Shown: piece after piece, positions 1-64,000 of the stretch
How positions within the stretch are numbered: the stretch's first letter is position 1
Layout: each line of letters begins with the position of its first letter
From: a virus
IMG/VR virus record: IMGVR_UViG_3300035698_029829
Coordinates: 1-64,000 of that record
Reading direction: 5' to 3' (one strand)
DNA: 64,000 nt
The notes under the pieces: generated by a model
Databases searched by the model: none
What the model was told of the DNA's origin: nothing
Seen by the model: the letters and a program-made list of their open reading frames with translations, nothing else
Position numbers and translations under genes: made by a program

Positions 1-1
1 C

Positions 2-748
2 ATCCATGATAAGAATAAGCATCCGGAGGATCGTAAGCGCAAGCCCAAGCGTACTCCCTCGGACCCGACTGCCCAGCATTTGGAGAACTACACCAATTAC
101 TTCCAGCCACCCCTGGACACCCCGGGGCGCGCACCATCAGGCAATCTCTCCCTCTTCGACCCCGACAACCCCGACCGCAACCTTATCGACGAAGTGGAGA
201 TGGAGATCAACGTGCTCTCCGCACCACCTTCGAAGCTTTACCGCCTCGACTTCGACCGAACCGACATCGACGATCTTCATGGCGAAGCACAGACCCGATA
301 CTACCGACCGCCCATCCGCGTTTACGGCGACTACGAGGACGTAAGCTTCGAGTCGGCCCTAACGCGCTTCGGCATCGACGAGCGTCAAGAAATCGACATG
401 ACGTTCAACTACACCTACCTCTTACGTGACTGCGGTGGTCAGATCAACGAGGGTGACCTCATCCAAACCTACGACGGTCGCCTGTGGGAGGTCATCAGCT
501 CGGTGGTACAGGACGAGCCACTCTGGCGATTCCAACACGACTATCTCCACCTTAAGCGTGTAGCGGGCGAAGGCTACCGCATCCCCGATCCCGACAAACC
601 TGGCGAATGGCTTGACCTCAGCGACTCCCCCAACGTGGGGAGTAAAACGGGACGTAACCCGAAGCAAGAGGACGAACCTCGCAAGGAGGAACAGCGGGAG
701 GTGGAAGTGAAACAGAAAGTAGCGTCGAGCCGAATCGACGATTACTAA
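2..748 (+). CDS. Neck protein, T4 gp14-like (5' end outside window)
   Basis: The frame is open from base 2 with no start codon, so the protein begins left of the window; 248 residues are visible. A Lys/Arg-rich lead is followed by PIRVYGDYEDVSF, FGIDERQEIDMTF and, near residue 147, INEGDLIQTYDGRLWEV. This pattern of a beta domain with a G-D-L-I loop recalls the T4 gp14 neck family, which joins head and tail. Context agrees: gp15-like, sheath and tube genes follow on the same strand in T4 order. The last 40 residues are Lys/Glu-rich and probably disordered. Recognition rests on short motifs; another neck or adaptor family is possible. Confidence 0.5.
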   Translation: MHDKNKHPEDRKRKPKRTPSDPTAQHLENYTNYFQPPLDTPGRAPSGNLSLFDPDNPDRNLIDEVEMEINVLSAPPSKLYRLDFDRTDIDDLHGEAQTRYYRPPIRVYGDYEDVSFESALTRFGIDERQEIDMTFNYTYLLRDCGGQINEGDLIQTYDGRLWEVISSVVQDEPLWRFQHDYLHLKRVAGEGYRIPDPDKPGEWLDLSDSPNVGSKTGRNPKQEDEPRKEEQREVEVKQKVASSRIDDY

Positions 749-760
749 GGAGTTACAATC

Positions 761-2290
761 ATGAAAGACAGACTACGTTTTACCAATTTCACCGACAACC
801 GAACAGCCGAAGACTTGCTCCAGGAATGGTCGGAGCCAACCGACCTCCTCGGTGAAGCAGGCTGGGACAACCTCTGGACTTCGTACTACGCCGGTAAGGT
901 GCCACACCCGAAGACCAAGAACATGTTTCAGGGCACCACCGCCGACATCCCAGAGAAGTACCGAGCAGGCGTAGCCGCCGCACAACAGGGCGGCGAAGAA
1001 AAGGCGAAACCCACTGCTGCCAAAAAACCAGCGGTACCCACTGCAAAACCGACAGCCCAAAAACCAACTACGGTGCCCGGTGGCCTCAACGACTCGGATG
1101 TGGACGCCCTCATCAAGGATAACCCGAAAATCAGCGACGGCGTAAAAACCCTTCAGGGTTATGCCAAAAAAGGAGGGCACGACGCACGCGCCATCCTGCG
1201 ACTCGCCGCAGGCAACGTAACGCCGGAAGAAAAGGCAAAGATGGCTAAAACGATGAAGGCAGGGGACGCGAGCAAGCCCTACGGCATCATCTCTGCCTGG
1301 ATCGGCAACCAGATCGAACGCACCAAAGATGGATCGCCGACACCACGTGGGACCAAGGATTTCAGAAAAATCATGCACGCCGTAGGCGAGATCAACGGAG
1401 CCCACGAAGAGGAAAAAGAGTGGCAGTCGTCTGAGACCTATAAAGCCAAAGCCAAGGCCAAGCCCACTGCAAAACCGACAGCCCAAAAACCAACTACGGT
1501 GCCCGGTGGCCTCAACGACTCGGATGTGGACGCCCTCATCAAGGATAACCCGAAAATCAGCGACGGCGTAAAAACCCTCCAGAACTACGCTAAAAAAACA
1601 GGTCACGATATGCGCGCCATCCTACGCCTCGCCGCAGGTAACGTAACACCGAAAGAAAAGGCAAAGATGGCCAAGCAAATGAAAGCCGGAGACAGGAGCA
1701 AGCCCTACGGCATCATCTCTGCCTGGATCGGCAACCAGATCGAACGTGATAAAGATGGATCGCCGACGCCGCGCGGAACCAAGGACTTCAAGAAGATCAT
1801 GCACGCCGTAGGCGAGATCAACGGAGCCCACGAAGAGGAAAAAGAGTGGCAGTCGTCTGAGACCTATAAAGAGCAGCAAAAACAAAAACCAGCCAAAGAT
1901 CGTCAGTCGCACACTCAGGAAGCCCCGAAGGAGAAGACCTCCGTCTGGAAACCGGGTGAAAAAGACATGGACAACGACACTACCAACTCCATGTTTGACC
2001 AACTGGATAAGTTCATGGGCAAACAGGTGAATTACACCGACATGAAGGCCAGCCGCACCGGCGGCACCGAAGCCATGCCCGTCATGATGCACAAGGGGAA
2101 GCCCCACCACGGTCTCATGAAGATCGAGAAGGGACACAAGGGCAACATCAGCGTCCTCTTTGACCACCCACTCACCGGCAAGCGCACCAAGGTGTTATTC
2201 CCGTCTCACGTGGGGCCGGAGCACCTGGCCAAATTTCTACACCAGCAGATGACGAAGAAGGTCAAGCCCGAAGACATCAAAGAAGACTAG
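761..2290 (+). CDS. Repetitive putative virion-internal protein with N-terminal cargo motif
   Basis: ATG follows AAGGAG by seven bases, 12 bp after the previous gene. The 509-residue protein starts with FTDNRTAEDLLQEW (residues about 9-23), a motif shared with 2748-3059, 10351-14064 and 42588-43001. Two near-identical 142-residue repeats follow (about residues 95-235 and 237-378), joined by Ala/Lys/Pro/Thr-rich linkers containing KPTAQKPTTVPGG. Each repeat holds NDSDVDALIKDNPKISDGVKTL and SKPYGIISAWIGNQIER. The last 130 residues form a separate domain. I do not recognise the repeat; helical, basic and possibly nucleic-acid binding. The motif suggests packaging in the head (inference). The stop is TAG, and the next gene is in the same frame six bases on. 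Confidence 0.8.
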   Translation: MKDRLRFTNFTDNRTAEDLLQEWSEPTDLLGEAGWDNLWTSYYAGKVPHPKTKNMFQGTTADIPEKYRAGVAAAQQGGEEKAKPTAAKKPAVPTAKPTAQKPTTVPGGLNDSDVDALIKDNPKISDGVKTLQGYAKKGGHDARAILRLAAGNVTPEEKAKMAKTMKAGDASKPYGIISAWIGNQIERTKDGSPTPRGTKDFRKIMHAVGEINGAHEEEKEWQSSETYKAKAKAKPTAKPTAQKPTTVPGGLNDSDVDALIKDNPKISDGVKTLQNYAKKTGHDMRAILRLAAGNVTPKEKAKMAKQMKAGDRSKPYGIISAWIGNQIERDKDGSPTPRGTKDFKKIMHAVGEINGAHEEEKEWQSSETYKEQQKQKPAKDRQSHTQEAPKEKTSVWKPGEKDMDNDTTNSMFDQLDKFMGKQVNYTDMKASRTGGTEAMPVMMHKGKPHHGLMKIEKGHKGNISVLFDHPLTGKRTKVLFPSHVGPEHLAKFLHQQMTKKVKPEDIKED

Positions 2291-2296
2291 GAGGCG

Positions 2297-2734
2297 ATGA
2301 TGCCAATTCACGACCCAATATTTAACGAGATGAAGTACCTGCTGGAAAACACCGGGAAGACCGGTTTCGAAGCGGACGACGAATTCAAGAGCCTCAACGA
2401 CGCAGCCAAACGCCAACGCGAGTTGGCCTCCGGCTCAACCGAAGTCTGGTTCATGCGGCCCCAGTTCTTCTCGCAATTCATCTCGGGCACCCATAGCCCG
2501 ACGATCAAAGACCTCAAGCGAACCCACGTGCTGCTGGGTAAGGTGAAAGAGACCAACCCCGATAAGCTCTACCGCGCCCTCCAAGGCCACCTTTGGTCAC
2601 CAAAGGGTGAGGCACGCGCGCTGATTCTCTCCAAGGGTCTCCAACATACCTCGATGAGCGTCGGCGACGTATTCAAGATCGGTAGCAAGCATTACGTCGT
2701 CGCGCACAGTGGGTTCGCGGAGTTGAACGAATAG
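2297..2734 (+). CDS. Hypothetical protein with TSMSVGDV domain
   Basis: AGGAGG ends six bases before ATG and overlaps the previous TAG stop. The 145-residue protein is soluble and mixed alpha/beta. Near its C-terminus it has KGLQHTSMSVGDVFKIGSKH followed by YVVAHSGF. The H-T-S-M-S-V-G-D-V string recurs in small phage and plasmid proteins of unknown role, some resembling antirestriction-island YodL-type domains; I cannot assign a function. It stops with TAG. It shares frame with the upstream 509-residue protein, so amber readthrough would fuse the two. Confidence 0.75.
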   Translation: MMPIHDPIFNEMKYLLENTGKTGFEADDEFKSLNDAAKRQRELASGSTEVWFMRPQFFSQFISGTHSPTIKDLKRTHVLLGKVKETNPDKLYRALQGHLWSPKGEARALILSKGLQHTSMSVGDVFKIGSKHYVVAHSGFAELNE

Positions 2735-2747
2735 AAGGGACAAAACC

Positions 2748-3059
2748 ATGAACGACAAAAGAAACGTCAATGACATCCTGACTGAGTGGGACGGCGACCC
2801 GCTGGACGATTCCTCGGTGAACGAGGACTCAGCCACACCCAGGGCACTTCAGACGGCGCATACCATACTCCGGTCGCTGGACGACCACGTCGATAACGCA
2901 CGATTTGCGATTCAGGAGTTCGTCAGGGGAAACCCGATTGCGAGTAAGGAGAGCCGTCTGGCCGACCTCGTCAAGGCGTCTGAGAAAATCGTCGCCCAGG
3001 GTAAGAGGCTGCACACCCAGGCCGTCAAGGCTCAGACGGAGTTTAGTAAGAAGAAGTGA
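2748..3059 (+). CDS. Small protein with cargo-type N-terminal motif
   Basis: 103 residues. ATG is preceded by GAAGGG at seven bases. Residues 1-15 read MNDKRNVNDILTEWD, the same motif as in three other proteins of this window (D-x-R-x-V-x-[DE]-[IL]-L-x-E-W). The rest is predicted helical and ends in a Lys run. It resembles a small internal head protein in which only the leader is conserved; that role is inferred. Between-gene spacing is 13 bp upstream and 20 bp downstream, consistent with one operon. Confidence 0.75.
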   Translation: MNDKRNVNDILTEWDGDPLDDSSVNEDSATPRALQTAHTILRSLDDHVDNARFAIQEFVRGNPIASKESRLADLVKASEKIVAQGKRLHTQAVKAQTEFSKKK

Positions 3060-3079
3060 CCGAGTAAAGGAGATCGTCG

Positions 3080-3835
3080 TTGCGTATTGAATCCATCCTC
3101 ATCCAAGAACGCTACTGCCCGCCGCTGACGCCCGAGACGTTCAGTGCAGGCTTCGCCGCCGCGCGCGAAGGCGCAGGCCAGGATGAACGTTTGGACTACG
3201 CTGCCAAAGCAGGACGCTACATCACCTTCCACCCCGCCGCCAACGGAGGCGTTGAGGTGGTCGCCTGGGGCTACGACGTAAGCCAACCGGACGCCGATAA
3301 CACAGGGAAGTTCGAGCGACGCTCGATCTTTTTACCCGACGAAGCCGAAAAAGCCCGGGTTTGGGTGGGCGATCAGGTCGAGGGCCTTCTCTGGGAGGCT
3401 GGAATTGGCGACCGCTGGAAGAAGTTCGGCCGAAAGAAGCCTGTCGCAATTAACAAATTGCGGTACAACGAACCCCTGGACCGCGCCAAACGGGCTGCCC
3501 ACGTAAACCTCCAATTCCTGGGCGAGGTGCCCGGCGTCGACCCCGTGGGCGGCCGTTTCCGCTCCTTCCGTTTTATAGCCGGAGAACACAAGGAACGTTA
3601 CGCAGTAGAGGTACGCCTTTACGGAAAAATTAACGGTATCGCCCCTGCTTGGGTTAACTGCGGGTGCAAAGACCACCGTTACAAGTGGGAGTGGGCGCTG
3701 GCAAGCCGCGAGAGCGCGGGTCTCATACATGCCCGAGACCAAAAGCCCATTATCCTCAACCCCCGACTGCTCAAGGCCACCTGTAAGCACGTCCACGCCG
3801 CCCTGGAATGGTTGAGATGGAATAAGGGAGCCTGA
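3080..3835 (+). CDS. SWIM-like zinc-motif protein
   Basis: 251 residues; start TTG, chosen because AAAGGAG lies eight bases upstream and no ATG is available. The C-terminal third carries VNCGCKDHRYKWEWAL, then 35 residues later ILNPRLLKATCKHVHAALEW: a C-x-C...C-x-H arrangement as in SWIM-type zinc sites, a pattern seen in conserved proteins of T4-like phages. The N-terminus is Ala/Glu-rich. Function unknown; lying between internal-protein and tail genes it is probably a virion or assembly protein. Confidence 0.7.
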   Translation: MRIESILIQERYCPPLTPETFSAGFAAAREGAGQDERLDYAAKAGRYITFHPAANGGVEVVAWGYDVSQPDADNTGKFERRSIFLPDEAEKARVWVGDQVEGLLWEAGIGDRWKKFGRKKPVAINKLRYNEPLDRAKRAAHVNLQFLGEVPGVDPVGGRFRSFRFIAGEHKERYAVEVRLYGKINGIAPAWVNCGCKDHRYKWEWALASRESAGLIHARDQKPIILNPRLLKATCKHVHAALEWLRWNKGA

Positions 3836-4093
3836 ATGGGCGTAGATGAACGACTTGATGCCTACTTCGATAAGCTGGAAAGGGAAATGCGTCTAGCCCT
3901 CGCCAATGAGCTGACAACCCTAAGTGGCCTAACATTCGAAGAAGATAAGGACAGGAAGATCGTAGCTCCCGCCGACTCAATGCAGGCGCGACTGCTACAA
4001 TCTGGCAGCGCTTCGTTGGGCAGAGCCCCGCAGCCTTTCTTTGACCAGGCGCTAGCACTCTTCAGTAGCAGAGCGGGGATCAAAAGAGGTTAA
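3836..4093 (+). CDS. Small hypothetical protein
   Basis: 85 residues. ATG follows the upstream TGA directly, so translation is probably coupled. The first half is an acidic/basic helix (MGVDERLDAYFDKLEREMRL); the second is loop-rich. No family recognised. It lies directly in front of the gp15-like gene. Confidence 0.65.
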   Translation: MGVDERLDAYFDKLEREMRLALANELTTLSGLTFEEDKDRKIVAPADSMQARLLQSGSASLGRAPQPFFDQALALFSSRAGIKRG

Positions 4094-4095
4094 AC

Positions 4096-5262
4096 TTGGC
4101 CGGTCCTAAGTACGACCCATTCAGCCGTCGCACCTTCGGCCTCTCGCTTCGCGTATGGACACCCTACAATCGCGCAATGGAGGGATGGCTTTCAGGCATT
4201 GCCAAGGAAAAGAACGGCCATATCGTCGGCACTATCCCCGTAGTTCATGCGACACCCGAAAAGGCATTCGCGCGACGCGAATCCCCGTTGAATGAAAGCA
4301 GCCCTGACATCCCAATGATCTCTTTCTACCTCTCCTCCCTTGATATGGCGTTCGACCGCGTCAACGGCTTTCTGCCGAGTATCCTACCCTTCGAACGCAC
4401 AATGGTACCAGGCTCCGACCGAGTACGAACACATCCCCGGATGTTACCAGTCAACCTCAACTACTCGGTCAGCCTTTGGGCCAAGCACATCTATGAAACT
4501 CATATAGTGGATTGGGATCTCCTTTCCCGAATGCGGCCCTACTCTTATCTAAATGTCTACGGAGCTGACTGCCCCCTCTACTTCGAATCCACCACGGACT
4601 CTAGCAACCTGGAGCCCGGTGCAAGCTCCGACCGTGAAATCAGAAGAGACTATAGCTTTCGGATCGAAGGGTGGCTTCCACTTCCTTACACGGAAGAGGC
4701 CCGTCTCAAGAAGATAACAATTGCAGTAACCGATGATGAGGGAGCTGGGGATGAGCCCGAAAATACTGAAGACCCCAACCTTTTCCCGGAATGGGCGCTC
4801 CCTGCGGGCGCTCTTGGCGGGGTGGTGGTTACCCAAAGCTTCGTTAAACAGACAAATGTCTCCGACCTCCGAGTTCCCAAAGTTGAAAGCTGGGAACATA
4901 CCGACACCGTCGAGCCCCACCATTTCGCTGGTCCGACCGTCGAAACAACCGATGTTGTTCAAATGCCTGACGGTTCCGTGGTCGCAAACCGGGGCGTCGT
5001 CGCAATCGCTTTTGACCTCGCAAACACGCCGCCTTGGAACCCATCACCTGGTGCCCCCCTCCTGGTTTGGCAACCTCGCGATGAGACAGACCCAGGCGGA
5101 GCAAGATACGGCTCGGCGTTCCTTTACCGGAAGATAAGGACGCGAGACGGTAACGAGTTTCACGGGGTAGTGCCCACAGGGCGCTTCGCAGAACCCGCGA
5201 GGCTCACAGCAAACGGAATCGACCTTTACGAGGTCGAAAGGATCGACGATGCGAGAGTGTAA
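4096..5262 (+). CDS. Tail completion/sheath terminator protein, T4 gp15-like
   Basis: 388 residues; start TTG, two bases after the previous stop, with AAGAGG upstream. The order of elements matches what I know of the T4 gp15 family: IVGTIPVVHATPEKAFARR, a P-x-I-S-F strand at PMISFYLSSLDMAFDR, then N-L-N-Y-S-V-S-L-W-A-K and a block from IRRDYSFRIEGWLPLPY (about residue 185). gp15 caps tail tube and sheath and binds the neck. It lies two genes upstream of the sheath, as expected for the role. The C-terminal 150 residues look like an extra domain of unknown use. Confidence 0.55.
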   Translation: MAGPKYDPFSRRTFGLSLRVWTPYNRAMEGWLSGIAKEKNGHIVGTIPVVHATPEKAFARRESPLNESSPDIPMISFYLSSLDMAFDRVNGFLPSILPFERTMVPGSDRVRTHPRMLPVNLNYSVSLWAKHIYETHIVDWDLLSRMRPYSYLNVYGADCPLYFESTTDSSNLEPGASSDREIRRDYSFRIEGWLPLPYTEEARLKKITIAVTDDEGAGDEPENTEDPNLFPEWALPAGALGGVVVTQSFVKQTNVSDLRVPKVESWEHTDTVEPHHFAGPTVETTDVVQMPDGSVVANRGVVAIAFDLANTPPWNPSPGAPLLVWQPRDETDPGGARYGSAFLYRKIRTRDGNEFHGVVPTGRFAEPARLTANGIDLYEVERIDDARV

Positions 5263-5313
5263 AACCCAACCGGAAGTAATCCGGAAAACGGTAGAAGGAA
5301 CGAGGAGCCAACG

Positions 5314-5481
5314 ATGAGAGTCAAAAACCTGAGCACCGCGCAGCCTGTGACCCTCCATTTGGACGGTCAGAACCTGCGCATCATGCCAAGGCAGGTGGTC
5401 GAAGTACCGGACAAACTCGTCAAGAAAAACAAGCAGGTCCAGAATCTAAAAACCCAAGGCATTCTTAAGGTCACGAAGTAA
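5314..5481 (+). CDS. Small conserved phage protein between gp15-like gene and sheath
   Basis: 55 residues (MRVKNLSTAQPVTLHLDGQ at the start, QGILKVTK at the end). CGAGGAG is seven bases upstream of ATG, and the stop is 12 bases before the sheath start. The pattern of a short beta protein with an L-x-P-x-Q-V-V-E-V turn is common in phage tail operons, where its role is unknown. Spacing and ribosome site make it a convincing gene despite its size. Confidence 0.7.
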   Translation: MRVKNLSTAQPVTLHLDGQNLRIMPRQVVEVPDKLVKKNKQVQNLKTQGILKVTK

Positions 5482-5493
5482 GGAGGAAACACA

Positions 5494-8400
5494 ATGTCGG
5501 ACGTTATGTCCCCCGCTGTTGTAACCAGCGAACACGATCTGAGCTTCGTGGCCCCGGCGATCAGCACATCCATCGCGGCCATCATGGGAGCGGCTCGCAA
5601 AGGTGCGGTGAACAAACCGTCCTATGTGACAACGCCATCCCAGTACGAAGACACCTTCGGTGCGCCGCTAACGACTGACTACGCAGGTCACTGCGCAATT
5701 CTCTACCTGAAGCAGGCGAGTATGCTCTGGTTCAACCGGGTAGGATCGTTGCGCGGCACTGACCCCGTCGCCACAGCAAACACGGATACCCGTGCTACGC
5801 TGGACCAAACCGATGCGACGGCGTTCCTCGTCCCCACGGACGTGATGGACTTGGCAAACCCCACCTCAAAATACCTGCGACTACGTTTCGACTCGGAAAC
5901 CGAGAAGGACGTTACGATCACCTTCACTGCCGCCATCTGCGCCTCGATGGTAAGGTCGACGCTCGACGACACGATGCAAGCGCTGTGTAACTTCATCAAC
6001 ACGCAGCTCTCCGGCAACGATACGTTCGAACCCCGCTACGGGTACGCCACCTACATCGCGGCCACGACCGGACGACGGATACGAGTTTACAGCCAAGCCA
6101 AAATCGGCCCCTATTCGAAAATCGAAGTACTCGCGCCCACCCTGGGTAGCGACGCCGCTACCGACTTCGGATGGACCTCCGGAGTAACCTCGGCCGAGGG
6201 TGAACGCACTGTCCTGGTCACGGTTGATATGACCTCAGCTGAAATCATCTCTGCCGTTGCCGGTCTAACCGGAGCTTTCAACCTGGGCACCTCCGCCTCC
6301 GTCGTTTCCGGCGAAGCCGAAAACTACAACCTCGGCGAGCTGTCAGAGGGGGAAATGAACTACGGCGTCCCAGTCACAGCCGACGGCCACTCGTTCGTCG
6401 TCTCTCAGAACCTGAACACCGTCGCCATAATGAACGCCGCCGCTTCGTTGCCGCTTATGCTGTACACCCAGCTCAAAGCCGCTCCCTACTCGACGATCAA
6501 CCCGTACATCCGTATGTACGTGGACGGCTACACAGTGGAATTCCAGGTGCCTCTGACAACCTGGCCCGCCGCCGGAGCACTGACCAATACGCAGCTCCAG
6601 CAACTGGTGAACATCATCAACGCCGCGTGCCCCGCCCAACTCGGTTCCATCGCATACTGGGACAGCGTAAACCAGTACATCGTCCTCCAGTCGCCGGGCA
6701 AAGCCACGAGCTACTCCTACATTACAATCCCCGAAGGACAACCCGATTCGCCAGTCAACAACGCCGCCGCCGCACGCCTTCTCTTGATGACGTTGGGGCT
6801 TGGCAACTACACCGACAAAAAAGTCAGCAATGGCCTGACCGTCGAGGTCGACGGCGAGGCAAGCACTCTAAGTTTCAACTACAGCACCCTCGTCACGCAG
6901 GGTTTCCGCCCCGCCTTCCTGTCTCAAACCCAGATGATCTCGGCGATGAACGCACAGCTCGGCCAAACACTTGTCTACGACAACAGCGGGATCGACCTGA
7001 TCGTGCGCGACGACACCCCGGGGGTTTATGGCTCGTTAAAGATGTACGGTCGTGGTTACGGCCGTGCCCTGACAGGCACCTCCCACGCAGTTGCCGCTCA
7101 ATTCTATCAGCCAAACACCGGCACCAAAACCCGAGCCGAGGGCTACGACGTACAGACGGCAGGCACTCTCACCGACACTCTTTCGATGTTGTACCTCAAG
7201 TTCGAGTTCGGTACCGATTGGGCATGGGTGGGCTTCCGCAACGTAGCCTACAATGTGACACGCCAGACCTTCATAGTCGGCAACATCGCCTTGCTCTCCG
7301 CATCAATGCCGGTAACGACCGTACAAAAAACAGCTTTCAAAGCATCTCTGGCTACGGCAGTCTCTGCACACGCGATCAAATCGCAAGCCGGTGATTTCGG
7401 TTCTTACAGCACCTCAACCTTGGGCTGGGTCGCAGCCGCACCGGCAGCCGGTACCATCGCGAACGTCATGCGTGCCGCCGTACTCGTCGGTACCGTAGTA
7501 ATCCTGGCCACCGGCGACAGCGGAGTGGGTAATCCCGACCGTTACTATGCCTCGGTCTACCACGCCTCCGGTCTTGCACCGCAAGAGGGCGACACCCTCG
7601 ATAGCGCGGGTAACCTCTACATCATCAACAAAAGCTTCGAGGACCGCGACCTGGCTATCTACGTCGACAATTCCGCACCCATCACGCTCGCAGGCGTTAA
7701 CTGCACCGAAATCGACGACTCCTACGTGGTCTTCCGGCAACCGATGGGTACCGTCTTCACAGACAGCGTCACCGCGCGCGATTTCGTCACCGGTGACATA
7801 GCCCCCTTCGGTGGAGTCACCGACCAACTCGCGGTTATCGGAGGAAACGTAACTACCACAGGAGCAACCTCAACCCTGGATGCCACCGTTCTTAACCAGT
7901 ACCCCGGCGGCGGTCTAATGCTCGTCTTGGCGCTGGACTTCGTTATTGCCGCTCAAACCTACACAGCCATCGCAGTGGTAGTGCCCGACGGCGAGACCTA
8001 CTTCTCACAGGGTTTGTGGTGGCTGCACACGGCCGCCCCAGTCGTCAGGCCGCTGGTAGATCTCGTCACCATCTGCCCGGCCAATGGATTGACTGTTGAT
8101 TTCACACAGGCTGGTTCGCGTGCCTTCTTCAACACCGTAACGAATCTCATGGATGTTCACCTGATCGGTGTACAGACCAGTAGCGGTGACGCCGTAACAG
8201 CGGTGCGCTACGGTATTCTGATGGGCGCACCCGAAGCTAAGTATGTGCGGTGCCCTTCCACCACTCCAGGTGCATCGGCTGGACCCAACCTCTGGAACCC
8301 GGACCCGGTCTTCAGCCCGCTAACCAACACCTTTAACGCAGGTGAGAAGGCACTCTCCCTCATCGACGACTACGGCGAAGGCTGGAATCTCCTCGGCCTA

Positions 8401-10287
8401 TTGGTAGACGACACCTACTCCGTCGCCATCGACTTCAACAACTATTCCTTCCTCAACCGCGAAGCCGCCACAGCCTCGGAGGTGGCGAACGCCATCAACC
8501 TCCGTGCCAAGGCAGTCAACCTACTCCTGGATGGTCTCACAACGATTACCACAGGCGGCGCAGTGCAGTTGACAAGTCCTACCAAGGGCAGTTCCAGCAA
8601 ACTTCAGTGCTCACTTGATAACCCGGCGCTCGATTTCAGTGCCATCACGATAGTGCCCGACGTAGGCTCCGGCTACCCCTATTTCTCTGTAAAGATTGAT
8701 GGGGGCGCGCAATACGACATCGACTTCGGTGACTACGTCGGTGACCTGATCCAAAACCAATCCGCCGCGCTGGCATCGGAGGTAGCAGCTGCAATTCAAC
8801 GCGCCATCGGCATCACCTCCACCCAGTGTTGGGACGGCGGCATCGGACCCACAAGTCAGGTGCACCTGACCTCGGCTATCGAAGGTTCCCAGGGTACCGT
8901 AGAGGTGGTCACTCCGAACCTTGGCCTCGCCGGAGGCTTCGGAGCCACCGGTACCACGGTCGGCACCGAGTCAACCGTCGCCCCTTGCACAGTCCTGGCG
9001 CTATCGCCTGGCACATGGGCCAACCCGCTTGAAGACAAAATCAAGCTCCGGTTCACCGATGAGGACGCGCTCTTTTACGCGCCATACTCATCCCAGGTGG
9101 ACATCCTGGTCAACAACGTCATCGAAGAAACCTATCACGGCGTCGTAGCCGACCCGAACGCAGACGGCGATCCGACCTCAAACGGTACCGGCGTGTTCAT
9201 TGAGAACGCGCTCGGCAACGCTTCCTCGGTAGCCAAAAAGGATAATCCCTCTGAATACATCTACACCGAATTCGACGAAGACATCACCGAAGGCGCAGGA
9301 TACACCTCCGCAATCATGTTCATGGCAACGCCTACCAGCAGCGAGTACGAGCTGAGCGGCGGAGCTAACGGTATTGAAGCCTTGGATGAGTTCGACCTGA
9401 TCGGCGTGGCGGATAGCTCCTACTGGGGCGGCCCAACCGGCCTCCAGGTGTGGCGCGACAAGGACAACCGATTCGTCAACCTCATGGTTACCCCTGGTGC
9501 AACGCAGTACAGCGTCATCTCTGAGATGTTGAAAATCTGTGAGGCGCGCGGCGATGCCATGTGCATCGTTGACCCGCCATTTGGCCTCAAGCCGCCACAG
9601 GTCATCGAGTGGCACAACGGACGTGGTTTCGGTAACACGGCCGCAATCAACAGTAGCTACGGCGCGTTGTACTCCACCTGGGTTCTCTACAGCGACCCCT
9701 ATAACAAGGAGAAACTGTGGCTGCCACCGTCCTGTTTCATGCTGGCAGTTTACGCCTACAACGACAAGGTATCCGAGTCCTGGTTTGCCCCTGCGGGCCT
9801 GACGCGTGGCAAGGTGCCAGGAGCCGAACAGCTCCAGTACACACCAACCTTCGGCGAACGCGAGCTGATGTACGGTACCGGCAACTCGGTCAACCCCATC
9901 GTCGACTTCAGCCGTTACGGTATCACCGTATGGGGTCAAAAGACGCTCCAACGAACCACTTCGGCGCTCGACCGCGTTAACGTCCGCCGGTTGCTCTTGT
10001 ACCTCCGCACGATGGCCGAGCTGACTGCCCGGGTTATCGTATTCGAACCGAACGACGCCCTGAGCCGCCAGAAGCTCGTAAACATGCTCGAAGGCATTGC
10101 CAACGACGTAATGAGACGACGCGGCATCCAGCGCGCGAAGATCGAAGACAAAACCACGAGTCGGCACATCAAGAAAAAGAGGGCGCGCATCGTGTTCTTC
10201 TTGGAGCCGACGGAGACGTTGGAAGTCATCGAAATTCCGTTCATCATTACCGGCTCCGGCGAAGCGTTCCTGGACGTGGAGGTCTAA
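5494..10287 (+). CDS. Tail sheath protein, unusually long
   Basis: 1597 residues; AAGGAGG eight bases before ATG. The C-terminal 140 residues are a textbook contractile sheath end: NSVNPIVDFSRYGITVWGQK, then LDRVNVRRLLLYL, VFEPNDALSRQKLVNMLEGI and a final ETLEVIEIPFI strand. The N-terminus (SPAVVTSEHDLSFVAPAIST...AAIMGAARKGAV) also fits. T4 gp18 has 659 residues, so roughly 900 extra residues lie between the two ends. They contain several repeats of an A-[ST]-E-V-A-x-A-I-[NQ] pattern (near residues 990, 1095 and others), suggesting serially duplicated beta domains that would decorate the outside of the tail. Sheath subunits contract to drive the tube through the host envelope. Confidence 0.92.
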   Translation: MSDVMSPAVVTSEHDLSFVAPAISTSIAAIMGAARKGAVNKPSYVTTPSQYEDTFGAPLTTDYAGHCAILYLKQASMLWFNRVGSLRGTDPVATANTDTRATLDQTDATAFLVPTDVMDLANPTSKYLRLRFDSETEKDVTITFTAAICASMVRSTLDDTMQALCNFINTQLSGNDTFEPRYGYATYIAATTGRRIRVYSQAKIGPYSKIEVLAPTLGSDAATDFGWTSGVTSAEGERTVLVTVDMTSAEIISAVAGLTGAFNLGTSASVVSGEAENYNLGELSEGEMNYGVPVTADGHSFVVSQNLNTVAIMNAAASLPLMLYTQLKAAPYSTINPYIRMYVDGYTVEFQVPLTTWPAAGALTNTQLQQLVNIINAACPAQLGSIAYWDSVNQYIVLQSPGKATSYSYITIPEGQPDSPVNNAAAARLLLMTLGLGNYTDKKVSNGLTVEVDGEASTLSFNYSTLVTQGFRPAFLSQTQMISAMNAQLGQTLVYDNSGIDLIVRDDTPGVYGSLKMYGRGYGRALTGTSHAVAAQFYQPNTGTKTRAEGYDVQTAGTLTDTLSMLYLKFEFGTDWAWVGFRNVAYNVTRQTFIVGNIALLSASMPVTTVQKTAFKASLATAVSAHAIKSQAGDFGSYSTSTLGWVAAAPAAGTIANVMRAAVLVGTVVILATGDSGVGNPDRYYASVYHASGLAPQEGDTLDSAGNLYIINKSFEDRDLAIYVDNSAPITLAGVNCTEIDDSYVVFRQPMGTVFTDSVTARDFVTGDIAPFGGVTDQLAVIGGNVTTTGATSTLDATVLNQYPGGGLMLVLALDFVIAAQTYTAIAVVVPDGETYFSQGLWWLHTAAPVVRPLVDLVTICPANGLTVDFTQAGSRAFFNTVTNLMDVHLIGVQTSSGDAVTAVRYGILMGAPEAKYVRCPSTTPGASAGPNLWNPDPVFSPLTNTFNAGEKALSLIDDYGEGWNLLGLLVDDTYSVAIDFNNYSFLNREAATASEVANAINLRAKAVNLLLDGLTTITTGGAVQLTSPTKGSSSKLQCSLDNPALDFSAITIVPDVGSGYPYFSVKIDGGAQYDIDFGDYVGDLIQNQSAALASEVAAAIQRAIGITSTQCWDGGIGPTSQVHLTSAIEGSQGTVEVVTPNLGLAGGFGATGTTVGTESTVAPCTVLALSPGTWANPLEDKIKLRFTDEDALFYAPYSSQVDILVNNVIEETYHGVVADPNADGDPTSNGTGVFIENALGNASSVAKKDNPSEYIYTEFDEDITEGAGYTSAIMFMATPTSSEYELSGGANGIEALDEFDLIGVADSSYWGGPTGLQVWRDKDNRFVNLMVTPGATQYSVISEMLKICEARGDAMCIVDPPFGLKPPQVIEWHNGRGFGNTAAINSSYGALYSTWVLYSDPYNKEKLWLPPSCFMLAVYAYNDKVSESWFAPAGLTRGKVPGAEQLQYTPTFGERELMYGTGNSVNPIVDFSRYGITVWGQKTLQRTTSALDRVNVRRLLLYLRTMAELTARVIVFEPNDALSRQKLVNMLEGIANDVMRRRGIQRAKIEDKTTSRHIKKKRARIVFFLEPTETLEVIEIPFIITGSGEAFLDVEV

Positions 10288-10297
10288 CAAAGGGTGC

Positions 10298-10316
10298 GGG
10301 CGGGACCCCACCGCCC
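10298..10316 (+). other. Hairpin between sheath and modular protein
   Basis: GGGCGG and CCGCCC pair across a 7-base loop just after the sheath stop. There is no T-run, so this may be an mRNA stabiliser or weak attenuator rather than an intrinsic terminator. Confidence 0.35.
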
Positions 10317-10350
10317 ACTACATCCTACCCCGTGCGGGAGGAGAGATTAG

Positions 10351-13300
10351 ATGACACAGGAAGACAACCGCACCGTAGACGACCTGTTGGGAACCCAGCA
10401 GGATTCGCACAGAGACGCGCTGGGCGAAGAGTGGTGGCTCGAACGACCGGCCGACGACCGGACAGTAAACGAGTTGCTGAGCGAAGATCATCTGGACGAA
10501 AAAATCTCCGACGCCAAGGTAAACAAGATACGGCGTCTCCTGGGTGTTGGCGACGGTCATACCTGGCGTCCTTTCACCTCCATCGAAGACGCTGGCAATA
10601 AAGTTCAATGGGCCTATGTTGAATTTTTTAACGGTGGTGGTCTCTGGCACGTCCTCGTCGGCAACAAATACGAGATGATGGACCCCCACGCGTTTGGGCA
10701 ATTCGACGAAGCATTAAATAGCGCCATTCAAAACCACCCAAAAGCTATGACAGATTCCGCTGGAGCTAAGAAGTTCCTTTCTTCGCTCCCATTTATCAAA
10801 AAGATAGAGGCCGCAAAGGTAAAAAACATCTCAGAAAACCCTCAACTGCGTGAAGACCAGTCGGGGAACGAATTATTGGGCGAAAGGCGCGCCCCTCTCC
10901 CAAAATTCGAAAACTGGCTTCGCGACTTCATCCAAGCGAGACCTCAGAGCGAGAAGGAAATCCTTTCCGCCGTCAAACGGTGGAAATTCAAAGTCACCGA
11001 CAAGCAGATCAGAGACGAGCTAAAGAGCTTCGAGGAAGACAAATACATCGCCAAAAAGGGTAACAAGTGGCGCTGGATCATGGCCTTCCGCGAAGATCGT
11101 GAAGTTCAGAAGGATGTGTACGCCATCCTGGAAGATTGGGGCGTCCCGATCAACCCGGCAACGCCACTCGTGAGTGAACACTTCGACTCCGACGAAAGTG
11201 TAGCGACGGAACTGTACGACTTCATCGCCAACGACGGCGTCCTCTACCATCGACAATTCCAATCCATCCTAAAGAACTTCGCCACCAAGCTCGGCCAGGG
11301 CAAGTACGACCACAAGCTGTCCGTTAAGCTCTGGATGTACTTGGTCGACAATGGCGCGAAGAAATACGCAGAGGACATCGGCGGCATGGGCAGCGATGAA
11401 ATCAAGCGTAAAAGTTTCTCTTCGCGGGGTTGGAACGACATGTTCCCTAAGAAGGTCCGCGAGATGGTCGCCAAGATGTTCGCCCACTGGTTCAAAGAGG
11501 AATGGAACCTCGGCAACTTCGCCAATCTCCTACCCAAGAAGTACAAAAAAAACAAGTTGCCTCAGATCACCGAAGAAATCGACCACCCTTTTGTTGACGC
11601 TGAGTACGAGTTGGACGAGGAACTTCGAGCGTCGCTCGAACTCGACGAGCAGATCGGCATCAATGAAGTAAAAATGGTCTGGTGGGATGTCATTCTTAAC
11701 GGAAAAGTCACTGACGAAATCCAATACCCAGCCGACTGCGATGCTCAGTACGTCAAGGATTCTCTCATTGGGCATGACGGTTATGACCCCAAAATTAAAG
11801 TCCAAAAATCCAAGGGTCAACGCCTGCGCGAAGACCGTCTCGACGAAAAGAAAGACCACGGATTCGCCGTGGGCGACGAGGTTGTCCTTGCAAAGGACGC
11901 ACTGGCAAAGCACTCCCATAGCATCCCGGCCCACATGGGCTACACCAAGGAAGAGTTCAGTTGGCGCGGCAAACTGTCAAAACGCCAAGACAAAAAGGAG
12001 TCCGCCAAGGTTACCCGGGTCTTCCCAAGCAGCGACCACATCAACATCACCTTCTCGGACAATCAGACCTTTGGTGTACCAGCCTACATGATCGAGAAGA
12101 AACCAATCCGCGAAAGCCTCGACGAAGCGTACCGCCCGATCCATCAGATCGCCGCCGAGATCAGGAAAGATTGGAAACGCGTCAATTACGCCGCCAAACC
12201 CTATCTCGATGCGATGGATCAACTCGACGCCATCAGTGACAAATACTATTTTGACAGCGGCGCAAGCGTCGTCGCCTACTTCCTGGCCAACGCCCGGGCG
12301 TGGAAGGGCGAAGTCGCCAAACGCATCAAGGCCGAGCTGAACGCCATGCTCAAAGGTAAGGCACTCCGTGAAGCCGTTGAGAACGAAGTTTCCATCGGCT
12401 TCGGCATCATCACCACCAGCGAGCACCTCCTCAAGGACAACATCCAAGAGGACGGCCACCACGACAAGCGCAAGGTAGAACCGTTCATCAAAAAGGGTTG
12501 GATCGAGTATGACGAGCCCTCTGGCGTCGCGCAAATCACCAAAAAGGGTTGGGACCTCCTCAACAAAGACTTCCCGAAGATGGAGAAAAACGTCGTAACG
12601 TGGCTCGGAAAAACCTTCAATAACGCCCGTGACGAGGGCCACAGCGACGACGCGCTGGTCGGTACAACTTGGATAAACCCGACCAACAAAAAACACCTGG
12701 CGGCTTTGGAGGGTGATTCTAACGCCAGTAGCCGCGATCTTCGTGTTTATCGACGCGGCCCAGAGCACTTCAACCACGCCGAGTACATGAAATTCTATCA
12801 AGGTCTTTCTGAGTTCGGCAAGGCGTACCTCGACGTGGACGTGGAGTTCTTCGATCTGCCACAGGATATTTTCGACGACCTTCGCGAAGCGAAAGAGGAC
12901 ATAAAGCTCAGCAAGAATGCGTTGAAGGTCTTCGATGTTTTTAAGCGATTCAAGCCAACCATCGGCGATTTTGCCAACGATGCTTACCGACTCGGTTTGG
13001 ATGAAAAACGCATCCTCAAGGCGCTTGATGAGCTATTTGACAAGAAACTCATCCAAGCCATCGGCTCCCTTAAAGGCCGCGCAAACGACTTCAACTCCCA
13101 ACGCGACAACCAATTCGAGATCAGCAATTTCGCCCTCACAGCGAACATACACGAAAGCAGCGGCCATGAGATGGAGGAAGAGGACTACACCCTCACCCCC
13201 TCGGGCCACTTGGGTTCCAAAATCAACGTCAGCATCGTCGGCGGCAAACATCTCGGCGAGTACAAGAATGAGGGTCTCGCATTAAAAGCCATCCGCGACC

Positions 13301-14064
13301 ACATGAAAAAACACAACTTTAACCCCACCGTGTGGTGGATCTCCGACCATGGTAACGCCTGGCCCATCGACTCCAAAACAGGAAACGAGATCAAGGGGCG
13401 CAAGCGACTCCGCGAAAGCCGCGAATTCAGCATCTACATGAGCGGCGTCAAGGACAAGAAAACGCTGGATCAGGTCTTGAAGGACATAGAAGCCAGCGGA
13501 GGCGACGTATCCGATTATACCCAAAACGAAGACGATCTCACCGTCGTGGTGAACGCGGACAACGAGAAGTCCTTCATGGACCGCTTCAGTAAAACGAAGT
13601 CCCACAAGCTCCCGAACCAAGGTAGCCCGCTCCGTGAGGATGTTGAGTCCGACGACTTGCCGCCCGACATCTTCGAGGCAACCGAAGGCATCAAGCCCGG
13701 ACCTGACAGACAGATCGTCAAAGTCTGGATCAAAGGCAACCACAATCCCAGCCTGGCGATCTGGTGGAAGAAGGAATTGCACGCATTGGGGTGCGGCAAC
13801 AGCGACGACCGCGACCTCAGTTCCAGTGGAAACATGCTCTTCGTAGACTCGCAAAACTCACGCTTGAGCTACCGAGGAGCCGAACGACACATTCCAGGTA
13901 AAGGGAACGTCGTCAAAGGACACTTCGCAGACAACATCTCCGGACCGGAGATTAAGATGCGCGAGGCCGAAGACGAGATGTTCTTCCAGGGTGACGATTA
14001 CACCGAAGAAATGGAGAAAATGAACACCCGGAAGTTCCTCGACCACGCTAGCCAGTGGTGGTAG
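10351..14064 (+). CDS. Modular polyprotein-like virion cargo protein
   Basis: 1237 residues; GGAGGAG lies nine bases before ATG. It opens with MTQEDNRTVDDLLG and DDRTVNELLSED (residues 34-46), repeats of the cargo motif found in three other proteins here. Small unrelated-looking domains of 70-170 residues are separated by near-identical junctions: QLRED (~165), RLRED (~492), PIRES (~585), ALREA (~671), DLREA (~842), RLRES (~1020), PLRED (~1093), MREAE (~1203). Modules include winged-helix-like and SH3-like segments, and repeated WW/VWWISDHG patterns. T4 gp21-type prohead proteases cut after [LI]-x-E, so I infer a polyprotein cut into head-internal peptides. No protease gene is in the window. 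It ends TAG TAA. Function of the modules unknown. Confidence 0.75.
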   Translation: MTQEDNRTVDDLLGTQQDSHRDALGEEWWLERPADDRTVNELLSEDHLDEKISDAKVNKIRRLLGVGDGHTWRPFTSIEDAGNKVQWAYVEFFNGGGLWHVLVGNKYEMMDPHAFGQFDEALNSAIQNHPKAMTDSAGAKKFLSSLPFIKKIEAAKVKNISENPQLREDQSGNELLGERRAPLPKFENWLRDFIQARPQSEKEILSAVKRWKFKVTDKQIRDELKSFEEDKYIAKKGNKWRWIMAFREDREVQKDVYAILEDWGVPINPATPLVSEHFDSDESVATELYDFIANDGVLYHRQFQSILKNFATKLGQGKYDHKLSVKLWMYLVDNGAKKYAEDIGGMGSDEIKRKSFSSRGWNDMFPKKVREMVAKMFAHWFKEEWNLGNFANLLPKKYKKNKLPQITEEIDHPFVDAEYELDEELRASLELDEQIGINEVKMVWWDVILNGKVTDEIQYPADCDAQYVKDSLIGHDGYDPKIKVQKSKGQRLREDRLDEKKDHGFAVGDEVVLAKDALAKHSHSIPAHMGYTKEEFSWRGKLSKRQDKKESAKVTRVFPSSDHINITFSDNQTFGVPAYMIEKKPIRESLDEAYRPIHQIAAEIRKDWKRVNYAAKPYLDAMDQLDAISDKYYFDSGASVVAYFLANARAWKGEVAKRIKAELNAMLKGKALREAVENEVSIGFGIITTSEHLLKDNIQEDGHHDKRKVEPFIKKGWIEYDEPSGVAQITKKGWDLLNKDFPKMEKNVVTWLGKTFNNARDEGHSDDALVGTTWINPTNKKHLAALEGDSNASSRDLRVYRRGPEHFNHAEYMKFYQGLSEFGKAYLDVDVEFFDLPQDIFDDLREAKEDIKLSKNALKVFDVFKRFKPTIGDFANDAYRLGLDEKRILKALDELFDKKLIQAIGSLKGRANDFNSQRDNQFEISNFALTANIHESSGHEMEEEDYTLTPSGHLGSKINVSIVGGKHLGEYKNEGLALKAIRDHMKKHNFNPTVWWISDHGNAWPIDSKTGNEIKGRKRLRESREFSIYMSGVKDKKTLDQVLKDIEASGGDVSDYTQNEDDLTVVVNADNEKSFMDRFSKTKSHKLPNQGSPLREDVESDDLPPDIFEATEGIKPGPDRQIVKVWIKGNHNPSLAIWWKKELHALGCGNSDDRDLSSSGNMLFVDSQNSRLSYRGAERHIPGKGNVVKGHFADNISGPEIKMREAEDEMFFQGDDYTEEMEKMNTRKFLDHASQWW

Positions 14065-14160
14065 TAACGCTGCCGCCTCTGGAAAGAAGATAAGGACACG
14101 ACAAGAGCCACCGGGCGGACCTCGGAGGCACCCAACATAGGCACCCAAAGGAGGAACGAC

Positions 14161-14862
14161 ATGGGCGTTCTAGGAATTGTGGGCAGCGCGGCCCAAGGAA
14201 ACGCGGCAGGGGGCCTGGGGCGCTACGACGTAAAGCGCAAGAATAGCTGGATTCTGCACTTTTCGAACTTCGGCTCCGAGGTCTTAAAAAATTCACTAAC
14301 CATCCAGCTAAACTCGGCGACACGCCCCAGCTTCAGCACCGATGCCCAAGAACTTTTCTGGTGCAACGAGAGCTGGTTCGTCGCCAGCAAGCCGAAATAC
14401 GGTGAGCTAGCGGTGGAGTTCTACGATGCTCTTCCGACACAACTGGACTATTCCTATGTCCAAGCAGGTGTCAGCTCGCCACATCCGGACGGCAACGCCA
14501 ATATGATTTCGGCAGGCCAGATTCTCTACGACTGGTGGCTCGCTATCTACGACCCCAGTTCCGGACGACTTGGCCTAGCCGCTGACTACAAAGCTGACGG
14601 CTTCATCACGGTTTACAACAGCGTAGACACACCTGTTGAACGCTGGATGTACATCGGCTGTTTCCCCACTTCCATCGACTACGGATCACTGGAATACTCG
14701 GGGGCAGGCGATCCATTAACCATCGACACCTCTTTCAAGTACGACAAGGCGCTGCGCCTGGCGAACCCGACGAGCGAACTGGAACCCACCAGTATCGACG
14801 AACAGCGCGGCCCCGAAAGCTACTCGCCGCTTGGCTTGAACTTGGTATCCGGCGCAGCCTGA
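14161..14862 (+). CDS. Tail tube protein, gp19-like
   Basis: 233 residues; AAGGAGG seven bases before ATG. Size, position after the sheath and sequence features fit the contractile-tail tube family: LGRYDVKRKNSWILHF at the N-terminus, a charged central beta region, and VERWMYIGCFPTSIDYGSLEYS near residue 165, a strand pair typical of tube proteins. Tube subunits stack in rings around the tape measure. The stop is TGA followed by TAG. Function assigned from family resemblance and gene order. Confidence 0.8.
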   Translation: MGVLGIVGSAAQGNAAGGLGRYDVKRKNSWILHFSNFGSEVLKNSLTIQLNSATRPSFSTDAQELFWCNESWFVASKPKYGELAVEFYDALPTQLDYSYVQAGVSSPHPDGNANMISAGQILYDWWLAIYDPSSGRLGLAADYKADGFITVYNSVDTPVERWMYIGCFPTSIDYGSLEYSGAGDPLTIDTSFKYDKALRLANPTSELEPTSIDEQRGPESYSPLGLNLVSGAA

Positions 14863-14891
14863 TAGCGGCCTGAGAGGTAAACGAGAGTCAT

Positions 14892-14913
14892 CCCGCCCCA
14901 GCAACGGGGCGGG
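14892..14913 (+). terminator. Strong hairpin after tail tube gene
   Basis: CCCGCCCC and GGGGCGGG form a perfect 8-bp stem with a 6-base loop 30 bases after the tube stop. Only GTTAT follows, so it may be a Rho-assisted or partial terminator, or an mRNA stabilising structure at the 3' end of the tube message. Confidence 0.45.
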
Positions 14914-14985
14914 GTTATGAGTGAGCGTGAGGGCGCAAACGCCCCGAGCAATGGAGTCCAGAACCTCAAGAGGGAGATCACTACT

Positions 14986-15993
14986 ATGAGTGACGAAAAA
15001 CGTACTTCTAATCCGCCCCCCGCCAATGCTAACCAAAGCGGCCCCGCCGCTGAACCCCAAGCCTTCGGCGCGAAGCCCGGTCAGCCGTTGCCCCGCAAAA
15101 TGCCTACTCCTCCGAAAGAAGCAGTACCTCCAATCGAGACGGCACCAGCCCCCGAGCCCCTTATCAAGCACCCCGCCAGTAACGATCCCGTCCCAGTCGT
15201 CCAGTTTGGCACCGCCTTACCCTCAATGACGTTCACGCTGCCGTCGATGGGTCTCCTCTATCCCAACGAGATACCCAATGGCGATGTCAAGTTGCGCGCT
15301 TTGGGACTACGGGAACAGATGATTCTCAACACCCCAGCTCTGCACGTCAAAGATGAAGCATTCCCTATGATTTTCCGCTCATGCGTAACCGGCCTGCCAC
15401 AAAACATGGACGTGCTCGACCTCTTTGCAGAGGACAAAAACGCAATTTTCATCGCCCTGCGGCAGCTATCCTACGGCCAAACTTACAAGGTCACAGTCAC
15501 ATGTCCGCGCCGCGCTTGCAACCGGGAATACGACCACATGGTCGACCTGGAGAAGGACCTCAAGGTTACGTACCTGGAAAGGGACAACGCCCCGAAGTAC
15601 CCGTTGACCATCCCAGCCGAACATCTAATGTGTAAACGCGCCGTCCGCGTCCGGCTCCAAACCTGGCGCGATGAGATCAATCTGTCGCGCGAACGTGATC
15701 GCGCCCTGGACGAGGCCAACGCTCTGATCGACCCGACACTCAGAATCAGACTCGGTCAACAAATCGTCGACATCCAAGACGTGCCAGCGCAACACATGGC
15801 TCCCTTCCTTGAAACCCTTTCCGCACACGACGTGAGCATCATTGAACAGATAATCATACGGGACATTTTCGGGGTGGATACAACGATCCAACCATCCGAA
15901 TGCCCGAAGTGCGGCCATAAATTCAAAGCGGTATTAACGATAAGCGAAGGCTTTTTTCGGGCCACATTACCCCAAACCGAGGCACTTCTCTGA
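14986..15993 (+). CDS. T4 gp26-like (T4_baseplate family) protein, candidate tail assembly chaperone
   Basis: 335 residues. I chose ATG 14986 (AGGGAG nine bases upstream) over ATG 14917, which sits just after the hairpin without a ribosome site. After a Pro-rich leader, SMTFTLPSMGLLYPNE (~75) and RALGLREQMILN match the T4 gp26 family start. Cys residues at VTCPRRACN (~170) and ECPKCGHKF (~305) suggest a metal site. gp26-like proteins act in baseplate or tape-measure assembly. The end of the gene contains GGC TTT TTT CGG (15949-15960), and an open frame without its own good start continues in +1; see the next entry. Confidence 0.65.
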   Translation: MSDEKRTSNPPPANANQSGPAAEPQAFGAKPGQPLPRKMPTPPKEAVPPIETAPAPEPLIKHPASNDPVPVVQFGTALPSMTFTLPSMGLLYPNEIPNGDVKLRALGLREQMILNTPALHVKDEAFPMIFRSCVTGLPQNMDVLDLFAEDKNAIFIALRQLSYGQTYKVTVTCPRRACNREYDHMVDLEKDLKVTYLERDNAPKYPLTIPAEHLMCKRAVRVRLQTWRDEINLSRERDRALDEANALIDPTLRIRLGQQIVDIQDVPAQHMAPFLETLSAHDVSIIEQIIIRDIFGVDTTIQPSECPKCGHKFKAVLTISEGFFRATLPQTEALL

Positions 15994-16315
15994 TTACCCA
16001 TCGCCTCAAGAGTACTTAAACGCCGTCGACAAGTGGATCTACGAATCGGATCGATGGCAAAAGGCTTTTCTGCGCGAAGTGTACATCCTTACCCGGCACT
16101 GCCACTTCCCGCCCGAATTCCTATGGCAGATACCGCCTTATTGGCGCAATAATCTGCTCGATCTCTGGAACGAGGAGCAAGAGGCGATCAAGAAACAAGC
16201 GGAAGATATGAAGAAGAAACAGCAAGGGCTCATCACGCCCGGCGGCCCACTCGCGCGCGGTGTCCGACCCTCGGGCATTCCAGCAGGGGGTTCTAAGAGG
16301 GGTCCTTTGGTTTAG
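15944..16315 (+). CDS. Frame +1 extension of the gp26-like gene (possible programmed frameshift product)
   Basis: This frame opens after a stop at 15941 and overlaps the upstream gene by 50 bases. Translation gives YPSPQEYLNAVDKWIYESD, then RWQKAFLREVYILTRHCHF and a Lys/Gln/Glu helix, all coding-like, yet there is no ATG, GTG or TTG before GTG 16079, which is deep inside this conserved-looking stretch and lacks a ribosome site. TTT TTT C at 15952-15958 lets tRNA-Phe slip +1 (or -2). Tail chaperone genes between tube and tape measure are known for programmed frameshifts. A separate gene from GTG 16079 (78 residues) is the alternative. No tape measure gene follows; the strand switches. Confidence 0.55.
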   Translation, partial: AKAFFGPHYPKPRHFSDYPSPQEYLNAVDKWIYESDRWQKAFLREVYILTRHCHFPPEFLWQIPPYWRNNLLDLWNEEQEAIKKQAEDMKKKQQGLITPGGPLARGVRPSGIPAGGSKRGPLV

Positions 16316-16583
16316 GGATTTTAAGGGATAACTCGTCAGCCACCTTCATCCCGCAGTTAAGACACGTCCAGTCACAGAACTTCCGGTCAAATAAGAAAAC
16401 CTGAACCACGGGGCCGGTCATCGGTCGTACGGAGCATAGAGGCGGAGACTTCGGCTCACCCTTACCACCCAGATCAATCGGGAACCAGGGCGGTATCTTG
16501 CACCGGATTGGCATAAGGTACTTCTTAAAACACGAGTCGACGGGATTGTCCTTCTCGCCCTTATCGTTTTTGTCATCGTTCAT
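16293..16583 (-). CDS. Hypothetical Cys-pair protein
   Basis: 96 residues, last gene of the operon read leftward from the promoter at 22983-23011. Start ATG overlaps the TGA of the QueC-like gene (ATGA). It has a Lys/Asp-rich head and FCDWTCLNCGMKVADEL near the end, a possible half zinc site. Its 3' end overlaps the convergent tail-chaperone frame by 23 bases. Family not recognised. Confidence 0.6.
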   Translation of the reverse strand: MNDDKNDKGEKDNPVDSCFKKYLMPIRCKIPPWFPIDLGGKGEPKSPPLCSVRPMTGPVVQVFLFDRKFCDWTCLNCGMKVADELSLKIPKPKDPS

Positions 16584-17320
16584 TTTTTCCTCGTCTTTTT
16601 ACGCGCCTTGAGTTCTTTCGGTGTGAGTTTCGGAGAGCCTTCAACCGGCTTCTTCTCGTGCGGCGCTCTCTTGTAGTAGAGGGTGGGGCACTCCTCCCTC
16701 ATCGTCCGGCACGGCTTGCAAGAGCCGCATACCTTGCCCCTCTTCGTTGGATTCTCGCACCACGTAATCCGCACTTGGTACTCCTCGGGGAGCAACTGCA
16801 CAATCTCCTCCTTCATGGTCTTACGGAAGGGGAAGACGATGCGGGGAGCGATGCCCCGCCGAAAGCTCACCAGCGCCTCGTAGGCCGCTGCGATCTCCGG
16901 TAGAAAGGAAATGGCACAATCATACATGACGTAGCCAAAGGCCACCACGTCACAATCCTTGGCTGCCATCGCCGCTGCCGTCACCCAGATGATCGGTTGG
17001 GTGAGACGCATATCCTTGTAGCAGTTGCACACCTCGGTCTTCATCGTCTGCTCGCAGGAAAACCGTCCCGGGAAATCCCTGTCAAACAGGGCAGTTAGAC
17101 GCTCGATGGCCCTCGTCTCGACCATCGACTGCTCCACATTGTTACTCAGCACAACGTGTCCGGCGCACACTTCGTAACCGTGAGTCAGCAACAAATAAAC
17201 CAACGCCGTCGAATCCAGGCCGCCTGACCAGAGCACGTAGGCGCGGCGTGAGTTGAATGTCCGATCCGGCACCCCGGCACCATCGATGAGGTTGTGATCC
17301 AGGTCCCAAGCGTGGGCCAC
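16580..17320 (-). CDS. queC: QueC-like PP-loop ATPase (7-cyano-7-deazaguanine synthase family)
   Basis: 246 residues from GTG 17320, chosen because AAGGAG is five bases upstream. YVLWSGGLDSTALVYLLLTH is the PP-loop, and CENPTKRGKVCGSCKPC (~200) is the four-Cys zinc site of QueC. QueC makes preQ0 from carboxydeazaguanine for queuosine tRNA modification; in phages preQ0 also feeds guanine modification in DNA, which protects against restriction. No QueD, QueE, FolE or DpdA is in this window, so partners must lie elsewhere or come from the host. The C-terminal 25 residues are basic. A related PP-loop enzyme cannot be excluded. Confidence 0.75.
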   Translation of the reverse strand: MAHAWDLDHNLIDGAGVPDRTFNSRRAYVLWSGGLDSTALVYLLLTHGYEVCAGHVVLSNNVEQSMVETRAIERLTALFDRDFPGRFSCEQTMKTEVCNCYKDMRLTQPIIWVTAAAMAAKDCDVVAFGYVMYDCAISFLPEIAAAYEALVSFRRGIAPRIVFPFRKTMKEEIVQLLPEEYQVRITWCENPTKRGKVCGSCKPCRTMREECPTLYYKRAPHEKKPVEGSPKLTPKELKARKKTRKK

Positions 17321-17359
17321 GTGATCTCCTTCCACTTTTCTCAACCGTATCGCTATTAA

Positions 17360-20296
17360 TTAGGCTACCTTCATCAGCCGCGTGAAGCCGGGACTCACCC
17401 GCTGCGCGATGAATCTGGAATCAAATTCTTCGGTCAACGTCGCCTTGTGCGTAATGATGAACACCGACAGTGCCATACCCTTGAGTTGCTCGAACGCCTC
17501 TTGCTGCCCAGCGTCATCCAACCCGAAGTCTAAGACCTCATCGAAGAACGCCACGTTAGTAACGCGTCCGCGCTCCCACAACATGGTAGAAAACGTCGCC
17601 ATGCAGACGGCAAAATTCACGCGCGCCCGCTGACCGGTTGAAAGCTGACGCGCCTCTACTTCCTTGCCCTCGTAAACCAAGTAATCCTGAAGAGCCTCAT
17701 TGAAAGTCAGTTTGCAGGCTGGGAGCAACTCATCCAGATAGCCTTGAAGATAGGAGTTGAAGCGCGGCAGGAGCTGTCGTAGTACCGCCTGGGGTAGATC
17801 GCGGTCGAAAGCCCGCACCAAAGCGTCCAAGACGGGATGCAGATCGCGATCTTCCTTAAGACGGCCACCCACTTTCTGTACCTCAGCCTCCAACGCTTCC
17901 ACACGTGTCTGAGAGCTACGGATCGACTCGGAATAGGGGTTGATAGATTCCTCAGCCGCCTGAATAGCCGACTTCAACTGCACTTCTCGCAGAAGTTTTG
18001 CCTGCGCGTCATCCCGTAACAACACGGGCACCGGCAATGCTTTTTTCTTAATCTGTGCATCCCCGAAAGCCGCTTCCATGCCCGTCAGGGCCTCCGCCCT
18101 CTCACGAACCTGCGCTTCTACAGCAGCCCGTGCACCCGACAGCGACCGATGACGCGCCAACTCCTCGCGGGAGTGGATGGGCATCGGCAAGGCTTCTTTC
18201 TTGGTTTGCACATCGCCGAAGACCACCTCTGCACCCGTCAGAGCCTCCACCTTTTCCCGGGCCTGCGTCTCTACGGCCGCTCGTGCACCAGACAATGACT
18301 GGTGACGCGTCAATTCCTCGCGGGAGTGGACAGGCACTGGCAGAGCCTTCTTATTTATTCGAATGATGCCGAGTGCCTCGGTTGCCTGGCGAGAGGTGTT
18401 CTTGCGTGCCTGATATTGACGCTCCAATGCTAATCGTCCGGCGTTCAGAACACGGTGCTGCTGTAGTTCCTCACGGGAATGGGCGGGTACAGGTAGAGCA
18501 TTGATCTGCTCCAACATCCCAACCAAGGGCGGCTGATCATCAGGGTTACCTGACAAAGCCGCCTGAAGATCGGCTACGCGTTGGTGTTTCTCAGCTAAGA
18601 CCACCGCGCATTCTGAGCGCTCCTCTTCGTACTGCGCCGCCACGCGCGAATGGTTTTTTTCGTCTTCATGGAGTTGTGCCCGCTGTTGTATCAGGCGTTC
18701 ATAGTCAGCCTTGGCCGCCTCAGCCTCCTTCAACGCTGACTCCACTTCAACTTTAGCAAAGTTAGAGCGTCGCTCAATCTCTTCTTCAGTAACCATGTGC
18801 TCGGGCAACGGCTGCCCACAAGTAGGACACTCTGGTTTATCAGCGTCCTCCAGTTTCTTCTTCGCCGCTTCCACACCCTTGATAGCCCGCTGAAGACGCG
18901 GTACCACGATTTCTTGCTCAACACGCTGGTTCTCAACCAGGTTATCAGTCGCCATCTGCGCCGCTGCTTCAGCACTTTCCTGCTTTCCAATCACTTCTTG
19001 CACGGTGGCTTGAGCGCGCGTCACCTCCGCTTCGGCTCCGACAATCTCACGAGACGCAACATCAATCCGAGCCTGAAGACGATCTCGATGGTCGTGTTTC
19101 TCGATCTCGTTACCAATCTCCTCTTCGTTAAGCGCGGCCTGTGCTTCCTGCACCTGCATCTGCGCTTCCTCCAACTCACCTTGAAACCGCGTCACATCCT
19201 TTTGGGCATCATCGATAGCCCGTTGAGCCGCGTCGAGAGCATCGTGTTGCGCGACCTCGATATCGATCTGGCCCTGGATCAACGCAGATTGGACCTCAGC
19301 CTCTTTTTCCCGTGCCTCCGCTAGCTCGCCTTGGAGCCGCGTCACGTCCTTCTGGGCGTCATCTACGGCCCGCTGAGCCGCATCGAGGGCGTCGTGCTGC
19401 GCAACTTCGGTATCGATCTCCGCCTCGGTGAGGGCGGTCGCAACCTCGGCCTCCTTTTTCCGTGCTTCCGCCAACTCGCCTTGGAGCCGCGTCACGTCCT
19501 TCTGGGCGTCATCTACGGCCCGCTGAGCCGCATCGAGGGCGTCGTGCTGCGCCAGCGCACCCTTCGGATCAAGCGCTACGATTTGCGCCAACTCGGCTTC
19601 CAGAAGTTCCAAGTTAGAGCGACGCTCTGACTCCCATCCGGTAGCTCCATCCTGTGCCTGTACCAGGCGCTCATTCTCCGCCACCAAACGTTCCTCAGCC
19701 TTCGCCAACTCGACGGTCGCTGTGTCGATGCGACGCTTGGCATCCAGGCGCTCATCCTTAGCCAGTTTGGCGGGCTTCTGGAAACGGTCGATCCGGAAGA
19801 AAGTTGCTGCAAACTCGCGCTTCTGATCGGGCTTCTGCTCGATGAAGGACTTGAAGTCCTCGGCCGAGAACACCAACGATCCCACCAACTCCTCATATTT
19901 CAAACCAGTAATCCGTTGAAGCTCGGCTTGTGGATTTGCCTTCACACCCGGGTCGTCCAACTCCACGCCATCGCGGAACAGCCGCAAGGCATGTTTGTGA
20001 ATGGGATGATTGCGATACCGCTCAATGTGGTACAGGCAGTCGTCGTCACCTCGGAAGTCGAGGTGCGCCTCGGTGCCTTCGCCTTTGGAGGCGTGCCAGT
20101 TAACCACCTCATCAACCTTCGCGCCGTCCTTGATCTGCTTGCCGGTGAGCACCCACAAAAACGCCTCGACGAGGTTGGTCTTGCCAACCCCGTTCGTTCC
20201 CGCGAGCTGGTGTACGCCGATGGCCCCAAGGGGTAACTCGGACCACTCCGGCCCATAGCTCTTGTAATTCTTAACTCGTAGTAACAAGCACTCCAT
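17360..20296 (-). CDS. sbcC: SbcC/Rad50-like (T4 gp46) ATPase subunit
   Basis: 978 residues; GGAGGGG four bases before ATG. Walker A AGTNGVGKTN (~35), zinc hook CPTCGQPL (~491) between two coiled-coil arms, ABC signature LSTGQRARVN (~884), Walker B VAFFDEVLDFG (~918) and IITHK. With the SbcD-like nuclease 775 bp upstream it should form the Mre11-Rad50-type complex that processes DNA ends for recombination-dependent replication. The descending arm has three near-identical 50-residue repeats (AQHDALDAAQRAVDDAQKDV, DNA at about 19200-19550), and the other arm has repeated VHSREELxRHxSLSGARAAVE units (DNA 18020-18340). These look like recent tandem duplications lengthening the arms. Confidence 0.93.
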   Translation of the reverse strand: MECLLLRVKNYKSYGPEWSELPLGAIGVHQLAGTNGVGKTNLVEAFLWVLTGKQIKDGAKVDEVVNWHASKGEGTEAHLDFRGDDDCLYHIERYRNHPIHKHALRLFRDGVELDDPGVKANPQAELQRITGLKYEELVGSLVFSAEDFKSFIEQKPDQKREFAATFFRIDRFQKPAKLAKDERLDAKRRIDTATVELAKAEERLVAENERLVQAQDGATGWESERRSNLELLEAELAQIVALDPKGALAQHDALDAAQRAVDDAQKDVTRLQGELAEARKKEAEVATALTEAEIDTEVAQHDALDAAQRAVDDAQKDVTRLQGELAEAREKEAEVQSALIQGQIDIEVAQHDALDAAQRAIDDAQKDVTRFQGELEEAQMQVQEAQAALNEEEIGNEIEKHDHRDRLQARIDVASREIVGAEAEVTRAQATVQEVIGKQESAEAAAQMATDNLVENQRVEQEIVVPRLQRAIKGVEAAKKKLEDADKPECPTCGQPLPEHMVTEEEIERRSNFAKVEVESALKEAEAAKADYERLIQQRAQLHEDEKNHSRVAAQYEEERSECAVVLAEKHQRVADLQAALSGNPDDQPPLVGMLEQINALPVPAHSREELQQHRVLNAGRLALERQYQARKNTSRQATEALGIIRINKKALPVPVHSREELTRHQSLSGARAAVETQAREKVEALTGAEVVFGDVQTKKEALPMPIHSREELARHRSLSGARAAVEAQVRERAEALTGMEAAFGDAQIKKKALPVPVLLRDDAQAKLLREVQLKSAIQAAEESINPYSESIRSSQTRVEALEAEVQKVGGRLKEDRDLHPVLDALVRAFDRDLPQAVLRQLLPRFNSYLQGYLDELLPACKLTFNEALQDYLVYEGKEVEARQLSTGQRARVNFAVCMATFSTMLWERGRVTNVAFFDEVLDFGLDDAGQQEAFEQLKGMALSVFIITHKATLTEEFDSRFIAQRVSPGFTRLMKVA

Positions 20297-21068
20297 TTTT
20301 CCCCTCCAAAACTGCGTTCACCTCGCGGACCTGATCCAATTCATAAATCATTCTCAACCCCTCCAGATGCGCATGGCAGCGCAAGGAAATCACCTCCCCG
20401 AAGTCGGGAGCGTGTTCGTAGTATTCGTCGCCAAAGAGGGTGTAGCATTCGTCAGAGCCCATAAACTGGTGCCAATCCAACCGGCTACAGGCAGCCTTTT
20501 TGGCCCAATCGGCAGCTTCCTTAAGACGTTCGATTTCTTCATCCTTGCTCGGTTTTTCGATTGCATCCTCAACCAGCAGTTCAATCAACCGTTCGATTGC
20601 AACTTTTATTGTCGTCACACCTTTTGCTGCTATCGCTTGAATCGCCGGTTGCCGCTCGTCTTCGTCAAAAGTCTCCTCAATGCAACTCATTACCTGTTCG
20701 CGCAGGTGTTCATTAATCCGGTCGAAGCACGTTTGCTCATCCCAGTCACGGAACTCGCGGCCATCCGGAGACGCCTCGCACTTCGACTCAAAATAATCGA
20801 CGTTGCATCTGGCCAGGAAAGGCAAGTGAATGCCATTCGACCACCGGTAAACGGCGCTACCGAGATCGCCGGTGACGAGCAGTGCGTTACGGTAGATGAG
20901 GTAGTCGATCCGAAAGTAGCAGGAACCCGGTCGACCCCATACAATCAACTCTCCGGCGTTATCAGGGAGGGGCTCACGTTTGAGCACCTCATGGGGCACC
21001 GTCTTGTCGTTCTCACCTTTGAACCACGCCCGTACGGTGCGGCGACTTTCCTCATCGTTCCTCTTCAT
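20271..21068 (-). CDS. Conserved hypothetical phage protein
   Basis: 265 residues; AAGGAG six bases upstream of ATG. It overlaps the SbcC start by 26 bases and lies two bases from SbcD, so the three are translationally coupled. Notable segments: CYFRIDYLIYRNALLVTGDL, GSAVYRWSNGI, and a helical C-terminal half with two Cys. I have no family for it. Its place between the two subunits of a nuclease complex suggests a DNA-processing accessory. Confidence 0.75.
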   Translation of the reverse strand: MKRNDEESRRTVRAWFKGENDKTVPHEVLKREPLPDNAGELIVWGRPGSCYFRIDYLIYRNALLVTGDLGSAVYRWSNGIHLPFLARCNVDYFESKCEASPDGREFRDWDEQTCFDRINEHLREQVMSCIEETFDEDERQPAIQAIAAKGVTTIKVAIERLIELLVEDAIEKPSKDEEIERLKEAADWAKKAACSRLDWHQFMGSDECYTLFGDEYYEHAPDFGEVISLRCHAHLEGLRMIYELDQVREVNAVLEGKNGVLVTTS

Positions 21069-21070
21069 AC

Positions 21071-22150
21071 TTACTCCTTAGCGGACGCATTCTCCCACGC
21101 TTCGCGGAGAACGCGCCGCCCATGTTCCCGCAGCACACCCTTATCAAGGGTGTCCGGCGCGGAATGTTCTACCCAAGCATCCAGCAACTCTTCATCGGAC
21201 AACTGGCCCGCCGGTCGTTGAAGATTCTCATCCTCCAATTTCTCAAAGCTGTCGACGGAAAATCCCACGTCAGGCAGACACCGCACAGTCCGCGCACCCA
21301 TTTCCAAGGCCAGACGACGCAACTCGCCCGGATCATCCGCCAAACCGGTATAAATGCGTACGTAGTTGTTCTTGCAACGTTCCGGCGTTACCTCGGTGGC
21401 CCGCAGTTTCAGGTGGATCGGACTGATCCGGTTGGGAATCAACTCTGCGCGCCCGTCCTCGAAGTGAACCACGCCACGCGTGCCCTCCTCGTCGAAACGG
21501 GTGGAAATCAGACTACTGACGTACCACACCTGCGGAGTAACTGCGCTGAAAATATGGTAGTGCCCAAGCAACGAGAGATCGAAATGACTGCCGAGAAAGG
21601 CGGGGTCAAGCCCCGACTTCGCACACTCGTGGTTGGTCATTTGTGCGCCCACGAGATCCAGGTGACCCAAGAAAAGGCTGCTCCGCATCGAATCGTGGCG
21701 TTCATGGCCCTTCAAAGCCTGCGCGGATGCTTCGATGACGGTCTTTGTGCGGCCGAAAGGACCAGCCCACGGAACACAGAGCACTTCCGTATCCTCGTAG
21801 AAGTACACAAAAGGCTCCCGAACAACATGCCCGAATTCATCCAGGTAAGGCATCGCGTCACGCGGGTCCACCTTGTAAGGGCAGTCATGGTTCCCCGGGA
21901 TAAAGGTCATCCGAAAACCCATGTCACGCCAGCGTGCGAGCACTTCGCGGGTGCGGGCGATCACCACATTGTGGGTCATAAACTTGTTGTGGCTCCAATC
22001 GCCCAGGAAGAACAGGTGGTTGCACTTTTTCTCCTGATAGATCTTTTCCACCCACCGCAGGGCCTCCACCGCGTCGTCAACGCGAGAAAAGCGCCCCCCA
22101 TGGGGAAACATGTGCAAGTCGGCGAAAAAGAGAGCGTTCAAATTCTGCAT
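21071..22150 (-). CDS. sbcD: SbcD/Mre11-like (T4 gp47) nuclease subunit
   Basis: 359 residues from ATG 22150, chosen because GGAGGAG is seven bases upstream; an in-frame codon at 22201 lacks a ribosome site. Calcineurin-type phosphoesterase motifs are all present: FADLHMF (~9), GDWSHN (~47), IPGNHDCPY (~80), GHLD (~173) and GHYH (~208). It should cut hairpin or blocked DNA ends together with the SbcC ATPase in the same operon. The C-terminal 100 residues form the capping/ATPase-binding region. Confidence 0.92.
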   Translation of the reverse strand: MQNLNALFFADLHMFPHGGRFSRVDDAVEALRWVEKIYQEKKCNHLFFLGDWSHNKFMTHNVVIARTREVLARWRDMGFRMTFIPGNHDCPYKVDPRDAMPYLDEFGHVVREPFVYFYEDTEVLCVPWAGPFGRTKTVIEASAQALKGHERHDSMRSSLFLGHLDLVGAQMTNHECAKSGLDPAFLGSHFDLSLLGHYHIFSAVTPQVWYVSSLISTRFDEEGTRGVVHFEDGRAELIPNRISPIHLKLRATEVTPERCKNNYVRIYTGLADDPGELRRLALEMGARTVRCLPDVGFSVDSFEKLEDENLQRPAGQLSDEELLDAWVEHSAPDTLDKGVLREHGRRVLREAWENASAKE

Positions 22151-22154
22151 TGGG

Positions 22155-22961
22155 TTACTCCTCCGGCGGCGCAAAATCCTTCGGACCAAACCGTCGGTCA
22201 CGGATTAGCACTGCTTCAAACTTACCACGCCTGAGAACAAGCTGCCGCCATTTTGCCAACGGAAGTTGATCGCGAAGAGCTTTTTTGGCCAAAGTTTTCG
22301 CTTTAGACCGTACCGCCTTATACATACCGGGCTTGACGATTACACGATTTACTTCCAATCCCTGCACGTGCAGGTTACCAGTTACCAGGTGCACCTTGAT
22401 GCCCTGACCGAAAGTCTCGTAGATGCGGACCTCATCATCACGCCGTTCAGCGCTATGAGTGTAGGCGGAGTTATTCCTCGCCCCTTTTTCCAGAGTCTTA
22501 TTCATCGACCTCACCAGACCGTAGTAAGCGGCCTGAAACTGTTCCAATAAATAACGATGGAAGGCCCGCCTTTGCTCTGTATCGTTCATATCGGCAACAG
22601 GCTTATCGAGGCTCAACAGATCCTCACATACGAGCTGTAGATCCACGCCTTTGATGGGTAAGTTGAGAGCCTTGGAGAAGACCTCCTTGGCCAGAGCCTT
22701 GAAGGATTCGGGGTTATGACTCGCCTCAGCAACGATCATCGACACGCCGTTCGCCGTTCCCATCTGAATCAAGATGGCAAGACTATCGGCGACGAGCTGC
22801 TCGTACTGAGTGTCGGTGTTCAGCATTATATTGGCCCTCTCAGGCACAATTCGGCTGCTCGTCGACAGATAGCCCTTCACCCAAAGCGCCTGACGGGCAG
22901 CCCCGTCCCCGGTCAACTCATGCAGCACGGTCATCGTAGCGTTTGGAACGACGTTTTTCAC
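22155..22961 (-). CDS. Hypothetical protein heading the SbcCD operon
   Basis: 268 residues, first gene after the promoter at 22983-23011; GGAGGG eight bases before ATG. It is largely helical (QYEQLVADSLAILIQMG; NPESFKALAKEVFSKALN) with a beta segment KVHLVTGNLHVQGLEVNRVI and a basic end. No family recognised. Position suggests a function in DNA recombination or early takeover. Confidence 0.7.
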   Translation of the reverse strand: MKNVVPNATMTVLHELTGDGAARQALWVKGYLSTSSRIVPERANIMLNTDTQYEQLVADSLAILIQMGTANGVSMIVAEASHNPESFKALAKEVFSKALNLPIKGVDLQLVCEDLLSLDKPVADMNDTEQRRAFHRYLLEQFQAAYYGLVRSMNKTLEKGARNNSAYTHSAERRDDEVRIYETFGQGIKVHLVTGNLHVQGLEVNRVIVKPGMYKAVRSKAKTLAKKALRDQLPLAKWRQLVLRRGKFEAVLIRDRRFGPKDFAPPEE

Positions 22962-22982
22962 GTATTCCCTCCTCTGCTGACC

Positions 22983-23011
22983 ACATTATCAAAACATCAA
23001 AAGTTTGTCAA
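22983..23011 (-). promoter_or_regulatory. Promoter P1 (TTGACA-17-TAATGT)
   Basis: On the minus strand ACTCTTGACAAAC carries the -35 box (23006-23011), 17 bases before TAATGT. It directs the six-gene unit down to 16293. One of 13 copies of the same extended -35 motif. Confidence 0.75.
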
Positions 23012-23090
23012 GAGTATTTTTGTTCGGGCGTCGCTCGAACGCCCGACCCAAAGATACAGCTAGGGCTTCAACTCGGAGGAAACGAAAAAG

Positions 23091-23216
23091 ATGTGCGACC
23101 TGTCGATAGGCTACGGTTTGCTGATGACGCTAGCCGCGTGTACGCCGTTCCTACTGTTGATCGTGCTACTGGCGTTACTCAGCCCACACTGGCCGATGCC
23201 ACGGGCAGCTCACTGA
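23091..23216 (+). CDS. Possible small membrane protein (plus strand)
   Basis: 41 residues on the strand opposite its neighbours. GGAGG lies 11 bases before ATG, slightly far. TPFLLLIVLLALLSPHW makes one clear membrane helix. It overlaps the end of the minus-strand gene 23179-23694 by 38 bases. The helix and Shine-Dalgarno site argue for a gene; opposite orientation and lack of a visible promoter argue against. Confidence 0.35.
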   Translation: MCDLSIGYGLLMTLAACTPFLLLIVLLALLSPHWPMPRAAH

Positions 23217-23694
23217 TAAGATGAGGGTCCACCGCTCGATCTACTTGAGCCGACAACTCCTCGCGATAGGCGAGCCAGTCACCATCTTCGATTAGCTGCG
23301 AATCCCGGAAACGGTCTTCGTCAGCCGCCTCGAAAACATACACGCCGGTAACCTCGTTATCGCCGTCTCCCATGAGACGCACAGTAATCTGCCGCAGCTC
23401 AAAGAGGTTTTGGGGATCATCCTTCTTCGTGTAACCGTGTGCCTGTGCCAGCTTGCGCAGAGCGGCGGGCAGGCTATCCGTGGTAAGCTGCACCAGGTCG
23501 CCGATCACGTGGGTCTGGGCCTCATCATCGAACACAGCAGCCGGGAAACTAACAGTTCGAGCGTAAAGCCGCCCGACGGCCTCAGCCTCCTGCCTCTGAA
23601 CTTCGTAGAGCTTCAGTAAGTTCTGGCTTATCAGACCACATCGTTCATTGCCGTACACAAAAATATAAACATGCTTCATTTTTTTGTGGGTCAT
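23179..23694 (-). CDS. Gamma-glutamylcyclotransferase/AIG2-like protein
   Basis: 171 residues; GGGAG eight bases before ATG. YIFVYGNERCGLISQNLL at the start resembles the YGS/L-R loop of the GGCT/AIG2 fold, followed by AVGRLYARTVSFPAAVFD, an order usual in that family, and EDGDWLAYREEL near the end. Such enzymes cleave gamma-glutamylamines; substrates in phages are unknown. Single gene behind promoter P2. Assigned from a few motifs. Confidence 0.5.
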   Translation of the reverse strand: MTHKKMKHVYIFVYGNERCGLISQNLLKLYEVQRQEAEAVGRLYARTVSFPAAVFDDEAQTHVIGDLVQLTTDSLPAALRKLAQAHGYTKKDDPQNLFELRQITVRLMGDGDNEVTGVYVFEAADEDRFRDSQLIEDGDWLAYREELSAQVDRAVDPHLISELPVASASVG

Positions 23695-23733
23695 TCTCTA
23701 ATCTCCCTTTGAATAGACCCGTCACCGCTCACG

Positions 23734-23762
23734 AACATAATAAAATTAGATGAGTTTGTCAA
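23734..23762 (-). promoter_or_regulatory. Promoter P2 (TTGACA-17-TATGTT)
   Basis: The -35 is at 23757-23762, the -10 at 23734-23739. Flanks read GGCTTGACAAACTC, a slight variant of the family. It drives the AIG2-like gene 40 bases downstream. Confidence 0.7.
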
Positions 23763-23773
23763 GCCTTTTTTGG

Positions 23774-24370
23774 TTAAAGAGGAACCTTCTCATCGCACAG
23801 CACGGCTCCTAAAACCACCGCCATCTGCCGCATAGAGAAGTCGTGCGACTCCGCGTCGTACCCAAGCGCAGCCTGCGTCCAAATCATCACCTGGCACTGA
23901 CCCAAATGAAAACGTAATCCAGCAACGGTGTAAAGCAAATCCACCGAGGACCACGCTCCTGCTATGTGCACATGATCGAAATCGAGAGCGTGCTCACGCA
24001 AACAAAGACCAGAGCCATGCTCCCGCGAATAGGCGGCATGATCGAAGGCCGACGCCTCGAAGATGCGGACGCGGCCTTCCTTTTCCAACGGTTTCAAAAG
24101 CGGGCGCAATTCGTCGAGGAGCCTCGGCTCGGTCGTACCCCGCAACAAGTGCGGCGTCAACGTCTGGACGATATCATCCGTAGGATCGTGCATCCGAAGC
24201 GACAACGCTACGTGCCACCCCGATCCAGTCGCCAGCTTAACGAGCCCGGCAAGACGCGGGATGTGTGGGCCACCGGCTTCAGGATCGGCGAGCGCGCCTT
24301 CCCGATAGATGCCATTCTGGGGGTTAACCAGAATAAGCAGTTCCTTAGATTCAGCGTCAGCTGCGATCAT
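23774..24370 (-). CDS. Isochorismatase-fold protein (nicotinamidase-like, active site degenerate)
   Basis: 198 residues from ATG 24370, which overlaps the upstream TGA (ATGA) and has AGGA five bases ahead; an upstream in-frame GTG at 24400 has no ribosome site. ELLILVNPQNGIYREGAL corresponds to the family's D-x-Q-x-x-F strand, and HVHIAGAWSSVDLLYTVAG to the catalytic G-x-x-T-x-x-C-V helix. The catalytic Asp appears as Asn and the Cys as Ser/Val, so hydrolase activity is doubtful. Nicotinamidases belong to this fold, which is of interest beside NadD and NadE elsewhere in the window; a binding role is as likely. Confidence 0.6.
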   Translation of the reverse strand: MIAADAESKELLILVNPQNGIYREGALADPEAGGPHIPRLAGLVKLATGSGWHVALSLRMHDPTDDIVQTLTPHLLRGTTEPRLLDELRPLLKPLEKEGRVRIFEASAFDHAAYSREHGSGLCLREHALDFDHVHIAGAWSSVDLLYTVAGLRFHLGQCQVMIWTQAALGYDAESHDFSMRQMAVVLGAVLCDEKVPL

Positions 24371-24681
24371 TTCGTCCTGTTTTTCTTGAGTTCGCGCCAC
24401 GGAAGTTTCTTGCGACCCGGCTTCTTGTAAGCCAACTCCATCAACGCCGCCTTAAAGATGACGGATCTCGCCAGTTCGCCCCGCAACTTATGCGTCGGGG
24501 AAATTGCCTTGGGGTTTAGGTCCCGACGCGTCAGCGCGTCGGCTTCCACCCCCGTCCACATCGCATCCCGCAGATCGGTCGCCAGTTCATCCACCGTCGC
24601 CGCCACGATCTTCTTTACGTCGGACGCCTTCATCCCGGGAAACTGTCTTCCAATCGTCTTGAAAAGTTCAGTTTTCGTCAC
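24367..24681 (-). CDS. HU/IHF-like DNA-binding protein
   Basis: 104 residues; start GTG with GGAG seven bases upstream, and a small hairpin (CCGGT/ACCGG) in the leader. TKTELFKTIGRQFPGMKASD then KKIVAATVDELATDL follow the two-helix start of HU proteins, and NPKAISPTHKLRGELARSV then FKAALMEL match the strand after the DNA-binding arm. HU-like proteins bend and compact DNA. The arm itself is short. Operon with the isochorismatase-fold gene behind promoter P3. Confidence 0.55.
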   Translation of the reverse strand: MTKTELFKTIGRQFPGMKASDVKKIVAATVDELATDLRDAMWTGVEADALTRRDLNPKAISPTHKLRGELARSVIFKAALMELAYKKPGRKKLPWRELKKNRTK

Positions 24682-24716
24682 GATCTTCTCCTTCCGGTTA
24701 GTACCGGTCTTATCTT

Positions 24717-24989
24717 CTAAGAAAAACTACCAAACCCTGCAAGGTTTGTCAAGAGTTTTCTTATCTTATGTAAACGCTCCCGCTCCTCACGGCGTTCCCG
24801 GCGGTTAAGGGGCCGAGTCCACTCACGGTTTGAGCACATCCGGCATGAGCACTTGAGGTTGAACTTCGCAAGTCTGCCAGGATGGTCAGGCCAGTCGCTC
24901 GTTTGCCAGACCTCCCTGACGATACGCATACGTTTCCGGATGAGGCGGACGCGGTGATGCCGCCTCTCAGCGCGATTATAGGTTCCCAT
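24717..24989 (-). CDS. Basic C-x-C-x-x-C protein
   Basis: 90 residues; AGGAG seven bases before ATG. Strongly basic (RLIRKRMRIVREVW; NRRERREERERLHKIRK) with KFNLKCSCRMCSNREW (~47), a likely metal knuckle. Small proteins of this look are frequent in phages and their hosts; role unknown, RNA or DNA binding plausible. Confidence 0.65.
   Translation of the reverse strand: MGTYNRAERRHHRVRLIRKRMRIVREVWQTSDWPDHPGRLAKFNLKCSCRMCSNREWTRPLNRRERREERERLHKIRKLLTNLAGFGSFS
24724..24752 (-). promoter_or_regulatory. Promoter P3 (TTGACA-17-TAGTTT)
   Basis: -35 at 24747-24752 within ACTCTTGACAAAC, -10 AAACTA/TAGTTT at 24724-24729, spacer exactly 17. It lies inside the 3' end of 24717-24989 and drives the HU-like gene. 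Confidence 0.75.
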
Positions 24990-25000
24990 AATAGATCTCC

Positions 25001-25339
25001 TTATACGGTTAGACCATCATAAGAACCTCCTTTTTTTCGCCATCGCCACGTGTGCTCTCGAAACCTTTTAACCGTCCTTGGAAAAGCCATCGTAGCGGTT
25101 TTTTCGGAAAGAAACTTGCAAGCGAAAATGCGAAACACCATCCCCTGCCAGCAATCCCTCATCTTTAGCGGATTGATCTTCTGGTACCACGGCACCCCGA
25201 ATATGCTCGGGAATCTCGACCACCACTCGTCGTTCACGCCGAAGCGATACGTTCCGAAGATGAAATGAATAGCCAACTTCCAGTGTTCCGCATAAAATTT
25301 AACCCTGTCCTTAAGCAACAGGCTCACCCACGTTCGCAC
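25001..25339 (-). CDS. Hypothetical aromatic-rich protein
   Basis: 112 residues; start GTG 25339, four bases after the previous stop, without a clear ribosome site, so coupling is likely. Rich in Trp, Phe and Arg (EHWKLAIHFIFGTYRFG; DEWWSRFPSIFGVPWYQK). One hydrophobic stretch might associate with membrane. No family recognised. Confidence 0.45.
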   Translation of the reverse strand: MRTWVSLLLKDRVKFYAEHWKLAIHFIFGTYRFGVNDEWWSRFPSIFGVPWYQKINPLKMRDCWQGMVFRIFACKFLSEKTATMAFPRTVKRFREHTWRWRKKGGSYDGLTV

Positions 25340-25343
25340 ATAT

Positions 25344-25856
25344 TTAATTCGGCATCAAGCCTGGCTCAATGACGATTTCATCTTTAGCCATTGAAACTTT
25401 TAAGAAATTCCCTTCAAGTAGGACAAAATGAGCTGCAACCATGACACGCACGGTCACGCCCTCTGCAACGATGATGTGGCACATTCCGTAGCCTTCCAAC
25501 TCATTTTTGTCGAACATGTGCATCAAATTAATCCCATCGGGAATTGGATTTTCTTCAGCGGGGAATCCCCCTTTGAGCTTGACCGTCCCAATGTTTGATC
25601 GAAACTCCGTTTCCATCTGAACGCTAAGCGTACCTCCGAATAAGATACGCAAGACATCGCCGTCCTGGAAAATCGGCAACAGATTCTTAATGACAACCGG
25701 CTTCTCGTTGCCGTCTTCACTTGTTTGAGTAAATCGAGATTCCACCGGCACCAAAAGAGGCCCGTCAAACTCATGGGTCTCCTTTTGCCGCCTCATGGAT
25801 CGTGGTTTCATCGCCTTCAGGTCGAAGATGGACATATCAAAAAGTGTAATTTTCAC
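25344..25856 (-). CDS. Hypothetical protein
   Basis: 170 residues, soluble, mostly beta. Visible segments: FDMSIFDLKAMKPRSMRRQ, then VIKNLLPIFQDGDVLRILFG, and EGYGMCHIIVAEGVTVRVMV. Ends ...GLMPN. It follows the terminator at 25876-25905. I do not recognise it. Confidence 0.6.
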   Translation of the reverse strand: MKITLFDMSIFDLKAMKPRSMRRQKETHEFDGPLLVPVESRFTQTSEDGNEKPVVIKNLLPIFQDGDVLRILFGGTLSVQMETEFRSNIGTVKLKGGFPAEENPIPDGINLMHMFDKNELEGYGMCHIIVAEGVTVRVMVAAHFVLLEGNFLKVSMAKDEIVIEPGLMPN

Positions 25857-25875
25857 CAGGCATCGCCTTCCATAT

Positions 25876-25905
25876 AAAAGGGCGAGCCCCTTTCGAGGCC
25901 CGCCC
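25876..25905 (-). terminator. Intrinsic terminator after HNH gene
   Basis: Read leftward, GGGCGGGCC, a 7-base loop, GGGCTCGCCC and TTTTATA: a GC-rich stem followed by a T-run, five bases after the HNH endonuclease stop. Confidence 0.75.
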
Positions 25906-25910
25906 GTGCT

Positions 25911-26507
25911 TCATCCCTTGACCTCCAGGACAAACTGCCACTCATCGGGTACCCGCTTGATACGCGCGATCTGAAGTTCCAGATGGTTCCCCGGAGCCTT
26001 CGGCACACTGAGCAGTTTCCACCCCATCTCCTTGAGGGTGCGACTGCCTTTCTTATTGTTGCACCTCTGGCACAGCGTCGTCACGTTAATCCATGTGTTC
26101 TTCCCACCGCGCGAAAGCGGCAGCACATGATCCTTGGTGAGCTTCGACAAGTCGTGCCGGTAGGACTTGCCGCACTGAGTGTTCTGACAACGGAAGCCGT
26201 CCCTCGTCATCACATTCTTTGTGGTGGGCGAGGGCGTCATACGCCGTCCGAGCCGCAAGTACGTCAACACCTGGATCACCGCCGGAGCCTTCAGCACGGC
26301 CGTAGTTTGACGCACCACGACGCCGTCTTGCACATCCTCGGGGAATACAGCCGTCAGCACGCTCAACGGACCCATCCAAATCGAACGGTCGTCAAACCAC
26401 CGCACTACCCGGCCCAATCGACGGATTAACAGGTTGATTGCTCTCTCAAGCGGGATTAGGCCAATGCCCTTTCCACTCGCATCTACCGCCATAACTTGTG
26501 TCGTCAT
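25911..26507 (-). CDS. HNH endonuclease
   Basis: 198 residues; AAGGA eleven bases before ATG. The C-terminal half is an HNH domain: GFRCQNTQCGKS (zinc pair), LTKDHVLPLSRGGKNTWIN (catalytic His and Asn) and LCQRCNNKKGSRT (second zinc pair). The N-terminal 100 residues are unrelated and may position it on DNA. HNH genes of this size in phages are homing enzymes or parts of packaging/nicking systems; standing free among minus-strand genes it is more likely a homing or nicking enzyme. Confidence 0.85.
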   Translation of the reverse strand: MTTQVMAVDASGKGIGLIPLERAINLLIRRLGRVVRWFDDRSIWMGPLSVLTAVFPEDVQDGVVVRQTTAVLKAPAVIQVLTYLRLGRRMTPSPTTKNVMTRDGFRCQNTQCGKSYRHDLSKLTKDHVLPLSRGGKNTWINVTTLCQRCNNKKGSRTLKEMGWKLLSVPKAPGNHLELQIARIKRVPDEWQFVLEVKG

Positions 26508-26572
26508 TGTCTCACCATCCTTTGCAGACCTCTACTCTGGTCTGTACTTCTGCCGCTTAACTACGGCTCGTC

Positions 26573-27763
26573 TCATCCTTTCACTCCACCTTTCTTCTCG
26601 CCGCCTTTGACAACGGCGAAGGGTCGAATCACATCCTTTATCTCCACGACAACGCCTTTCTGGGCGTTGATAACGTAATCCTCGTCCTTGTAAGCACGCG
26701 GAGCCTCGTCCAGCGTATCCGCACTCACCGGCGCGAGGATACCAGCCATATCGGCCTGGAATTCACCCAGATCCAGCGTCTTCTTGGCCTTCGAGCGTCC
26801 CATCAGACGGCCCGCGCCGTGCGACGCCGAGGACAGGTACTCCTCGTTACCGAGGCCCACCGTCACGTAGACACCCGCGCCCATGCTGATCGGGATCACC
26901 CCGAGCTGGCCCTTGTCTGCCGGAGTCGCGCCCTTACGGTGTAATACGCCGTCCGGTCGAACCACCGCGTGGTTGTGGTTCTCGTTCACCATCCCTTCAA
27001 ACATCGGCCGCTGCTCCCACTTGGAGAAGCCAAGTGTAGTCAGCGCCGCAATCATCATTCGGCGACGATTCTCCAGCGCGTATTCCAGGAAGAAGTCCAA
27101 GTCCTGCATGTACGCCTGGCCCAGATCCGAATTGAGGGCGAAGAACCGATCCTTCTTGGCAATCCGCATATACACGTCCGCCGATTTCCAGCCCGGCCCG
27201 CGCGACCCCGAATGGATCGTAACACAAACCTCGCCGGTTTGCTCGCTGACGCCCAGCTCCAGGAAGTGGTTGCCCGCGCCGAGCGTGCCAACCTGGTGCC
27301 CAAGCTTCGCGTTGATCTCCTGCTCCTTCCTTTTTACGTCCACTCGGCCCTCGGCCAGTTCCGGATCAAAGGAGAACCGGAACGACTTGTACTCCTGTCG
27401 CTGCGCGTGGTTCGAGTTTAGGCCCACCGGAATAGTCTCGAACAACCGCTGCCACACCGGCCGCACGTTGTGTTCCCGCACATCGGCGTCATCGCGCGAC
27501 CCGTGGAATAGCTGCTCGAAGGTTCGGCCCGTACGAACCAAGCACATGCCGCAACCCTGGTCGTAACCAACGTAATACGGACTCACCATGCCATCGAGCA
27601 AAGCAACCCCGCCGATGGGTAGGTCGTAGCCCTGGTGCACGTCCGGCATCACAACGAGCCGCTTCAGAAACGGCAGTTCCAGCGCCGCGTATATCTGCTG
27701 CTGTGCGCCTTGCTCGATCTCGTGCATGGGCACCAACATCCATAATTTTTCGATCTTACTCAT
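26573..27763 (-). CDS. rtcB: RtcB-type RNA ligase
   Basis: 396 residues. GTP- and Mn-dependent ligase that joins 2',3'-cyclic phosphate or 3'-phosphate RNA ends to 5'-OH ends. Motifs: VMPDVHQGYDLPIGG, YDQGCGM (metal Cys), GTLGAGNHFLELG (~180), IHSGSRGPG, NENHNHAVV, HRKGATPADKG, and SASHGAGRLMGR with the guanylylated His. In bacteria rtcB is often next to rsr (Ro60), which this phage also has at 56133-58292. Likely role: repair of tRNAs cut by host anticodon nucleases, in keeping with the large tRNA set. Confidence 0.95.
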   Translation of the reverse strand: MSKIEKLWMLVPMHEIEQGAQQQIYAALELPFLKRLVVMPDVHQGYDLPIGGVALLDGMVSPYYVGYDQGCGMCLVRTGRTFEQLFHGSRDDADVREHNVRPVWQRLFETIPVGLNSNHAQRQEYKSFRFSFDPELAEGRVDVKRKEQEINAKLGHQVGTLGAGNHFLELGVSEQTGEVCVTIHSGSRGPGWKSADVYMRIAKKDRFFALNSDLGQAYMQDLDFFLEYALENRRRMMIAALTTLGFSKWEQRPMFEGMVNENHNHAVVRPDGVLHRKGATPADKGQLGVIPISMGAGVYVTVGLGNEEYLSSASHGAGRLMGRSKAKKTLDLGEFQADMAGILAPVSADTLDEAPRAYKDEDYVINAQKGVVVEIKDVIRPFAVVKGGEKKGGVKG

Positions 27764-27764
27764 T

Positions 27765-27989
27765 TTAGTTCACCTGTTTCTTCTCGATCTCGTGTTTTTC
27801 CAGGACCTTGCCGTCCTCGTCTCTTATCTCGATAGCCGTCCCATCACTCATAATGAGATCCATGACCCCATTCCACCACTCATAAGCAGCCGCTTCGCGC
27901 TCCGTCAACGGCACGCTCCACTGACATTTCCGTATAGCCATCGCAATCTCATCGGCGGTGTAACCCTCTTTATTTTCGGTATCCACCAC
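27765..27989 (-). CDS. Small acidic hypothetical protein
   Basis: 74 residues; start GTG, AGGGTGAGG upstream. One helix-rich domain (ADEIAMAIRKCQWSVPL) and a charged tail (EDGKVLEKHEIEKKQ). It lies one base from RtcB and from the membrane protein gene, so it is part of one operon. No family recognised. Confidence 0.6.
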   Translation of the reverse strand: MVDTENKEGYTADEIAMAIRKCQWSVPLTEREAAAYEWWNGVMDLIMSDGTAIEIRDEDGKVLEKHEIEKKQVN

Positions 27990-27990
27990 C

Positions 27991-28335
27991 TCACCCTACT
28001 CCCGCCACCAGTTTCTGAATCAGCCACAGTGTCACCAAATGCAGTGTGTTGTCGATGATCACCCAACTCCAAGGGAACCAAGGTGGCTTCATGAATTTCG
28101 GTCGTCCTATCATCTCCAAATACCACTGCACAAACAGCGTTCCATCGAGCAAGTAATGGCTGACGAAAATCAACGGCCACGTCCACCACGGCCACCAAGT
28201 GCAAAGCGCCACCGCCCCTGTATAAACCAGACAGTGGACGAAGCAGGGAAACCAGTGCTCCTTCTTGTTAGACCCCATCCAATCGTTCTGGAGGAGGTAA
28301 TCCCCGATCAGATGTCCGATAAACCAGTCCATCAT
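27991..28335 (-). CDS. DUF3307-like membrane protein
   Basis: 114 residues with three to four membrane helices. WFIGHLIGDYLLQNDWMGSNK at the start and FVSHYLLDGTLF later reproduce the G-H-x-x-x-D-x-x-x-Q and H-x-x-x-D pattern of DUF3307 proteins, found in many phages and bacteria, function unknown. Next to rtcB by position only. Confidence 0.65.
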   Translation of the reverse strand: MMDWFIGHLIGDYLLQNDWMGSNKKEHWFPCFVHCLVYTGAVALCTWWPWWTWPLIFVSHYLLDGTLFVQWYLEMIGRPKFMKPPWFPWSWVIIDNTLHLVTLWLIQKLVAGVG

Positions 28336-28341
28336 TTCACC

Positions 28342-28611
28342 TCATTGCGTCAGATCGTGGTCGGCCACGATCACAAAAGACAGCGTTTGGAACAGGAGGT
28401 GCGGTACCGCATCTTCGTCGATACCAAAGTGTTTCCTCACCGCCTCCGGCTTCATCGCATTCTCCGCCCGCACTCTTAACTCGTCGCCTTCCAAATCCTC
28501 GTAGAAAATCAGCATCCCGAGATTGCTCATATCACGTCCGTCAATGATGACCACCGGCGTAATGAGCGGACTCTGACCGGTCATATCGTGTATCACAGGG
28601 TTCGACATCAC
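28342..28611 (-). CDS. Hypothetical protein
   Basis: 89 residues. ATG overlaps the stop of the upstream gene (ATGA). VVIIDGRDMSNLGMLIFYED is a beta segment; the C-terminus is also hydrophobic. No family recognised. Confidence 0.55.
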   Translation of the reverse strand: MMSNPVIHDMTGQSPLITPVVIIDGRDMSNLGMLIFYEDLEGDELRVRAENAMKPEAVRKHFGIDEDAVPHLLFQTLSFVIVADHDLTQ

Positions 28612-29597
28612 TGGGCCTTCGTAGGCTGCCTCTCCACAGTTCCAAGCACGTAACGGCCCTGGGTGTCCACTTCCCGCACACGCGCGAAGATGAACGGTCC
28701 TTTGTCAAAGTCGGCTCCTACCGCCCGCAATACATCTGCCGGGTGCAGATCCTCTACGAGACTCACATCCTCCAGCGCAGCGAGTGCAGACTGGAATTGA
28801 GCCACGGACTTCAAATCCGGTACCTCCTCTTCCGGTAATCCCTTCTTCAGCTCCTCATTAAACTGTTTTTTTAAGGACGACGACCGACTTAACAGCTCAT
28901 CTTTCTTCGCGAAAGAAGGCAACTTCCAAAAAACTTCGACGTGTAGATCGGCCAACACCGCCAAATCCTGCATCCGGTCGATGTCGAGATCGATCAATCG
29001 CAGTGACCGCCCCTCGCCCACACTGCCCACACCTATCAACGCCTTCTTAAAGGGTGTGAAATCCCTTGTATCCATGTGAACCAGCGAAAGGGCGTAAACG
29101 GTCACCAACGAATTTGGCGGAAGGAGAGGGATTTGAACCCCCGACGGCTTATCACCGCTATCGGTTTTCAAGACCGAGCCCTCGTGCCTCCGGACTCCTT
29201 CCTTACCCTGCTCTATCTCGGCTTTCACGTGTTGATCGACCAAAATGAGATGCACGCCTTCAGGGAAGCTGAAATTCATCTGCTCCCGTAAATGACTCAC
29301 GTATTTTTCCAAGCGCTCGCCGGTGAAATGGCCTGCGTCAAAAGTAACGAACACCGTGTCGCCCGCCTTCAGACCAGGCATCGCCGAGATGCGCAGATTG
29401 TCCTCTACGACGAGCACTTTAACACCCGACGGAACCACCTTTTTGAATTCCTCAGCAACACGCTCTATCATCTTGACACGCACAAACGGTGGCTGACATG
29501 CCTCCTTGCACAGCGTCGCGACGATTACGTCACCATCCTTCAGATGTGTGTCCTTGCCAAGGCTCTCCACGGCAACCTTCAAATCATCCATTCCCAT
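28608..29597 (-). CDS. Hypothetical protein with a tRNA-Ser gene inside its frame
   Basis: 329 residues from ATG 29597 (GGGGGTG upstream; the open frame further upstream only translates tRNA). The first 135 residues form an alpha/beta domain (DGDVIVATLCKEACQPPFV; KVLVVEDNLRISAM; FPEGVHLILVDQHVKAEIE). The frame then passes without a stop through the complete tRNA-Ser(UGA) gene, giving KEGVRRHEGSVLKTDSGD, and resumes coding-like sequence at LVTVYALSLVHMDTRDF. Either the tRNA encodes a tolerated loop or the gene is two fragments. Function unknown. Confidence 0.6.
   Translation of the reverse strand: MGMDDLKVAVESLGKDTHLKDGDVIVATLCKEACQPPFVRVKMIERVAEEFKKVVPSGVKVLVVEDNLRISAMPGLKAGDTVFVTFDAGHFTGERLEKYVSHLREQMNFSFPEGVHLILVDQHVKAEIEQGKEGVRRHEGSVLKTDSGDKPSGVQIPLLPPNSLVTVYALSLVHMDTRDFTPFKKALIGVGSVGEGRSLRLIDLDIDRMQDLAVLADLHVEVFWKLPSFAKKDELLSRSSSLKKQFNEELKKGLPEEEVPDLKSVAQFQSALAALEDVSLVEDLHPADVLRAVGADFDKGPFIFARVREVDTQGRYVLGTVERQPTKAQ
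29118..29202 (-). tRNA. tRNA-Ser (anticodon TGA)
   Basis: Acceptor GGAAGGA/TCCTTCC with G73, long variable arm, anticodon loop CTTGAAA. Located inside the reading frame of 28608-29597. Confidence 0.93.
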
Positions 29598-29627
29598 CGA
29601 ACACCCCCTTGAACGTTTTTTCTTTGG

Positions 29628-29713
29628 CGGAGAGAGTGGGATTCGAACCCACGAAGGTTTGACCCTTACTCGATTTCCAGTCGAGCGCCATAAACCAGCT
29701 AGGCGACCTCTCC
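29628..29713 (-). tRNA. tRNA-Ser (anticodon GGA)
   Basis: Acceptor GGAGAGG/TCTCTCC, G73, stem CTCGA/TCGAG around CTGGAAA, long variable arm. Its 5' 15 bases also encode the end of gene 29699-30052. Confidence 0.95.
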
Positions 29714-30052
29714 ATTCTTCTTCCTCGACGGTCTTGTACACTCCCGTATATGCTCGATGAGTTCATCATCGAGCTGCTGAGTAAACGACCGACAATCCAG
29801 GCTCTTCGGTACCGGCGGCTTCGGCAACCTTTTATCCCGACCGCTGTCGAACACCGCCTGCGTTATTTTCTGGAGGAACACGAGCCAAGAATCGGAGTAC
29901 CGATGTCGAAACGTGACGCCCTTGAACAACGGTGGCCTCATGATGACGTACTCGTGTTCATCGTCGTAACCGGTTACCGGACCTATACGACCCGCCACCA
30001 GCCTCCCGACCTTGTTGTCCGGCGTCACCGTAATCTCGACCTTAAAAGACAA
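29699..30052 (-). CDS. Hypothetical protein ending inside tRNA-Ser
   Basis: 117 residues. Start TTG 30052, chosen because GGAGG lies five bases upstream. Opens LSFKVEITVTPDNKVGRLV; later FRHRYSDSWLVFLQKITQAV and a Lys/Pro-rich region. Its final codons GGA GAG GTC GCC TAG are the 5' end of tRNA-Ser(GGA), so the stop codon belongs to the tRNA. No family recognised. Confidence 0.6.
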   Translation of the reverse strand: MSFKVEITVTPDNKVGRLVAGRIGPVTGYDDEHEYVIMRPPLFKGVTFRHRYSDSWLVFLQKITQAVFDSGRDKRLPKPPVPKSLDCRSFTQQLDDELIEHIRECTRPSRKKNGEVA

Positions 30053-30076
30053 ACCGACCTCCTCGCGTCCTCGTGG

Positions 30077-30149
30077 TGGAAGCGATGGGGCTCGAACCCA
30101 CAATCTCGGCGTCGCGAACGCCGCGCTCTTCCAATTGAGCTACACCCCC
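30077..30149 (-). tRNA. tRNA-Ala (anticodon CGC)
   Basis: Stem CGGCG/CGCCG around TTCGCGA; acceptor GGGGGTG/CGCTTCC with several G-U pairs; A73 and CCA are encoded (to 30074). Confidence 0.93.
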
Positions 30150-30156
30150 GTACTGG

Positions 30157-30241
30157 CGGAGAGGGCGGGATTCGAACCCGCGAGGGTGTTACCCCTGCCC
30201 GCTTTCGAAACGGGTGCCCTAAACCACTAGGCGACCCCTCC
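30157..30241 (-). tRNA. tRNA-Ser (anticodon CGA)
   Basis: Acceptor GGAGGGG/CCTCTCC, G73, loop TTCGAAA, long variable arm. Third serine tRNA of this cluster. Confidence 0.95.
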
Positions 30242-30313
30242 GCAGACGCCAAGGAGGCGTCGATGAAAAAAATCATAGAGAGATGCCGTGCCCGAAGCTC
30301 TCGCTTCGACCCT

Positions 30314-30322
30314 ATCTTACCA
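30314..30322 (-). promoter_or_regulatory. TGGTAAGAT extended -10 motif
   Basis: TGGTAAGAT followed by AGG on the minus strand, between tRNA-Thr and tRNA-Ser(CGA). One of five copies in the window, the other four standing upstream of genes. No -35 box is evident. Confidence 0.5.
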
Positions 30323-30326
30323 CCAA

Positions 30327-30399
30327 GGCCGGGAGTGGGATTTGAACCCACGAATTTCCTGCTTACCATGCAGGTGCCTTACCACTTGGCTATCCCGGC
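30327..30399 (-). tRNA. tRNA-Thr (anticodon GGT)
   Basis: Acceptor GCCGGGA/TCCCGGC, anticodon loop ATGGTAA, T-arm GTGGG/CCCAC. U8-A9-G10 serves as the TAG stop of gene 30390-30647. Confidence 0.93.
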
Positions 30400-30647
30400 G
30401 CATCGCCCTCCACGTCGTCTTGGTCTTCTTTGGTTTCTGGCGGCTCCCCTATAGCGTCCAGCGCAGCTTGCTGCGCCTTCTTCTTGTAGTAATACGTCCA
30501 TTTCATGATCTGCCTGAACACGGGGTTTTTAATCCCCTCGATTTGTTCTTTCGTGTACCTTAACACTCGAATCGCAAGCTCAACGAGCCCGTACACCACG
30601 AACACCAAGCAGATTAAGAAAAACGTCAGCGATAGCATGACTCGCAT
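30390..30647 (-). CDS. Small membrane protein ending in tRNA-Thr
   Basis: 85 residues. MRVMLSLTFFLICLVFVVYG then VELAIRVL is one membrane helix; the rest is a basic then acidic cytoplasmic tail (YYKKKAQQAAL). The last codons (CCG GGA TAG) lie in the tRNA-Thr acceptor, and the stop is formed by tRNA positions 8-10. Function unknown. Confidence 0.6.
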   Translation of the reverse strand: MRVMLSLTFFLICLVFVVYGLVELAIRVLRYTKEQIEGIKNPVFRQIMKWTYYYKKKAQQAALDAIGEPPETKEDQDDVEGDAPG

Positions 30648-30649
30648 TG

Positions 30650-31243
30650 TTACTTCCCTTCAGGTTTCTTAACCTTCTTCAGGACTGCTGCCTTGCTCAA
30701 CTTGATCGTCGTGGACGCCTTCGCACCTGCCTTGCGATGCCAGACCCCAAGCTCATCCTGCTCAACGCGGTATGGGAAGGTCGTGATCTTGTGCTCAGTG
30801 TAGATTGGCTCAAGCGCCCCACCTGGACCGACGCATAAAATCCACGTCCCATCTGTGTTCTTCGAGCTGAACAGGCCATTCGGTTCGGCTTGTTCAATAG
30901 TCGTTTGAACATCTCGTCTGACTGGATTCGTCAGTGACGTGTCAGCCGGAATGCCGTAGCCAATCGACGGACAATCAAATCTCGTTGCGCCCATGACCGA
31001 TTCAATGATCGTGTGCGTGTGTCTTGCCTCGTTCGTTGCTGTATAAATCTGCTTGTAAACGTCCCTCGCTTGCGAGTAATCGAAATACGGAATCGGCTGC
31101 GCTGTCGCATAAAGCTCTTGCTGCTTATTCACATCTCTTCGATCCCTGTCCTCCTGGTCATCGCATCCATCACTACCAATCACCAAAAAGGCAACCAGCA
31201 GAATCAGCGCCGTCAAAGTAACCTTGCTAAATTTCGATTTCAT
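30650..31243 (-). CDS. Exported, probably lipoprotein-like hypothetical protein
   Basis: 197 residues from ATG 31243 (GGAGAAGGAAG directly upstream). MKSKFSKVTLTALILLVAFL is a signal sequence ending VIGSDGC; a Cys follows the hydrophobic core, but the -2/-1 residues (D, G) are not a standard lipobox. The mature part contains YFDYSQARDVYKQIYTATNEA and two more Cys. It is likely membrane-anchored outside the cytoplasm, for example in lysis or exclusion; the role is inferred from topology only. Confidence 0.6.
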   Translation of the reverse strand: MKSKFSKVTLTALILLVAFLVIGSDGCDDQEDRDRRDVNKQQELYATAQPIPYFDYSQARDVYKQIYTATNEARHTHTIIESVMGATRFDCPSIGYGIPADTSLTNPVRRDVQTTIEQAEPNGLFSSKNTDGTWILCVGPGGALEPIYTEHKITTFPYRVEQDELGVWHRKAGAKASTTIKLSKAAVLKKVKKPEGK

Positions 31244-31268
31244 CTTCCTTCTCCTATCCTTCATTTGG

Positions 31269-31682
31269 TTAATAGGTCCTCGAATGCGTCTCCAGGAAGC
31301 TGGCAATATGAGCCGGAATCTCCGACTCAGGGATCAACCCCGCCTCATCGTGCATCCTGTTCAGCGTCGCAGCGTTCTGATCCATGAGTGACTGGACGAG
31401 CATTTCCTCATCCGGCATGTTCTTAAACTGGACAATGGCGGTAACGGTCCTCATGTAATCGCCATGCAACTTGCTCAGTAAATGAGCCTTTGCTTCCGTG
31501 TACCGCTGCGTTCTCTGGGTGATCTCACGTTTGACATCCTGAAACTCTTTCTCGACTTGCAAGAAGCCAAACTCTGCCGCGACGAAAAGCGCCACAATGG
31601 CTATGAGCGCCAGAGCAACCATGATCGCTGCCACAAACATTTTTGGATATTCCTTTCGGAATTCCGTAAACCAACCATCCAT
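31269..31682 (-). CDS. Single-span membrane protein with coiled-coil
   Basis: 137 residues from ATG 31682 (AGAGGAGAG three bases ahead). MFVAAIMVALALIAIVALFV is a membrane helix near residue 15-37, followed by a long helix VEKEFQDVKREITQRTQRY. It neighbours another exported protein gene; the pair could be a spanin- or LemA-like membrane set, but no family is clear. Confidence 0.6.
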   Translation of the reverse strand: MDGWFTEFRKEYPKMFVAAIMVALALIAIVALFVAAEFGFLQVEKEFQDVKREITQRTQRYTEAKAHLLSKLHGDYMRTVTAIVQFKNMPDEEMLVQSLMDQNAATLNRMHDEAGLIPESEIPAHIASFLETHSRTY

Positions 31683-31747
31683 TTTCTCTCCTCTCTGTCT
31701 CTCTGTTAAAATACCCAGCACTGAACCTCAAAGCTCCGAACTTTTGG

Positions 31748-31822
31748 TCGGGGTGGCCGGACTCGAACCGGCGACTCCACGGCCCCCAGCCGTGTACTCT
31801 AAACCAACTGAGCTACACCCCG
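31748..31822 (-). tRNA. tRNA-Pro (anticodon GGG)
   Basis: Acceptor CGGGGTG/CACCCCG, A73 and encoded CCA, stem CACGG/CCGTG around CTGGGGG. Confidence 0.95.
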
Positions 31823-32701
31823 TCACTTCGTCCTGTAGGCGTTCATCAGGAGGTGGTATTCGAGCTTTCCTTCAAGCCCCTCGAACACGCTCACCACCTC
31901 ATCGCTCCAAGCGCGTGCCTCGTTGTTATAAACAAACGCCGTTCGGCGTTCAGATCCCTTGCCGTTCACAAAATTTATGCCCTTCGGCGTAATCCGATAG
32001 AGGTAGTTGTGACGTGGATGACGCTCCAACAACCCCCAATGCCGCATGTACGGCCCCCAGTCATCGCGGCGACAAAGCACCTTCTTGAGGTTCTCGTCCG
32101 TCAACTTAAGCAAAATGCTCCGCTTGACGTGAACCCAACCATCTTCCGGTTGAAACACCTCGGTATAGCGTTTCAGGAGAATAAGGGTTGCCACGGGACC
32201 TACGTCCAAGCTGCGCGGAGCCAATGTGGCGATGCGTTCACAGCACTTACAATCCGCACGACCGCGTTCTTCCAACGTTTTATAAAAGGCGTTCCTGCCC
32301 TCCAAAATCGTGCTGTGATCATTCACCGTCGTCACTACTTTGGGATCGCGTAGCCCCGACAAACTCGCGATCTCGTGCACGAGCGCCCACCGCCGCAGGT
32401 CGCTCTCAAACGCCCGCAGCCACGCGAGCGACGGTACGCCACCGTTAGCCGTCTCATCACGGAATTTCATCTCGTGGTGATCCATCGGCACGTAGTCAGC
32501 GCAGGTGCCGCTGTGCGTACCCCAATCCACCAGGCATTGCTTACAGATGTCGGGGCCGTACCTGCTCCCAGCGAGCTGGCTCGCCTTCGCGCACACCGAC
32601 CCATCGGGCACCTTAAACACCCAGGGTTCAGATGGGTTCGCAGCCCGTTTATCGACCAGATTCGCAAGCTGTAGAATGATCCTTTTCCGCGCGTCTTCCA
32701 C
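31823..32701 (-). CDS. Cys-rich hypothetical protein
   Basis: 292 residues; GTG start with GAGG five bases upstream. Its TGA directly precedes the 5' end of tRNA-Pro. CAKASQLAGSRYGPDICKQC (~40-60) and RADCKCCERIATL (~150) form two Cys groups that could bind metal. The C-terminal 100 residues contain KRSILLKLTDENLKKVLCRR and WGLLERHPRHNYLYRITPKG, winged-helix-like. Possibly a DNA- or RNA-binding regulator; not recognised. Confidence 0.6.
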   Translation of the reverse strand: MEDARKRIILQLANLVDKRAANPSEPWVFKVPDGSVCAKASQLAGSRYGPDICKQCLVDWGTHSGTCADYVPMDHHEMKFRDETANGGVPSLAWLRAFESDLRRWALVHEIASLSGLRDPKVVTTVNDHSTILEGRNAFYKTLEERGRADCKCCERIATLAPRSLDVGPVATLILLKRYTEVFQPEDGWVHVKRSILLKLTDENLKKVLCRRDDWGPYMRHWGLLERHPRHNYLYRITPKGINFVNGKGSERRTAFVYNNEARAWSDEVVSVFEGLEGKLEYHLLMNAYRTK

Positions 32702-32806
32702 GTTTACCTCGAAGTTTTGGACGGCCTCAACCTATTCACGCGGCTCTTCCTCCGCGTTGTCCATAGCCGCCCCGGCGACACCCATATTCCATTGTCGCTT
32801 CCCCGC

Positions 32807-32855
32807 TGGTCGGAGTCAGAGGAATCGAACCTCCAAGCAGCCGAACTGCACTCCG
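32807..32855 (-). ncRNA. Mini tRNA-like RNA without anticodon arm
   Basis: 5' CGGAGT pairs with 3' ACTCCG; between them is a GCAG-UUCG-(G)CUGC hairpin, then a perfect T-arm (GGAGG TTCGATT CCTCT), and A73 with CCA is encoded. D- and anticodon arms are replaced by one short hairpin. About 49 bases. It could be a decayed tRNA, but the preserved acceptor pairing and CCA argue for a retained structure. Confidence 0.5.
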
Positions 32856-32860
32856 TCATT

Positions 32861-33178
32861 TCAACGCTGGTCGCTTGCAATCCTTTCTTCCATCTTCTGA
32901 TTAATGTATTCCAAACCGAGCAACCAAAGGATTACCGTCCTCAACGCCGCCATTTTCTCACCACTCGCATACCGATAGGCCAGGATCACAAGCGTACCTT
33001 CGGGCTTCGGCGAATCGAAGGAGACCCACCAATCGTTGCTCCGGCCGAGCGTGTACTGATAACCGCTGTCTTTGGCTTGATAGTCGTCTGAACCGAGGAT
33101 AAGCCACCCCAGGCGCTGGAGGAGCCATTGCTTATCCATACGGGGTTGTATCCAAAACCTGATCGCATTGCTTGCCAT
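32861..33178 (-). CDS. Hypothetical protein behind promoter P4
   Basis: 105 residues from ATG 33178 (GGAGGTATC just upstream); the longer open frame runs through tRNA-Ala and is spurious. MASNAIRFWIQPRMDKQWLL, then GWLILGSDDYQAKDSGYQY and TVILWLLGLEYINQKMEERI. Mixed alpha/beta, no family recognised. The mini tRNA-like RNA follows six bases after the stop. Confidence 0.65.
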   Translation of the reverse strand: MASNAIRFWIQPRMDKQWLLQRLGWLILGSDDYQAKDSGYQYTLGRSNDWWVSFDSPKPEGTLVILAYRYASGEKMAALRTVILWLLGLEYINQKMEERIASDQR

Positions 33179-33199
33179 GAAAAGATACCTCCAGAACGA

Positions 33200-33228
33200 C
33201 AAATACCAAAGAAAGAAGGGTTTGTCAA
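33200..33228 (-). promoter_or_regulatory. Promoter P4 (TTGACA-17-TATTTG)
   Basis: -35 at 33223-33228 in ACTCTTGACAAAC, -10 at 33200-33205. It drives 32861-33178. Confidence 0.7.
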
Positions 33229-33239
33229 GAGTTTTGTGG

Positions 33240-33312
33240 TGGATGATGCGGGAATCGAACCCGCCACCTCCGGCTTGCAAAACCGGTGCTCTTCCAGATG
33301 AGCCAATCACCC
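33240..33312 (-). tRNA. tRNA-Ala (anticodon TGC), copy 1
   Basis: Acceptor GGGTGAT/ATCATCC, A73 and CCA encoded, stem CCGGT/GCCGG around TTTGCAA. Confidence 0.94.
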
Positions 33313-33461
33313 ATAAAATGAGGACAAACGTCAGGGCAGGATAGTTTCTGCCACAGGTTCGGTAAGTTCCATGGAGCTTACTTCTTCCCGTCCATTCTAC
33401 TTGTCGCCGTTTATTAGACAGCTACAGAGGTTATTTAACACCGACGTTCGGTCCTCGTTGG

Positions 33462-33534
33462 TGGAGCCTACGGGAATCGAACCCGCCACCTCCTGCTTGC
33501 CGAGCAGGCGCTCTTCCATCTGAGCTAAGGCCCC
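33462..33534 (-). tRNA. tRNA-Ala (anticodon GGC)
   Basis: Acceptor GGGGCCT/AGGCTCC, A73 and CCA encoded, stem CCTGC/GCAGG around TCGGCAA. Positions 8-10 (TAG) are the stop of gene 33525-33923. Confidence 0.94.
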
Positions 33535-33923
33535 AAAACCATCTTCTTTAGGAATTCCGGCACTGTATCGCCCTCGGCCTCCCGCACCAACCGGAACAGG
33601 GCGTCCGACGGCAACTCGTGCAGGCTCTCCCCATGTGTCCGCACCACTTCCGCTATCACTTCGTCAGTAAGCTCCAAGTACACCAGCGTCACGTCGTTCC
33701 CACCTGCGTCGATTACCTTGTCATCCAAAGCGGGCGGCACGTAGGAGTAGATACAGGCAAAGTTCTCCTCGGCGATATCGTCGTATCGTTGAATGGCGTA
33801 CCGCAGTATACTGTGTACGCCGAATTTATTGGGGTTCAGGTGCCGGGCCGAAGCATGGACCGGCCTATGGAGGGCGTCTTCAAAGACAGGCGTGTACACC
33901 TGCTGCGCCAGGATAGGGATCAA
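33525..33923 (-). CDS. Hypothetical protein ending in tRNA-Ala
   Basis: 132 residues from TTG 33923, which overlaps the TGA of the upstream gene (TTGA); a GTG at 34004 would overlap that gene by 85 bases. LIPILAQQVYTPVFEDALHR, ASARHLNPNKFGVHSILRYA and VTLVYLELTDEVIAEVV. Mixed fold, not recognised. Its last codons GGG GCC TTAG are the tRNA-Ala 5' end, so the TAG stop comes from tRNA U8-A9-G10. Confidence 0.55.
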   Translation of the reverse strand: MIPILAQQVYTPVFEDALHRPVHASARHLNPNKFGVHSILRYAIQRYDDIAEENFACIYSYVPPALDDKVIDAGGNDVTLVYLELTDEVIAEVVRTHGESLHELPSDALFRLVREAEGDTVPEFLKKMVLGP

Positions 33924-34171
33924 CCCTGGAAAGAACCAGGCCGTTGCCTGCTCTCCAACCCGGCGTGCAACAGGCGATCCTGCTTCTGGAACCTCTCTCT
34001 GCACTCCTTCAATTCCTCCTCAGTCTCAGCGCCCAACGCATCGATCACCGCTGATTCATACTCATCCTCGTTGAAATCCTCAAGCTTTGGGCGTGCCTCC
34101 TCGATTTCATCTTCATACTCAAAGATCCCGATCAAGATCGCCTTACGCTCATCCTGACCTCGTTGCCTCAT
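33920..34171 (-). CDS. Small acidic helical protein
   Basis: 83 residues; GAGGAGG seven bases before ATG. KAILIGIFEYEDEIEEARPK and EDEYESAVIDALGAETEEEL are acidic helices. It overlaps the NadD gene by 23 bases and is co-translated with it. No family recognised. Confidence 0.6.
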   Translation of the reverse strand: MRQRGQDERKAILIGIFEYEDEIEEARPKLEDFNEDEYESAVIDALGAETEEELKECRERFQKQDRLLHAGLESRQRPGSFQG

Positions 34172-34826
34172 ATAAATGCCTCCTCTTGATGTAGTCAGCC
34201 ACCTCGGGCGTTACCAGGCCATCCAGCGGCCCTCTGGCTGCCGCACGACGGCGTACGTCGGTGGAGGATACTTCCATGTCTTCCGTCGATAAAAAGGCCA
34301 AGAGACCCTCCTCGTGCGTCCAGAGACCCCTTCCAAAGTTGGACCAAGCCGTCGGCGCAGGAAAAACCTCGGGCGGAGGCGGAGGGTCATATCCCAGGCG
34401 CGTAAACACCACTATATCCGCCTGCCGAAGCAGATCCTGATACCAACGCCATGTTGGCAACGTCGGGTAAGTATCTGCGCCCACCAAGAGCACCGGCCGC
34501 CCGACGGCAGCCGTCAATTCCTCCACGGTATCGACGGTGTAACTCACGGTGTCGCGCCGCAACTCCACATCGCTCGCTTCTAAGCCTTCGTACCCGGCTA
34601 CAGCCAGCTTCACCATGTGAAAGCGGTGTTCGCCGGAGGCACGCGGGCCATTGGGTTTGTAAGGGCTAACGTAGGTAGGCACAAGCAACACCCGCCGCAG
34701 ACCAAGTGTTTGTTGAGCATCCTCCGCTTTACGGAGATGGCCCAGATGAATCGGGTCGAAGGACCCACCAAAGAGACCGATGCGCCCACGCACGAAGCTA
34801 AGTAGCTGCGGATGTGGCTTATCCAT
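34149..34826 (-). CDS. nadD: Nicotinate-nucleotide adenylyltransferase
   Basis: 225 residues. NadD joins nicotinate mononucleotide and ATP to deamido-NAD. GLFGGSFDPIHLGHLRKAED (~17) has the nucleotidyltransferase H-x-G-H motif, LLVGADTYPTLPTWRWYQ (~115) the NadD substrate loop, and VSSTDVRRR (~190) the S-S-T-x-I-R motif. Length is normal. It is the first gene behind promoter P5. With NadE (62678-63553) it would complete the last two steps of NAD synthesis from nicotinate mononucleotide. Confidence 0.92.
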   Translation of the reverse strand: MDKPHPQLLSFVRGRIGLFGGSFDPIHLGHLRKAEDAQQTLGLRRVLLVPTYVSPYKPNGPRASGEHRFHMVKLAVAGYEGLEASDVELRRDTVSYTVDTVEELTAAVGRPVLLVGADTYPTLPTWRWYQDLLRQADIVVFTRLGYDPPPPPEVFPAPTAWSNFGRGLWTHEEGLLAFLSTEDMEVSSTDVRRRAAARGPLDGLVTPEVADYIKRRHLYEATRSG

Positions 34827-34832
34827 ACGAAA

Positions 34833-34861
34833 AAGCTACCAGTCTTCTCAGAGTTTGTCAA
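34833..34861 (-). promoter_or_regulatory. Promoter P5 (TTGACA-17-TAGCTT)
   Basis: -35 at 34856-34861 in ACTCTTGACAAAC, -10 at 34833-34838, seven bases before the nadD ATG, so the message is nearly leaderless or starts just inside the gene. Confidence 0.7.
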
Positions 34862-34884
34862 GAGTATTCATGGTACGAAACTGA

Positions 34885-34958
34885 TACGCGGGGCGGGACT
34901 CGAACCCGCATAAAAGCAGCTTGTAAGGCTGCCGCCTGGCCAATTAGGCGACCCGCGC
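34885..34958 (-). tRNA. tRNA-Val (anticodon TAC)
   Basis: Acceptor GCGCGGG/CCCGCGT, stem GCAGC/GCTGC around CTTACAA, T-arm GCGGG/CCCGC. CCA not encoded. Confidence 0.93.
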
Positions 34959-34965
34959 GCATAGT

Positions 34966-34995
34966 AGCCCTTCCCAGGCTCGAACCGAAAATCTC
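34966..34995 (-). pseudogene. tRNA 3' fragment (T-arm) after virion gene
   Basis: Directly after the stop of 34996-35475 the minus strand reads TTCGGTTCGAGCCTGGGAAG, a recognisable but imperfect T-arm with acceptor remnant. No 5' half is present. Confidence 0.5.
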
Positions 34996-35475
34996 TTAAA
35001 TGATGGACAGCCCGATGCCGTCAGAATACACGGTGATCGAATCATGGTTGCCTGAAATAATTACGTTAGGCTGCCCGTCAATAAACTCCCCACCTTCGCA
35101 AGTCAAAGTGATTGGAAAGGTCCCCGCTCCACCAGATCCGTCTTTGATTACCACCCTTCGATTGCTGGCCACGATCTGAGCGGTCATCCACCGAAGCACG
35201 CAAAACCCCATTGTTGCCCGAGTAACATGAAGAATTGCATCATCCGCGAGAATGTCATAATTCGCGACGTTGACGATTGTCGGGGGCTTTGCATTGATAG
35301 CCTCCCAGCAAACGCCACCGACACCGTCGGCCACGATGTGCCAGCCAGCCGTGACGCCTGTACTCAGGATGTCGATGCCTTCGGGGAAACCCAAGATCTT
35401 CCACGTTTCACCGCTGTCCTCGGTATACTCCCAATGACCTCCTCTGAGTCGTACATTGAACCAAGGCCCAGGCAT
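34996..35475 (-). CDS. Putative tail appendage or virion surface protein
   Basis: 159 residues. WFNVRLRGGHWEYTEDSGET at the start and the end RVVIKDGSGGAGTFPITL, EGGEFIDGQPNVIISGNHDS, ITVYSDGIGLSII reproduce a beta-strand ladder very common at C-termini of phage fibre and appendage proteins (I-D-G-x-x-x-x-x-I ... V-x-x-D-G). It ends against a tRNA fragment and is followed upstream by two more virion-type genes. Role inferred from that signature. Confidence 0.6.
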   Translation of the reverse strand: MPGPWFNVRLRGGHWEYTEDSGETWKILGFPEGIDILSTGVTAGWHIVADGVGGVCWEAINAKPPTIVNVANYDILADDAILHVTRATMGFCVLRWMTAQIVASNRRVVIKDGSGGAGTFPITLTCEGGEFIDGQPNVIISGNHDSITVYSDGIGLSII

Positions 35476-35510
35476 AGTGACCCTCGCTATTGTTCTCCAT
35501 CTATTATCTT

Positions 35511-35597
35511 CGAGAGAACTGCTCGTTGGCCACTAAGATAAAGCGTCGCTCAAACTTCAAAAAAATGATACAGAGAAGGATTCGAGCCCCAAGTCCT
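35511..35597 (-). repeat. Duplicated block with tRNA 3' remnant (copy 1)
   Basis: ATTATCTTC..., then AAGCGTCGCTCAAACTTCAA and ATGATACAGAGAAGG nearly repeat 37701-37795, where the same order leads into an intact tRNA-Leu(CAA). Here only a degenerate T-arm (GGGGCTCGAATCCTT on the minus strand) remains, touching the stop of 35596-36930. Confidence 0.55.
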
Positions 35598-36930
35598 AAG
35601 AGTGAATTTCCACGAATCCCGTTGTTGAGACCCGCATGTGGATTAGCCCAGTCAGATCTTCTTGGATAATAATTTTCAGTCTGTCCAAATCCTTGTGCTT
35701 CAGAATAATCGGGACCGGGAGCTTGAGGCTGACGACAAGGACGGTATTGGTGCCGTCACCATCAGCTTGGTAAGTGGTTCCAGCCCACCAAAGGAGTTCG
35801 CCTAAACTGTGGATGGTCTCTGAGGTGACACGTACACCGCCCTGCCATTGCTCGTAGCGATAGCCCTCCAGGAGTGTCTCTCCCAGGATCTTATCGTAAG
35901 CCAATGCAGGAGGCGTAGCAGCCAAAGCATCCACGAAATAATGACGAACCTCCGTGATATGCAACCAAGTACCGGCATCGGGGCTGACTTCGTACTCTAC
36001 GATACCAGCGCCGCCGCCCTCATCCTCCCACTCGATCAAGTCGATGTACACCATCAAAAGCGCGTCTTTAATTTTAATCCTGACGCTTGAGACTGTCTTC
36101 CCGACCAAATCCAAATCCGTAAGAGGGACGATAAAACGCTGCCATTCATCCAACGCAGCAGTATCCAGATAGTCTTCGATGTTGACTTTGTTCCCGACGG
36201 CACCACCAGCAGCGTCCTTACCCCAGAACTCAATGTGTTTTCCGGCTTTCCAGCTTGTAATGTAGATCCACCCGGAAACCACGTCGTAAGTTGTAAGATC
36301 CAGAGGAGCGCCTGCGGTGAAGGCAGCCTCGCCGTCCCTACCGGCAGCAATAGCATCAACGGACCTGCCGGAACCAGGGCAGCTCACGACATCACTGGTG
36401 TTGCACTTGGTGATGTCATGTGACGGGTCGGCGATGATGGACACCACCGCCCCTGTCGCCGTCGCCGACACCCCTGTGATTGTATCAAGCTCGGCGGCGA
36501 GGGCCGTAGCCGTTGCATCGTTGTCCCCTCCGACGAGGTTCCAATCAACACCTTCGGTGATGGTCGTGTCCGCTCCGCCAACCCCAATAGTCTGAGTGTC
36601 ATTGGCGCAGTTGTTCGCATTGGTGATGGTGATAACTGCTTGCTTGGCGTGCGTATCATCAGCCACAAAATCCCAAGTTCCCTTAATCGCAAGAGCAGTC
36701 CAGAAATTTTGATCCCCGCCGTCGTAGATACCCAGCGGAACACCAGCGAGGCCACCAGGGATCGCCATCTCCGCCCCGTAGTCATCATTGAGAAAAAACT
36801 TGTACGCAGGGTCGAATATTTTCAACGGACGGGTAGCAACAACGGCCGCGCGGGTTTCGTCCCCTTGGGCATTGTCAACTGCCGCTTGGAGGCCGGTTTC
36901 AGAATCGGCTATTAAGGTCCTGAGCGCCAT
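35596..36930 (-). CDS. Virion structural protein with carbohydrate-binding-like region
   Basis: 444 residues; stop TAG. The first 75 residues (MALRTLIADSETGLQAAVDN) look like a common virion-attachment module. Residues 105-200 contain VITITNANNCANDTQTIGVG and ATATALAAELDTITGVSATA, a repeat type also seen in the sheath insert. The centre (VSGWIYITSWKAGKHIEFWG; WQRFIVPLTDLDLVGKTVSS) resembles jelly-roll carbohydrate-binding modules. I infer a tail or capsid decoration protein that may touch the host surface. Confidence 0.6.
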   Translation of the reverse strand: MALRTLIADSETGLQAAVDNAQGDETRAAVVATRPLKIFDPAYKFFLNDDYGAEMAIPGGLAGVPLGIYDGGDQNFWTALAIKGTWDFVADDTHAKQAVITITNANNCANDTQTIGVGGADTTITEGVDWNLVGGDNDATATALAAELDTITGVSATATGAVVSIIADPSHDITKCNTSDVVSCPGSGRSVDAIAAGRDGEAAFTAGAPLDLTTYDVVSGWIYITSWKAGKHIEFWGKDAAGGAVGNKVNIEDYLDTAALDEWQRFIVPLTDLDLVGKTVSSVRIKIKDALLMVYIDLIEWEDEGGGAGIVEYEVSPDAGTWLHITEVRHYFVDALAATPPALAYDKILGETLLEGYRYEQWQGGVRVTSETIHSLGELLWWAGTTYQADGDGTNTVLVVSLKLPVPIILKHKDLDRLKIIIQEDLTGLIHMRVSTTGFVEIHS

Positions 36931-36942
36931 TGATTACAGCCT

Positions 36943-37485
36943 TTAGTCAGTCGAGTGAAAGAAAATGGAAATTATTGCGTTGACAGTTGTGTTGGCTGAA
37001 CTCCACAGCGTAAGCACGGTGTTCTTCGGGAGGATCAGATCAGACTTCCAGACGAACTTCCTTGTGCCTTCCAGGGCCAAAAAACTTATGCGGTCAACCT
37101 CATCGCCGGTGGTCAGTTGCAAATCGTCGCCCTGCTGACAAACACAATCTGCCAACCGACCGGACCCCACATTGCGATTCACCGGTACTAGGTCGGTAGG
37201 AGCGTTGGGAGTCCCAGCATTGCGAATCTCAGTATATAACTCCGTATCGGCTAAAACGAACGCCTTGATGCTGCTGATAAATAGATCGGTGTCGGACTCG
37301 TTCTTAATGAAAAGAAGGCACTTGTTCACGCCTCCGGCAGCCTGGTCCAACACGACCGAGTAGGCGTCCCCGTGCTCATGGTTTACATGATGCTGTAGTT
37401 CGACGGCAATGGCATTCGTCAACAGCATATTCTCATTGGTCACTTTTGCACCGTGACCACCACCAGACGCGTCTTTAATAATCAT
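36943..37485 (-). CDS. Putative virion protein
   Basis: 180 residues. Beta-rich: KVTNENMLLTNAIAVELQHH, KCLLFIKNESDTDLFISSIK and KFVWKSDLILPKNTVLTLWS, patterns frequent in phage structural proteins. Twelve bases from the next virion gene. No precise family. Confidence 0.55.
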   Translation of the reverse strand: MIIKDASGGGHGAKVTNENMLLTNAIAVELQHHVNHEHGDAYSVVLDQAAGGVNKCLLFIKNESDTDLFISSIKAFVLADTELYTEIRNAGTPNAPTDLVPVNRNVGSGRLADCVCQQGDDLQLTTGDEVDRISFLALEGTRKFVWKSDLILPKNTVLTLWSSANTTVNAIISIFFHSTD

Positions 37486-37688
37486 CCTGGTTCTCCTTCT
37501 GTGTCTTCCTCGCCCAGTTTCTCTCCGGCAAACTCAGCAAGATAAAGGTTGGTTTTAACCGCCTCAATCAAGATCAATTCCAAAAGCTCCCTGGTGTCCA
37601 GATTCTTCAGGTCGGCAAGGGTAAGTAATGTCCCGTCTGTCGCCTGGATTTTGGTAGACTTAAAATGACTCACTAGACAATCCACCAT
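37482..37688 (-). CDS. Small helical protein preceding virion genes
   Basis: 68 residues, overlapping the next start by four bases (ATGA type). DLKNLDTRELLELILIEAVK and TNLYLAEFAGEKLGEEDTEG: two helices and an acidic tail, like small assembly chaperone or fibre-attachment proteins. Function unknown. Confidence 0.5.
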   Translation of the reverse strand: MVDCLVSHFKSTKIQATDGTLLTLADLKNLDTRELLELILIEAVKTNLYLAEFAGEKLGEEDTEGEPG

Positions 37689-37770
37689 TCAGTTTTCCAC
37701 TTGTTATCTTCTTCGGGAAGGCTGTTCGTCTGCCACTGAATAGAGCGTCGCTCAAACTTCAAGAAAATGA

Positions 37771-37852
37771 TGCCCAGAGGGGGATTCGAACCCCCACGCC
37801 CGAAGGCCCTGGCGTTTGAAACCAGGTCGTCTGCCAATTCCGTCATCTGGGC
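37771..37852 (-). tRNA. tRNA-Leu (anticodon CAA)
   Basis: Acceptor GCCCAGA/TCTGGGC, A73, stem CTGGT/GCCAG around TTCAAAC, long variable arm. Confidence 0.92.
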
Positions 37853-37927
37853 TTAGGTTTGTTGATAGTGAAACGGGAAATATGAGACACAAAAGGATTT
37901 GTTGCTAGTGGACGAGACACAAACTGA

Positions 37928-38000
37928 AGCGGGCAATGGGACTCGAACCCACGACCTTCTGCATGGCAAGCAGATGCTCTACCAACTGAGCTATACCCGC
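37928..38000 (-). tRNA. tRNA-Gly (anticodon GCC)
   Basis: Acceptor GCGGGTA/TGCCCGC, stem TCTGC/GCAGA around TTGCCAT. TAG at positions 8-10 is the stop of gene 37991-38194. Confidence 0.95.
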
Positions 38001-38194
38001 ATATCGTAAAACTCCACCACGCACGGCACCAGGTCTCCGGCGTCCGGCAACGACGGCCTAAAGCCGTCCTCACGCGCCTTAAACCCATCGAAAACGGCTT
38101 GTACGGCCCGCGCCTCGGCGTCCTCGCAGCTCTCGGCATCGAGGATAAGCCCCAGTTCATAGCCGTACCCTCGCCGCTTGTTCAAAAGCAGCAC
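37991..38194 (-). CDS. Small protein ending in tRNA-Gly
   Basis: 67 residues from GTG 38194. GYELGLILDAESCEDAEARA then VFDGFKAREDGFRPSLPD: alpha/beta. The final ATG CGG GTA TAG is the tRNA-Gly(GCC) 5' end. The frame stays open and coding-like upstream to about 38258 (RAYHVLLLNKRR context) without ATG, GTG or TTG, so the true start is uncertain and may be non-canonical. Confidence 0.5.
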   Translation of the reverse strand: MLLLNKRRGYGYELGLILDAESCEDAEARAVQAVFDGFKAREDGFRPSLPDAGDLVPCVVEFYDMRV

Positions 38195-38258
38195 GTGGTA
38201 CGCCCTGGTGGTCTTCTTCTTCGTCAGACTACCCTTTGTCTTCGAAAAATACCAAAAA

Positions 38259-38684
38259 TCAGTCCTTCTTTAGCAGATCGTACCCGTAATACCAAGCCCT
38301 TTCAGCCTCACGGTAATCACGCAGCCAACGGTTGTTGCGCTCCCGCAAATAGCTCTCGGTCGGCGAAAGGGGGTACCGGCACTCCCTGCCTTCCTTAGCA
38401 GCCCGGTAACCCGCCTTAATGGCGCGTTCGAGATCTCGATAAGCCCACTCGGTCAGCAGGTGTTCAAAGGGAATGAATCCCCGTCCTCGGTAAAGTTCGC
38501 GGCGCTCTTCCTTGCAGCGCTTCGCCGCCGCGCGCAAGCGCCGGACCTCGATATGGATGATTTCGGGGTAGCGGCCACGCCAACGCGCACGTCGGGTGCT
38601 CTTGTGGTGGTAATTCTCTTCGGATTGGAGGTTCCGGCGCACCGGAACGGGCGGAATGCCGTCACGCTTCTCGTACTTACCCAT
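38259..38684 (-). CDS. Very basic hypothetical protein
   Basis: 141 residues; ATG follows AAGGAAACCAAC. Rich in Arg/Lys/Tyr (KSTRRARWRGRYPEIIHIEV; RRLRAAAKRCKEERREL; YRAAKEGRECRYPLSPTESY). Probably nucleic-acid binding. Likely transcribed from P6. Confidence 0.55.
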   Translation of the reverse strand: MGKYEKRDGIPPVPVRRNLQSEENYHHKSTRRARWRGRYPEIIHIEVRRLRAAAKRCKEERRELYRGRGFIPFEHLLTEWAYRDLERAIKAGYRAAKEGRECRYPLSPTESYLRERNNRWLRDYREAERAWYYGYDLLKKD

Positions 38685-38776
38685 GTTGGTTTCCTTTCGG
38701 TTATGCTAAACCTAAAAACCGCATGGGTTCCTCCTTTCAGTTGTGTGAACGCACAAAGCGCGATCTTGCAGACAGC

Positions 38777-38805
38777 ATCATCGCAGAGCACACAAGGTTT
38801 GTCAA
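38777..38805 (-). promoter_or_regulatory. Promoter P6 (TTGACA-17-GATGAT)
   Basis: -35 at 38800-38805 in TTCTTGACAAACC; the -10 (38777-38782) is a weaker match. Drives 38259-38684. Confidence 0.6.
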
Positions 38806-38816
38806 GAACTTTTTGA

Positions 38817-38888
38817 AGCGGACGACGGGAATCGAACCCGCAATAAGCAGCTTGGAAGGCTGCCGCCGTACCATTTGGCTACGTCCGC
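38817..38888 (-). tRNA. tRNA-Gly (anticodon TCC)
   Basis: Acceptor GCGGACG/CGTCCGC, stem GCAGC/GCTGC around CTTCCAA. Positions 8-10 form the TAG stop of gene 38879-39148. Confidence 0.95.
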
Positions 38889-39148
38889 GCACACACTTCG
38901 GCTTTGTACCGCTCATACTCGCTTCGAAGCCAATTTTGGATGTTCTCCATGTCTTCGTCATCCATCAAACCATCGTGAATGCAGGCAACAAGGGCTTTGA
39001 CGAGGACACCATCTCTGATCTTTGGATCAAATGTCTCCACCAAAGTAATTACCTTGCCGGTCGCCTCGCTAATGTCAGCCACTTTATCGCAGAGATCATC
39101 AAATTTTTCAGATTCGAGTCTCTTTTGAAGGTCGATAAGATTGTCCAT
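38879..39148 (-). CDS. Small helical protein ending in tRNA-Gly
   Basis: 89 residues from ATG 39148 (GGGAGG four bases ahead). NLIDLQKRLESEKFDDLCDK, ADISEATGKVITLVETF and MDDEDMENIQNWLRSEYERY: all helical. Ends CGG ACG TAG inside tRNA-Gly(TCC). No family recognised. Confidence 0.6.
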   Translation of the reverse strand: MDNLIDLQKRLESEKFDDLCDKVADISEATGKVITLVETFDPKIRDGVLVKALVACIHDGLMDDEDMENIQNWLRSEYERYKAEVCART

Positions 39149-39169
39149 AGCACCTCCCAACACTACTGA

Positions 39170-39253
39170 TGCGAACGGGGGGAATCGAACCCCCACAACC
39201 GTAAGGTCACAGGCATCTCGGGCCTGCGTGTCTACCAGTTCCACCACGTTCGC
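39170..39253 (-). tRNA. tRNA-Leu (anticodon GAG), C33 variant
   Basis: Acceptor GCGAACG/CGTTCGC, D-arm GTGGTGGAACTGGTAGACAC, stem CAGGC/GCCTG around CCGAGAT. Position 33 is C instead of the near-universal U. Confidence 0.85.
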
Positions 39254-39261
39254 AAACTGGA

Positions 39262-39339
39262 GCCGGGCATCCGGAGTTGAACCGGAAAGCAGCAAACTCG
39301 TCTCTCCAACCCTGGAGATCACCCAGGTGGACTACCCGA
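39262..39339 (-). pseudogene. Aberrant tRNA-like sequence
   Basis: TCGGGTA pairs with TGCCCGG (two wobbles), the T-arm TCCGG/CCGGA is good, but the middle folds only as TCTCC AGGGTT GGAGA with a 6-base loop and the D-arm is poor. Probably a decayed tRNA. Confidence 0.45.
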
Positions 39340-39351
39340 CACGAAAGGTGA

Positions 39352-39435
39352 TGTGGTCGGGGGGAGTCGAACCCCCACCCCCTCGCGGGGACCAGGTTCT
39401 GAACCTGGCGTGGCTGCCAGTTACACCACGACCAC
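39352..39435 (-). tRNA. tRNA-Leu (anticodon CAG)
   Basis: Acceptor GTGGTCG/CGACCAC, A73, stem CCAGG/CCTGG around TTCAGAA, long variable arm. Confidence 0.94.
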
Positions 39436-39444
39436 AGAAGACAA

Positions 39445-39528
39445 TGCGACCGAGAGGATTCGAACCTCCACCCCGTTGCCAGGACCAGCCCCTCAAGCTG
39501 GCGTGTCTACCAGTTTCACCACGGTCGC
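39445..39528 (-). tRNA. tRNA-Leu (anticodon GAG), copy 2
   Basis: Acceptor GCGACCG/CGGTCGC, stem CCAGC/GCTGG around TTGAGGG; normal U33, unlike the other GAG copy. Confidence 0.93.
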
Positions 39529-39549
39529 ATAAAATAGGCAGAGGGTATC

Positions 39550-39570
39550 GCGAGGATATGTGCGCTGCGC
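39550..39570 (-). repeat. 21-base repeat E (truncated Y-RNA stem?)
   Basis: Identical to 58736-58756. On the minus strand GCG-CAGCGCACATATCCT-CGC resembles the outer stem and internal-loop strands of the four Y-RNA-like elements with the inner domain deleted. Confidence 0.45.
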
Positions 39571-39619
39571 CTCCGGTTTCACTTGGCCTTCGCTACTTTC
39601 CGGGACCCTTTCTGCCACT

Positions 39620-39703
39620 TGCTCACGAGAGGACTCGAACCTCCACGGGGTTACCCCCATACGGGCCTAAGCCGTATGTGTCTACCAGTTCCACCACGCG
39701 AGC
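39620..39703 (-). tRNA. tRNA-Leu (anticodon TAG)
   Basis: Acceptor GCTCGCG/CGTGAGC, stem TACGG/CCGTA around CTTAGGC, long variable arm. Confidence 0.94.
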
Positions 39704-39713
39704 ATAAAATCGG

Positions 39714-39923
39714 TCAATCTGGTCGTATCCAATCAGAAGCCTTCCGCTGATGTTTGTAATCCTGCGACCGCTCTAAAACCTTCTTCTCCTCCAACTTCGT
39801 GCCACAGCTCATCACAATCCAGCCATCCACGCCCTTGATCTTCAAAGCCTTCCCCTTCTTTGCGAAGCGTTGGGGAAGCCAAGCGGTTTTACGCGCCGAG
39901 CCTCGGGAAAGATTGCACTGCAC
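39714..39923 (-). CDS. Small W-I-P-type phage protein
   Basis: 69 residues from GTG 39923. QCNLSRGSARKTAWLPQRFA, then KGKALKIKGVDGWIVMSC, resembles a widespread small phage protein of unknown role (Q-C-x-L-x-R-G ... W-x-P ... D-G-W-x-V). AGGAGG sits eight bases before an in-frame ATT at 39932, whose A is the last base of the upstream TAA; translation may start there (ILYVQCNL), which is the ideal spacing. Confidence 0.6.
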   Translation of the reverse strand: MQCNLSRGSARKTAWLPQRFAKKGKALKIKGVDGWIVMSCGTKLEEKKVLERSQDYKHQRKASDWIRPD

Positions 39924-39931
39924 GTACAGAA

Positions 39932-40174
39932 TTAGACCGGCCTCCTAATTTCTAACTGGTTCGCTTTCACCATCAAATCACCACCCGGGTTCAGCACCAC
40001 TTCGAGTTCCTTTGGGAAGTGTATCTTTAGCGCCCCTTCATACTTAAAAATCCTGATTTCCCCATCCAAGCCATCCTCGGGGATGATGGGGATGTCGACC
40101 TCGAAAACCTCCGCTTCCTCGCGCAACTCGGGTTTTCGCGCCTGCTCCTCGTCTCGAATCAAAATTACGCGCAT
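39932..40174 (-). CDS. Small hypothetical protein
   Basis: 80 residues; GAGGAGG seven bases before ATG, and a TGGTAAGAT promoter-like site 22 bases further up. MRVILIRDEEQARKPELREE, EVFEVDIPIIPEDGLDGEIR, KIHFPKELEVVLNPGGDLMV. Beta-rich; not recognised. Confidence 0.6.
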   Translation of the reverse strand: MRVILIRDEEQARKPELREEAEVFEVDIPIIPEDGLDGEIRIFKYEGALKIHFPKELEVVLNPGGDLMVKANQLEIRRPV

Positions 40175-40195
40175 GACAAGTCCTCCTCAATACCT

Positions 40196-40204
40196 ATCTT
40201 ACCA
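40196..40204 (-). promoter_or_regulatory. TGGTAAGAT extended -10 motif
   Basis: TGGTAAGATAGG upstream of the gene starting at 40174. No -35 box at 17 bases. Confidence 0.55.
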
Positions 40205-40216
40205 CGCGCGAGCTAA

Positions 40217-40298
40217 TGCGAGGCAGGGGATTCGAACCCCTACGCCCGAAGGCCCTCGGGTTTAGGCCGAGGTCGTCTGCCAATTCCGTCAGCCTCGC
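40217..40298 (-). tRNA. tRNA-Leu (anticodon TAA), C33 variant
   Basis: Acceptor GCGAGGC/GCCTCGC, stem CTCGG/CCGAG around CCTAAAC (C33), long variable arm. Confidence 0.87.
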
Positions 40299-40431
40299 AT
40301 AGATAATAAAAATAGGAGGGACTGGCCCCAGTCGCCTTGGCCATCAACGAACGGGGAAAACAGGCCGACGCCGCTCACACGCCCTTAAAGCGTGCGCTTC
40401 CGCCGGTGCCGCAGTCCACATTGAAAGTTGG
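40299..40431. other. Non-coding spacer with hairpins
   Basis: No gene seen. On the minus strand CGCACGC and GCGTGTG pair across a 7-base loop. It may be a processing or attenuation structure between tRNA-Pro and tRNA-Leu, or a tRNA relic. Confidence 0.3.
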
Positions 40432-40506
40432 TCGGGGTGGCCGGACTCGAACCGGCGGCTCCACGGTCCCGAACCGTGTACTCTAAACCAACTGAGCTAC
40501 ACCCCG
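40432..40506 (-). tRNA. tRNA-Pro (anticodon CGG)
   Basis: Nearly identical to the Pro(GGG) gene at 31748: acceptor CGGGGTG/CACCCCG, loop TTCGGGA, CCA encoded. Confidence 0.95.
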
Positions 40507-40512
40507 AAATGG

Positions 40513-40586
40513 TCGGAGCACGGGGATTCGAACCCCGGACCCTCGGCTCCCAAAGCCGATGCGCTACCAGACTGCGCTATGCTCCG
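40513..40586 (-). tRNA. tRNA-Pro (anticodon TGG)
   Basis: Acceptor CGGAGCA/TGCTCCG, A73 and CCA encoded, stem TCGGC/GCCGA around TTTGGGA. Confidence 0.95.
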
Positions 40587-40599
40587 ATAATATCCCGGC

Positions 40600-40645
40600 C
40601 CCCGCCCATTGGGAAATCAGGACTCGAACCTGAGCGACCGGGGGT
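40600..40645 (-). pseudogene. tRNA T-arm fragment
   Basis: TCAGG TTCGAGT CCTGA is an intact T-arm, but there is no matching 5' acceptor strand (the flanking TTTCCCA has no partner). It follows the permuted module below. Confidence 0.45.
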
Positions 40646-40711
40646 GACCTGCTCTACCAGTTGAGCTACCAAGGCAAGCCTTGGACGGGGCTTGAACCCG
40701 CGTCTTGGTCT
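40646..40711 (-). ncRNA. Circularly permuted tRNA-like module
   Basis: In transcription order: AGACC (3' half of an anticodon stem), variable AAGAC, T-arm GCGGG TTCAAGC CCCGT, 3' acceptor CCAAGGC, two bases, 5' acceptor GCCTTGG (perfect 7-bp match), TA, D-arm GCTC...GAGC, then AGGTC, which pairs with the starting GACC. So 3' half precedes 5' half. The module starts exactly after the CCA of tRNA-Ala(40715). The same topology occurs in the Y-RNA-like element at 63782-63915. A chance product of tandem duplication and deletion is possible. Confidence 0.6.
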
Positions 40712-40714
40712 TGG

Positions 40715-40787
40715 TGGACAGAACCGGGATCGAACCGGCGACATTCGCCTTGCAAGGGCGACGCTCTTCCAACTGAGCTACCTGCCC
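40715..40787 (-). tRNA. tRNA-Ala (anticodon TGC), copy 2
   Basis: Acceptor GGGCAGG/TCTGTCC, A73 and CCA encoded, stem TCGCC/GGCGA around CTTGCAA. Confidence 0.93.
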
Positions 40788-40800
40788 ATACAATAATAGA

Positions 40801-40830
40801 AGTCCAACGGGGACTCGAACCTCAGACCTA
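40801..40830 (-). pseudogene. tRNA T-arm remnant
   Basis: GAGGTTCGAGTCCCCGTTGG on the minus strand keeps the T-loop but the stem no longer pairs and no 5' half is present. Confidence 0.4.
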
Positions 40831-40848
40831 ATCCATTCATCAAATTGG

Positions 40849-40948
40849 CCCGCCTGTCAGGGATTGAACCTGATTGCCAATCAAAGCGTCATCGTAAGCT
40901 ACTCAAGTCTGCTTTGATCGTTCACAGCAACCAAATGCTGTCAGGCAG
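40849..40948 (-). ncRNA. tRNA-like RNA with enlarged anticodon domain
   Basis: Acceptor CTGCCTG/CAGGCGG pairs fully (one G-U), D-arm AGCA TTTGGT TGCT and T-arm TCAGG TTCAATC CCTGA are good. In place of an anticodon arm is an 8-bp stem ATCAAAGC/GCTTTGAT with a 23-base loop. Either an intron-bearing or decayed tRNA, or a structured tRNA mimic. Confidence 0.5.
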
Positions 40949-40953
40949 TTAAG

Positions 40954-41028
40954 TTACCAGGGAAGGAATCGAACCTCCAGTCTTCGAGCTTTTAACGACT
41001 CGACGCGCTACCACTGCACCACCCGGTA
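40954..41028 (-). tRNA. tRNA-like gene with 20-base anticodon arm (identity unclear)
   Basis: Acceptor TACCGGG/CCTGGTA, D-arm GTGC/GCGC and T-arm are intact. The anticodon arm TCGAGTCGTTAAAAGCTCGA is three bases too long: either 6 bp plus an 8-base loop CGTTAAAA or 5 bp plus 10. No reliable anticodon. Eight-base loops occur in frameshift suppressors; a decayed gene is also possible. Confidence 0.5.
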
Positions 41029-41035
41029 TTAGTGG

Positions 41036-41107
41036 TGCGCCAGGTAGGAATTGAACCCACGTGGGCGGAGTTAGAACCCGCTGCCTAAACCATTCGGCCA
41101 CTGGCGC
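41036..41107 (-). tRNA. Amber suppressor tRNA (anticodon CTA)
   Basis: Acceptor GCGCCAG/CTGGCGC (perfect), A73 and CCA encoded, D-arm GCCGAATGGTTTAGGC, stem GCGGG/TCCGC around TTCTAAC with U33 and anticodon C-U-A, T-arm GTGGG/CCTAC. It reads UAG. It lies downstream of the PTH2-like gene and of a gene with an in-frame TAG (41415-41852) in one apparent unit from promoter P7. The charged amino acid cannot be read from sequence. Confidence 0.92.
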
Positions 41108-41111
41108 ACAC

Positions 41112-41133
41112 GTCGGGGGGTCACCCCCCCGAC
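41112..41133 (-). other. Hairpin between PTH2-like gene and amber tRNA
   Basis: GTCGGGGGG and CCCCCCGAC form a 9-bp stem with a tiny loop, four bases before the tRNA 5' end. No T-run; possible RNase III or RNase P processing signal. Confidence 0.5.
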
Positions 41134-41143
41134 AAACTAGTTG

Positions 41144-41443
41144 TCAAAGAAGCCTGAGCCGATCCAGGTCGGTCTCCAGGCCAGGGGGCGTTCCGACGAA
41201 CGCCAACGAGGTTGTTTGATCATCAAAGTAGGGCTCGCAGAAGGTAGCAAAGCTATGCTTCGCATCGCCGAGACTGACCTCCCACTTACGCAGGTGCGCC
41301 TCGTCCTTCACGCCGAGCGCCACGATGGTGTCATTCCAGCCAACGGGGTTACCGCCCTTGAGCAGCTCTGCCACTGCGTGACAGGACTGAACGAGTCGCT
41401 GGGACGCGGTCAAATCACGCCTGGTGAGTATGAAGAGTTTCAT
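41144..41443 (-). CDS. Peptidyl-tRNA hydrolase 2-like protein
   Basis: 99 residues from ATG 41443 (GGAGGAG four bases ahead). MKLFILTRRDLTASQRLVQS then CHAVAELLKG follows the PTH2 start (V-x-R-x-D-L ... Q-x-x-H-A), and KWEVSLGDAKHSFATFCEPY plus TTSLAFVGTP fit its C-terminal half. PTH2 frees tRNA from stalled peptidyl-tRNA. It overlaps the amber-interrupted gene upstream and precedes the amber tRNA. Confidence 0.55.
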   Translation of the reverse strand: MKLFILTRRDLTASQRLVQSCHAVAELLKGGNPVGWNDTIVALGVKDEAHLRKWEVSLGDAKHSFATFCEPYFDDQTTSLAFVGTPPGLETDLDRLRLL

Positions 41444-41852
41444 TGGTCTCCTCCTTCTCAACAGGCCACGGAATACGGAAGTCATCCGCCTCACTGAGCA
41501 CGAAAGGTGCGCAATAATCGCGAACCATCTCACCGAAGAGCCGTTCGATGCGCCGGAGAATCTCCTCGCGACGGGGTTCATTCCCTTGCCGGTTCGTCTG
41601 TTCGATCTGCCGGAGGGAGCGCCCGCGCACAAGACAGTACGCCAGGTGGTTATACCGGAAGTCCTGGCTGTCATACTCTGCACGTTTGCCCTCACGCCGT
41701 TGCGCTTTGATGGATTCCGCGAGTTTTTTCTGGGATGCCTTAACCGCTGCGATCTTCGTTTTGAGATCGGCTACTGTCTCCTCCGTAAAGGGTGAGGTGA
41801 AACGGGTTGTTTCGCTCGGAGAAGGTTCGAGTTGCTTGGCTACCTACGTCAT
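41415..41852 (-). CDS. Hypothetical protein with in-frame amber codon 3
   Basis: ATG 41852 stands eight bases after GGAGG. Codons read ATG ACG TAG GTA GCC AAG and then stay open for 142 codons to TGA 41415: QLEPSPSETTRFTSPFTEET, VADLKTKIAAVKASQKKLAE, YDSQDFRYNHLAYCLVRGRS, RREEILRRIERLFGEMVRDY. The whole stretch is coding-like, and no ATG, GTG or TTG occurs until GTG 41630, deep inside. Production of the full 145-residue protein therefore needs readthrough by the amber tRNA encoded 308 bases downstream. Function unknown; helical, charged. A sequencing error is the main alternative. Confidence 0.7.
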
Positions 41853-41915
41853 GATCTTTTCCTCCAGTCAGTTGGTTGTTTGCGCCGGTCAAGTCCGGCC
41901 GTTTATTACGAAGCC

Positions 41916-41944
41916 AATGTAAGGCTTCTTGTGGAGTTTGTCAA
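41916..41944 (-). promoter_or_regulatory. Promoter P7 (TTGACA-17-TACATT)
   Basis: -35 at 41939-41944 in ACTCTTGACAAAC, -10 at 41916-41921. Drives the amber-interrupted gene; the leader contains a GCCGG/CCGGC hairpin. Confidence 0.75.
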
Positions 41945-42483
41945 GAGTTTACCTCTATTTTTTTCGTGTAAGTGAGCTTGCGGGTTTCAGAATCCACATC
42001 CATCGTCCCGTATTCTACGAGATCTCGGTTGCCCACCATGCGCTCCGCGATCTCCCTCCAGGTCAACCCAAACGCCCGATACTCGTTAGAGCCGGTACCC
42101 ATATACCCCCACGAACCACTACTGAATGGACGAAAGATGCAGGTAATGTGAGCCTTGATGCCCTGGGCGCTCAATTTATCCCACTCGGCGCGGAACAGAT
42201 GCGCCTCAAAACCCAGCTTCCGAAGGCGATCCCGACAAAACCAGGCCATGTCCTCGCAATCGCCGCCCCCGTGCAACCAGGTCTCCTCGGGCGAGGCAGC
42301 ATGGTCCACCTCGTCGAAGATGTACCGCATCCGCAGGAGCCAGAAGGTCCACGTGCGCCATGGCGTTGTTGCGTACCTCTCGAAGTCCTGGTACATCTGG
42401 ATATTCCGGTAGCACCAACCCACGAGGACATCGCGGACGGTGTAAAGCCTGTCAAGCCATTTCTGGGATGCCTGCTTATTCAT
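41941..42483 (-). CDS. Transglutaminase-like cysteine protease fold protein
   Basis: 180 residues from ATG 42483 (TTTGGAGG six bases ahead). YIFDEVDHAASPEETWLHGG then GDCEDMAWFCRDRLRKLGF (~95) holds the catalytic Cys in the G-D-C-E-D motif, with LSAQGIKAHITCIFRPF (~130) supplying the His. This is the bacterial transglutaminase-like (BTLCP) pattern. Such proteins cleave or cross-link peptides; host target unknown. Its 3' end contains the P7 -35 box. Confidence 0.7.
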   Translation of the reverse strand: MNKQASQKWLDRLYTVRDVLVGWCYRNIQMYQDFERYATTPWRTWTFWLLRMRYIFDEVDHAASPEETWLHGGGDCEDMAWFCRDRLRKLGFEAHLFRAEWDKLSAQGIKAHITCIFRPFSSGSWGYMGTGSNEYRAFGLTWREIAERMVGNRDLVEYGTMDVDSETRKLTYTKKIEVNS

Positions 42484-42507
42484 CGTGCGCCTCCAAAGCA
42501 AATTTGG

Positions 42508-42580
42508 TAACCGGAGTGAGACTCGAACTCACGACCCCCGCCTTATCAGGACGATGCTCTACCAACTGAGCTACCCGGCT
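42508..42580 (-). tRNA. tRNA-Ile (anticodon GAT)
   Basis: Acceptor AGCCGGG/TCCGGTT with wobbles, A73 and CCA encoded, loop CTGATAA. Confidence 0.92.
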
Positions 42581-42587
42581 TTAATAT

Positions 42588-43001
42588 TCAGTATTTACCA
42601 CTATATACCTTGAAATGTCGAGCCGGAAGCGGCCTCGTTACCACCAAAAAAGCAGGAAGACCTAGTTCCTTGGTCTGATCAAGCTCGTCTTGCACATTTT
42701 TGCCTATTCCGTCTTCAGGATCAACGGCTAGAACAGAAACAGGCACTTTCTTCAATAAAAGCACAGTGTCACACCCACGTTCATTAGCAAACCACTCAGC
42801 ATTTTCAGAAAAAGTAGTGACATAAAGGTAGCGCGGTTGCCCTTGGTTGCCCCCTGGCAACACCTGGTTGGGTCGCCAGCCGTTCTTCACCATCAATTTG
42901 GCACTATCCATACAGGTGCCGTGATAGAGGTCGATAGTTTGCGCACCCTCATCAAGAGCCCACTCTGCTAAAATCTCGTCTACGCTGCGTTCGTCTTTCA
43001 T
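42588..43001 (-). CDS. ADP-ribosyltransferase-like protein with cargo motif
   Basis: 137 residues; AGAGGC directly before ATG. The first 14 residues, MKDERSVDEILAEW, match the leader of three late proteins (761, 2748, 10351) and resemble T4 internal-protein leaders that end in F-I-A-E and are cut by gp21. Next, TIDLYHGTCMDSAKLMVKNG carries the L-Y-H-G-T start of the ART fold, and QPRYLYVTTFSENAEWFANE its second strand and helix. T4 packages and injects the ART Alt; by analogy this protein may be a packaged ART acting on host targets (inference). A third catalytic residue cannot be placed with certainty. Confidence 0.55.
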   Translation of the reverse strand: MKDERSVDEILAEWALDEGAQTIDLYHGTCMDSAKLMVKNGWRPNQVLPGGNQGQPRYLYVTTFSENAEWFANERGCDTVLLLKKVPVSVLAVDPEDGIGKNVQDELDQTKELGLPAFLVVTRPLPARHFKVYSGKY

Positions 43002-43005
43002 GCCT

Positions 43006-43399
43006 CTATCTTTGCTTCAACACCTGGTACACGTGCCACAGTGCACCGTCGTAGTCGAATCGCTCCCCGCACCACGGCGTAGTGCTCTCCGGCTGATTCC
43101 ACGGCCTGTTGATGCACACCGGATAGCCACCAAGGCGCTCTATCTCCGCGAGATTCCCCGTGAAATCGTCGACGCCCACATCGCCGGGCGCGAAGATCGG
43201 GAACTTCTCCGGGCCGACGCATAACTTGTTCGCCAAGTCCTCACCCAACTCTCGCGCCACCAAGCACCGCTTCGCCACATAATCCTCGGGGTCGTAGACC
43301 ATTGAGAAGAACAGAAAGAGGACGCTGTGCTGCTTCGCGAGTTCAAGCGTCGCTCGAACAAACTCCCGCGCGTCAGGGTAAAAGGGTGACCGCCACCAC
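43006..43399 (-). pseudogene. Truncated HAD-family 5'-nucleotidase-like gene
   Basis: Coding-like frame runs from the 3' end of tRNA-Met (43406) with WWRSPFYPDAREFVRATLEL, VLFLFFSMVYDPEDYVAKRC, to GDVGVDDFTGNLAEIERLGG and YPVCINRPWNQP. This is the C-terminal half of HAD-type deoxynucleotidases (D-D-x-x-x-N ... G-G-x-x-I). The N-terminal catalytic D-x-D and any start codon are missing; only ATG 43302 could start a 98-residue remnant. It appears truncated at the tRNA. Confidence 0.55.
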
Positions 43400-43405
43400 A
43401 GATGA

Positions 43406-43478
43406 TGGGCCTGACTGGACTCGAACCAGCGGCCATCCGGTTATGAGCCGGGGGCTCTACCAACTGAGCTACAGGCCC
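43406..43478 (-). tRNA. tRNA-Met (anticodon CAT), copy 1
   Basis: Acceptor GGGCCTG/CAGGCCC, loop CTCATAA, T-arm GCTGG/CCAGT. Elongator Met or Ile2 cannot be separated by eye. Confidence 0.93.
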
Positions 43479-43482
43479 GCAC

Positions 43483-43833
43483 TTAGCCCTTGGCGAACGT
43501 CAACATCTCATCGACGAATCGTCCGTAGTAAAGGTCGTTGATCCATACGTAGTCCCAGTCGGGCTCAAAAGCATCGTCTTCCAGATCTTCGCCCGCTATG
43601 ATCCTCTCCTCGATGAGGTGCATCCAATCGTAGAGATAAATCACAAACGTACCATCCGACAGCTTTACCGACGCAAAGCGGGCAAATTTGCCTGGGTTCT
43701 CCGGCGTGCCGTCGCCCCCGAAGAATTTCGCTATAACGCCGACGGACTTCTCCTTGTCGCCGTCCGCATAAGTGAAGACAGGTGCAAAGACGAACCCCAG
43801 CTTGACTTCGGGTCTATCCTTTACGTGAATCAT
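43483..43833 (-). CDS. Hypothetical protein
   Basis: 116 residues; TTGGAGG eight bases before ATG; a TGGTAAGAT site lies 34 bases upstream of the start. LGFVFAPVFTYADGDKEKSV, GTFVIYLYDWMHLIEERIIA, DYVWINDLYYGRFVDEMLTF. Acidic mixed fold; not recognised. Confidence 0.65.
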   Translation of the reverse strand: MIHVKDRPEVKLGFVFAPVFTYADGDKEKSVGVIAKFFGGDGTPENPGKFARFASVKLSDGTFVIYLYDWMHLIEERIIAGEDLEDDAFEPDWDYVWINDLYYGRFVDEMLTFAKG

Positions 43834-43866
43834 GAGACGCCTCCAATGCGTTTACCGCATGACTAC

Positions 43867-43875
43867 ATCTTACCA
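43867..43875 (-). promoter_or_regulatory. TGGTAAGAT extended -10 motif
   Basis: TGGTAAGATGTAG between the Y-RNA-like element B and the gene starting at 43833. Confidence 0.55.
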
Positions 43876-43888
43876 GGTCAAATGTTCT

Positions 43889-44018
43889 GACCGCGAGAGT
43901 TGGCGGTAACGGTGATTACTACGGGGATCGAACCCGCATGACCCTTTCGGGTCGTCAGTTTTGTGGACTGATGCCTAAACCAATTCGGCGAAGTAACCGG
44001 TACCTGTGCTGCGCGGCC
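43889..44018 (-). ncRNA. Y-RNA-like element B enclosing a class II tRNA-like module
   Basis: Minus strand: outer stem GGCCGCG/CGCGGTC (one G-U), internal loop CAGCACA opposite GCCAACTCT, inner stem GGTACC..., then a tRNA-like module (43913-43998): acceptor GGTTACT/AGTAATC, D-arm almost identical to the amber tRNA, stem TCAGT/ACTGA around CCACAAA (C33, anticodon ACA), long variable arm GACCC-GAAA-GGGTC, intact T-arm. ACA on a class II scaffold has no normal decoding role, which favours a tRNA mimic. Same outer architecture as A, C and D. Confidence 0.65.
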
Positions 44019-44038
44019 AAGACAAGACGAGATGCTGA

Positions 44039-44114
44039 CGGGGCCAGTGGGATTCGAACCCACGATTTCTTACGTGACAGGCAAGCGGGAACGACCAGAC
44101 TTCCCTATGACCCC
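44039..44114 (-). tRNA. tRNA-Asp (anticodon GTC), copy 1
   Basis: Acceptor GGGGTCA/TGGCCCC, G73, stem CTTGC/GTAAG around CTGTCAC, large D-arm. Confidence 0.9.
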
Positions 44115-44226
44115 ATAAAGACCCATGCTCCTCCACCACCCGGGCGCACCCCGTGGGGCCGGGTAGACGCTTCAAGCAGGAAGAGGAGCTTCCCCACGCC
44201 GCTGGGTCAGACGGCCTTTTATCTGG

Positions 44227-44302
44227 CGGAGCTGATGGGATTTGAACCCACGATCTCCGGATCGACAATCCGGCGAGGAAAGCCTGACTCCTCTACAGCT
44301 CC
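44227..44302 (-). tRNA. tRNA-Asp (anticodon GTC), copy 2
   Basis: Acceptor GGAGCTG/CAGCTCC, G73 and CCA encoded, stem CCGGA/TCCGG around TTGTCGA. Confidence 0.92.
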
Positions 44303-44310
44303 ATAAACTC

Positions 44311-45027
44311 TTAAACGTCCAACGGAACGTGATCGCACGTCGACTCGGCGCGCTTGGTGACGACGCAGGCAACGAGGTAGCAGGCCCCGTCAAGACCGCC
44401 CACCGCCTTCGCACGCTGTGCATCAGGATCGTACTCCTCGATCTCCCACTCGCCGAGGAGCTTGCGCTCATCGGCGCACCGGCACAACGCCAGGCGCGTC
44501 AGCTCGTACTTGTTGCCGAGGTAGTAGCGAGCCAGCAATTTGGGTGAGAACGACCAGAACCCGTGGTCAACGAAGTTCGAGGCGGGCAGCATGTGCACCA
44601 CCTTGCCGCCGACCTTGAGCATCCGATGGATGTTGGCCAACGCCTGCAGTACGTTGAAGACGTGCTCCAGGGTGCCTCCATCCACGACGAGGTCGAACGG
44701 CGGAACTTGTATCGGCACGGAGGTCCAGGGCACGTTTAGATCGGCCTTGATCTCCGGTGAACCCTCATCGACCACATCTACAGCCACGACTTCGTCGTAA
44801 CCGAGCAACTTGAAGAAATCCACATCAGAAATGTGACCATCCTGATTCTTCAAGATGGGCCTTCCGAGCAACGAGAGAAGGTGACCGTGACACGCAGCCA
44901 AAGCGATAAACTCGTTGTAGGTGAGGTGCACCTCCTGGCGACCCAACGTAAGTACGCGGCCGGAGGGTGTCCCCTCGTACAGCGTCTCATGGAAGAACAA
45001 TTCCGCCGCGCCTTTGCTGATGCCCAT
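44311..45027 (-). CDS. SAM-dependent methyltransferase-like protein
   Basis: 238 residues from ATG 45027 (AAGGAG five bases ahead). GYDEVVAVDVVDEGSPEIKA then FDLVVDGGTLEHVFNVLQAL and LKVGGKVVHMLPASNFVDHG follow motifs II to V of class I Rossmann methyltransferases (V-D-G-G-T-L-E-H-V is the usual central motif). The N-terminal glycine motif is weak, so activity is uncertain. Small-molecule or sugar methylation is typical of this subtype. Between tRNA-Thr and tRNA-Asp genes. Confidence 0.65.
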   Translation of the reverse strand: MGISKGAAELFFHETLYEGTPSGRVLTLGRQEVHLTYNEFIALAACHGHLLSLLGRPILKNQDGHISDVDFFKLLGYDEVVAVDVVDEGSPEIKADLNVPWTSVPIQVPPFDLVVDGGTLEHVFNVLQALANIHRMLKVGGKVVHMLPASNFVDHGFWSFSPKLLARYYLGNKYELTRLALCRCADERKLLGEWEIEEYDPDAQRAKAVGGLDGACYLVACVVTKRAESTCDHVPLDV

Positions 45028-45040
45028 ATCCACTCCTTGA

Positions 45041-45113
45041 GGCCGACGACAGGAATCGAACCTGCAACATCCGCATTACAGGTGCGGTGCTCTACCAATT
45101 GAGCTACGTCGGC
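45041..45113 (-). tRNA. tRNA-Thr (anticodon TGT), C33 variant
   Basis: Acceptor GCCGACG/CGTCGGC, stem CCGCA/TGCGG around CCTGTAA; position 33 is C. Confidence 0.88.
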
Positions 45114-45119
45114 AAATTT

Positions 45120-45464
45120 TGGACGTGCGGGGAATTGAACCCCGGTCCTGAATGGTCCAGATTGAGCTACTACGTGCGTAGTCCGCGATTTAATGTCGCC
45201 GGTCGCGCTCCCACGGACGGGATCACTATGGCCTTTTCCGCCTTTATCTCGGTTAATCACCGACGGAGTCAATCAACCCAGCCACCTGTTTGTGACGCCT
45301 CTTCCACTCCCGTTGGCCCGGAACAGAGAAACGGGTCGCTTAATTAAGCGGCCAGGAGTTCAATGTCGGCATCTGAACTTTGGTCAGTTTTTTACGAGGC
45401 CAACTGACCAACCTCGGCACGCAACTTTCACCTTCACACATCCAGTCGAATCCGATTCACGCCC
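45120..45464 (-). ncRNA. ssrA: tmRNA
   Basis: 5' end GGGCGTGAATCGGATTCGAC, then GTGCCGAGGTTGG...GGCCTCGTAAAAAAC, the same order as E. coli tmRNA. The tag reading frame ends GCC GAC ATT GAA CTC CTG GCC GCT TAA, giving a tag ending ADIELLAA, inside the usual GCTTAATTAAGC stem. The 3' end is GGTTCAATTCCCCGCACGTCC plus A; acceptor GGGCGTG/CACGTCC pairs with one wobble. CCA is not encoded. It rescues stalled ribosomes and tags products for proteolysis. The long RNA 45480-46248 lies just upstream. Confidence 0.93.
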
Positions 45465-45479
45465 ATATTTCAAAAAGCC

Positions 45480-46248
45480 GCAATAGCCTTTACGGCGGAG
45501 CCCCGACATTTTTCATCCGGGTGGCAGGCAAGGATGTTCTTCTGTGGTCAAAGAGGGGTGCACGACCCTCTACACGGAGTCCCTACACGCTGCAAATGGC
45601 TTTAGCCACTCTCCCGTAAAAGCTATTTTTCAAAGATCAAAAGAAAGGCCCGGGAATGTGGCCCTCACCAACCTTTCCAGCCTTTCCTATTCTTCGAGAG
45701 GTCTCTTACTCTCGGACGGTTATTACTACTGTTCCAGTATCAGAGTGACCGGCCACATTCCCTATTTCAAAGATCGAAATTAGCATCGTTCAGATGACCA
45801 CTGCGGGGTTATTGCTGAGGTTTCCCTCGACTTTATGGCGGCCTCTGCCCGACTCCTGATCCAGCGTCCCAGATTCCCCGAATTCCCGCGTCACGGGTTG
45901 TGAGGAGCCGTGATCACCTGAACGATACCAACCCTGAAATTTCAAAGAGCGAAGAGCGAAACTTTAGCTGGTGTGCTACTACGCCAAAAGGGGGTTCCAC
46001 CTTACCGTCTCCGGGGTGCTTCACCACTTCCCCATTTACCCGCTGGCAGAACCTTTCTTGCTTTTACCACAAGGGGCTTATTACCGACGGTGGTTCGCCC
46101 TACTCTTTAGAGGGTGGCTGCCTCTAAGCCAACCTTCCAGCTAAAATATTAAAGAACGAAGTCATAGGGCTCCGCGTGCCGGTTGACCCAACCGTAAGCG
46201 AGCACGTCGTCGCAGCCTCGCTATTCCGCGACGAACGAAGAACCCTTG
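45480..46248 (-). ncRNA. Large structured non-coding RNA (about 770 nt), ornate-RNA type
   Basis: Starts seven bases after the -10 of promoter P8 and runs to the tmRNA. No convincing reading frame: both strands lack ribosome sites and stops are frequent, while paired GC-rich segments are dense. The stretch 46103-46142 (GGTTGGCTTAGAGGCAGCC and CTCTAAAGAG) matches about 31 of 39 bases of 23S rRNA helices 43-44, the L11-binding GTPase centre, by my recall of the E. coli sequence. GATCTTTGAAA-like words recur three times. Large RNAs beside phage tRNAs are known (GOLLD, ROOL); I cannot tell whether this belongs to one of them. Confidence 0.65.
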
Positions 46249-46254
46249 AGGCGC

Positions 46255-46283
46255 ATCCTACCAAACCTCGTGAGGTTTGTCAA
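46255..46283 (-). promoter_or_regulatory. Promoter P8 (TTGACA-17-TAGGAT)
   Basis: -35 at 46278-46283 in ACTCTTGACAAAC, -10 at 46255-46260. No gene with a ribosome site follows; it transcribes the large RNA and the tmRNA. Confidence 0.75.
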
Positions 46284-46315
46284 GAGTTCTTATTACGTTT
46301 TTTGAAATTTTGTAA

Positions 46316-46389
46316 GGCCAGCGACAGGAGTTGAACCTGCGACATCTCGCATACGAAACGAGCGCTCTACCAATCTGAGCTACGCTGGC
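46316..46389 (-). tRNA. tRNA-Thr (anticodon CGT)
   Basis: Acceptor GCCAGCG/CGCTGGC, stem CTCGT/GCGAG around TTCGTAT. Confidence 0.94.
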
Positions 46390-46484
46390 GCAATCTTCCG
46401 CGTTTCCAATGGTATCCGCCAATCTCCGGCATCCCGCCGTTTTCAACAAATATGCGCTCGATCTTTATGTCCCTTATCTTCTGA

Positions 46485-46571
46485 CGGAGAGGACAGGATT
46501 TGAACCTGCGTAGGTGTTACCCTATCTGGTTTAGCAAACCAGTGCCATCAACCTGACTCGGCCACCTCTCC
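46485..46571 (-). tRNA. tRNA-Ser (anticodon GCT)
   Basis: Acceptor GGAGAGG/CCTCTCC, G73, stem CTGGT/ACCAG around TTGCTAA, long variable arm. Confidence 0.95.
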
Positions 46572-46609
46572 ATACGAGCCAACAGGTCTGTCGAGGACGA
46601 GCCTGTTGG

Positions 46610-46642
46610 AAAAACCGGGGAGGAGGACGGCCCCCTCCCCGG
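46610..46642 (-). terminator. Intrinsic terminator of the P9 transcript
   Basis: Read leftward: CCGGGGAGG, 10-base loop, CCTCCCCGG, TTTTT. A second perfect hairpin (CCAACAGG/CCTGTTGG, 46579-46609) follows. Confidence 0.85.
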
Positions 46643-46740
46643 GGTATTTCAATTTTACGCGGCATCTCTCTATTTAATTGTCAAAGATCGCCTTGCGCTG
46701 CGTTGCGCTGCGCGCCGCACAATTACCAGGTCCTAAAACG

Positions 46741-46810
46741 TCAAAAGCCTCCCAAGTTCCCTTGAGAGGCTTCCGACTGTTGGTGACGAGGTCTGGTTTA
46801 GTCGGAAGCC
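46741..46810 (-). terminator. Two mutually exclusive hairpins (attenuator-like)
   Basis: Minus strand: hairpin 1 pairs GGCTTCCGACT with AGTCGGAAGCC (11 bp). Hairpin 2 pairs AAGCCTCTCAAG with CTTGGGAGGCTT (12 positions, one or two mismatches) and is followed by TTTT. They share AAGCC, so forming hairpin 1 weakens the terminator hairpin: the classic antiterminator/terminator layout. It lies in the middle of the P9 transcript. Confidence 0.6.
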
Positions 46811-46986
46811 CCCCGTATAGGCACGATACCGAGCAGGCTATCAGCGGTGGACGGCAATGCCGTCACGGCCGCCGAACGCACTCCTGCTGGGCACGACGCG
46901 GTTAGCGTCGCAGCTAAGCGAGCTGTCTGTATGTGCGTGTTACGGTTCATTTCCAACCACTCCATGCGCCTTTTGGCACTAAATTT
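46798..46986 (-). other. Middle of the P9 transcript: structured RNA or short ORF
   Basis: Contains perfect hairpins such as GACGGCATTGCCGTC and paired GCGACGC/GCGTCGT. An open frame of about 55 codons from ATG near 46965 (MEWLEMNRNTHIQTARLAAT ... PIRGASD) ends at the attenuator. AAAAGGCGC precedes it. Its composition is poor for a protein; I favour non-coding RNA, but a leader peptide linked to the attenuator is possible. Confidence 0.35.
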
Positions 46987-47064
46987 TGTTCGCGAGATAA
47001 GCGCGCCAGGCGGCCTGTGCATCTCGAAAGAAACGAAGTAGCCCAGCACTGTGCTGCGCGAACA
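46987..47064 (-). ncRNA. Y-RNA-like element D (own promoter)
   Basis: Minus strand: outer stem TGTTCGCG/CGCGAACA (perfect 8 bp), internal loop CAGCACA opposite CTTATCT, inner stem GTGC/GCGC (one G-U), then CTACTTCG...CGAG, a hairpin also found in element C. No tRNA module. Transcription from P9 is expected to start at 47063 or 47064, the first base of the stem, which makes this the clearest independent member of the set. Confidence 0.6.
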
Positions 47065-47069
47065 CGACC

Positions 47070-47098
47070 AACCTAACAGAGGGCGCAAGGTTTGTCAA
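47070..47098 (-). promoter_or_regulatory. Promoter P9 (TTGACA-17-TAGGTT)
   Basis: -35 at 47093-47098 in TTCTTGACAAACC, -10 at 47070-47075. Transcribes Y-RNA-like element D and the following structured region to the terminator at 46610-46642. Confidence 0.75.
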
Positions 47099-47130
47099 GA
47101 ACTTTTTTTCGCTGATCGAATTTTTTTCAG

Positions 47131-47139
47131 TGGTAAGAT
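47131..47139 (+). promoter_or_regulatory. TGGTAAGAT extended -10 motif (plus strand)
   Basis: TGGTAAGATAAA stands upstream of the only plus-strand operon in this half of the window. The leader contains GCGCCCG (47179-47185) pairing with CGGGCGC (47213-47219). Confidence 0.6.
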
Positions 47140-47260
47140 AAAAGAGCTGAGAGAAAAGGGGCACTGAGATATGCGAGAGCGCCCGGAACGATTGGGATCT
47201 TGAGCGGAGGATCGGGCGCGTCATGGCTCGTTATGAACCGAAAAGGCAGGAGGTGAAGGG

Positions 47261-47692
47261 ATGAATTCGTTCAAAGATGTCATTTTTTTCATTCTTGGAA
47301 TTATAGGGGTTATCTCCATTTGGGTGGGCCTTTTGATGCTCCGGAGGGATATTCGGGCCGTTTTAACGAGGAAACCGCCCCTCCGGAAAATCCCCAGCCC
47401 CAGTAACCCGACCCTGCCGCATGAAATCGCGGAAGCCCTGAAAAACTGGGATAAAAAGCCCCAAGAAAAGGGCTTTCAGCAAGGACTCGCAGGGGATAAG
47501 GAACACACCCTGATCTGGTGGACAGAGGATGAAACATGGCGTTCAACGAGCTTCCGCCTTGCAGAAGCGAAAGCAGAAAACGATCTACCGAAATTCGAGC
47601 GGATCATAGCCAGAGCTGGCGCGACCGCTGTGGCCTATTTCCGAGCCAAGCGTGCAAAAGAAATGGATGAAGAGAAAAAAGAAGGAAAATAA
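47261..47692 (+). CDS. Membrane-anchored hypothetical protein
   Basis: 143 residues; AGGAGG seven bases before ATG. VIFFILGIIGVISIWVGLLM is an N-terminal membrane helix; the rest is basic and soluble (HTLIWWTEDETWRSTSFRLA; AYFRAKRAKEMDEEKKEGK). First gene of the plus-strand operon. Function unknown. Confidence 0.7.
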   Translation: MNSFKDVIFFILGIIGVISIWVGLLMLRRDIRAVLTRKPPLRKIPSPSNPTLPHEIAEALKNWDKKPQEKGFQQGLAGDKEHTLIWWTEDETWRSTSFRLAEAKAENDLPKFERIIARAGATAVAYFRAKRAKEMDEEKKEGK

Positions 47693-47693
47693 T

Positions 47694-48584
47694 TTGTTAA
47701 AACAATCCCACAACGTAATCCACGGGGACGCCCTCAGCACCCTACAACTCCTGCCATCCGGCTCGATTCACTGTGCGATCACCTCGCCGCCCTACTACGG
47801 CTTACGCAACTACGGTGTTGCTGGACAGATCGGCGCAGAACCAACGCCTCAAGAATACGTCGCTCGATTGACTGAAATTTTCCGCGAACTACGCCGTGTG
47901 TTGCGCGACGACGGCACCTTCTGGCTTAACCTCGGCGATAGCTACACGAGTGGCAATCGAACACGGCGCGCACCTGATAAGAAAAATCCAATAAGAGCGA
48001 TGTCCTACCGAGCACCAACCCCAAGCGGGTTGAAAGAAAAAGACCTCATCGGCATCCCCTGGCACGTCGCCTTCGCGCTCCAAGAAGACGGGTGGTACCT
48101 CCGCTCCGACATAATCTGGCACAAGCCAAACGCCATGCCTGAGAGCATCAAAGACCGCCCAACAAAGGCACACGAGTATGTATTTCTATTAACCAAAAGC
48201 CCTCGCTACTTTTACAACGCGGATGCCGTAAAAGAACCCGAAGTCTGCGGACGTAAGAGGGGTCCCGCGCTCCATCCTTGCAAAGATACGAACGGAAATT
48301 CGGGTTTATCACGGAGAGAATCGACCGGTTTTCGCAATCGACGCACTGTCTGGACAATAAACACTAGACCCTTTAAGGGCGCACACTTCGCGGTGTTTCC
48401 CGAAGATTTAGTCGAACCTTGTCTTCTTGCCGGTTACCCAGTTGACGGCATCGTGCTCGACCCACTTTGCAGCTCTGGAACAGTCGGCGTCGTCGCCAAG
48501 AAACACGACAGATCATTCATTGGAGTCGACCTTAACGCCGATTATTGCCAAATGGCTAAACAACGGATTGAAAAAAAATTATGA
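47694..48584 (+). CDS. DNA methyltransferase (beta class, N4-C or N6-A)
   Basis: 296 residues from TTG 47694, two bases after the previous stop with GAAGGA upstream; an in-frame ATG at 47667 overlaps that gene. VIHGDALSTLQLLPSGSIHC, then TSPPYYGLRNYG (catalytic motif IV, ~33) precedes LDPLCSSGTVGVVAKK (SAM motif I, ~262), the beta order. DSYTSGNRTRRAPDKKN lies in the target-recognition part. Methylation of phage DNA against restriction, or of host DNA, is the usual role. No dedicated endonuclease is adjacent on this strand. Confidence 0.9.
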   Translation: MLKQSHNVIHGDALSTLQLLPSGSIHCAITSPPYYGLRNYGVAGQIGAEPTPQEYVARLTEIFRELRRVLRDDGTFWLNLGDSYTSGNRTRRAPDKKNPIRAMSYRAPTPSGLKEKDLIGIPWHVAFALQEDGWYLRSDIIWHKPNAMPESIKDRPTKAHEYVFLLTKSPRYFYNADAVKEPEVCGRKRGPALHPCKDTNGNSGLSRRESTGFRNRRTVWTINTRPFKGAHFAVFPEDLVEPCLLAGYPVDGIVLDPLCSSGTVGVVAKKHDRSFIGVDLNADYCQMAKQRIEKKL

Positions 48585-49153
48585 ACGAGCCAAAGGAATC
48601 CTTGGAAGATATTCGCCGCAAGCTGGGCGATTGCCAGCGCTGTGAACTCGCGACGACGCGCCGCAACCTGATCTTCGGCTCCGGCGACCCCGCCGCGTGC
48701 CTGATGATCGTCGGTGAAGCCCCTGGCGAGGCCGAGGATGTAATCGGTGAGCCATTCGTAGGACGCGCAGGGCAGGAACTAATGAAATGGCTGGCCGCCA
48801 TGTCGCTCAGCCGCAACCAGGTCTACATCACTAACTGCATCAAGTGCCGTCCGCCGAATAACCGAACGCCCTACGACCAAGAGCGCCACACTTGCCTCCC
48901 CTTCCTGCGCCGCCAGGTGGCAGCTGTCGCCCCGCGCGTGATCCTGGCACTGGGTACCCCGGCAATCCAGAGCCTGCTGCCCGGGATGGGCACCATCACC
49001 CACCTGCGCGGTCAGCAGTTAGAATACGAAGGCGTCCCCCTCATCGGCACTTATCACCCTTCGGCCGTCCTCCGTGATCGCCCTAAACTGGCGAACGTGG
49101 TTGCCGATCTCGGAGTGCTCGTCAAAATCCTGTACGGAAAAAAGGAGAATTAA
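48581..49153 (+). CDS. Uracil-DNA glycosylase, family 4 (Fe-S)
   Basis: 190 residues, overlapping the methyltransferase by four bases (ATGA). GDCQRCELATTRRNLIFGSG gives two cluster Cys, VGEAPGEAEDVIGEPFVGRA is motif A, and ITNCIKCRPPNNRTP plus HTCLPFL give the other cluster Cys; GTYHPSAVLR is the C-terminal catalytic motif. It removes uracil from DNA, or serves as a phage exonuclease/repair factor. Length is typical. Confidence 0.92.
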   Translation: MNEPKESLEDIRRKLGDCQRCELATTRRNLIFGSGDPAACLMIVGEAPGEAEDVIGEPFVGRAGQELMKWLAAMSLSRNQVYITNCIKCRPPNNRTPYDQERHTCLPFLRRQVAAVAPRVILALGTPAIQSLLPGMGTITHLRGQQLEYEGVPLIGTYHPSAVLRDRPKLANVVADLGVLVKILYGKKEN

Positions 49154-49155
49154 AC

Positions 49156-49608
49156 ATGGACAAGAAGCTGATCTCAGTCACTGCCGACGATGTGATCCGC
49201 GTCCTCAAAGAGGCGTTCGATCTCGACCCCACCGCCATCCAAATACTAATCGACCACCGTGTACCCTGCAACGAGGCGCTCGCCGACCATCCCACCATCC
49301 AAGTAGGAACCGCCGAGAATTGGCGCAAGTACCGACCTAAATCCCATAACCTCCCCAAAAACGCTGTCCACACAATCGGGCTACTCGGCCTGCTTAACGG
49401 CGTCTTCGGCAAGCCTGATGGTGGCCCTATCGCAGGCGCGTACGACTTCATCTGCGACTTCTGTGGAGCCACAAACGTTCCCGAATTGGACGGCAAGCGG
49501 TCGGGCGATGACTGCCCGCTCTGCGTCAACGGCACTATTCGTCTCGGTCCGATTTTCGACTTCAAAAACCTGTGGGCTCCGGAGAAGCCGAAAGAAGATA
49601 AGGAGTAG
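49156..49608 (+). CDS. Zinc-ribbon hypothetical protein
   Basis: 150 residues; AAAGGAG six bases before ATG. FICDFCGATNVPELDGKRSG then DDCPLCVNGTIR forms a C-x-x-C...C-x-x-C ribbon at ~100-130. The N-terminal part (DVIRVLKEAFDLDPTAIQIL) is helical. Phage proteins of this look are common; function unknown. Confidence 0.7.
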   Translation: MDKKLISVTADDVIRVLKEAFDLDPTAIQILIDHRVPCNEALADHPTIQVGTAENWRKYRPKSHNLPKNAVHTIGLLGLLNGVFGKPDGGPIAGAYDFICDFCGATNVPELDGKRSGDDCPLCVNGTIRLGPIFDFKNLWAPEKPKEDKE

Positions 49609-49631
49609 GGATTAAAAAATAGAGGTAAAGA

Positions 49632-50168
49632 ATGAGCCACACCAAGCGCGGCGGCGTAATCTGGCTAACGGGACTCAGCGGCTCCGGCAAAACTACGCTC
49701 GCCGTGGCCCTGCGCGAGGCGCTCTTGACCCATTTCGGCATTTATGCCGTCGCCCTTGACGGCGATGAGGTGCGCCAAGCCCTGGGAACCTCCGGTTTTA
49801 CACGCGCCAACCGAGACGCCCACATCACACGCATGGGAAGATTAGCCTCGTTATTGGAGAAGCAAAATCACTACGTTATCTGCTCCTTCGTCAGCCCTTA
49901 CGCCGAAACGCGCCAGGAAGTAAGAACGACGTGTTCTCGCTTCCTGGAGGTCTTCATGGACTGCCCGCTGGAGGTCTGTGAAGAACGAGACCCGAAGGGC
50001 CTCTACGCCCGCGCGCGGAGAGGAGAGTTAAAGGGATTCACAGGGATCGACGATCCCTATGAGAAGCCGCATCTACCCGACGTTCACATTCATTCCCATA
50101 CCATGACGATAGAGCACGAGGTCGACCTCGTACTCCAAAAGATGATCGCGCGTTGGGTTACCGACTGA
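49632..50168 (+). CDS. cysC: Adenylylsulfate (APS) kinase-like protein
   Basis: 178 residues; AGAGGTAAAG before ATG. VIWLTGLSGSGKTTLAVALR is the P-loop, ALDGDEVRQALGTSGFTRAN binds substrate, CSFVSPYAETRQEVR and KGLYARARRGELKGFTGIDD then PYEKP are APS-kinase hallmarks. It phosphorylates APS to PAPS. Why a phage carries it is unclear: PAPS could feed sulfation or sulfur assimilation, or the enzyme may act on another nucleotide. Confidence 0.88.
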   Translation: MSHTKRGGVIWLTGLSGSGKTTLAVALREALLTHFGIYAVALDGDEVRQALGTSGFTRANRDAHITRMGRLASLLEKQNHYVICSFVSPYAETRQEVRTTCSRFLEVFMDCPLEVCEERDPKGLYARARRGELKGFTGIDDPYEKPHLPDVHIHSHTMTIEHEVDLVLQKMIARWVTD

Positions 50169-50206
50169 CTCAATATCAGTTTCATAAGCCTGTGGATAAA
50201 GAAAAT

Positions 50207-51265
50207 CTAAACCCCAAGACATTTGGTTTCAAGATATTCGATCTGAAGACGCAATTCACGTACATAAGCTACGTTTTTTTCAATTCTTAACTTTTTACCA
50301 GATACTTTCTTAACGAGACCACCGACAACCCATTTATCAAGTTCATTGGCAATCTGGTCGTGAAGAAAACCGATCTCACTATTAAGATCATTAACCTCTT
50401 TATCAAGCTCATCGGCCCTCTGACGCAACCTTTCGGATAAACCGCGCATCTCCTCTGCGATATAATCTGAAGCCAAATGATGATATTTTCTCGACTTCTC
50501 AATCCCCAAATAATTTCGACCCAGTTTCAAAGCTTCGATGGCGGTCGTTCCCGAACCCATAAATGGGTCCAATACAAGATCGCCAGGCTTTGAAAGGAGT
50601 TTGATGAACCAAGCGAACACCTTCCCGCAGGCCATAGCACTGTGATTTTTGTACGTTCTTCCGGTCGGGAAGCACAGAACGTTGGTCGGATAAGCAAATT
50701 CACGACCAAGCCAGTTTTCTTCCTTCCTCGCGCAGCCACTCCCATTCTTAGACCGAGTATGTTTATTGTCGTTTGCTTTCTGACGGTTGAGGCGCGTCTT
50801 GGCCCATTCACCCGTCGGCACCATCACCGCCTCTTGATCCATATAAAAATGCTTCTGCTTCGTAAAGTGCAAACCCCATTCCCAAGCATTGCGAAACCTG
50901 TTCGGCCACTTCCCAGGAAAAGGGTTGGGCTTGGTCAAGGCGTAATAATCGGTATTGATCCAGCCCTGCTGTTTAGTCATGGCGATAATGAGTTCTAAAA
51001 CATACAGGTGCCGCCCCCCGTTCGCCGTCGTTCCCTCCTTGATGTTCAAGAAGAAAGAGCCAGTCGGTTTTAAGATTCTGAAAAGTTCTCTGGAGATAGG
51101 TAGGAACCACTCGACGTAACGATCCGGATCAACACCGCCGTAAGAAGCCTTCCTTTTATTACCATACGGCGGCGAGGTGGCGATTAGATCAACTGATTCT
51201 GAAGGGATGTCGCACAACAGTTTGGAGCAGTCTCCCAAAAGCACCCGATTTACGAACTCGCTCAT
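50207..51265 (-). CDS. DNA methyltransferase (beta class) with coiled-coil C-terminus
   Basis: 352 residues from ATG 51265 (TTGGAGG eight bases ahead), behind promoter P10. RVLLGDCSKLLCDIPSESVD, then ATSPPYGNKRKASYGG (motif IV, ~30) and LVLDPFMGSGTTAIEALKLG (motif I, ~245). The last 90 residues are coiled-coil (SERLRQRADELDKEVNDLNS). N4-cytosine or N6-adenine methylation. It is the modification partner of choice for the endonuclease-like gene upstream. Confidence 0.9.
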   Translation of the reverse strand: MSEFVNRVLLGDCSKLLCDIPSESVDLIATSPPYGNKRKASYGGVDPDRYVEWFLPISRELFRILKPTGSFFLNIKEGTTANGGRHLYVLELIIAMTKQQGWINTDYYALTKPNPFPGKWPNRFRNAWEWGLHFTKQKHFYMDQEAVMVPTGEWAKTRLNRQKANDNKHTRSKNGSGCARKEENWLGREFAYPTNVLCFPTGRTYKNHSAMACGKVFAWFIKLLSKPGDLVLDPFMGSGTTAIEALKLGRNYLGIEKSRKYHHLASDYIAEEMRGLSERLRQRADELDKEVNDLNSEIGFLHDQIANELDKWVVGGLVKKVSGKKLRIEKNVAYVRELRLQIEYLETKCLGV

Positions 51266-51284
51266 GACCGTATCCTCCAAAGAA

Positions 51285-51313
51285 AGGATACACTTCCTTG
51301 GAAGGTTTGTCAA
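51285..51313 (-). promoter_or_regulatory. Promoter P10 (TTGACA-17-TATCCT)
   Basis: -35 at 51308-51313 in ACTCTTGACAAAC, -10 at 51285-51290. Drives the methyltransferase 50207-51265. Confidence 0.75.
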
Positions 51314-51336
51314 GAGTTTTTATGTTCATATTCAAT

Positions 51337-52074
51337 TTAGAACACTCTTTCAATCCAATTTTTCTTGAACCGAACTAGATTTAAGATGTGACGGCGTTCA
51401 ATTATTCCAGGACGGCGGATAATGCGGAATTTATAAGCCGATCCGGGTACGATCTCGATTACTGTAAATTGGGAGCCATGAGGCTGCCAAGTGAAACGAT
51501 GCTTATTCGTCCCTTTATCAAAGCCCTCGAAATTACCCCTTCGATTGATTTCCCACTTATAGTTGGATGGAGGATAGCGGACCGCCTCAAACTCAAACAA
51601 GACGAATTCCAGCGTACTCATGTTCCGTACCAGTACCACAATCCGCAAATCGTCATGATTATTGAACGACTGATTGACGCGCTCATTCCAAATATTCAGA
51701 ACGGCGACCCCCGTTTCCTCCACGTTCGCCTTCGGATCGCTGATGCCATAGGAAAACGCAGGAGAATTACGACCAGTGATGAGCCTCACGCTAGGTTGTT
51801 TGAACGGCTTTTTTGCCTGCACCGTTTTCACGGACCAAGAACAGCTATTCCATATTACATCCGTAACGCCCAGTGGCTTGTTAAAATGCGTGCCGCTGAT
51901 GGAATCCGCGAACATCTCCGCGAAGTCATCACCGGAGATATTGTAGCCAACGGCCAACCGATGCACAATTTGACCGCCTATCCCGATAACCACATCATCG
52001 GGAAATTCCCCAAGCGGATAAAGGCTGTGACGTGCTTTGTCATGCCCGCGCAATTTGGGTGGTTTGGATGACAC
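51337..52074 (-). CDS. Type II restriction endonuclease-like protein
   Basis: 245 residues from GTG 52074 (AAGGAG six bases ahead). GVTDVIWNSCSWSVKTVQAK (~85-105) has the spacing of a D-x(n)-[ED]-x-K-type nuclease core, followed by ETGVAVLNIWNERVNQSFNN and DDLRIVVLVRNMSTLEFVLF. This arrangement resembles CCNGG-type endonucleases (ScrFI/LlaMI relatives) as I recall them. It lies between a C5 methyltransferase and a beta-class methyltransferase, the context of a restriction-modification system. Confidence 0.55.
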   Translation of the reverse strand: MSSKPPKLRGHDKARHSLYPLGEFPDDVVIGIGGQIVHRLAVGYNISGDDFAEMFADSISGTHFNKPLGVTDVIWNSCSWSVKTVQAKKPFKQPSVRLITGRNSPAFSYGISDPKANVEETGVAVLNIWNERVNQSFNNHDDLRIVVLVRNMSTLEFVLFEFEAVRYPPSNYKWEINRRGNFEGFDKGTNKHRFTWQPHGSQFTVIEIVPGSAYKFRIIRRPGIIERRHILNLVRFKKNWIERVF

Positions 52075-52195
52075 GTAAAACTCCTTCAATTCCAGCTATC
52101 GCTAACGGCACGGGAACGGCATTTCCCATTTGCTAAAGCAGCATCTCGTTTGGAATCTCACCCACCGGATGCGGATCATTACGCAAAGATTTATC
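52040..52195 (-). pseudogene. C-terminal fragment of a second C5-methyltransferase
   Basis: In a frame overlapping the endonuclease start: DPHPVGEIPNEMLL, an in-frame TAG, then QMGNAVPVPLAIAGIEGV. P-x-E-x-L-x-x-Q-x-G-N-A-V-x-V-P is motif X of C5-cytosine methyltransferases. About 45 codons remain. Probably a remnant of a gene partly replaced by 52204-53100. Confidence 0.55.
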
Positions 52196-52203
52196 TCTTG
52201 TTT

Positions 52204-53100
52204 TTACCCATCCAACATTTTCTCAATGATGGCCGCAACCACAGGAACGGCAACGGCGTTCCCCGCCTGTTTTCGCACCTGACCATAGCTACAAATGATC
52301 TCAAACGAATCAGGAAATCCCTGAAGCCGAAGCATCTCTCGCGAAGTCAACCGTCGTTTACCGTCAACGAGCAGATAATTATACGAAGCACTGGCCCGCA
52401 ACGCGCAAGCATAAGGATGACTCGACACTTTCTTTGACTTATTCTCGTGCCAGATCGCCGGTTTTACCTTGGTGGAGTGCCTGGCACGCCGCGCATCCCG
52501 GATGTGTTTGCTGGCATTATAACGGGTATCCGGTTTCTTCTCCAAAACTTCCGAAAGTGGAAGCATCACCCGTTCTTCTTCGGGCCAACAAAACTTTTTA
52601 CCCCTTTTCCCCCGCAAAGCTACGATGAAAACACGTTCTCTCCGTTGCGGAAGTCCAAAGTTAATTGCATTGAGAATCCGATGATCTGTTCGATAGCCAA
52701 GATCATTTAAGGTACCAAGAATCTTCTTCAGCGCGCGCCCTTTGTTGTGTGTAGCCAGCTGCTTCACGTTTTCAAGGACAACCGCCTGTGGACGCTTTCT
52801 TTTGATAATTTTAACGAGTTCAAAAAAGAGCAGCCCCTTGGGATCAGAAAATCCCTTACGGCTGCCGATGATGGAGAAAGGCTGACAGGGAAATCCCGCC
52901 AACAGAAGATCGTAGTCGGGAAGGTCTCTAATTTTAACCTGCGCAATATCGCCGACGGGGCAAAACCCGAAGTTGTGTTCATACACGCGACGACAAGGCT
53001 CGTCGGTGTCACAGGCAAAAACACACCGGAGGCCAAGAGAAGACGCAGCGACGTGAAAACCACCAATGCCACAGAACATATCAGCGAACGTCTCTATCAA
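52204..53100 (-). CDS. C5-cytosine DNA methyltransferase
   Basis: 298 residues; TTG start, AGGAGGG nine bases upstream, promoter P11 30 bases further. DMFCGIGGFHVAASSLGLRC (motif I), LLAGFPCQPFSIIGSRKGFS (motif IV, catalytic Cys), AVVLENVKQL (VI), NFGLPQRRERVFIVAL (VIII), RLQGFPDSFEI (IX) and KQAGNAVAVPVVAAII (X) are all present. The region between VIII and IX is short. It could protect the phage, or act with the endonuclease-like gene just downstream. Confidence 0.94.
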   Translation of the reverse strand: MIETFADMFCGIGGFHVAASSLGLRCVFACDTDEPCRRVYEHNFGFCPVGDIAQVKIRDLPDYDLLLAGFPCQPFSIIGSRKGFSDPKGLLFFELVKIIKRKRPQAVVLENVKQLATHNKGRALKKILGTLNDLGYRTDHRILNAINFGLPQRRERVFIVALRGKRGKKFCWPEEERVMLPLSEVLEKKPDTRYNASKHIRDARRARHSTKVKPAIWHENKSKKVSSHPYACALRASASYNYLLVDGKRRLTSREMLRLQGFPDSFEIICSYGQVRKQAGNAVAVPVVAAIIEKMLDG

Positions 53101-53129
53101 ACCAAATCACCCTCCTAAAACACCCCCCT

Positions 53130-53158
53130 GCTTAACAGTTTTCAGGGCTATTTGTCAA
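53130..53158 (-). promoter_or_regulatory. Promoter P11 (TTGACA-17-TTAAGC)
   Basis: -35 at 53153-53158 in ACTCTTGACAAAT; the -10 at 53130-53135 is a poor match. Drives the C5-methyltransferase. Confidence 0.6.
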
Positions 53159-53201
53159 GAGTTTTATTGTTGCATTGAAAAATATCGAAAGCAAACACCA
53201 A

Positions 53202-54536
53202 TCACTCGCTCTGCCGAGGATCGCCCACCGGCACGTCCTTGAGAAAGCCCTCGCCGCCCGCTGTTAAATCGACGTGCGGGCTGCCGAGAATCGCCTGGAC
53301 CGTCGCCTCATCGGCGTAATTCAGGTAGATGACTGCCTCGGGCTCGTCCCGCCAGAAATCAAGCGCTTCGGGATCAGGGTAAACCTGCTGGTCAATCCGT
53401 GCTCCCGCTCCCACCTCCAGTTTCTTGGCTTGCCGCATACGCTTGAGTTGACCGGCGTCCATTTTGAGCTGAACTGAACCGGCACTCCGAAGAACACCGT
53501 CGGGCATGGCCCCCTCGATTGCCTCCAACGCCTCGCCCCCCGTTTCATCTGTCGCATTCACGAGAAAAGTAGATACTGGAGTTTCCTCGGTGAAATGTGT
53601 TGCCTGAATTCCATCATTCAGACACTGTCGCTGCCATGCGACGTACTCTGGATAGGGCATGTCATCATCTAGCACCAAGTTGGGGGGAGTGGATTGAACG
53701 GTAACCCACGTGGCCTGCGGCTTCTGCGTCGACTCAGCCGACTTCTGCCCACCACCACTTCCTAAGAGCTGCTTGTTGTAATGGAAGTTTATACCGCCAA
53801 AATCCATCACCGGCGATCCGCCATCAAAATCCATCACCGACGACGGCGCGCCGCGCAGGATACTTCGTTGTACCGGCTCCGGTCTGGGTTTTTTGGACAG
53901 GAAAAAAGCGATGCCGACGGCAAACACGCGGTCCTTGCCGATCAAATTCTGCGCCACGCCGCGCTGCATTTCCTCCGGCGTAAAGATGAATTGCCGTACC
54001 TGGCCATCCTGGTTACGAAAACCGTCGAGCCAGAAAAAGCCCTCCGGTGTACCGGTGTCAGCTAGGTAGTTCTGCGCGGGCCACTTGTGGCCACACTTCG
54101 CACAGTAACGGTCGTGCCCAAACTCCACATCGTGTACAGGGCACCGGCTGTCGTACCGTTCCAAGCGCGGCTCGAAACCAACTACCTTCTGGCCGGTCAG
54201 TGCGTTCACGCCTTGGATGGAAACGACCACAGCGACGTGATACTTGTGCGATCTATTCATGTTGAAGTCGAGCCAAAAACCGCGCCCCTCGGCAGTCGGA
54301 AAGAAGAAGCTCCCCGCCTTGGCTGACCCGCGCATCCAGTGCTCCGGCGCACCCTCGTATTCGTCGACGACGCCCAACTCGACCGGACAGAAAGGCGGCA
54401 ATCCCTGTACGTGTTCCTCGCCATCCTTCTTGAAGCGCTGCTTGAGCACTGGGGGCAGGTTAACGCCAAGCGAAAGCCCACGCGCCGTCACCAGCTGGCA
54501 ACCGTCATATCCGCTAAATGCTATATTGGAGATCAT
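53202..54536 (-). CDS. Hypothetical zinc-motif protein of the Ro60 locus
   Basis: 444 residues; AAGGGG six bases before ATG. The first 130 residues are beta-rich (GRGFWLDFNMNRSHKYHVAV). CPVHDVEFGHDRYCAKCGHK (~155) is a likely zinc site; 54590-55492 has a similar C-P-x-H ... Y-x-K-C-x-x-x-W. The C-terminal half has LPVGDP-type loops and VEVGAGARIDQQVYPDPEAL. No family recognised. Co-directional with the second zinc-motif gene and with Ro60, suggesting a joint role. Confidence 0.65.
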   Translation of the reverse strand: MISNIAFSGYDGCQLVTARGLSLGVNLPPVLKQRFKKDGEEHVQGLPPFCPVELGVVDEYEGAPEHWMRGSAKAGSFFFPTAEGRGFWLDFNMNRSHKYHVAVVVSIQGVNALTGQKVVGFEPRLERYDSRCPVHDVEFGHDRYCAKCGHKWPAQNYLADTGTPEGFFWLDGFRNQDGQVRQFIFTPEEMQRGVAQNLIGKDRVFAVGIAFFLSKKPRPEPVQRSILRGAPSSVMDFDGGSPVMDFGGINFHYNKQLLGSGGGQKSAESTQKPQATWVTVQSTPPNLVLDDDMPYPEYVAWQRQCLNDGIQATHFTEETPVSTFLVNATDETGGEALEAIEGAMPDGVLRSAGSVQLKMDAGQLKRMRQAKKLEVGAGARIDQQVYPDPEALDFWRDEPEAVIYLNYADEATVQAILGSPHVDLTAGGEGFLKDVPVGDPRQSE

Positions 54537-54589
54537 GGTTTCCCCTTAAGCGGTGTGGGGACCAGAGTCCCCGCACCGCGTCTCGTCCG

Positions 54590-55492
54590 TTAGAATTGGC
54601 GGTTTTTGCCAAACGGATCGTTTTTCTTCGCGCTGCCGTTGACGCCAAGATCCAACGTCAATGGAACCACCGTACCGCGTGCCTTGGCATCGTGGTACGC
54701 CCGCTTCGCCTCGGGGTAGATCACCCCGATGTAAGCAATCCGTTCGATGCTGGTCTGCACCGCATTGAGTTTGGCAAACAACTCATGCACCTGGGCACGA
54801 TTGTTCGCGTCAATGAAGCCGCCGAGTTGTACGTAGTGCACTGCCTGGCGAACCTCCTTGGAGAGGCCGCCCCACTCGACCTGGCACTTGTAGCACCGGC
54901 CATCGATGAGGGGAGTATCGGGGTGGAGAGGGCAGGCGTCCTTGAGGCGGAACGGGCCGAACCCAACCGCATATACCGTGACGACGATACCGCCAGGGTA
55001 CGAAAACACATCGGTTTCCGGCTCGTCCTTCTCGGCGCGCTCGATCATCGTGCGTGAGGCCGCCAGATCGAAGACGCCTTGGGCATCGAAAACGAGGAAC
55101 GGGCGCAAGCCGAACCGGCGCGCTAACTCCTGGGCCTCCGGCGACTTCGGCCTCGTCGGATCGAGATCCGCGAGAACCAACTCGACGGGCCAATCGGTCA
55201 TCCGTTTATGATGCTTGATCTTCCGGGTCTCTTCTTCGCTCCGGCCACTGTCATCCTGCGTGCGGAAAACCTTGGCGAGTGCCTTAGCAATCAAACGCGG
55301 GATACTCAGACCATCCTCGAAGTCCTCCCAGGTTGCCTCGGCAAGTAGCTCAACCGAGATACCACCCATCTTCTCGACGGCCTCGGTGAATTCCTCGACG
55401 GTCGACCACCTTTCAACGCCCGACTGGCGCAGGGACTCATAAGCTTGGTTGATCTTCTGGGTGAGGGACGCTGGTGTGGTAGTGCGTGACAT
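54590..55492 (-). CDS. Hypothetical zinc-motif protein of the Ro60 locus
   Basis: 300 residues from ATG 55492 (GAAGGAG seven bases ahead), behind promoter P13. ELVLADLDPTRPKSPEAQEL and FDLAASRTMIERAEKDEPET lie in the centre; CPLHPDTPLIDGRCYKCQVE (~205) parallels the zinc motif of 53202-54536. The N-terminal 60 residues are helical. Function unknown. Confidence 0.65.
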   Translation of the reverse strand: MSRTTTPASLTQKINQAYESLRQSGVERWSTVEEFTEAVEKMGGISVELLAEATWEDFEDGLSIPRLIAKALAKVFRTQDDSGRSEEETRKIKHHKRMTDWPVELVLADLDPTRPKSPEAQELARRFGLRPFLVFDAQGVFDLAASRTMIERAEKDEPETDVFSYPGGIVVTVYAVGFGPFRLKDACPLHPDTPLIDGRCYKCQVEWGGLSKEVRQAVHYVQLGGFIDANNRAQVHELFAKLNAVQTSIERIAYIGVIYPEAKRAYHDAKARGTVVPLTLDLGVNGSAKKNDPFGKNRQF

Positions 55493-55555
55493 AATTCTTC
55501 TCCTTCTACTTCTGCGACTACTACTACTCTGCCGCACAATGCGGACAGCGTGAAT

Positions 55556-55584
55556 AGAATAGCCGCATCGCAAGGGGTTGTCAA
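55556..55584 (-). promoter_or_regulatory. Promoter P13 (TTGACA-17-TATTCT)
   Basis: -35 at 55579-55584, -10 at 55556-55561. It follows an intrinsic terminator directly. Drives the two zinc-motif genes. Flanks deviate from the other copies (ATTGACAACC). Confidence 0.7.
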
Positions 55585-55624
55585 TAAAAAAAGCACGCCC
55601 CTCCAAAAAAAGAGGAGCGCGCTT
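55585..55624 (-). terminator. Intrinsic terminator
   Basis: Read leftward: AAGCGCGCTCCTC, T-rich loop, GAGGGGCGTGCTT (13 bp with G-U pairs), TTTTTT. Ends the tRNA-Arg/His transcript just before promoter P13. Confidence 0.88.
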
Positions 55625-55649
55625 TCCACCAAGAAACTTTGGAACTTTT

Positions 55650-55725
55650 CACCCCCGGCAGGATTCGAACCTGCAACCCTCGGATTAGAAGTCCGACGCT
55701 CTAATTCCAATTGAGCTACGGGGGT
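55650..55725 (-). tRNA. tRNA-Arg (anticodon TCT)
   Basis: Acceptor ACCCCCG/CGGGGGT, G73, stem TCGGA/TCCGA around CTTCTAA. Confidence 0.94.
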
Positions 55726-55733
55726 ATACGTAG

Positions 55734-55809
55734 TGGCCCCGGCGGGACTCGAACCCGCGACCTACCGCTTAGGAGGCGGTCGCTCTGATTCCAACTGAGC
55801 TACGGAGCC
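55734..55809 (-). tRNA. tRNA-Arg (anticodon CCT)
   Basis: Acceptor GGCTCCG/CGGGGCC, A73, stem ACCGC/GCGGT around CTCCTAA. Confidence 0.94.
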
Positions 55810-55817
55810 GTAACTGG

Positions 55818-55892
55818 AGCCCCTGGCCGGATTTGAACCGGCGACTTCCTCCTTCGGAGGGAGGCGCTCTAATTCCACTGAGCTACAGAGGC
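55818..55892 (-). tRNA. tRNA-Arg (anticodon CCG)
   Basis: Acceptor GCCTCTG/CAGGGGC, CCA encoded, stem CCTCC/GGAGG around CTCCGAA. Confidence 0.93.
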
Positions 55893-55895
55893 ATG

Positions 55896-55968
55896 GGTGA
55901 ACGACGGGAGTCGAACCCGCTAAAACCTGGGTCACAGCCAGGTGCCTCACCGTTTGGCTTCGATCACC
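55896..55968 (-). tRNA. tRNA-His (anticodon GTG)
   Basis: Acceptor GTGATCG/CGTTCAC with encoded G-1 and C73, the histidine identity pair; stem CCTGG/CCAGG around CTGTGAC. Confidence 0.95.
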
Positions 55969-55981
55969 GTATAATGAGTCC

Positions 55982-56113
55982 GGCGGCGAGAGTGAGCGGC
56001 GTGGGGGTATTGGCTCACTTGGTGGGAGTTGAACCCACGTCCTTCAGATTAATAGTCTGCTGCTCTACCATCAGAGCTTCAGGTGAAGTACCCCACGCCT
56101 GTGCTGCGCCGCC
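55982..56113 (-). ncRNA. Y-RNA-like element A enclosing a tRNA-Asn-like module
   Basis: Minus strand: outer stem GGCGGCG/CGCCGCC (perfect), internal loop CAGCACA opposite GCTCACTCT, inner stem GGCGTGGGG/CCCCACGCC (perfect 9 bp), then TACTTC and a tRNA-like module (56014-56086): acceptor TCACCTG/CAAGTGA with one mismatch, G73, encoded CCA, stem CAGA/TCTG around CTATTAA (anticodon ATT), intact T-arm. A34 is unusual for tRNA-Asn. It lies 19 bases downstream of the Ro60 stop codon, as Y RNA genes often neighbour Ro60 genes. Confidence 0.68.
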
Positions 56114-56132
56114 AGGCTCAGATTGTCAAAGA

Positions 56133-58292
56133 TCAATATGTTGCCCGAATCTCTTCGAGCGTCATCCGCTTCCGCCCGCTCTCGCTGACGGTCGCCTCAA
56201 TCACCGTTTCATCGACCTCCAGATCGGCGCTCGACACCTCTGCTTTGCGCCCCACCTCAGCGGACACCATCATGTCGAAGATGTACTCGCTGAAGCCCGA
56301 CAGCAGGTTTACGTTCGTGTGCCGGTCGAGCGGCGTCACCGCCATGTGGTTGTGGTCGAGGTTGACACAGTGCAACCAAGTATCCGGCTGCATCCGCTTG
56401 AACTTCTCCCACTCCCCAGCGAAGGATAGCAACGCCCGACCATCGTTCCCCGCGAAACTGTCGGTGTAGATATTCTGGTCGTTCCAGAACTGCTGATCCG
56501 AGAACACGATCACCCGCTTGAACTTACGACCCGTCTGAAGCAGCAACGACGGCACCAAGTGAACGTTCGTGCTGTGCCCAACGTACAAGTCGGAGTACAG
56601 TTCGTTGCGAGCGATTCGTTCCATGCTGGATACGACCGAATCGCGCTTCAGCACCTGACGGATCTGTGCGCTCTCACCGAAAGCGACAACCAGTGTGCGC
56701 GGGTTACGCTTGGCCGCGATGGCTCCGAAGAGAGCAGCCACCTCACGACAGCTGATCTCAGAACCCTGGCCCCTGGCGTCCTTCTTCTCGTCGCCACTTG
56801 ACACCCGGTTATCCATCGATCCGGACAGGTCGACCAAAATCGCGGTGTACTCGTCGGCCGCATCAGCTTCGCTCAAATTTGGTACGCTCTCGGCCTGAAG
56901 CTCCATCGCCTCGATAACCGCCTCATGGACCTCATCGAGTTGCGGGTGCTTCTCCCAACCGGTCTTATCGCTCTTCCCAAAGGTATTCCCGCTCCATAGC
57001 TTCGCATGGATCGAACCCTTGGTGTACAGGCCCTCAGTACCCAGCGCCCGCAGTGCCGACCAGTAACGGTACGGGAACTGCCGCGCCTTCGCGATGGCTT
57101 GCCGGTTCGTCAGCTTCGAAATCACGAGTCGCACCGTCTCGGCGTTACGCTCATCCACGAGTTTCAAGCCCTCGGCCTTCTTGACCTTCGCCCGGGCCTC
57201 GGCCCCGGCGGTCAAGATGTTCCGGACGTTCCGCAAGAGATTCATGTACGACGTGTTCCGAGCAACCCACGCCCAAGTGCGAGCATCGGAGCCCCATTGC
57301 GACGTAACGTTCTCCTGCGTCAAACGGGCAACCTTGACGAGCCGCTCCGTCTCCGCGTCGAACTCCATCCGCTTGAATGCCTTGACGCGAGCCACGATCA
57401 GCGGCATCTCACGCTCGGCATCGAACGGTACGATCTGCCCGCCGCAGTAGGTCTTGCCGTTGTCGGTTGATCGCTCGCAGATACCGTAATTATCAGCGAA
57501 CAGCGTTCCACATTTCTCACAGACGCCGGTTGGCAGCCTGCGTTTGAGCAGGTAAAACCACTTCGCCGAGGACCACCGCTTGCGCCGACCTTTCTTACGG
57601 AAATCGACGAGATGCAGCAAATCCGTAAACGTCGGGTGCTGCTCAGTATCGTATTTCAGGAGCAATCCGGCGTCGAACCTGGTCAGCGCGTCCATAAGCC
57701 CGCGCAGAAAGGCGTTCGGGTGCTTCTTGGCACGCACGTAACCCTTGTTCACATCCAAATCACCGAAGAGTGCTTCGTAGGCGGCCAGCGCCACACGCGG
57801 CTCGTCGGCTCGCAGGCAAATCTTCGGAGCGTACAACCGCACCAGTGACTGCTGGTCAAGCTTCGTCCCTGCGAGTGGTGCCTGGAGTACCCGCGTACCG
57901 TCTTCGTGGGCGGCCACAGCCAGGAGTACCTGAGCTGCCGTCCGGATGTTAAGTTTGTCGCGCGCGAACGCGGCGATCTTAAACAAGTCGCTGGCGTACC
58001 CATCCGTGCGAGCCGCAACCTCTTGAGCCGTCTGAATCAGGACATTGTCGCCCTCAGTCAACCCCAACTCATCACGCCCCTTGTCGTAGAAACTGGTCTC
58101 CTTGAAGAAGCCCGCTGCTACCAAGTTGAGCAAGCGTTCCGACGGGTCCTTGATGTTGAATGCCAACGCACCCTCCGCGTTCTCGCCCACCTCGTCCAAT
58201 TCGCGCAGGTCGACCTCAGTCTTCACCTCGACGGCGCGAGCGCGATCCTTCAGAGTTTTCTGCGTGTTCTTCTGCATTCCGATCTTAGCCAT
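56133..58292 (-). CDS. rsr: Ro60/Rsr-like TROVE-VWA protein
   Basis: 719 residues from ATG 58292 (GGAGGAGG eight bases ahead); known Ro60 proteins have about 530. The helical-repeat TROVE ring covers roughly residues 30-470 (EVAARTDGYASDLFKIAAFA; KLTNRQAIAKARQFPYRYWS). An extra Cys cluster, CEKCGTLFADNYGICERSTD and YCGGQ (~260-300), may bind zinc. The VWA domain follows with MIDAS TAILVDLSGSMDN (~490), VVAFGESAQIRQVL and VIVFSDQQFWND. Ro60 binds misfolded RNA ends and Y RNAs. Together with RtcB and nearby Y-RNA-like elements it suggests RNA quality control or tRNA protection. Confidence 0.9.
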   Translation of the reverse strand: MAKIGMQKNTQKTLKDRARAVEVKTEVDLRELDEVGENAEGALAFNIKDPSERLLNLVAAGFFKETSFYDKGRDELGLTEGDNVLIQTAQEVAARTDGYASDLFKIAAFARDKLNIRTAAQVLLAVAAHEDGTRVLQAPLAGTKLDQQSLVRLYAPKICLRADEPRVALAAYEALFGDLDVNKGYVRAKKHPNAFLRGLMDALTRFDAGLLLKYDTEQHPTFTDLLHLVDFRKKGRRKRWSSAKWFYLLKRRLPTGVCEKCGTLFADNYGICERSTDNGKTYCGGQIVPFDAEREMPLIVARVKAFKRMEFDAETERLVKVARLTQENVTSQWGSDARTWAWVARNTSYMNLLRNVRNILTAGAEARAKVKKAEGLKLVDERNAETVRLVISKLTNRQAIAKARQFPYRYWSALRALGTEGLYTKGSIHAKLWSGNTFGKSDKTGWEKHPQLDEVHEAVIEAMELQAESVPNLSEADAADEYTAILVDLSGSMDNRVSSGDEKKDARGQGSEISCREVAALFGAIAAKRNPRTLVVAFGESAQIRQVLKRDSVVSSMERIARNELYSDLYVGHSTNVHLVPSLLLQTGRKFKRVIVFSDQQFWNDQNIYTDSFAGNDGRALLSFAGEWEKFKRMQPDTWLHCVNLDHNHMAVTPLDRHTNVNLLSGFSEYIFDMMVSAEVGRKAEVSSADLEVDETVIEATVSESGRKRMTLEEIRATY

Positions 58293-58366
58293 GACACTTT
58301 CCTCCTCCGGCGAGAAATTGGTGTTGCGCCGGATTTTACGACCAGCCACCATGACCAGCCGTCACC

Positions 58367-58684
58367 TTAACTAAATATGCCCTTTCGCCACTTTCTAAAT
58401 CTTTCCCCAAAGGACGACCTGTTGATTGGTTGGGGCCGCGCAGCAGCCCGTACCCGCAGCTGTTCGTCGGTCGGCATCATCACCTGAGCACGGCGTCCCA
58501 TCGCAAGTTGCACAATAAATTCGTGCCACTCGGGTGCTACGCCCGTCAAGTCGAAGGTGGCGGGTACACGTGCAACCACCTGACCACCTTGCACCAAATC
58601 AATGTTGTCGAGAATGGTGAACTTCGCGTCCTGCACGACGATCACCCCCTTCCCATCATTGACCAATATGTTGCCGTCGTTCAT
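58367..58684 (-). CDS. Hypothetical protein upstream of Ro60
   Basis: 105 residues from the second ATG at 58684, which has AAGGAG six bases ahead. NILVNDGKGVIVVQDAKFTI, GQVVARVPATFDLTGVAPEW, RRAQVMMPTDEQLRVRAAAR. Beta-rich with a basic tail. No family recognised; probably same operon as Ro60. Confidence 0.6.
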   Translation of the reverse strand: MNDGNILVNDGKGVIVVQDAKFTILDNIDLVQGGQVVARVPATFDLTGVAPEWHEFIVQLAMGRRAQVMMPTDEQLRVRAAARPQPINRSSFGERFRKWRKGIFS

Positions 58685-58735
58685 GGGCATCTCCTTAAAT
58701 TAATCCGGCGTCTTGCCACTCGACTACCTGGAAGA

Positions 58736-58756
58736 GCGAGGATATGTGCGCTGCGC
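58736..58756 (-). repeat. 21-base repeat F (truncated Y-RNA stem?)
   Basis: Identical to 39550-39570. On the minus strand GAGAGCG/CGCTCTT closes CAGCGCACATATCCT, so it folds as a stem with the conserved loop strands fused. Confidence 0.45.
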
Positions 58757-58787
58757 TCTCTCGTGGTCGATGCCACGAGCAAACCAA

Positions 58788-58815
58788 ACCACGGAATCGA
58801 ACCGTGGGCCTCCGG
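58788..58815 (-). pseudogene. tRNA T-arm fragment
   Basis: CCACGG TTCGATT CCGTGG is a perfect T-arm with no 5' half. A CTCGTGG/CCACGAG hairpin lies next to it. Confidence 0.45.
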
Positions 58816-58822
58816 ATTTTGG

Positions 58823-58898
58823 TACCCCCGACAGGATTCGAACCTGCGACCTCAGCGTTCGTAGCGCTGCGCTCTAATTCCAACTGAGCTACGGGGGC
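58823..58898 (-). tRNA. tRNA-Arg (anticodon ACG)
   Basis: Acceptor GCCCCCG/CGGGGGT, A73 and CCA encoded, stem CAGCG/CGCTG around CTACGAA. A34 is normally edited to inosine. Confidence 0.95.
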
Positions 58899-58904
58899 GC
58901 ATGG

Positions 58905-58978
58905 TAGATGCGGGGGGGAGTCGAACCCCCAACGTCTTGATTAAGAGTCAAGTGCTCTGCCAATTGAGCTACACATCC
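58905..58978 (-). tRNA. tRNA-Lys (anticodon CTT)
   Basis: Acceptor GGATGTG/CGCATCT, A73 and CCA encoded, stem CTTGA/TCAAG around CTCTTAA. One extra C lies between T-arm and acceptor. Confidence 0.9.
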
Positions 58979-58985
58979 ACAGTAG

Positions 58986-59058
58986 TAGGCGCGAAGGGAC
59001 TTGAACCCTCAACGTCCGGATTAAAAGTCCGGTGCTCTACCAGTTGAGCTACGCGCCC
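58986..59058 (-). tRNA. tRNA-Lys (anticodon TTT)
   Basis: Acceptor GGGCGCG/CGCGCCT, A73, stem CCGGA/TCCGG around CTTTTAA. Confidence 0.95.
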
Positions 59059-59145
59059 TTAAAAATTTCGAAAAAACAAATACAAAGCCGCCAGAAAAAT
59101 TGCCGCTGGGAGTAACACGTCTACGAAAAAGTCATACGATTTCAT
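59059..59145 (-). CDS. Very small membrane protein
   Basis: 28 residues: MKSYDFFVDVLLPAAIFLAA then LYLFFRNF, almost all one membrane helix. The ATG is eight bases after the TGA of the upstream gene, suggesting coupled translation; the stop touches tRNA-Lys. No strong ribosome site. Confidence 0.45.
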   Translation of the reverse strand: MKSYDFFVDVLLPAAIFLAALYLFFRNF

Positions 59146-59152
59146 TGTCTGC

Positions 59153-59344
59153 TCAGCATTCCTCAACTCGGACTACTCGATATCCGTGCTTTTCCCACTC
59201 TCCAATCTCCCACTTGGTCAACTCAATTACGAATTTTCCCTTAAACAAATGAATCGTCCCATCGGAATTATACACACTGACTACCTCCATCTCCATCTCA
59301 GACGGATCAACCTCCTGGATTTCCCATCCCCTCTCGCCACTCAT
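59153..59344 (-). CDS. Small hypothetical protein
   Basis: 63 residues from ATG 59344 (AGGGGAAGAAG directly ahead). VVSVYNSDGTIHLFKGKFVI then EWEKHGYRVVRVEEC: beta-rich, one C-terminal Cys. Not recognised. Confidence 0.6.
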   Translation of the reverse strand: MSGERGWEIQEVDPSEMEMEVVSVYNSDGTIHLFKGKFVIELTKWEIGEWEKHGYRVVRVEEC

Positions 59345-59370
59345 CTTCTTCCCCTGACCGCCCATAAGGC

Positions 59371-59538
59371 TTAATGCTTCTTACGCTCGATCTCGTTCAA
59401 TTCAGCCCGCAGTTTTTGTTCACGCTTACGCTCGGCGATCTCCCGATGACGCTTCTCGCATTCTGCGCACACGTTGTCGCCCAACAACCCGAAACCAGGG
59501 TCGGGCATATCTTTGCCGCACTCAGGGCATTTAGTCAT
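59371..59538 (-). CDS. Small zinc-ribbon protein
   Basis: 55 residues: MTKCPECGKDMPDPGF, then NVCAECEKRHREIAERKREQ. Two C-x-x-C pairs (C4/C7 and C24/C27) and a charged helix. GGGAGG sits five bases before ATG. DksA- or ribbon-like size; role unknown. Confidence 0.7.
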   Translation of the reverse strand: MTKCPECGKDMPDPGFGLLGDNVCAECEKRHREIAERKREQKLRAELNEIERKKH

Positions 59539-59702
59539 AGCCACCTCCCACTAAATTATTTTACCTTGGAGTTCCATCCCCCCTCCAAATTTTAAGCCCC
59601 CTGTGAGGCCCCGGCTTCACCAGACGCGAACGCCCCCGGGTCCGTAATGGGTTAAAGAACATTTACGACGACCGTTTTCACCATCATCATTCCAGTCGGT
59701 GG

Positions 59703-59777
59703 TAGCGGCACCCGGACTCGAACCGGGAACCTCTCGCGTATGAGACGAGCGCTCTAAGCCAGTTGAGCTATGCCGCC
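59703..59777 (-). tRNA. tRNA-Met (anticodon CAT), copy 2
   Basis: Acceptor GGCGGCA/TGCCGCT, A73 and CCA encoded, stem CTCGT/GCGAG around CTCATAC. Confidence 0.94.
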
Positions 59778-59783
59778 TCAACC

Positions 59784-60474
59784 TCACGATCTCCCTTTTC
59801 TATCAAAAAAACGATCCAATTCACTTCGCACCAGCTCCCACACCTCATCGGGGGTACCGCTGGCGTCGATCCGCACGATGCGCCCCTGTTCCTCGGTGTA
59901 CCGACGGCCGTAACCATTACGCACCCGACGGTGAAAGTCGAGAGCCTTCTGCTCGAAGCGATCCTCACGCTGATCCTCGGGCAACTGCTCTGCCCTCTTA
60001 TAGGCACGAGCCAACCCCGCCTCGACCGGCACGTCAAACCAAAGTGTCAGGTCGGGGATGAGCCCCGGCCGTACAGCTTCGTCGATCACCTGAAAATTAC
60101 GAACCGTTGGAAAACCGGGCACTGACCCCGCGTATTCTCCCAACCGAGAATAAACCTGGTAAACCCACGTCGAGTCTTGGTAGCGGTCGCAAAGCACCCA
60201 GATGCCCTTGGCTAACGTTGGTACGATAACCTCTTGCGTCAGTTGCCGCCGAGCAGCCAAGTAGAGCAGTAGCTCCACCATCGGGTCCATCGCTTTATTT
60301 CGTGCATCGAGGAGGACAGTACGAATGCCGTCGCAGATCGGCGTGCCGCCGGGATCGGCCCAGTCCAACAACGGAGATGTTGTGCCTCTCCGCCAAGTAT
60401 AAAGCCGCCCTGGTACTCTGAGTGGTCTTACCACTACCCTCCCCGCCCTCGAAAGTGATAAACGGTGCAGGCAT
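59784..60474 (-). CDS. tmk: Thymidylate kinase, split by a frameshift
   Basis: ATG 60474 overlaps the upstream TGA. Frame 1 gives PAPFITFEGGEGSGKTTQST (P-loop) to LAERHNISVVG; the conserved continuation lies in +1: LLDWADPGGTPICDGIRTVL, then VLCDRYQDSTWVYQVYSRLG and PDLTLWFDVPVEAGLARAYK to the end. The switch is near TCC GTT GTT GGA CTG GG (about 60360-60380). Tmk makes dTDP from dTMP. The usual R-E-P-G-G reads ADPGG. Inactivating mutation, sequencing error or programmed shift cannot be separated by eye. Confidence 0.75.
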
Positions 60475-61136
60475 CAATTTTGATCCTTGTCGTCCGGCTT
60501 TTTGTTGACATCAAACTGACCCAAGTCCTGTGCAGACGCGCCAAGACGGAAGCTCTTCACACGTCTGGAGGAACCGAGCATCGCGGAACGAAAACCGTGG
60601 CTATGGGTCGCGAAGTTGGAGGCGTTGACCGTATCGATTCCCAGACCACCCGCCATGCCGAAGGCGTCGATATTCGCACCCAGGAAAATGAACTCCCACC
60701 GGCGAGATGCCTGGCGCTCCTCGATCATTTTCTTGATCTGATCCAGCTTGTACTCCCGACTGGAATTCTCCTCACCGTCGGTCATGATGACCGCGATGAT
60801 CTTGTCAGGCTGCTGGTCCTTCGGATTTGTCGCAATCTCATCTTCGATCAGACGAATCGTCGAGCCGACCGCGTCGATCAACGCCGTCCCGCCACCCGTT
60901 CTGTAGGTGCTTTCGTCCAGCGTTGGTACATCCTTGATCGGTACACTGATATGCACCCGTTTCACCTCTGTATCGAAGAGGACCATGCTTAAGCGCGCAT
61001 CACCAGGCTCCTTCTGCTGTTCGGTTAGAAAGGCGTTGAAGCCCCCGATCACATCGTTTTCTTTGCCGCACATCGATCCGCTCGTGTCGATGACGACGGC
61101 GATCTCCACCTTTAGCTCTCTCGGTTTCGTATCCAT
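60474..61136 (-). CDS. VWA-domain protein (TerY-like)
   Basis: 220 residues. KVEIAVVIDTSGSMCGKEND (~10) is a complete MIDAS motif, RTGGGTALIDAVGSTIRLIE gives the Thr, and VIMTDGEENSSREYKLDQIK the third Asp. Single VWA domain with a charged tail. Such proteins mediate metal-dependent binding. With a VWA-containing Ro60 in the same phage, a shared pathway is possible; family alone does not give function. Confidence 0.85.
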   Translation of the reverse strand: MDTKPRELKVEIAVVIDTSGSMCGKENDVIGGFNAFLTEQQKEPGDARLSMVLFDTEVKRVHISVPIKDVPTLDESTYRTGGGTALIDAVGSTIRLIEDEIATNPKDQQPDKIIAVIMTDGEENSSREYKLDQIKKMIEERQASRRWEFIFLGANIDAFGMAGGLGIDTVNASNFATHSHGFRSAMLGSSRRVKSFRLGASAQDLGQFDVNKKPDDKDQN

Positions 61137-61141
61137 CTGCC

Positions 61142-61357
61142 TCAGCCTCCCTTCTCAGGATGTAACACCGCCCAGAGCTTCTTGCTCAGTTCGGCAGTAA
61201 CCCGATTCCGATTCATGTAATCGTTCACGTCCACTACAGACCCCTGCACGTCAATAACGCCCTTCAGCTGTTTGATGACCGCTACAGTCGCCTTCGCGTC
61301 ATCCTTGCGGATATCGTGGTCGAAAGTCACAGTTACGCCCTTCCACCTGTCAGTCAT
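61142..61357 (-). CDS. Small hypothetical protein
   Basis: 71 residues; GAGGAGG six bases before ATG. VTVTFDHDIRKDDAKATVAV then IKQLKGVIDVQGSVVDVNDY: a ferredoxin-like beta-alpha-beta pattern. First gene behind the TGGTAAGAT site at 61388-61396. Confidence 0.6.
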   Translation of the reverse strand: MTDRWKGVTVTFDHDIRKDDAKATVAVIKQLKGVIDVQGSVVDVNDYMNRNRVTAELSKKLWAVLHPEKGG

Positions 61358-61387
61358 AGTGCCTCCTCGTCGTCTCTTCCTATTCTT

Positions 61388-61396
61388 ATCTTACCA
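61388..61396 (-). promoter_or_regulatory. TGGTAAGAT extended -10 motif
   Basis: TGGTAAGATAAG upstream of the 61142/60474/tmk unit. Confidence 0.55.
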
Positions 61397-61403
61397 CCTA
61401 AAA

Positions 61404-61475
61404 TAGCGGGTGAAGGAATCGAACCTTCGTAGCAGAGGTTATGAGCCTCCGGAGCGACCACTGCTCGAACCCGCG
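61404..61475 (-). tRNA. tRNA-Met (anticodon CAT), initiator-like
   Basis: 5' CGCGGGT against 3' ACCCGCT leaves a C1-T72 mismatch, as bacterial initiators have an unpaired 1-72, and CGCGGG...GAGCAG resembles tRNA-fMet. Loop CTCATAA. The anticodon stem (GGAGG/CCTCT) lacks the three G-C pairs of initiators, so identity is open. Confidence 0.8.
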
Positions 61476-61483
61476 TCATTTTA

Positions 61484-61505
61484 TAGCAAGAGTGGGACTC
61501 GAAAA
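61484..61505 (-). pseudogene. tRNA T-arm remnant beside homing endonuclease
   Basis: TTTTCGAGTCCCACTCTTG on the minus strand keeps a T-loop and one stem side only; it lies just before the plus-strand endonuclease gene. Confidence 0.35.
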
Positions 61506-61519
61506 TAGAAGATACGATC

Positions 61520-62200
61520 ATGAAGCCCCAATTTTCTCCAGCTGAGTTCGCCAGCGCAAAAGGTTTTGCAAAACTACCTCTGATGTGCTGCCAATGTGGC
61601 AGCATCTTTTTCACGTCAAGAGTTTCAATCCAACAACAAATCAGCCATCCAGAGCGGAACCGCCTAAAATTTTGCGGTCGAAAATGCCTTAGCGAAGCAC
61701 AAAATAAGACCAGAACCCTTACGTGCACAAATTGCAAAGTTCCCATCAAACGAAAATTCAGCCAATTCAAGAAATCCAAAAACCATTTTTGTTCTCGCTC
61801 GTGCGCGGCCAGTTGGAACAATCTCCACAAACAAAAAGGAACTCGCGTTTCCAAGCTAGAAATCTTCCTGCAAAAAGAGCTTTCCGTAGCCTATCCAGAA
61901 AGAAAGTTCCTCTTCAACGACAAAACAGCCATAGATTCAGAGCTGGACATTTACATTCCAGACATTGCTCTTGCCTTTGAACTAAACGGTCCCACTCATT
62001 ATAAACCTCTCTTCGGATTACGAAAATTCGCCTCCATCCAACAGGGCGATGCCAAGAAAGTGCACGCTTGCAGGAACTACGGCATCGCGCTGTACACCCT
62101 GAACGTCAGTGGAATGAATAAATTTTCAAAGAGCCAAGCGATTCCATTCCTAAAAAAGATTCAAAAAATTATTGACTCGAACTCTGAACTCGTTCAATAA
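61520..62200 (+). CDS. EDxHD/Vsr-like homing endonuclease with zinc fingers
   Basis: 226 residues on the strand opposite its neighbours. LMCCQCGSIFF with FCGRKC, and LTCTNCKVPI with FCSRSC, are two zinc fingers (~20-100). The C-terminus has SELDIYIPDIALAFELNGPT then HYKPLFG and VHACRNYGIALYTL, the pattern of Vsr-like free-standing homing enzymes (E-L-D-I-Y-x-P ... A-x-E-x-x-G-x-x-H). Insertion beside a broken tRNA fits such an element. The ribosome site is weak (AGAAG). Confidence 0.75.
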   Translation: MKPQFSPAEFASAKGFAKLPLMCCQCGSIFFTSRVSIQQQISHPERNRLKFCGRKCLSEAQNKTRTLTCTNCKVPIKRKFSQFKKSKNHFCSRSCAASWNNLHKQKGTRVSKLEIFLQKELSVAYPERKFLFNDKTAIDSELDIYIPDIALAFELNGPTHYKPLFGLRKFASIQQGDAKKVHACRNYGIALYTLNVSGMNKFSKSQAIPFLKKIQKIIDSNSELVQ

Positions 62201-62681
62201 TCTCCGTTGTGGAGGTGAGGACCTCCAGATCCGGCACAATCACCAGCCTCGCACCATTCTCCAGGCCCACAATCTTCTCAGAAGTCTCGGTTCCCTCGAA
62301 CGCCTGGTTCTTAAAAAGGGACACTTCAGCCCGGCGAAACAGGTAGCCCGCCAGCGCGAGATCGCTCAGGTCATTCAAAATGAAGGTGAAGTCCACCGGC
62401 TTGAGGGAATCCACGCCAAGCGAACGGAGCTGTTCATTCATGATCGGTCGATCTAACCCCTTCTCCACACGCACCACGTGATCCGCGTCCACACCAACAA
62501 CCAACAAATCGCACAGCCCCCGACACCGCTTCAAATACAGGATGTGGTAAGCGTGGATCATGTCAAAGACCCCAGTGGTGATGCCGACCCGCATCAACCT
62601 CTTCGAAAGCCGCTGATTTAGGTATGCTTCAACTACGTCGGTCTCCGGACCACTACGGATATCGAAAATCATCGTCCTCAC
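62169..62681 (-). CDS. Cytidylyltransferase-fold nucleotidyltransferase
   Basis: 170 residues; ATG overlaps the nadE stop (ATGA). GITTGVFDMIHAYHILYLKR (~33) is the nucleotidyltransferase H-x-x-H start, LLVVGVDADHVVRVEKGLDR then PIMNEQLRSL the second half of the site. The closest types are RfaE2/TagD-like and NadM/CoaD-like enzymes. Coupling to nadE suggests cofactor synthesis. Its end overlaps the convergent homing endonuclease by 32 bases. Confidence 0.7.
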   Translation of the reverse strand: MRTMIFDIRSGPETDVVEAYLNQRLSKRLMRVGITTGVFDMIHAYHILYLKRCRGLCDLLVVGVDADHVVRVEKGLDRPIMNEQLRSLGVDSLKPVDFTFILNDLSDLALAGYLFRRAEVSLFKNQAFEGTETSEKIVGLENGARLVIVPDLEVLTSTTEIIERVQSSSQ

Positions 62682-63553
62682 TCTCTCACTTTAACCCAGG
62701 ATGGCCGTCCCGGCAGATCACGCACGTTCAAGATGGGCGGGCACTGCTTAGCCTTCCACGCACCACGGTTCGTCAGACGCACGATCTCCCCATAAGCCTC
62801 GGACGCCTTCAAGGAAGGCCATCCACACTGGTTAACGAGATAATCCATAAGCTCGGTCTGATCCAGACAGCCTTGAAAGTAGAAAAAGTACAGAGCCTGA
62901 TCCAGCTGTTCGTAGGGCATCAACTCGTCTTCATCCAACTGTCCTTCGCTCAACTCCGCCGTGGGCTTGCGCGTAAAGACTTTCTCGGGAATCATCTGCT
63001 GCGGGTACGCCTCGTTGTAGGCACGACCCACCTCGTAGGCTTCCGTCTTGAACAAACATCCGATCACCTCGACGGCCCCCACGGTATCGCCGTAGAGCGT
63101 GCAGTAGCCCGTCAGCGTCTCCGAGAGATTGCTGGTGGCCAGCACGAGCCGATCCAACTTATTGGCCAAGGTCATCAGTATGGTTCCACGCACACGGGCT
63201 TGGAGATTCTCTCGTGCCACGCCCTCTACGCGGAACGAGCCCGTGGGCACATCATTCATCAGCATGGCGTTCATTTCGACCAGCGCCGCAATGGGAACCG
63301 TATCAAACTGGCACCCCAACGACACCGCCACCTGATCGGCGAGCTGCTTCGACTCATCCGAGGTCACGGCCGACGGCATGAATACCGCCAGCACGTTCTG
63401 AGGTCCGAGGGTTTTACACGCAACGGCTGCTACGAGCGCAGAATCAAAGCCACCCGACAGACCAACGATGGCCTGCGTGTAGCCCGCTTCGCGAAAGAAC
63501 TGGTGCAACAGAGCCACCAGATCATCGAAAATCCTGAGCCATACGGTAGTCAC
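62678..63553 (-). CDS. nadE: NH3-dependent NAD synthetase
   Basis: 291 residues from GTG 63553 (GGGAGG five bases ahead). QAIVGLSGGFDSALVAAVAC (~30) is the PP-loop, LVLATSNLSETLTGYCTLYG and DTVGAVEVIGCLFKTEAYEV (~150) the deamido-NAD site, and FTRKPTAELSEGQLDEDEL the usual P-S-A-x-L-x-x-x-Q-x-D-E-x loop. No glutaminase domain. It makes NAD from deamido-NAD, ammonia and ATP. Behind promoter P12 with a nucleotidyltransferase. Confidence 0.94.
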   Translation of the reverse strand: MTTVWLRIFDDLVALLHQFFREAGYTQAIVGLSGGFDSALVAAVACKTLGPQNVLAVFMPSAVTSDESKQLADQVAVSLGCQFDTVPIAALVEMNAMLMNDVPTGSFRVEGVARENLQARVRGTILMTLANKLDRLVLATSNLSETLTGYCTLYGDTVGAVEVIGCLFKTEAYEVGRAYNEAYPQQMIPEKVFTRKPTAELSEGQLDEDELMPYEQLDQALYFFYFQGCLDQTELMDYLVNQCGWPSLKASEAYGEIVRLTNRGAWKAKQCPPILNVRDLPGRPSWVKVRE

Positions 63554-63581
63554 GGGAACCTCCCAGTTGAGTCTGGTACCA

Positions 63582-63610
63582 AGTCTACCAAATCGACCAG
63601 GGTTTGTCAA
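63582..63610 (-). promoter_or_regulatory. Promoter P12 (TTGACA-17-TAGACT)
   Basis: -35 at 63605-63610 in ACTCTTGACAAAC, -10 at 63582-63587, just upstream of nadE. Confidence 0.75.
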
Positions 63611-63621
63611 GAGTTTTGTGG

Positions 63622-63695
63622 TGGGCCGGGACGGGATTGAACCGCCGACGCCTGCGGCTTCAACGCAGCGCTCTACCGAACTGAGCTACCGACCC
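63622..63695 (-). tRNA. tRNA-Phe (anticodon GAA)
   Basis: Acceptor GGGTCGG/CCGGCCC, A73 and CCA encoded, stem CTGCG/CGCAG around TTGAAGC. Confidence 0.93.
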
Positions 63696-63703
63696 ATGAT
63701 AAG

Positions 63704-63774
63704 CACCGGTGACAGGATTCGAACCTGCATCGCGTCTTTTGGAGAGACGTTGCCTAACCATTGGCGACACCGGC
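63704..63774 (-). tRNA. tRNA-Trp (anticodon CCA)
   Basis: Acceptor GCCGGTG/CACCGGT, G73, stem CGTCT/AGACG around CTCCAAA. Confidence 0.93.
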
Positions 63775-63781
63775 AAAAGTT

Positions 63782-63915
63782 GTGGCGAGAGTGAGCGAAG
63801 AGGGAACGTAAAAGTGCTCTACCAACTGAGCTACGGGACCCGAAGGCCCCGACGGGACTTGAACCCGCGACCACTCGATTTGGAATCGAAGTAGCCCTCT
63901 CCTGTGCTGCGCCAC
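63782..63915 (-). ncRNA. Y-RNA-like element C with circularly permuted tRNA module
   Basis: Minus strand: outer stem GTGGCG/CGCCAC, internal loop CAGCACA opposite GCTCACTCT, inner stem GGAGAGGG/CCCTCTTC (one G-U that would be A-C on the other strand). Inside: CTACTTCG...CGAG hairpin, T-arm GCGGG TTCAAGT CCCGT, 3' acceptor CGGGGCC, UUCG, 5' acceptor GGTCCCG, TA, D-arm GCTC AGTTGGTA GAGC. Thus T-arm and acceptor come before the D-arm, and the acceptor is capped by a tetraloop. This is the design I know from bacterial YrlA RNAs. Confidence 0.72.
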
Positions 63916-63930
63916 AATTTCTAAAATTGG

Positions 63931-64000
63931 AGACGACGGTCGGAGTCGAACCGACCTATAAGGTTTTGCAGACCTTCGCCTAAACCGCTCGGCCACGTCG
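63931..64000 (-). tRNA. tRNA-Cys (anticodon GCA), 5' end cut by window
   Basis: Stem AAGGT/ACCTT around CTGCAAA, T-arm GTCGG/CCGAC, CCA encoded. The first one or two bases of the acceptor lie outside. Confidence 0.92.

What the first reader, a model, noticed from the sequence alone, without database searches (positions are those of the whole stretch)
41036..41852. Amber codon at position 3 of a gene co-transcribed with an amber tRNA
Seen: behind promoter P7 and GGAGG, the frame reads ATG ACG TAG GTA and stays open for 142 more codons; no other start lies before GTG 41630. A tRNA with anticodon CUA, U33 and encoded CCA lies 308 bases downstream, after a PTH2-like gene. Inferred: translation of this protein is gated by suppressor tRNA level, giving a feedback or timing switch. 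Other genes here end in TAG, so this is not simple whole-genome recoding.
Basis: partly seen in the sequence, partly recalled or inferred. Interest (0 to 1): 0.9.

Follow-up and report, generated by a model that had tools for sequence, protein, structure and literature searches.

The report
Phage gene gated by its suppressor tRNA
Large phages from many lineages put a stop codon a few codons after the start of one gene, almost always a peptidyl-tRNA-hydrolase-like gene, and carry a suppressor tRNA that can read that stop, so the gene can probably be made only when that tRNA works; the window shows one version of this, and the module may explain why non-recoded phages carry suppressor tRNAs at all.

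Summary
ATG-ACG-TAG (41852-41844, minus strand) follows GGAGG, the frame stays open for 142 codons with codon usage typical of this phage, and a canonical CUA tRNA lies 308 bases downstream. In eight whole phage genomes, TAG is an ordinary stop, and the best early-TAG candidate in G000, Arash, pT24 and BF is one gene per genome.

It is not an isolated accident. The gene between P0001 and the tRNA is PTH2-like (fold and profile). Its homologs in other phages (ME3, Arash, CBB, GAP32, BF, pT24, XacN1, CM1, many uncultivated) carry TAG at codon 2-8 themselves: 38 of 45 clusters. A same-strand CUA tRNA lies in the same fetched locus for 31 of these 38, and in none of the 7 ungated clusters. Phage Atu_ph07, reported to carry a UCA instead of a CUA suppressor, has TGA, not TAG, at codon 7 of a PTH2 gene.

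In the window the amber sits on the gene just upstream of PTH2. The PTH2 ribosome site is predicted to be buried in a hairpin that ribosomes finishing the amber gene would melt, so the gate probably still controls PTH2, by translational coupling (inferred).

I found no description of this in the open papers searched. Suppression itself is untested here.

The parts
41916..41944 (-). sigma-70-like promoter match TTGACA-17-TACATT upstream of the amber gene
   Evidence: 10 of 12 matches; 0.8 such sites expected by chance, so weak
41861..41865 (-). Shine-Dalgarno GGAGG of the amber-gated gene, 8 nt before ATG
   Evidence: site open, 4.5 kcal/mol to unfold
41415..41852 (-). P0001, amber-gated ORF: ATG ACG TAG then 142 codons, TGA at 41417-41415; no family found, predicted helical at low confidence
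   Evidence: no relative (pLDDT 52)
41844..41846 (-). in-frame amber codon 3 (the gate), followed by a purine (G)
41419..41466 (-). predicted hairpin that pairs the PTH2 Shine-Dalgarno with CUCUUC; ends 1 nt before the P0001 stop codon
   Evidence: -21 kcal/mol, z -3.9 with these hand-picked ends (z -2.9, -1.7 and -0.8 with wider stretches); opening cost 12.7 kcal/mol, median 7.3 and 90th percentile 13.1 of 63 window genes
41450..41456 (-). Shine-Dalgarno AAGGAGG of the PTH2-like gene, inside P0001
41144..41443 (-). PTH2-like gene (99 aa), start overlaps the end of P0001 by 29 nt
   Evidence: PHROG hydrolase E 1.8e-5; 43% identical to G001 PTH2, which passes the Pfam PTH2 cut-off; AlphaFold pLDDT 85; Foldseek top 14 hits all PTH2-family structures
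41033..41107 (-). amber suppressor tRNA, anticodon CUA, U33, encoded CCA
40953..41028 (-). second odd tRNA next to it, enlarged anticodon loop containing UUAA; may read UAA or a four-base codon
   Evidence: (50 bits)

Best explanation
This is a suppressor-tRNA gate on a PTH2-like gene. Ribosomes start at the ATG and meet UAG within a few codons. Without charged tRNA-CUA, RF1 releases a di- or tripeptide and no protein is made; with it, some ribosomes read through and make the full protein. In most phages with the module the UAG lies in the PTH2-like gene itself. In the window phage it lies in the overlapping gene just upstream (P0001), and the PTH2 ribosome site is predicted to sit in a hairpin that ribosomes finishing P0001 would unfold, so PTH2 should again depend on suppression. 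The tRNA gene lies on the same strand a short way off, so tRNA and target can form a coherent feed-forward switch: the protein appears only after the phage tRNA has been made, processed and charged. Shown by sequence: the early stop, its conservation, its pairing with a matching tRNA, ordinary use of TAG as stop elsewhere, the PTH2 fold. Inferred: that suppression happens, the amino acid inserted, the coupling, and why the gate exists.
For: Early TAG at codon 2-8 in 38 of 45 PTH2 clusters at 90% identity, 24 of 31 at 70%, 12 of 17 at 50% (examples). CUA tRNA in the same locus for 31 of 38 gated clusters and 0 of 7 ungated; for 3 more gated clusters elsewhere in the genome (XacN1; CM1 and LR756511). 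In all 63 loci with a distance, the nearest CUA tRNA is on the same strand, 16 to 3974 nt away. Scans of whole genomes place PTH2 as the top early-TAG candidate in Arash, pT24 and BF, and P0001 in the window phage; in ME3 it is also top, with low scores; no TAA or TGA case is comparable except one weak BF case with an ATG 15 codons on. TAG is used as a normal stop in all of these. In close relatives the codons around TAG change (MAQ, MAH, MTH, MSH before it) and TAG does not. Base after TAG is a purine in 37 of 38 clusters against 61% background; a 3' purine is known to favour amber suppression (established knowledge, Bossi; Miller and Albertini). Test on a phage chosen because a paper reports UCA as its only suppressor (Atu_ph07, PMC6102473): one of its PTH2 genes has TGA at codon 7, before the domain and with no other start until inside it. 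RaK2 and Hallingskeid, with no CUA tRNA among the tRNAs read, have no gate. Window coupling hairpin.
Against: No expression data. P0001 has no relative, so its own TAG could be an error or a recent mutation. LR745206 and LR756504 have the early TAG but no CUA tRNA among those read (part of LR756504 unread), and some gated metagenome loci show none in the stretch fetched. Contig G002 has a CUA-type tRNA with an odd T-loop and an ungated PTH2. In mycobacteriophages a GTG right after the TAG has the better Shine-Dalgarno spacing, so those two clusters may not be gated. In XacN1 an ATG lies five codons after the TAG, and Atu_ph07's other PTH2 gene, of canonical type, has no gate. Clusters share ancestry, so the P values (7.6e-5 for the tRNA association, 2.7e-7 for the purine) are too small. 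The hairpin z-score falls to -0.8 in a wider stretch.
Confidence: 0.8

Rival explanations
1. Homeostatic feedback: the PTH2-like protein acts on charged or peptidyl suppressor tRNA and limits suppression, so that UAG stops of other genes are not read through too much, like the early stop in prfB that senses RF2.
For: The gated gene is nearly always of a family that handles peptidyl-tRNA, and the tRNA sits beside it; TAG is still used as a stop in these genomes. This is a reason for the gate, compatible with the best explanation.
Against: The lysine aligned with the catalytic lysine of canonical PTH2 is absent from all 53 gated proteins (Q, Y, T and others), so hydrolysis of any tRNA ester is unproven.
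Confidence: 0.3
2. Timing or leak control only: the tRNA takes time to accumulate, so the gate delays a protein that would harm early infection; any gene could have been used.
For: An early stop leaves no truncated protein, and a coherent feed-forward loop built this way in E. coli removes leak (PMC7969014).
Against: The gate is attached to one gene family across many phages rather than to varied late genes.
Confidence: 0.3
3. The two- to seven-codon ORF is itself the product: a minigene whose ribosomes drop peptidyl-tRNA, as with the lambda bar minigenes, coupled to a peptidyl-tRNA hydrolase.
For: TAG falls mostly at codon 3 or 4, the length known for drop-off minigenes, and the gene concerned is PTH2-like.
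Against: It does not explain why the stop is TAG when the phage has CUA and TGA in the phage reported to have UCA, nor the open coding frame after it.
Confidence: 0.05
4. In the window alone, TAG 41846 is a sequencing error, an assembly variant or a recent nonsense mutation, and the likeness to the PTH2 gates is a coincidence.
For: Single metagenome record, no relative of P0001; here the amber is on a different gene from the other phages.
Against: It lies next to exactly the two partners of the module, PTH2 and a CUA tRNA, in the same direction, and is the only such candidate in 157 kb.
Confidence: 0.12
5. Translation starts downstream of the TAG at a non-standard start codon or at GTG 41630, and the ATG-ACG-TAG is a leader.
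For: GTG 41630 exists; in mycobacteriophages GTG after TAG looks like the true start.
Against: Coding signal extends well upstream of GTG 41630; in most gated PTH2 genes no ATG, GTG or TTG lies between the TAG and the conserved RxD motif.
Confidence: 0.06

Closest known systems
Phage stop-codon recoding by suppressor tRNAs (genetic code 15 phages, crAss-like and Lak phages)
   Same: phage-encoded suppressor tRNA reads a stop codon in phage genes
   Different: there TAG is sense in many genes; here TAG stays an ordinary stop and essentially one gene carries it, a few codons after the start
Synthetic suppressor-tRNA feed-forward leak dampener (Ho et al., PMC7969014)
   Same: a nonsense codon in a regulated gene plus a controlled suppressor tRNA makes expression conditional
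   Different: engineered; this is natural and conserved in phages
prfB (RF2) early in-frame stop, autoregulation
   Same: early stop senses the balance between decoding and termination in the gene of a translation-related protein
   Different: prfB uses a +1 frameshift at codon 26; here same-frame readthrough at codon 2-8 by a dedicated tRNA (prfB from general knowledge)
bldA tRNA and TTA codons in Streptomyces
   Same: one tRNA gates a small set of genes by a codon
   Different: bldA reads a rare sense codon, not a stop (general knowledge)
PTH2 in jumbo phages (Iyer et al. 2021, PMC7824862)
   Same: same protein family, noted in jumbo phages as a possible ribosome-rescue factor
   Different: the passages found there do not mention the early stop or the suppressor tRNA; the gated proteins lack the catalytic lysine

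Membership tests
PTH2 family (Pfam PF01981) | sequence profile match | tested here: met
   11 of 13 aligned phage members match at E up to 0.1; G001 member 29.7 bits over the cut-off of 23; the window copy alone has no Pfam match up to E 1
PTH2 family (Pfam PF01981) | PTH2 fold | tested here: met
   the first 14 PDB hits are PTH2-family structures, E 4e-5 for 2zv3, TM 0.76
PTH2 family (Pfam PF01981) | catalytic Lys and the DAGxT motif (from memory of the Sulfolobus enzyme) | tested here: not met
   Lys absent in 53 of 53 gated proteins and in the window; Asp replaced by Glu in 52 of 53. So fold member, not shown to be an active hydrolase
Genome-wide TAG recoding (code 15) | TAG in frame in many genes and rare as stop | tested here: not met
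   TAG ends 23/120 (window phage), 17/141, 9/118, 14/157, 6/230 long ORFs in G000, G001, Arash, pT24, BF, and one early-TAG gene per genome in the window phage, Arash, pT24 and BF
Suppressor-tRNA gate (module defined here) | stop at codon 2-8 of a PTH2-like gene | tested here: inconclusive
   met in 38 of 45 clusters; in the window the stop is in the gene upstream of PTH2
Suppressor-tRNA gate (module defined here) | co-directional tRNA with the matching anticodon close by | tested here: met
   window CUA tRNA 37 nt after the PTH2 gene; 63 loci
Suppressor-tRNA gate (module defined here) | readthrough depends on the tRNA | not testable with these tools
   needs expression experiments

The most novel reading that the evidence does not exclude
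A widespread phage control module in which a suppressor tRNA exists for one target: a PTH2-fold protein without the canonical catalytic lysine that binds charged or peptidyl suppressor tRNA and holds suppression at a set level, so that the phage can suppress stops selectively; the stop codon of the gate follows the anticodon of the phage's suppressor (amber with CUA, opal with UCA).
Probability: 0.35. Interest if true: 0.95.

Novelty: new variant of a known kind. Interest (0 to 1): 0.9.

Why it matters
Many non-recoded large phages carry amber suppressor tRNAs with no known target. The XacN1 authors read through 18 amber stops and could not find one (PMC5852040); a 2025 paper on Zeta crAss-like phages asks why lytic phages keep 'non-functioning' suppressor tRNAs (PMC12386605). 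A conserved early stop in a PTH2-like gene gives a concrete, testable target in cultivated phages (ME3, Arash, BF, CBB, GAP32, pT24, XacN1, RAS14/CM1, Atu_ph07). It would be a natural counterpart of engineered suppressor-tRNA switches, and it shows that gene finders cut off or miss these genes.

Tried and rejected
Relatives of P0001 in viral contigs, phages, Pfam, PHROGs and the fetched genomes: none. Sheath protein as a route to close relatives: none. Genome-wide recoding: rejected. An ochre gate in Lak phages (ATG AAT ATC TAA next to a UUA tRNA in Lak-B7): rejected, as Lak-A1 lacks the TAA and shares a later ATG. Mycobacteriophage ATG/GTG-TAG-GTG: ambiguous, the SD fits the GTG. Source tRNA of the CUA tRNAs: nearest own-genome tRNA differs by phage (Glu, Thr, Lys, Met), so the amino acid inserted is not settled. 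AlphaFold of P0001: pLDDT 52, not used. Relatives of the G001 PTH2 in bacterial genomes: none found by that scan.

Full report
What is in the window. The window belongs to a 156,689-base virus record, a tailed phage by its tail sheath protein, with 50 tRNAs by ARAGORN in the whole record and a tmRNA. On the minus strand a sigma-70-like match and GGAGG lead to ATG ACG TAG and 142 open codons. With this phage's codon usage the 71 codons before the first alternative start (GTG 41630) score like true gene windows and far above shifted frames. The next gene, overlapping by 29 nt, is PTH2-like: PHROG hydrolase, 43% identical to a homolog that passes Pfam PTH2, AlphaFold pLDDT 85, best Foldseek hits all PTH2. 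A canonical CUA tRNA follows. TAG is an ordinary stop in this genome.

The comparison that decides it. A search with the PTH2-like gene found contig G001, where PTH2 itself reads ATG AGT CAC TAG after AAGGAG, with two CUA tRNAs upstream. tblastn with it against 50,697 phage records and further searches of viral contigs gave many homologs. Read in frame, most have TAG just after the ATG: MAQ#, MAH#, MTH#, MSH#, MT#, ML#, MK#, MN# and others. Genes fused to an HD domain keep it (MK# in XacN1, RAS14 and CM1). Over 45 clusters at 90% identity, 38 have TAG at codon 2-8, one has TAA (Lak, rejected below) and 6 have none. A CUA tRNA lies in the fetched stretch for 31 of 38 gated and 0 of 7 ungated clusters; XacN1, CM1 and LR756511 have theirs elsewhere in the genome. 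The nearest one is always on the same strand, 16-3974 nt away. The base after TAG is a purine in 37 of 38 clusters, against 61% in ordinary codons 4-6. These sequences are related, so the P values given are too small and are not proofs.

Specificity. Whole-genome scans of eight phages for a start, up to eight codons, a stop and a coding frame: the top TAG candidate is the PTH2 gene in Arash, pT24 and BF and P0001 in the window phage; in ME3 the PTH2 gene is also first but its prefix score is low (3.7) and it has no good SD; in G001 it ranks fourth by the prefix score; the XacN1 gene was not listed by the scan because an ATG follows five codons after the TAG. TAA and TGA give nothing comparable apart from one BF case (TAA, prefix score 7.6) that has an ATG 15 codons further on. 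In all of them TAG also ends ordinary genes.

A test with another stop codon. The literature gave one phage, Atu_ph07, with a single suppressor tRNA, anticodon UCA, and two peptidyl-tRNA hydrolases (PMC6102473). If the gate follows the suppressor, a PTH2 gene there should have an early TGA. One of the two I found (annotated from an internal ATG as AUZ95035) reads AAAGGTAATACA ATG ATT GGC GAA CAC TTT TGA ATT AAT ... into the PTH2 domain, with no other start before it. The other, gp680, is a canonical PTH2 and has no gate. I did not locate the UCA tRNA myself; it is the paper's.

How it works in the window. P0001 rather than PTH2 carries the TAG. The PTH2 Shine-Dalgarno AAGGAGG (41456-41450) is predicted to pair with CUCUUC in a hairpin at 41466-41419, and the P0001 stop codon lies just after it (41417-41415). 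Opening the site costs 12.7 kcal/mol, near the 90th percentile of 63 genes; the hairpin's z-score is -3.9 with hand-picked ends and weaker in wider stretches. Ribosomes that pass the amber codon would melt it. This is the inferred link between the window and the family; the other phages need no such link.

What is not shown. No readthrough, no amino acid, no function. The gated PTH2-like proteins lack the catalytic lysine of canonical PTH2 in 53 of 53 sequences, so they may bind rather than hydrolyse. Exceptions are listed: LR745206 and LR756504 (gate, no CUA tRNA seen), G002 (CUA-type tRNA, no gate), mycobacteriophages (start may be GTG after the TAG). Lak phages, which do recode TAG, have an ungated PTH2 and a UUA tRNA beside it.

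Known or new. Suppressor tRNAs in recoded phages, engineered suppressor switches (PMC7969014) and PTH2 in jumbo phages (PMC7824862) are known. I found no report of an early stop in PTH2 genes paired with the phage's suppressor tRNA in the open-access papers searched; subscription papers and preprints were not searched. Two papers name the purpose of such tRNAs as open.

Noticed in passing
window 40953-41028 (-): A tRNA with an enlarged anticodon loop containing UUAA sits directly next to the amber tRNA; it may be an ochre or four-base-codon suppressor or a decayed gene.
   Followed up: partly
L168 12612-12686 (CM1); L225 11147-11225; L222 4000-4070: Phages or contigs with the amber gate that also carry a UUA-anticodon tRNA.
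   Followed up: no
L040 3377-3449 and L237 296-368 (Lak-B7, Lak-A1): A UUA-anticodon tRNA lies upstream of the PTH2 gene in TAG-recoding Lak phages; an ORF between them overlaps PTH2, as P0001 does in the window.
   Followed up: partly
L223 6421-6493: Contig with an ungated PTH2-like gene and a UCA-anticodon tRNA just downstream.
   Followed up: no
L046 4481-4552, L047 4601-4673: Mycobacteriophages Myrna and Cane17 have CUA tRNAs near PTH2 and an ATG or GTG-TAG-GTG start; whether GTG or the earlier codon starts translation is open.
   Followed up: partly
L026, L031, L033, L034, L043 and others: Deposited annotations start the PTH2 gene at an internal ATG or omit it because of the early TAG.
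   Followed up: yes
window 43911-43998 and 56011-56086: tRNAs called with unusual anticodons ACA (Cys) and ATT (Asn) in the same array.
   Followed up: no
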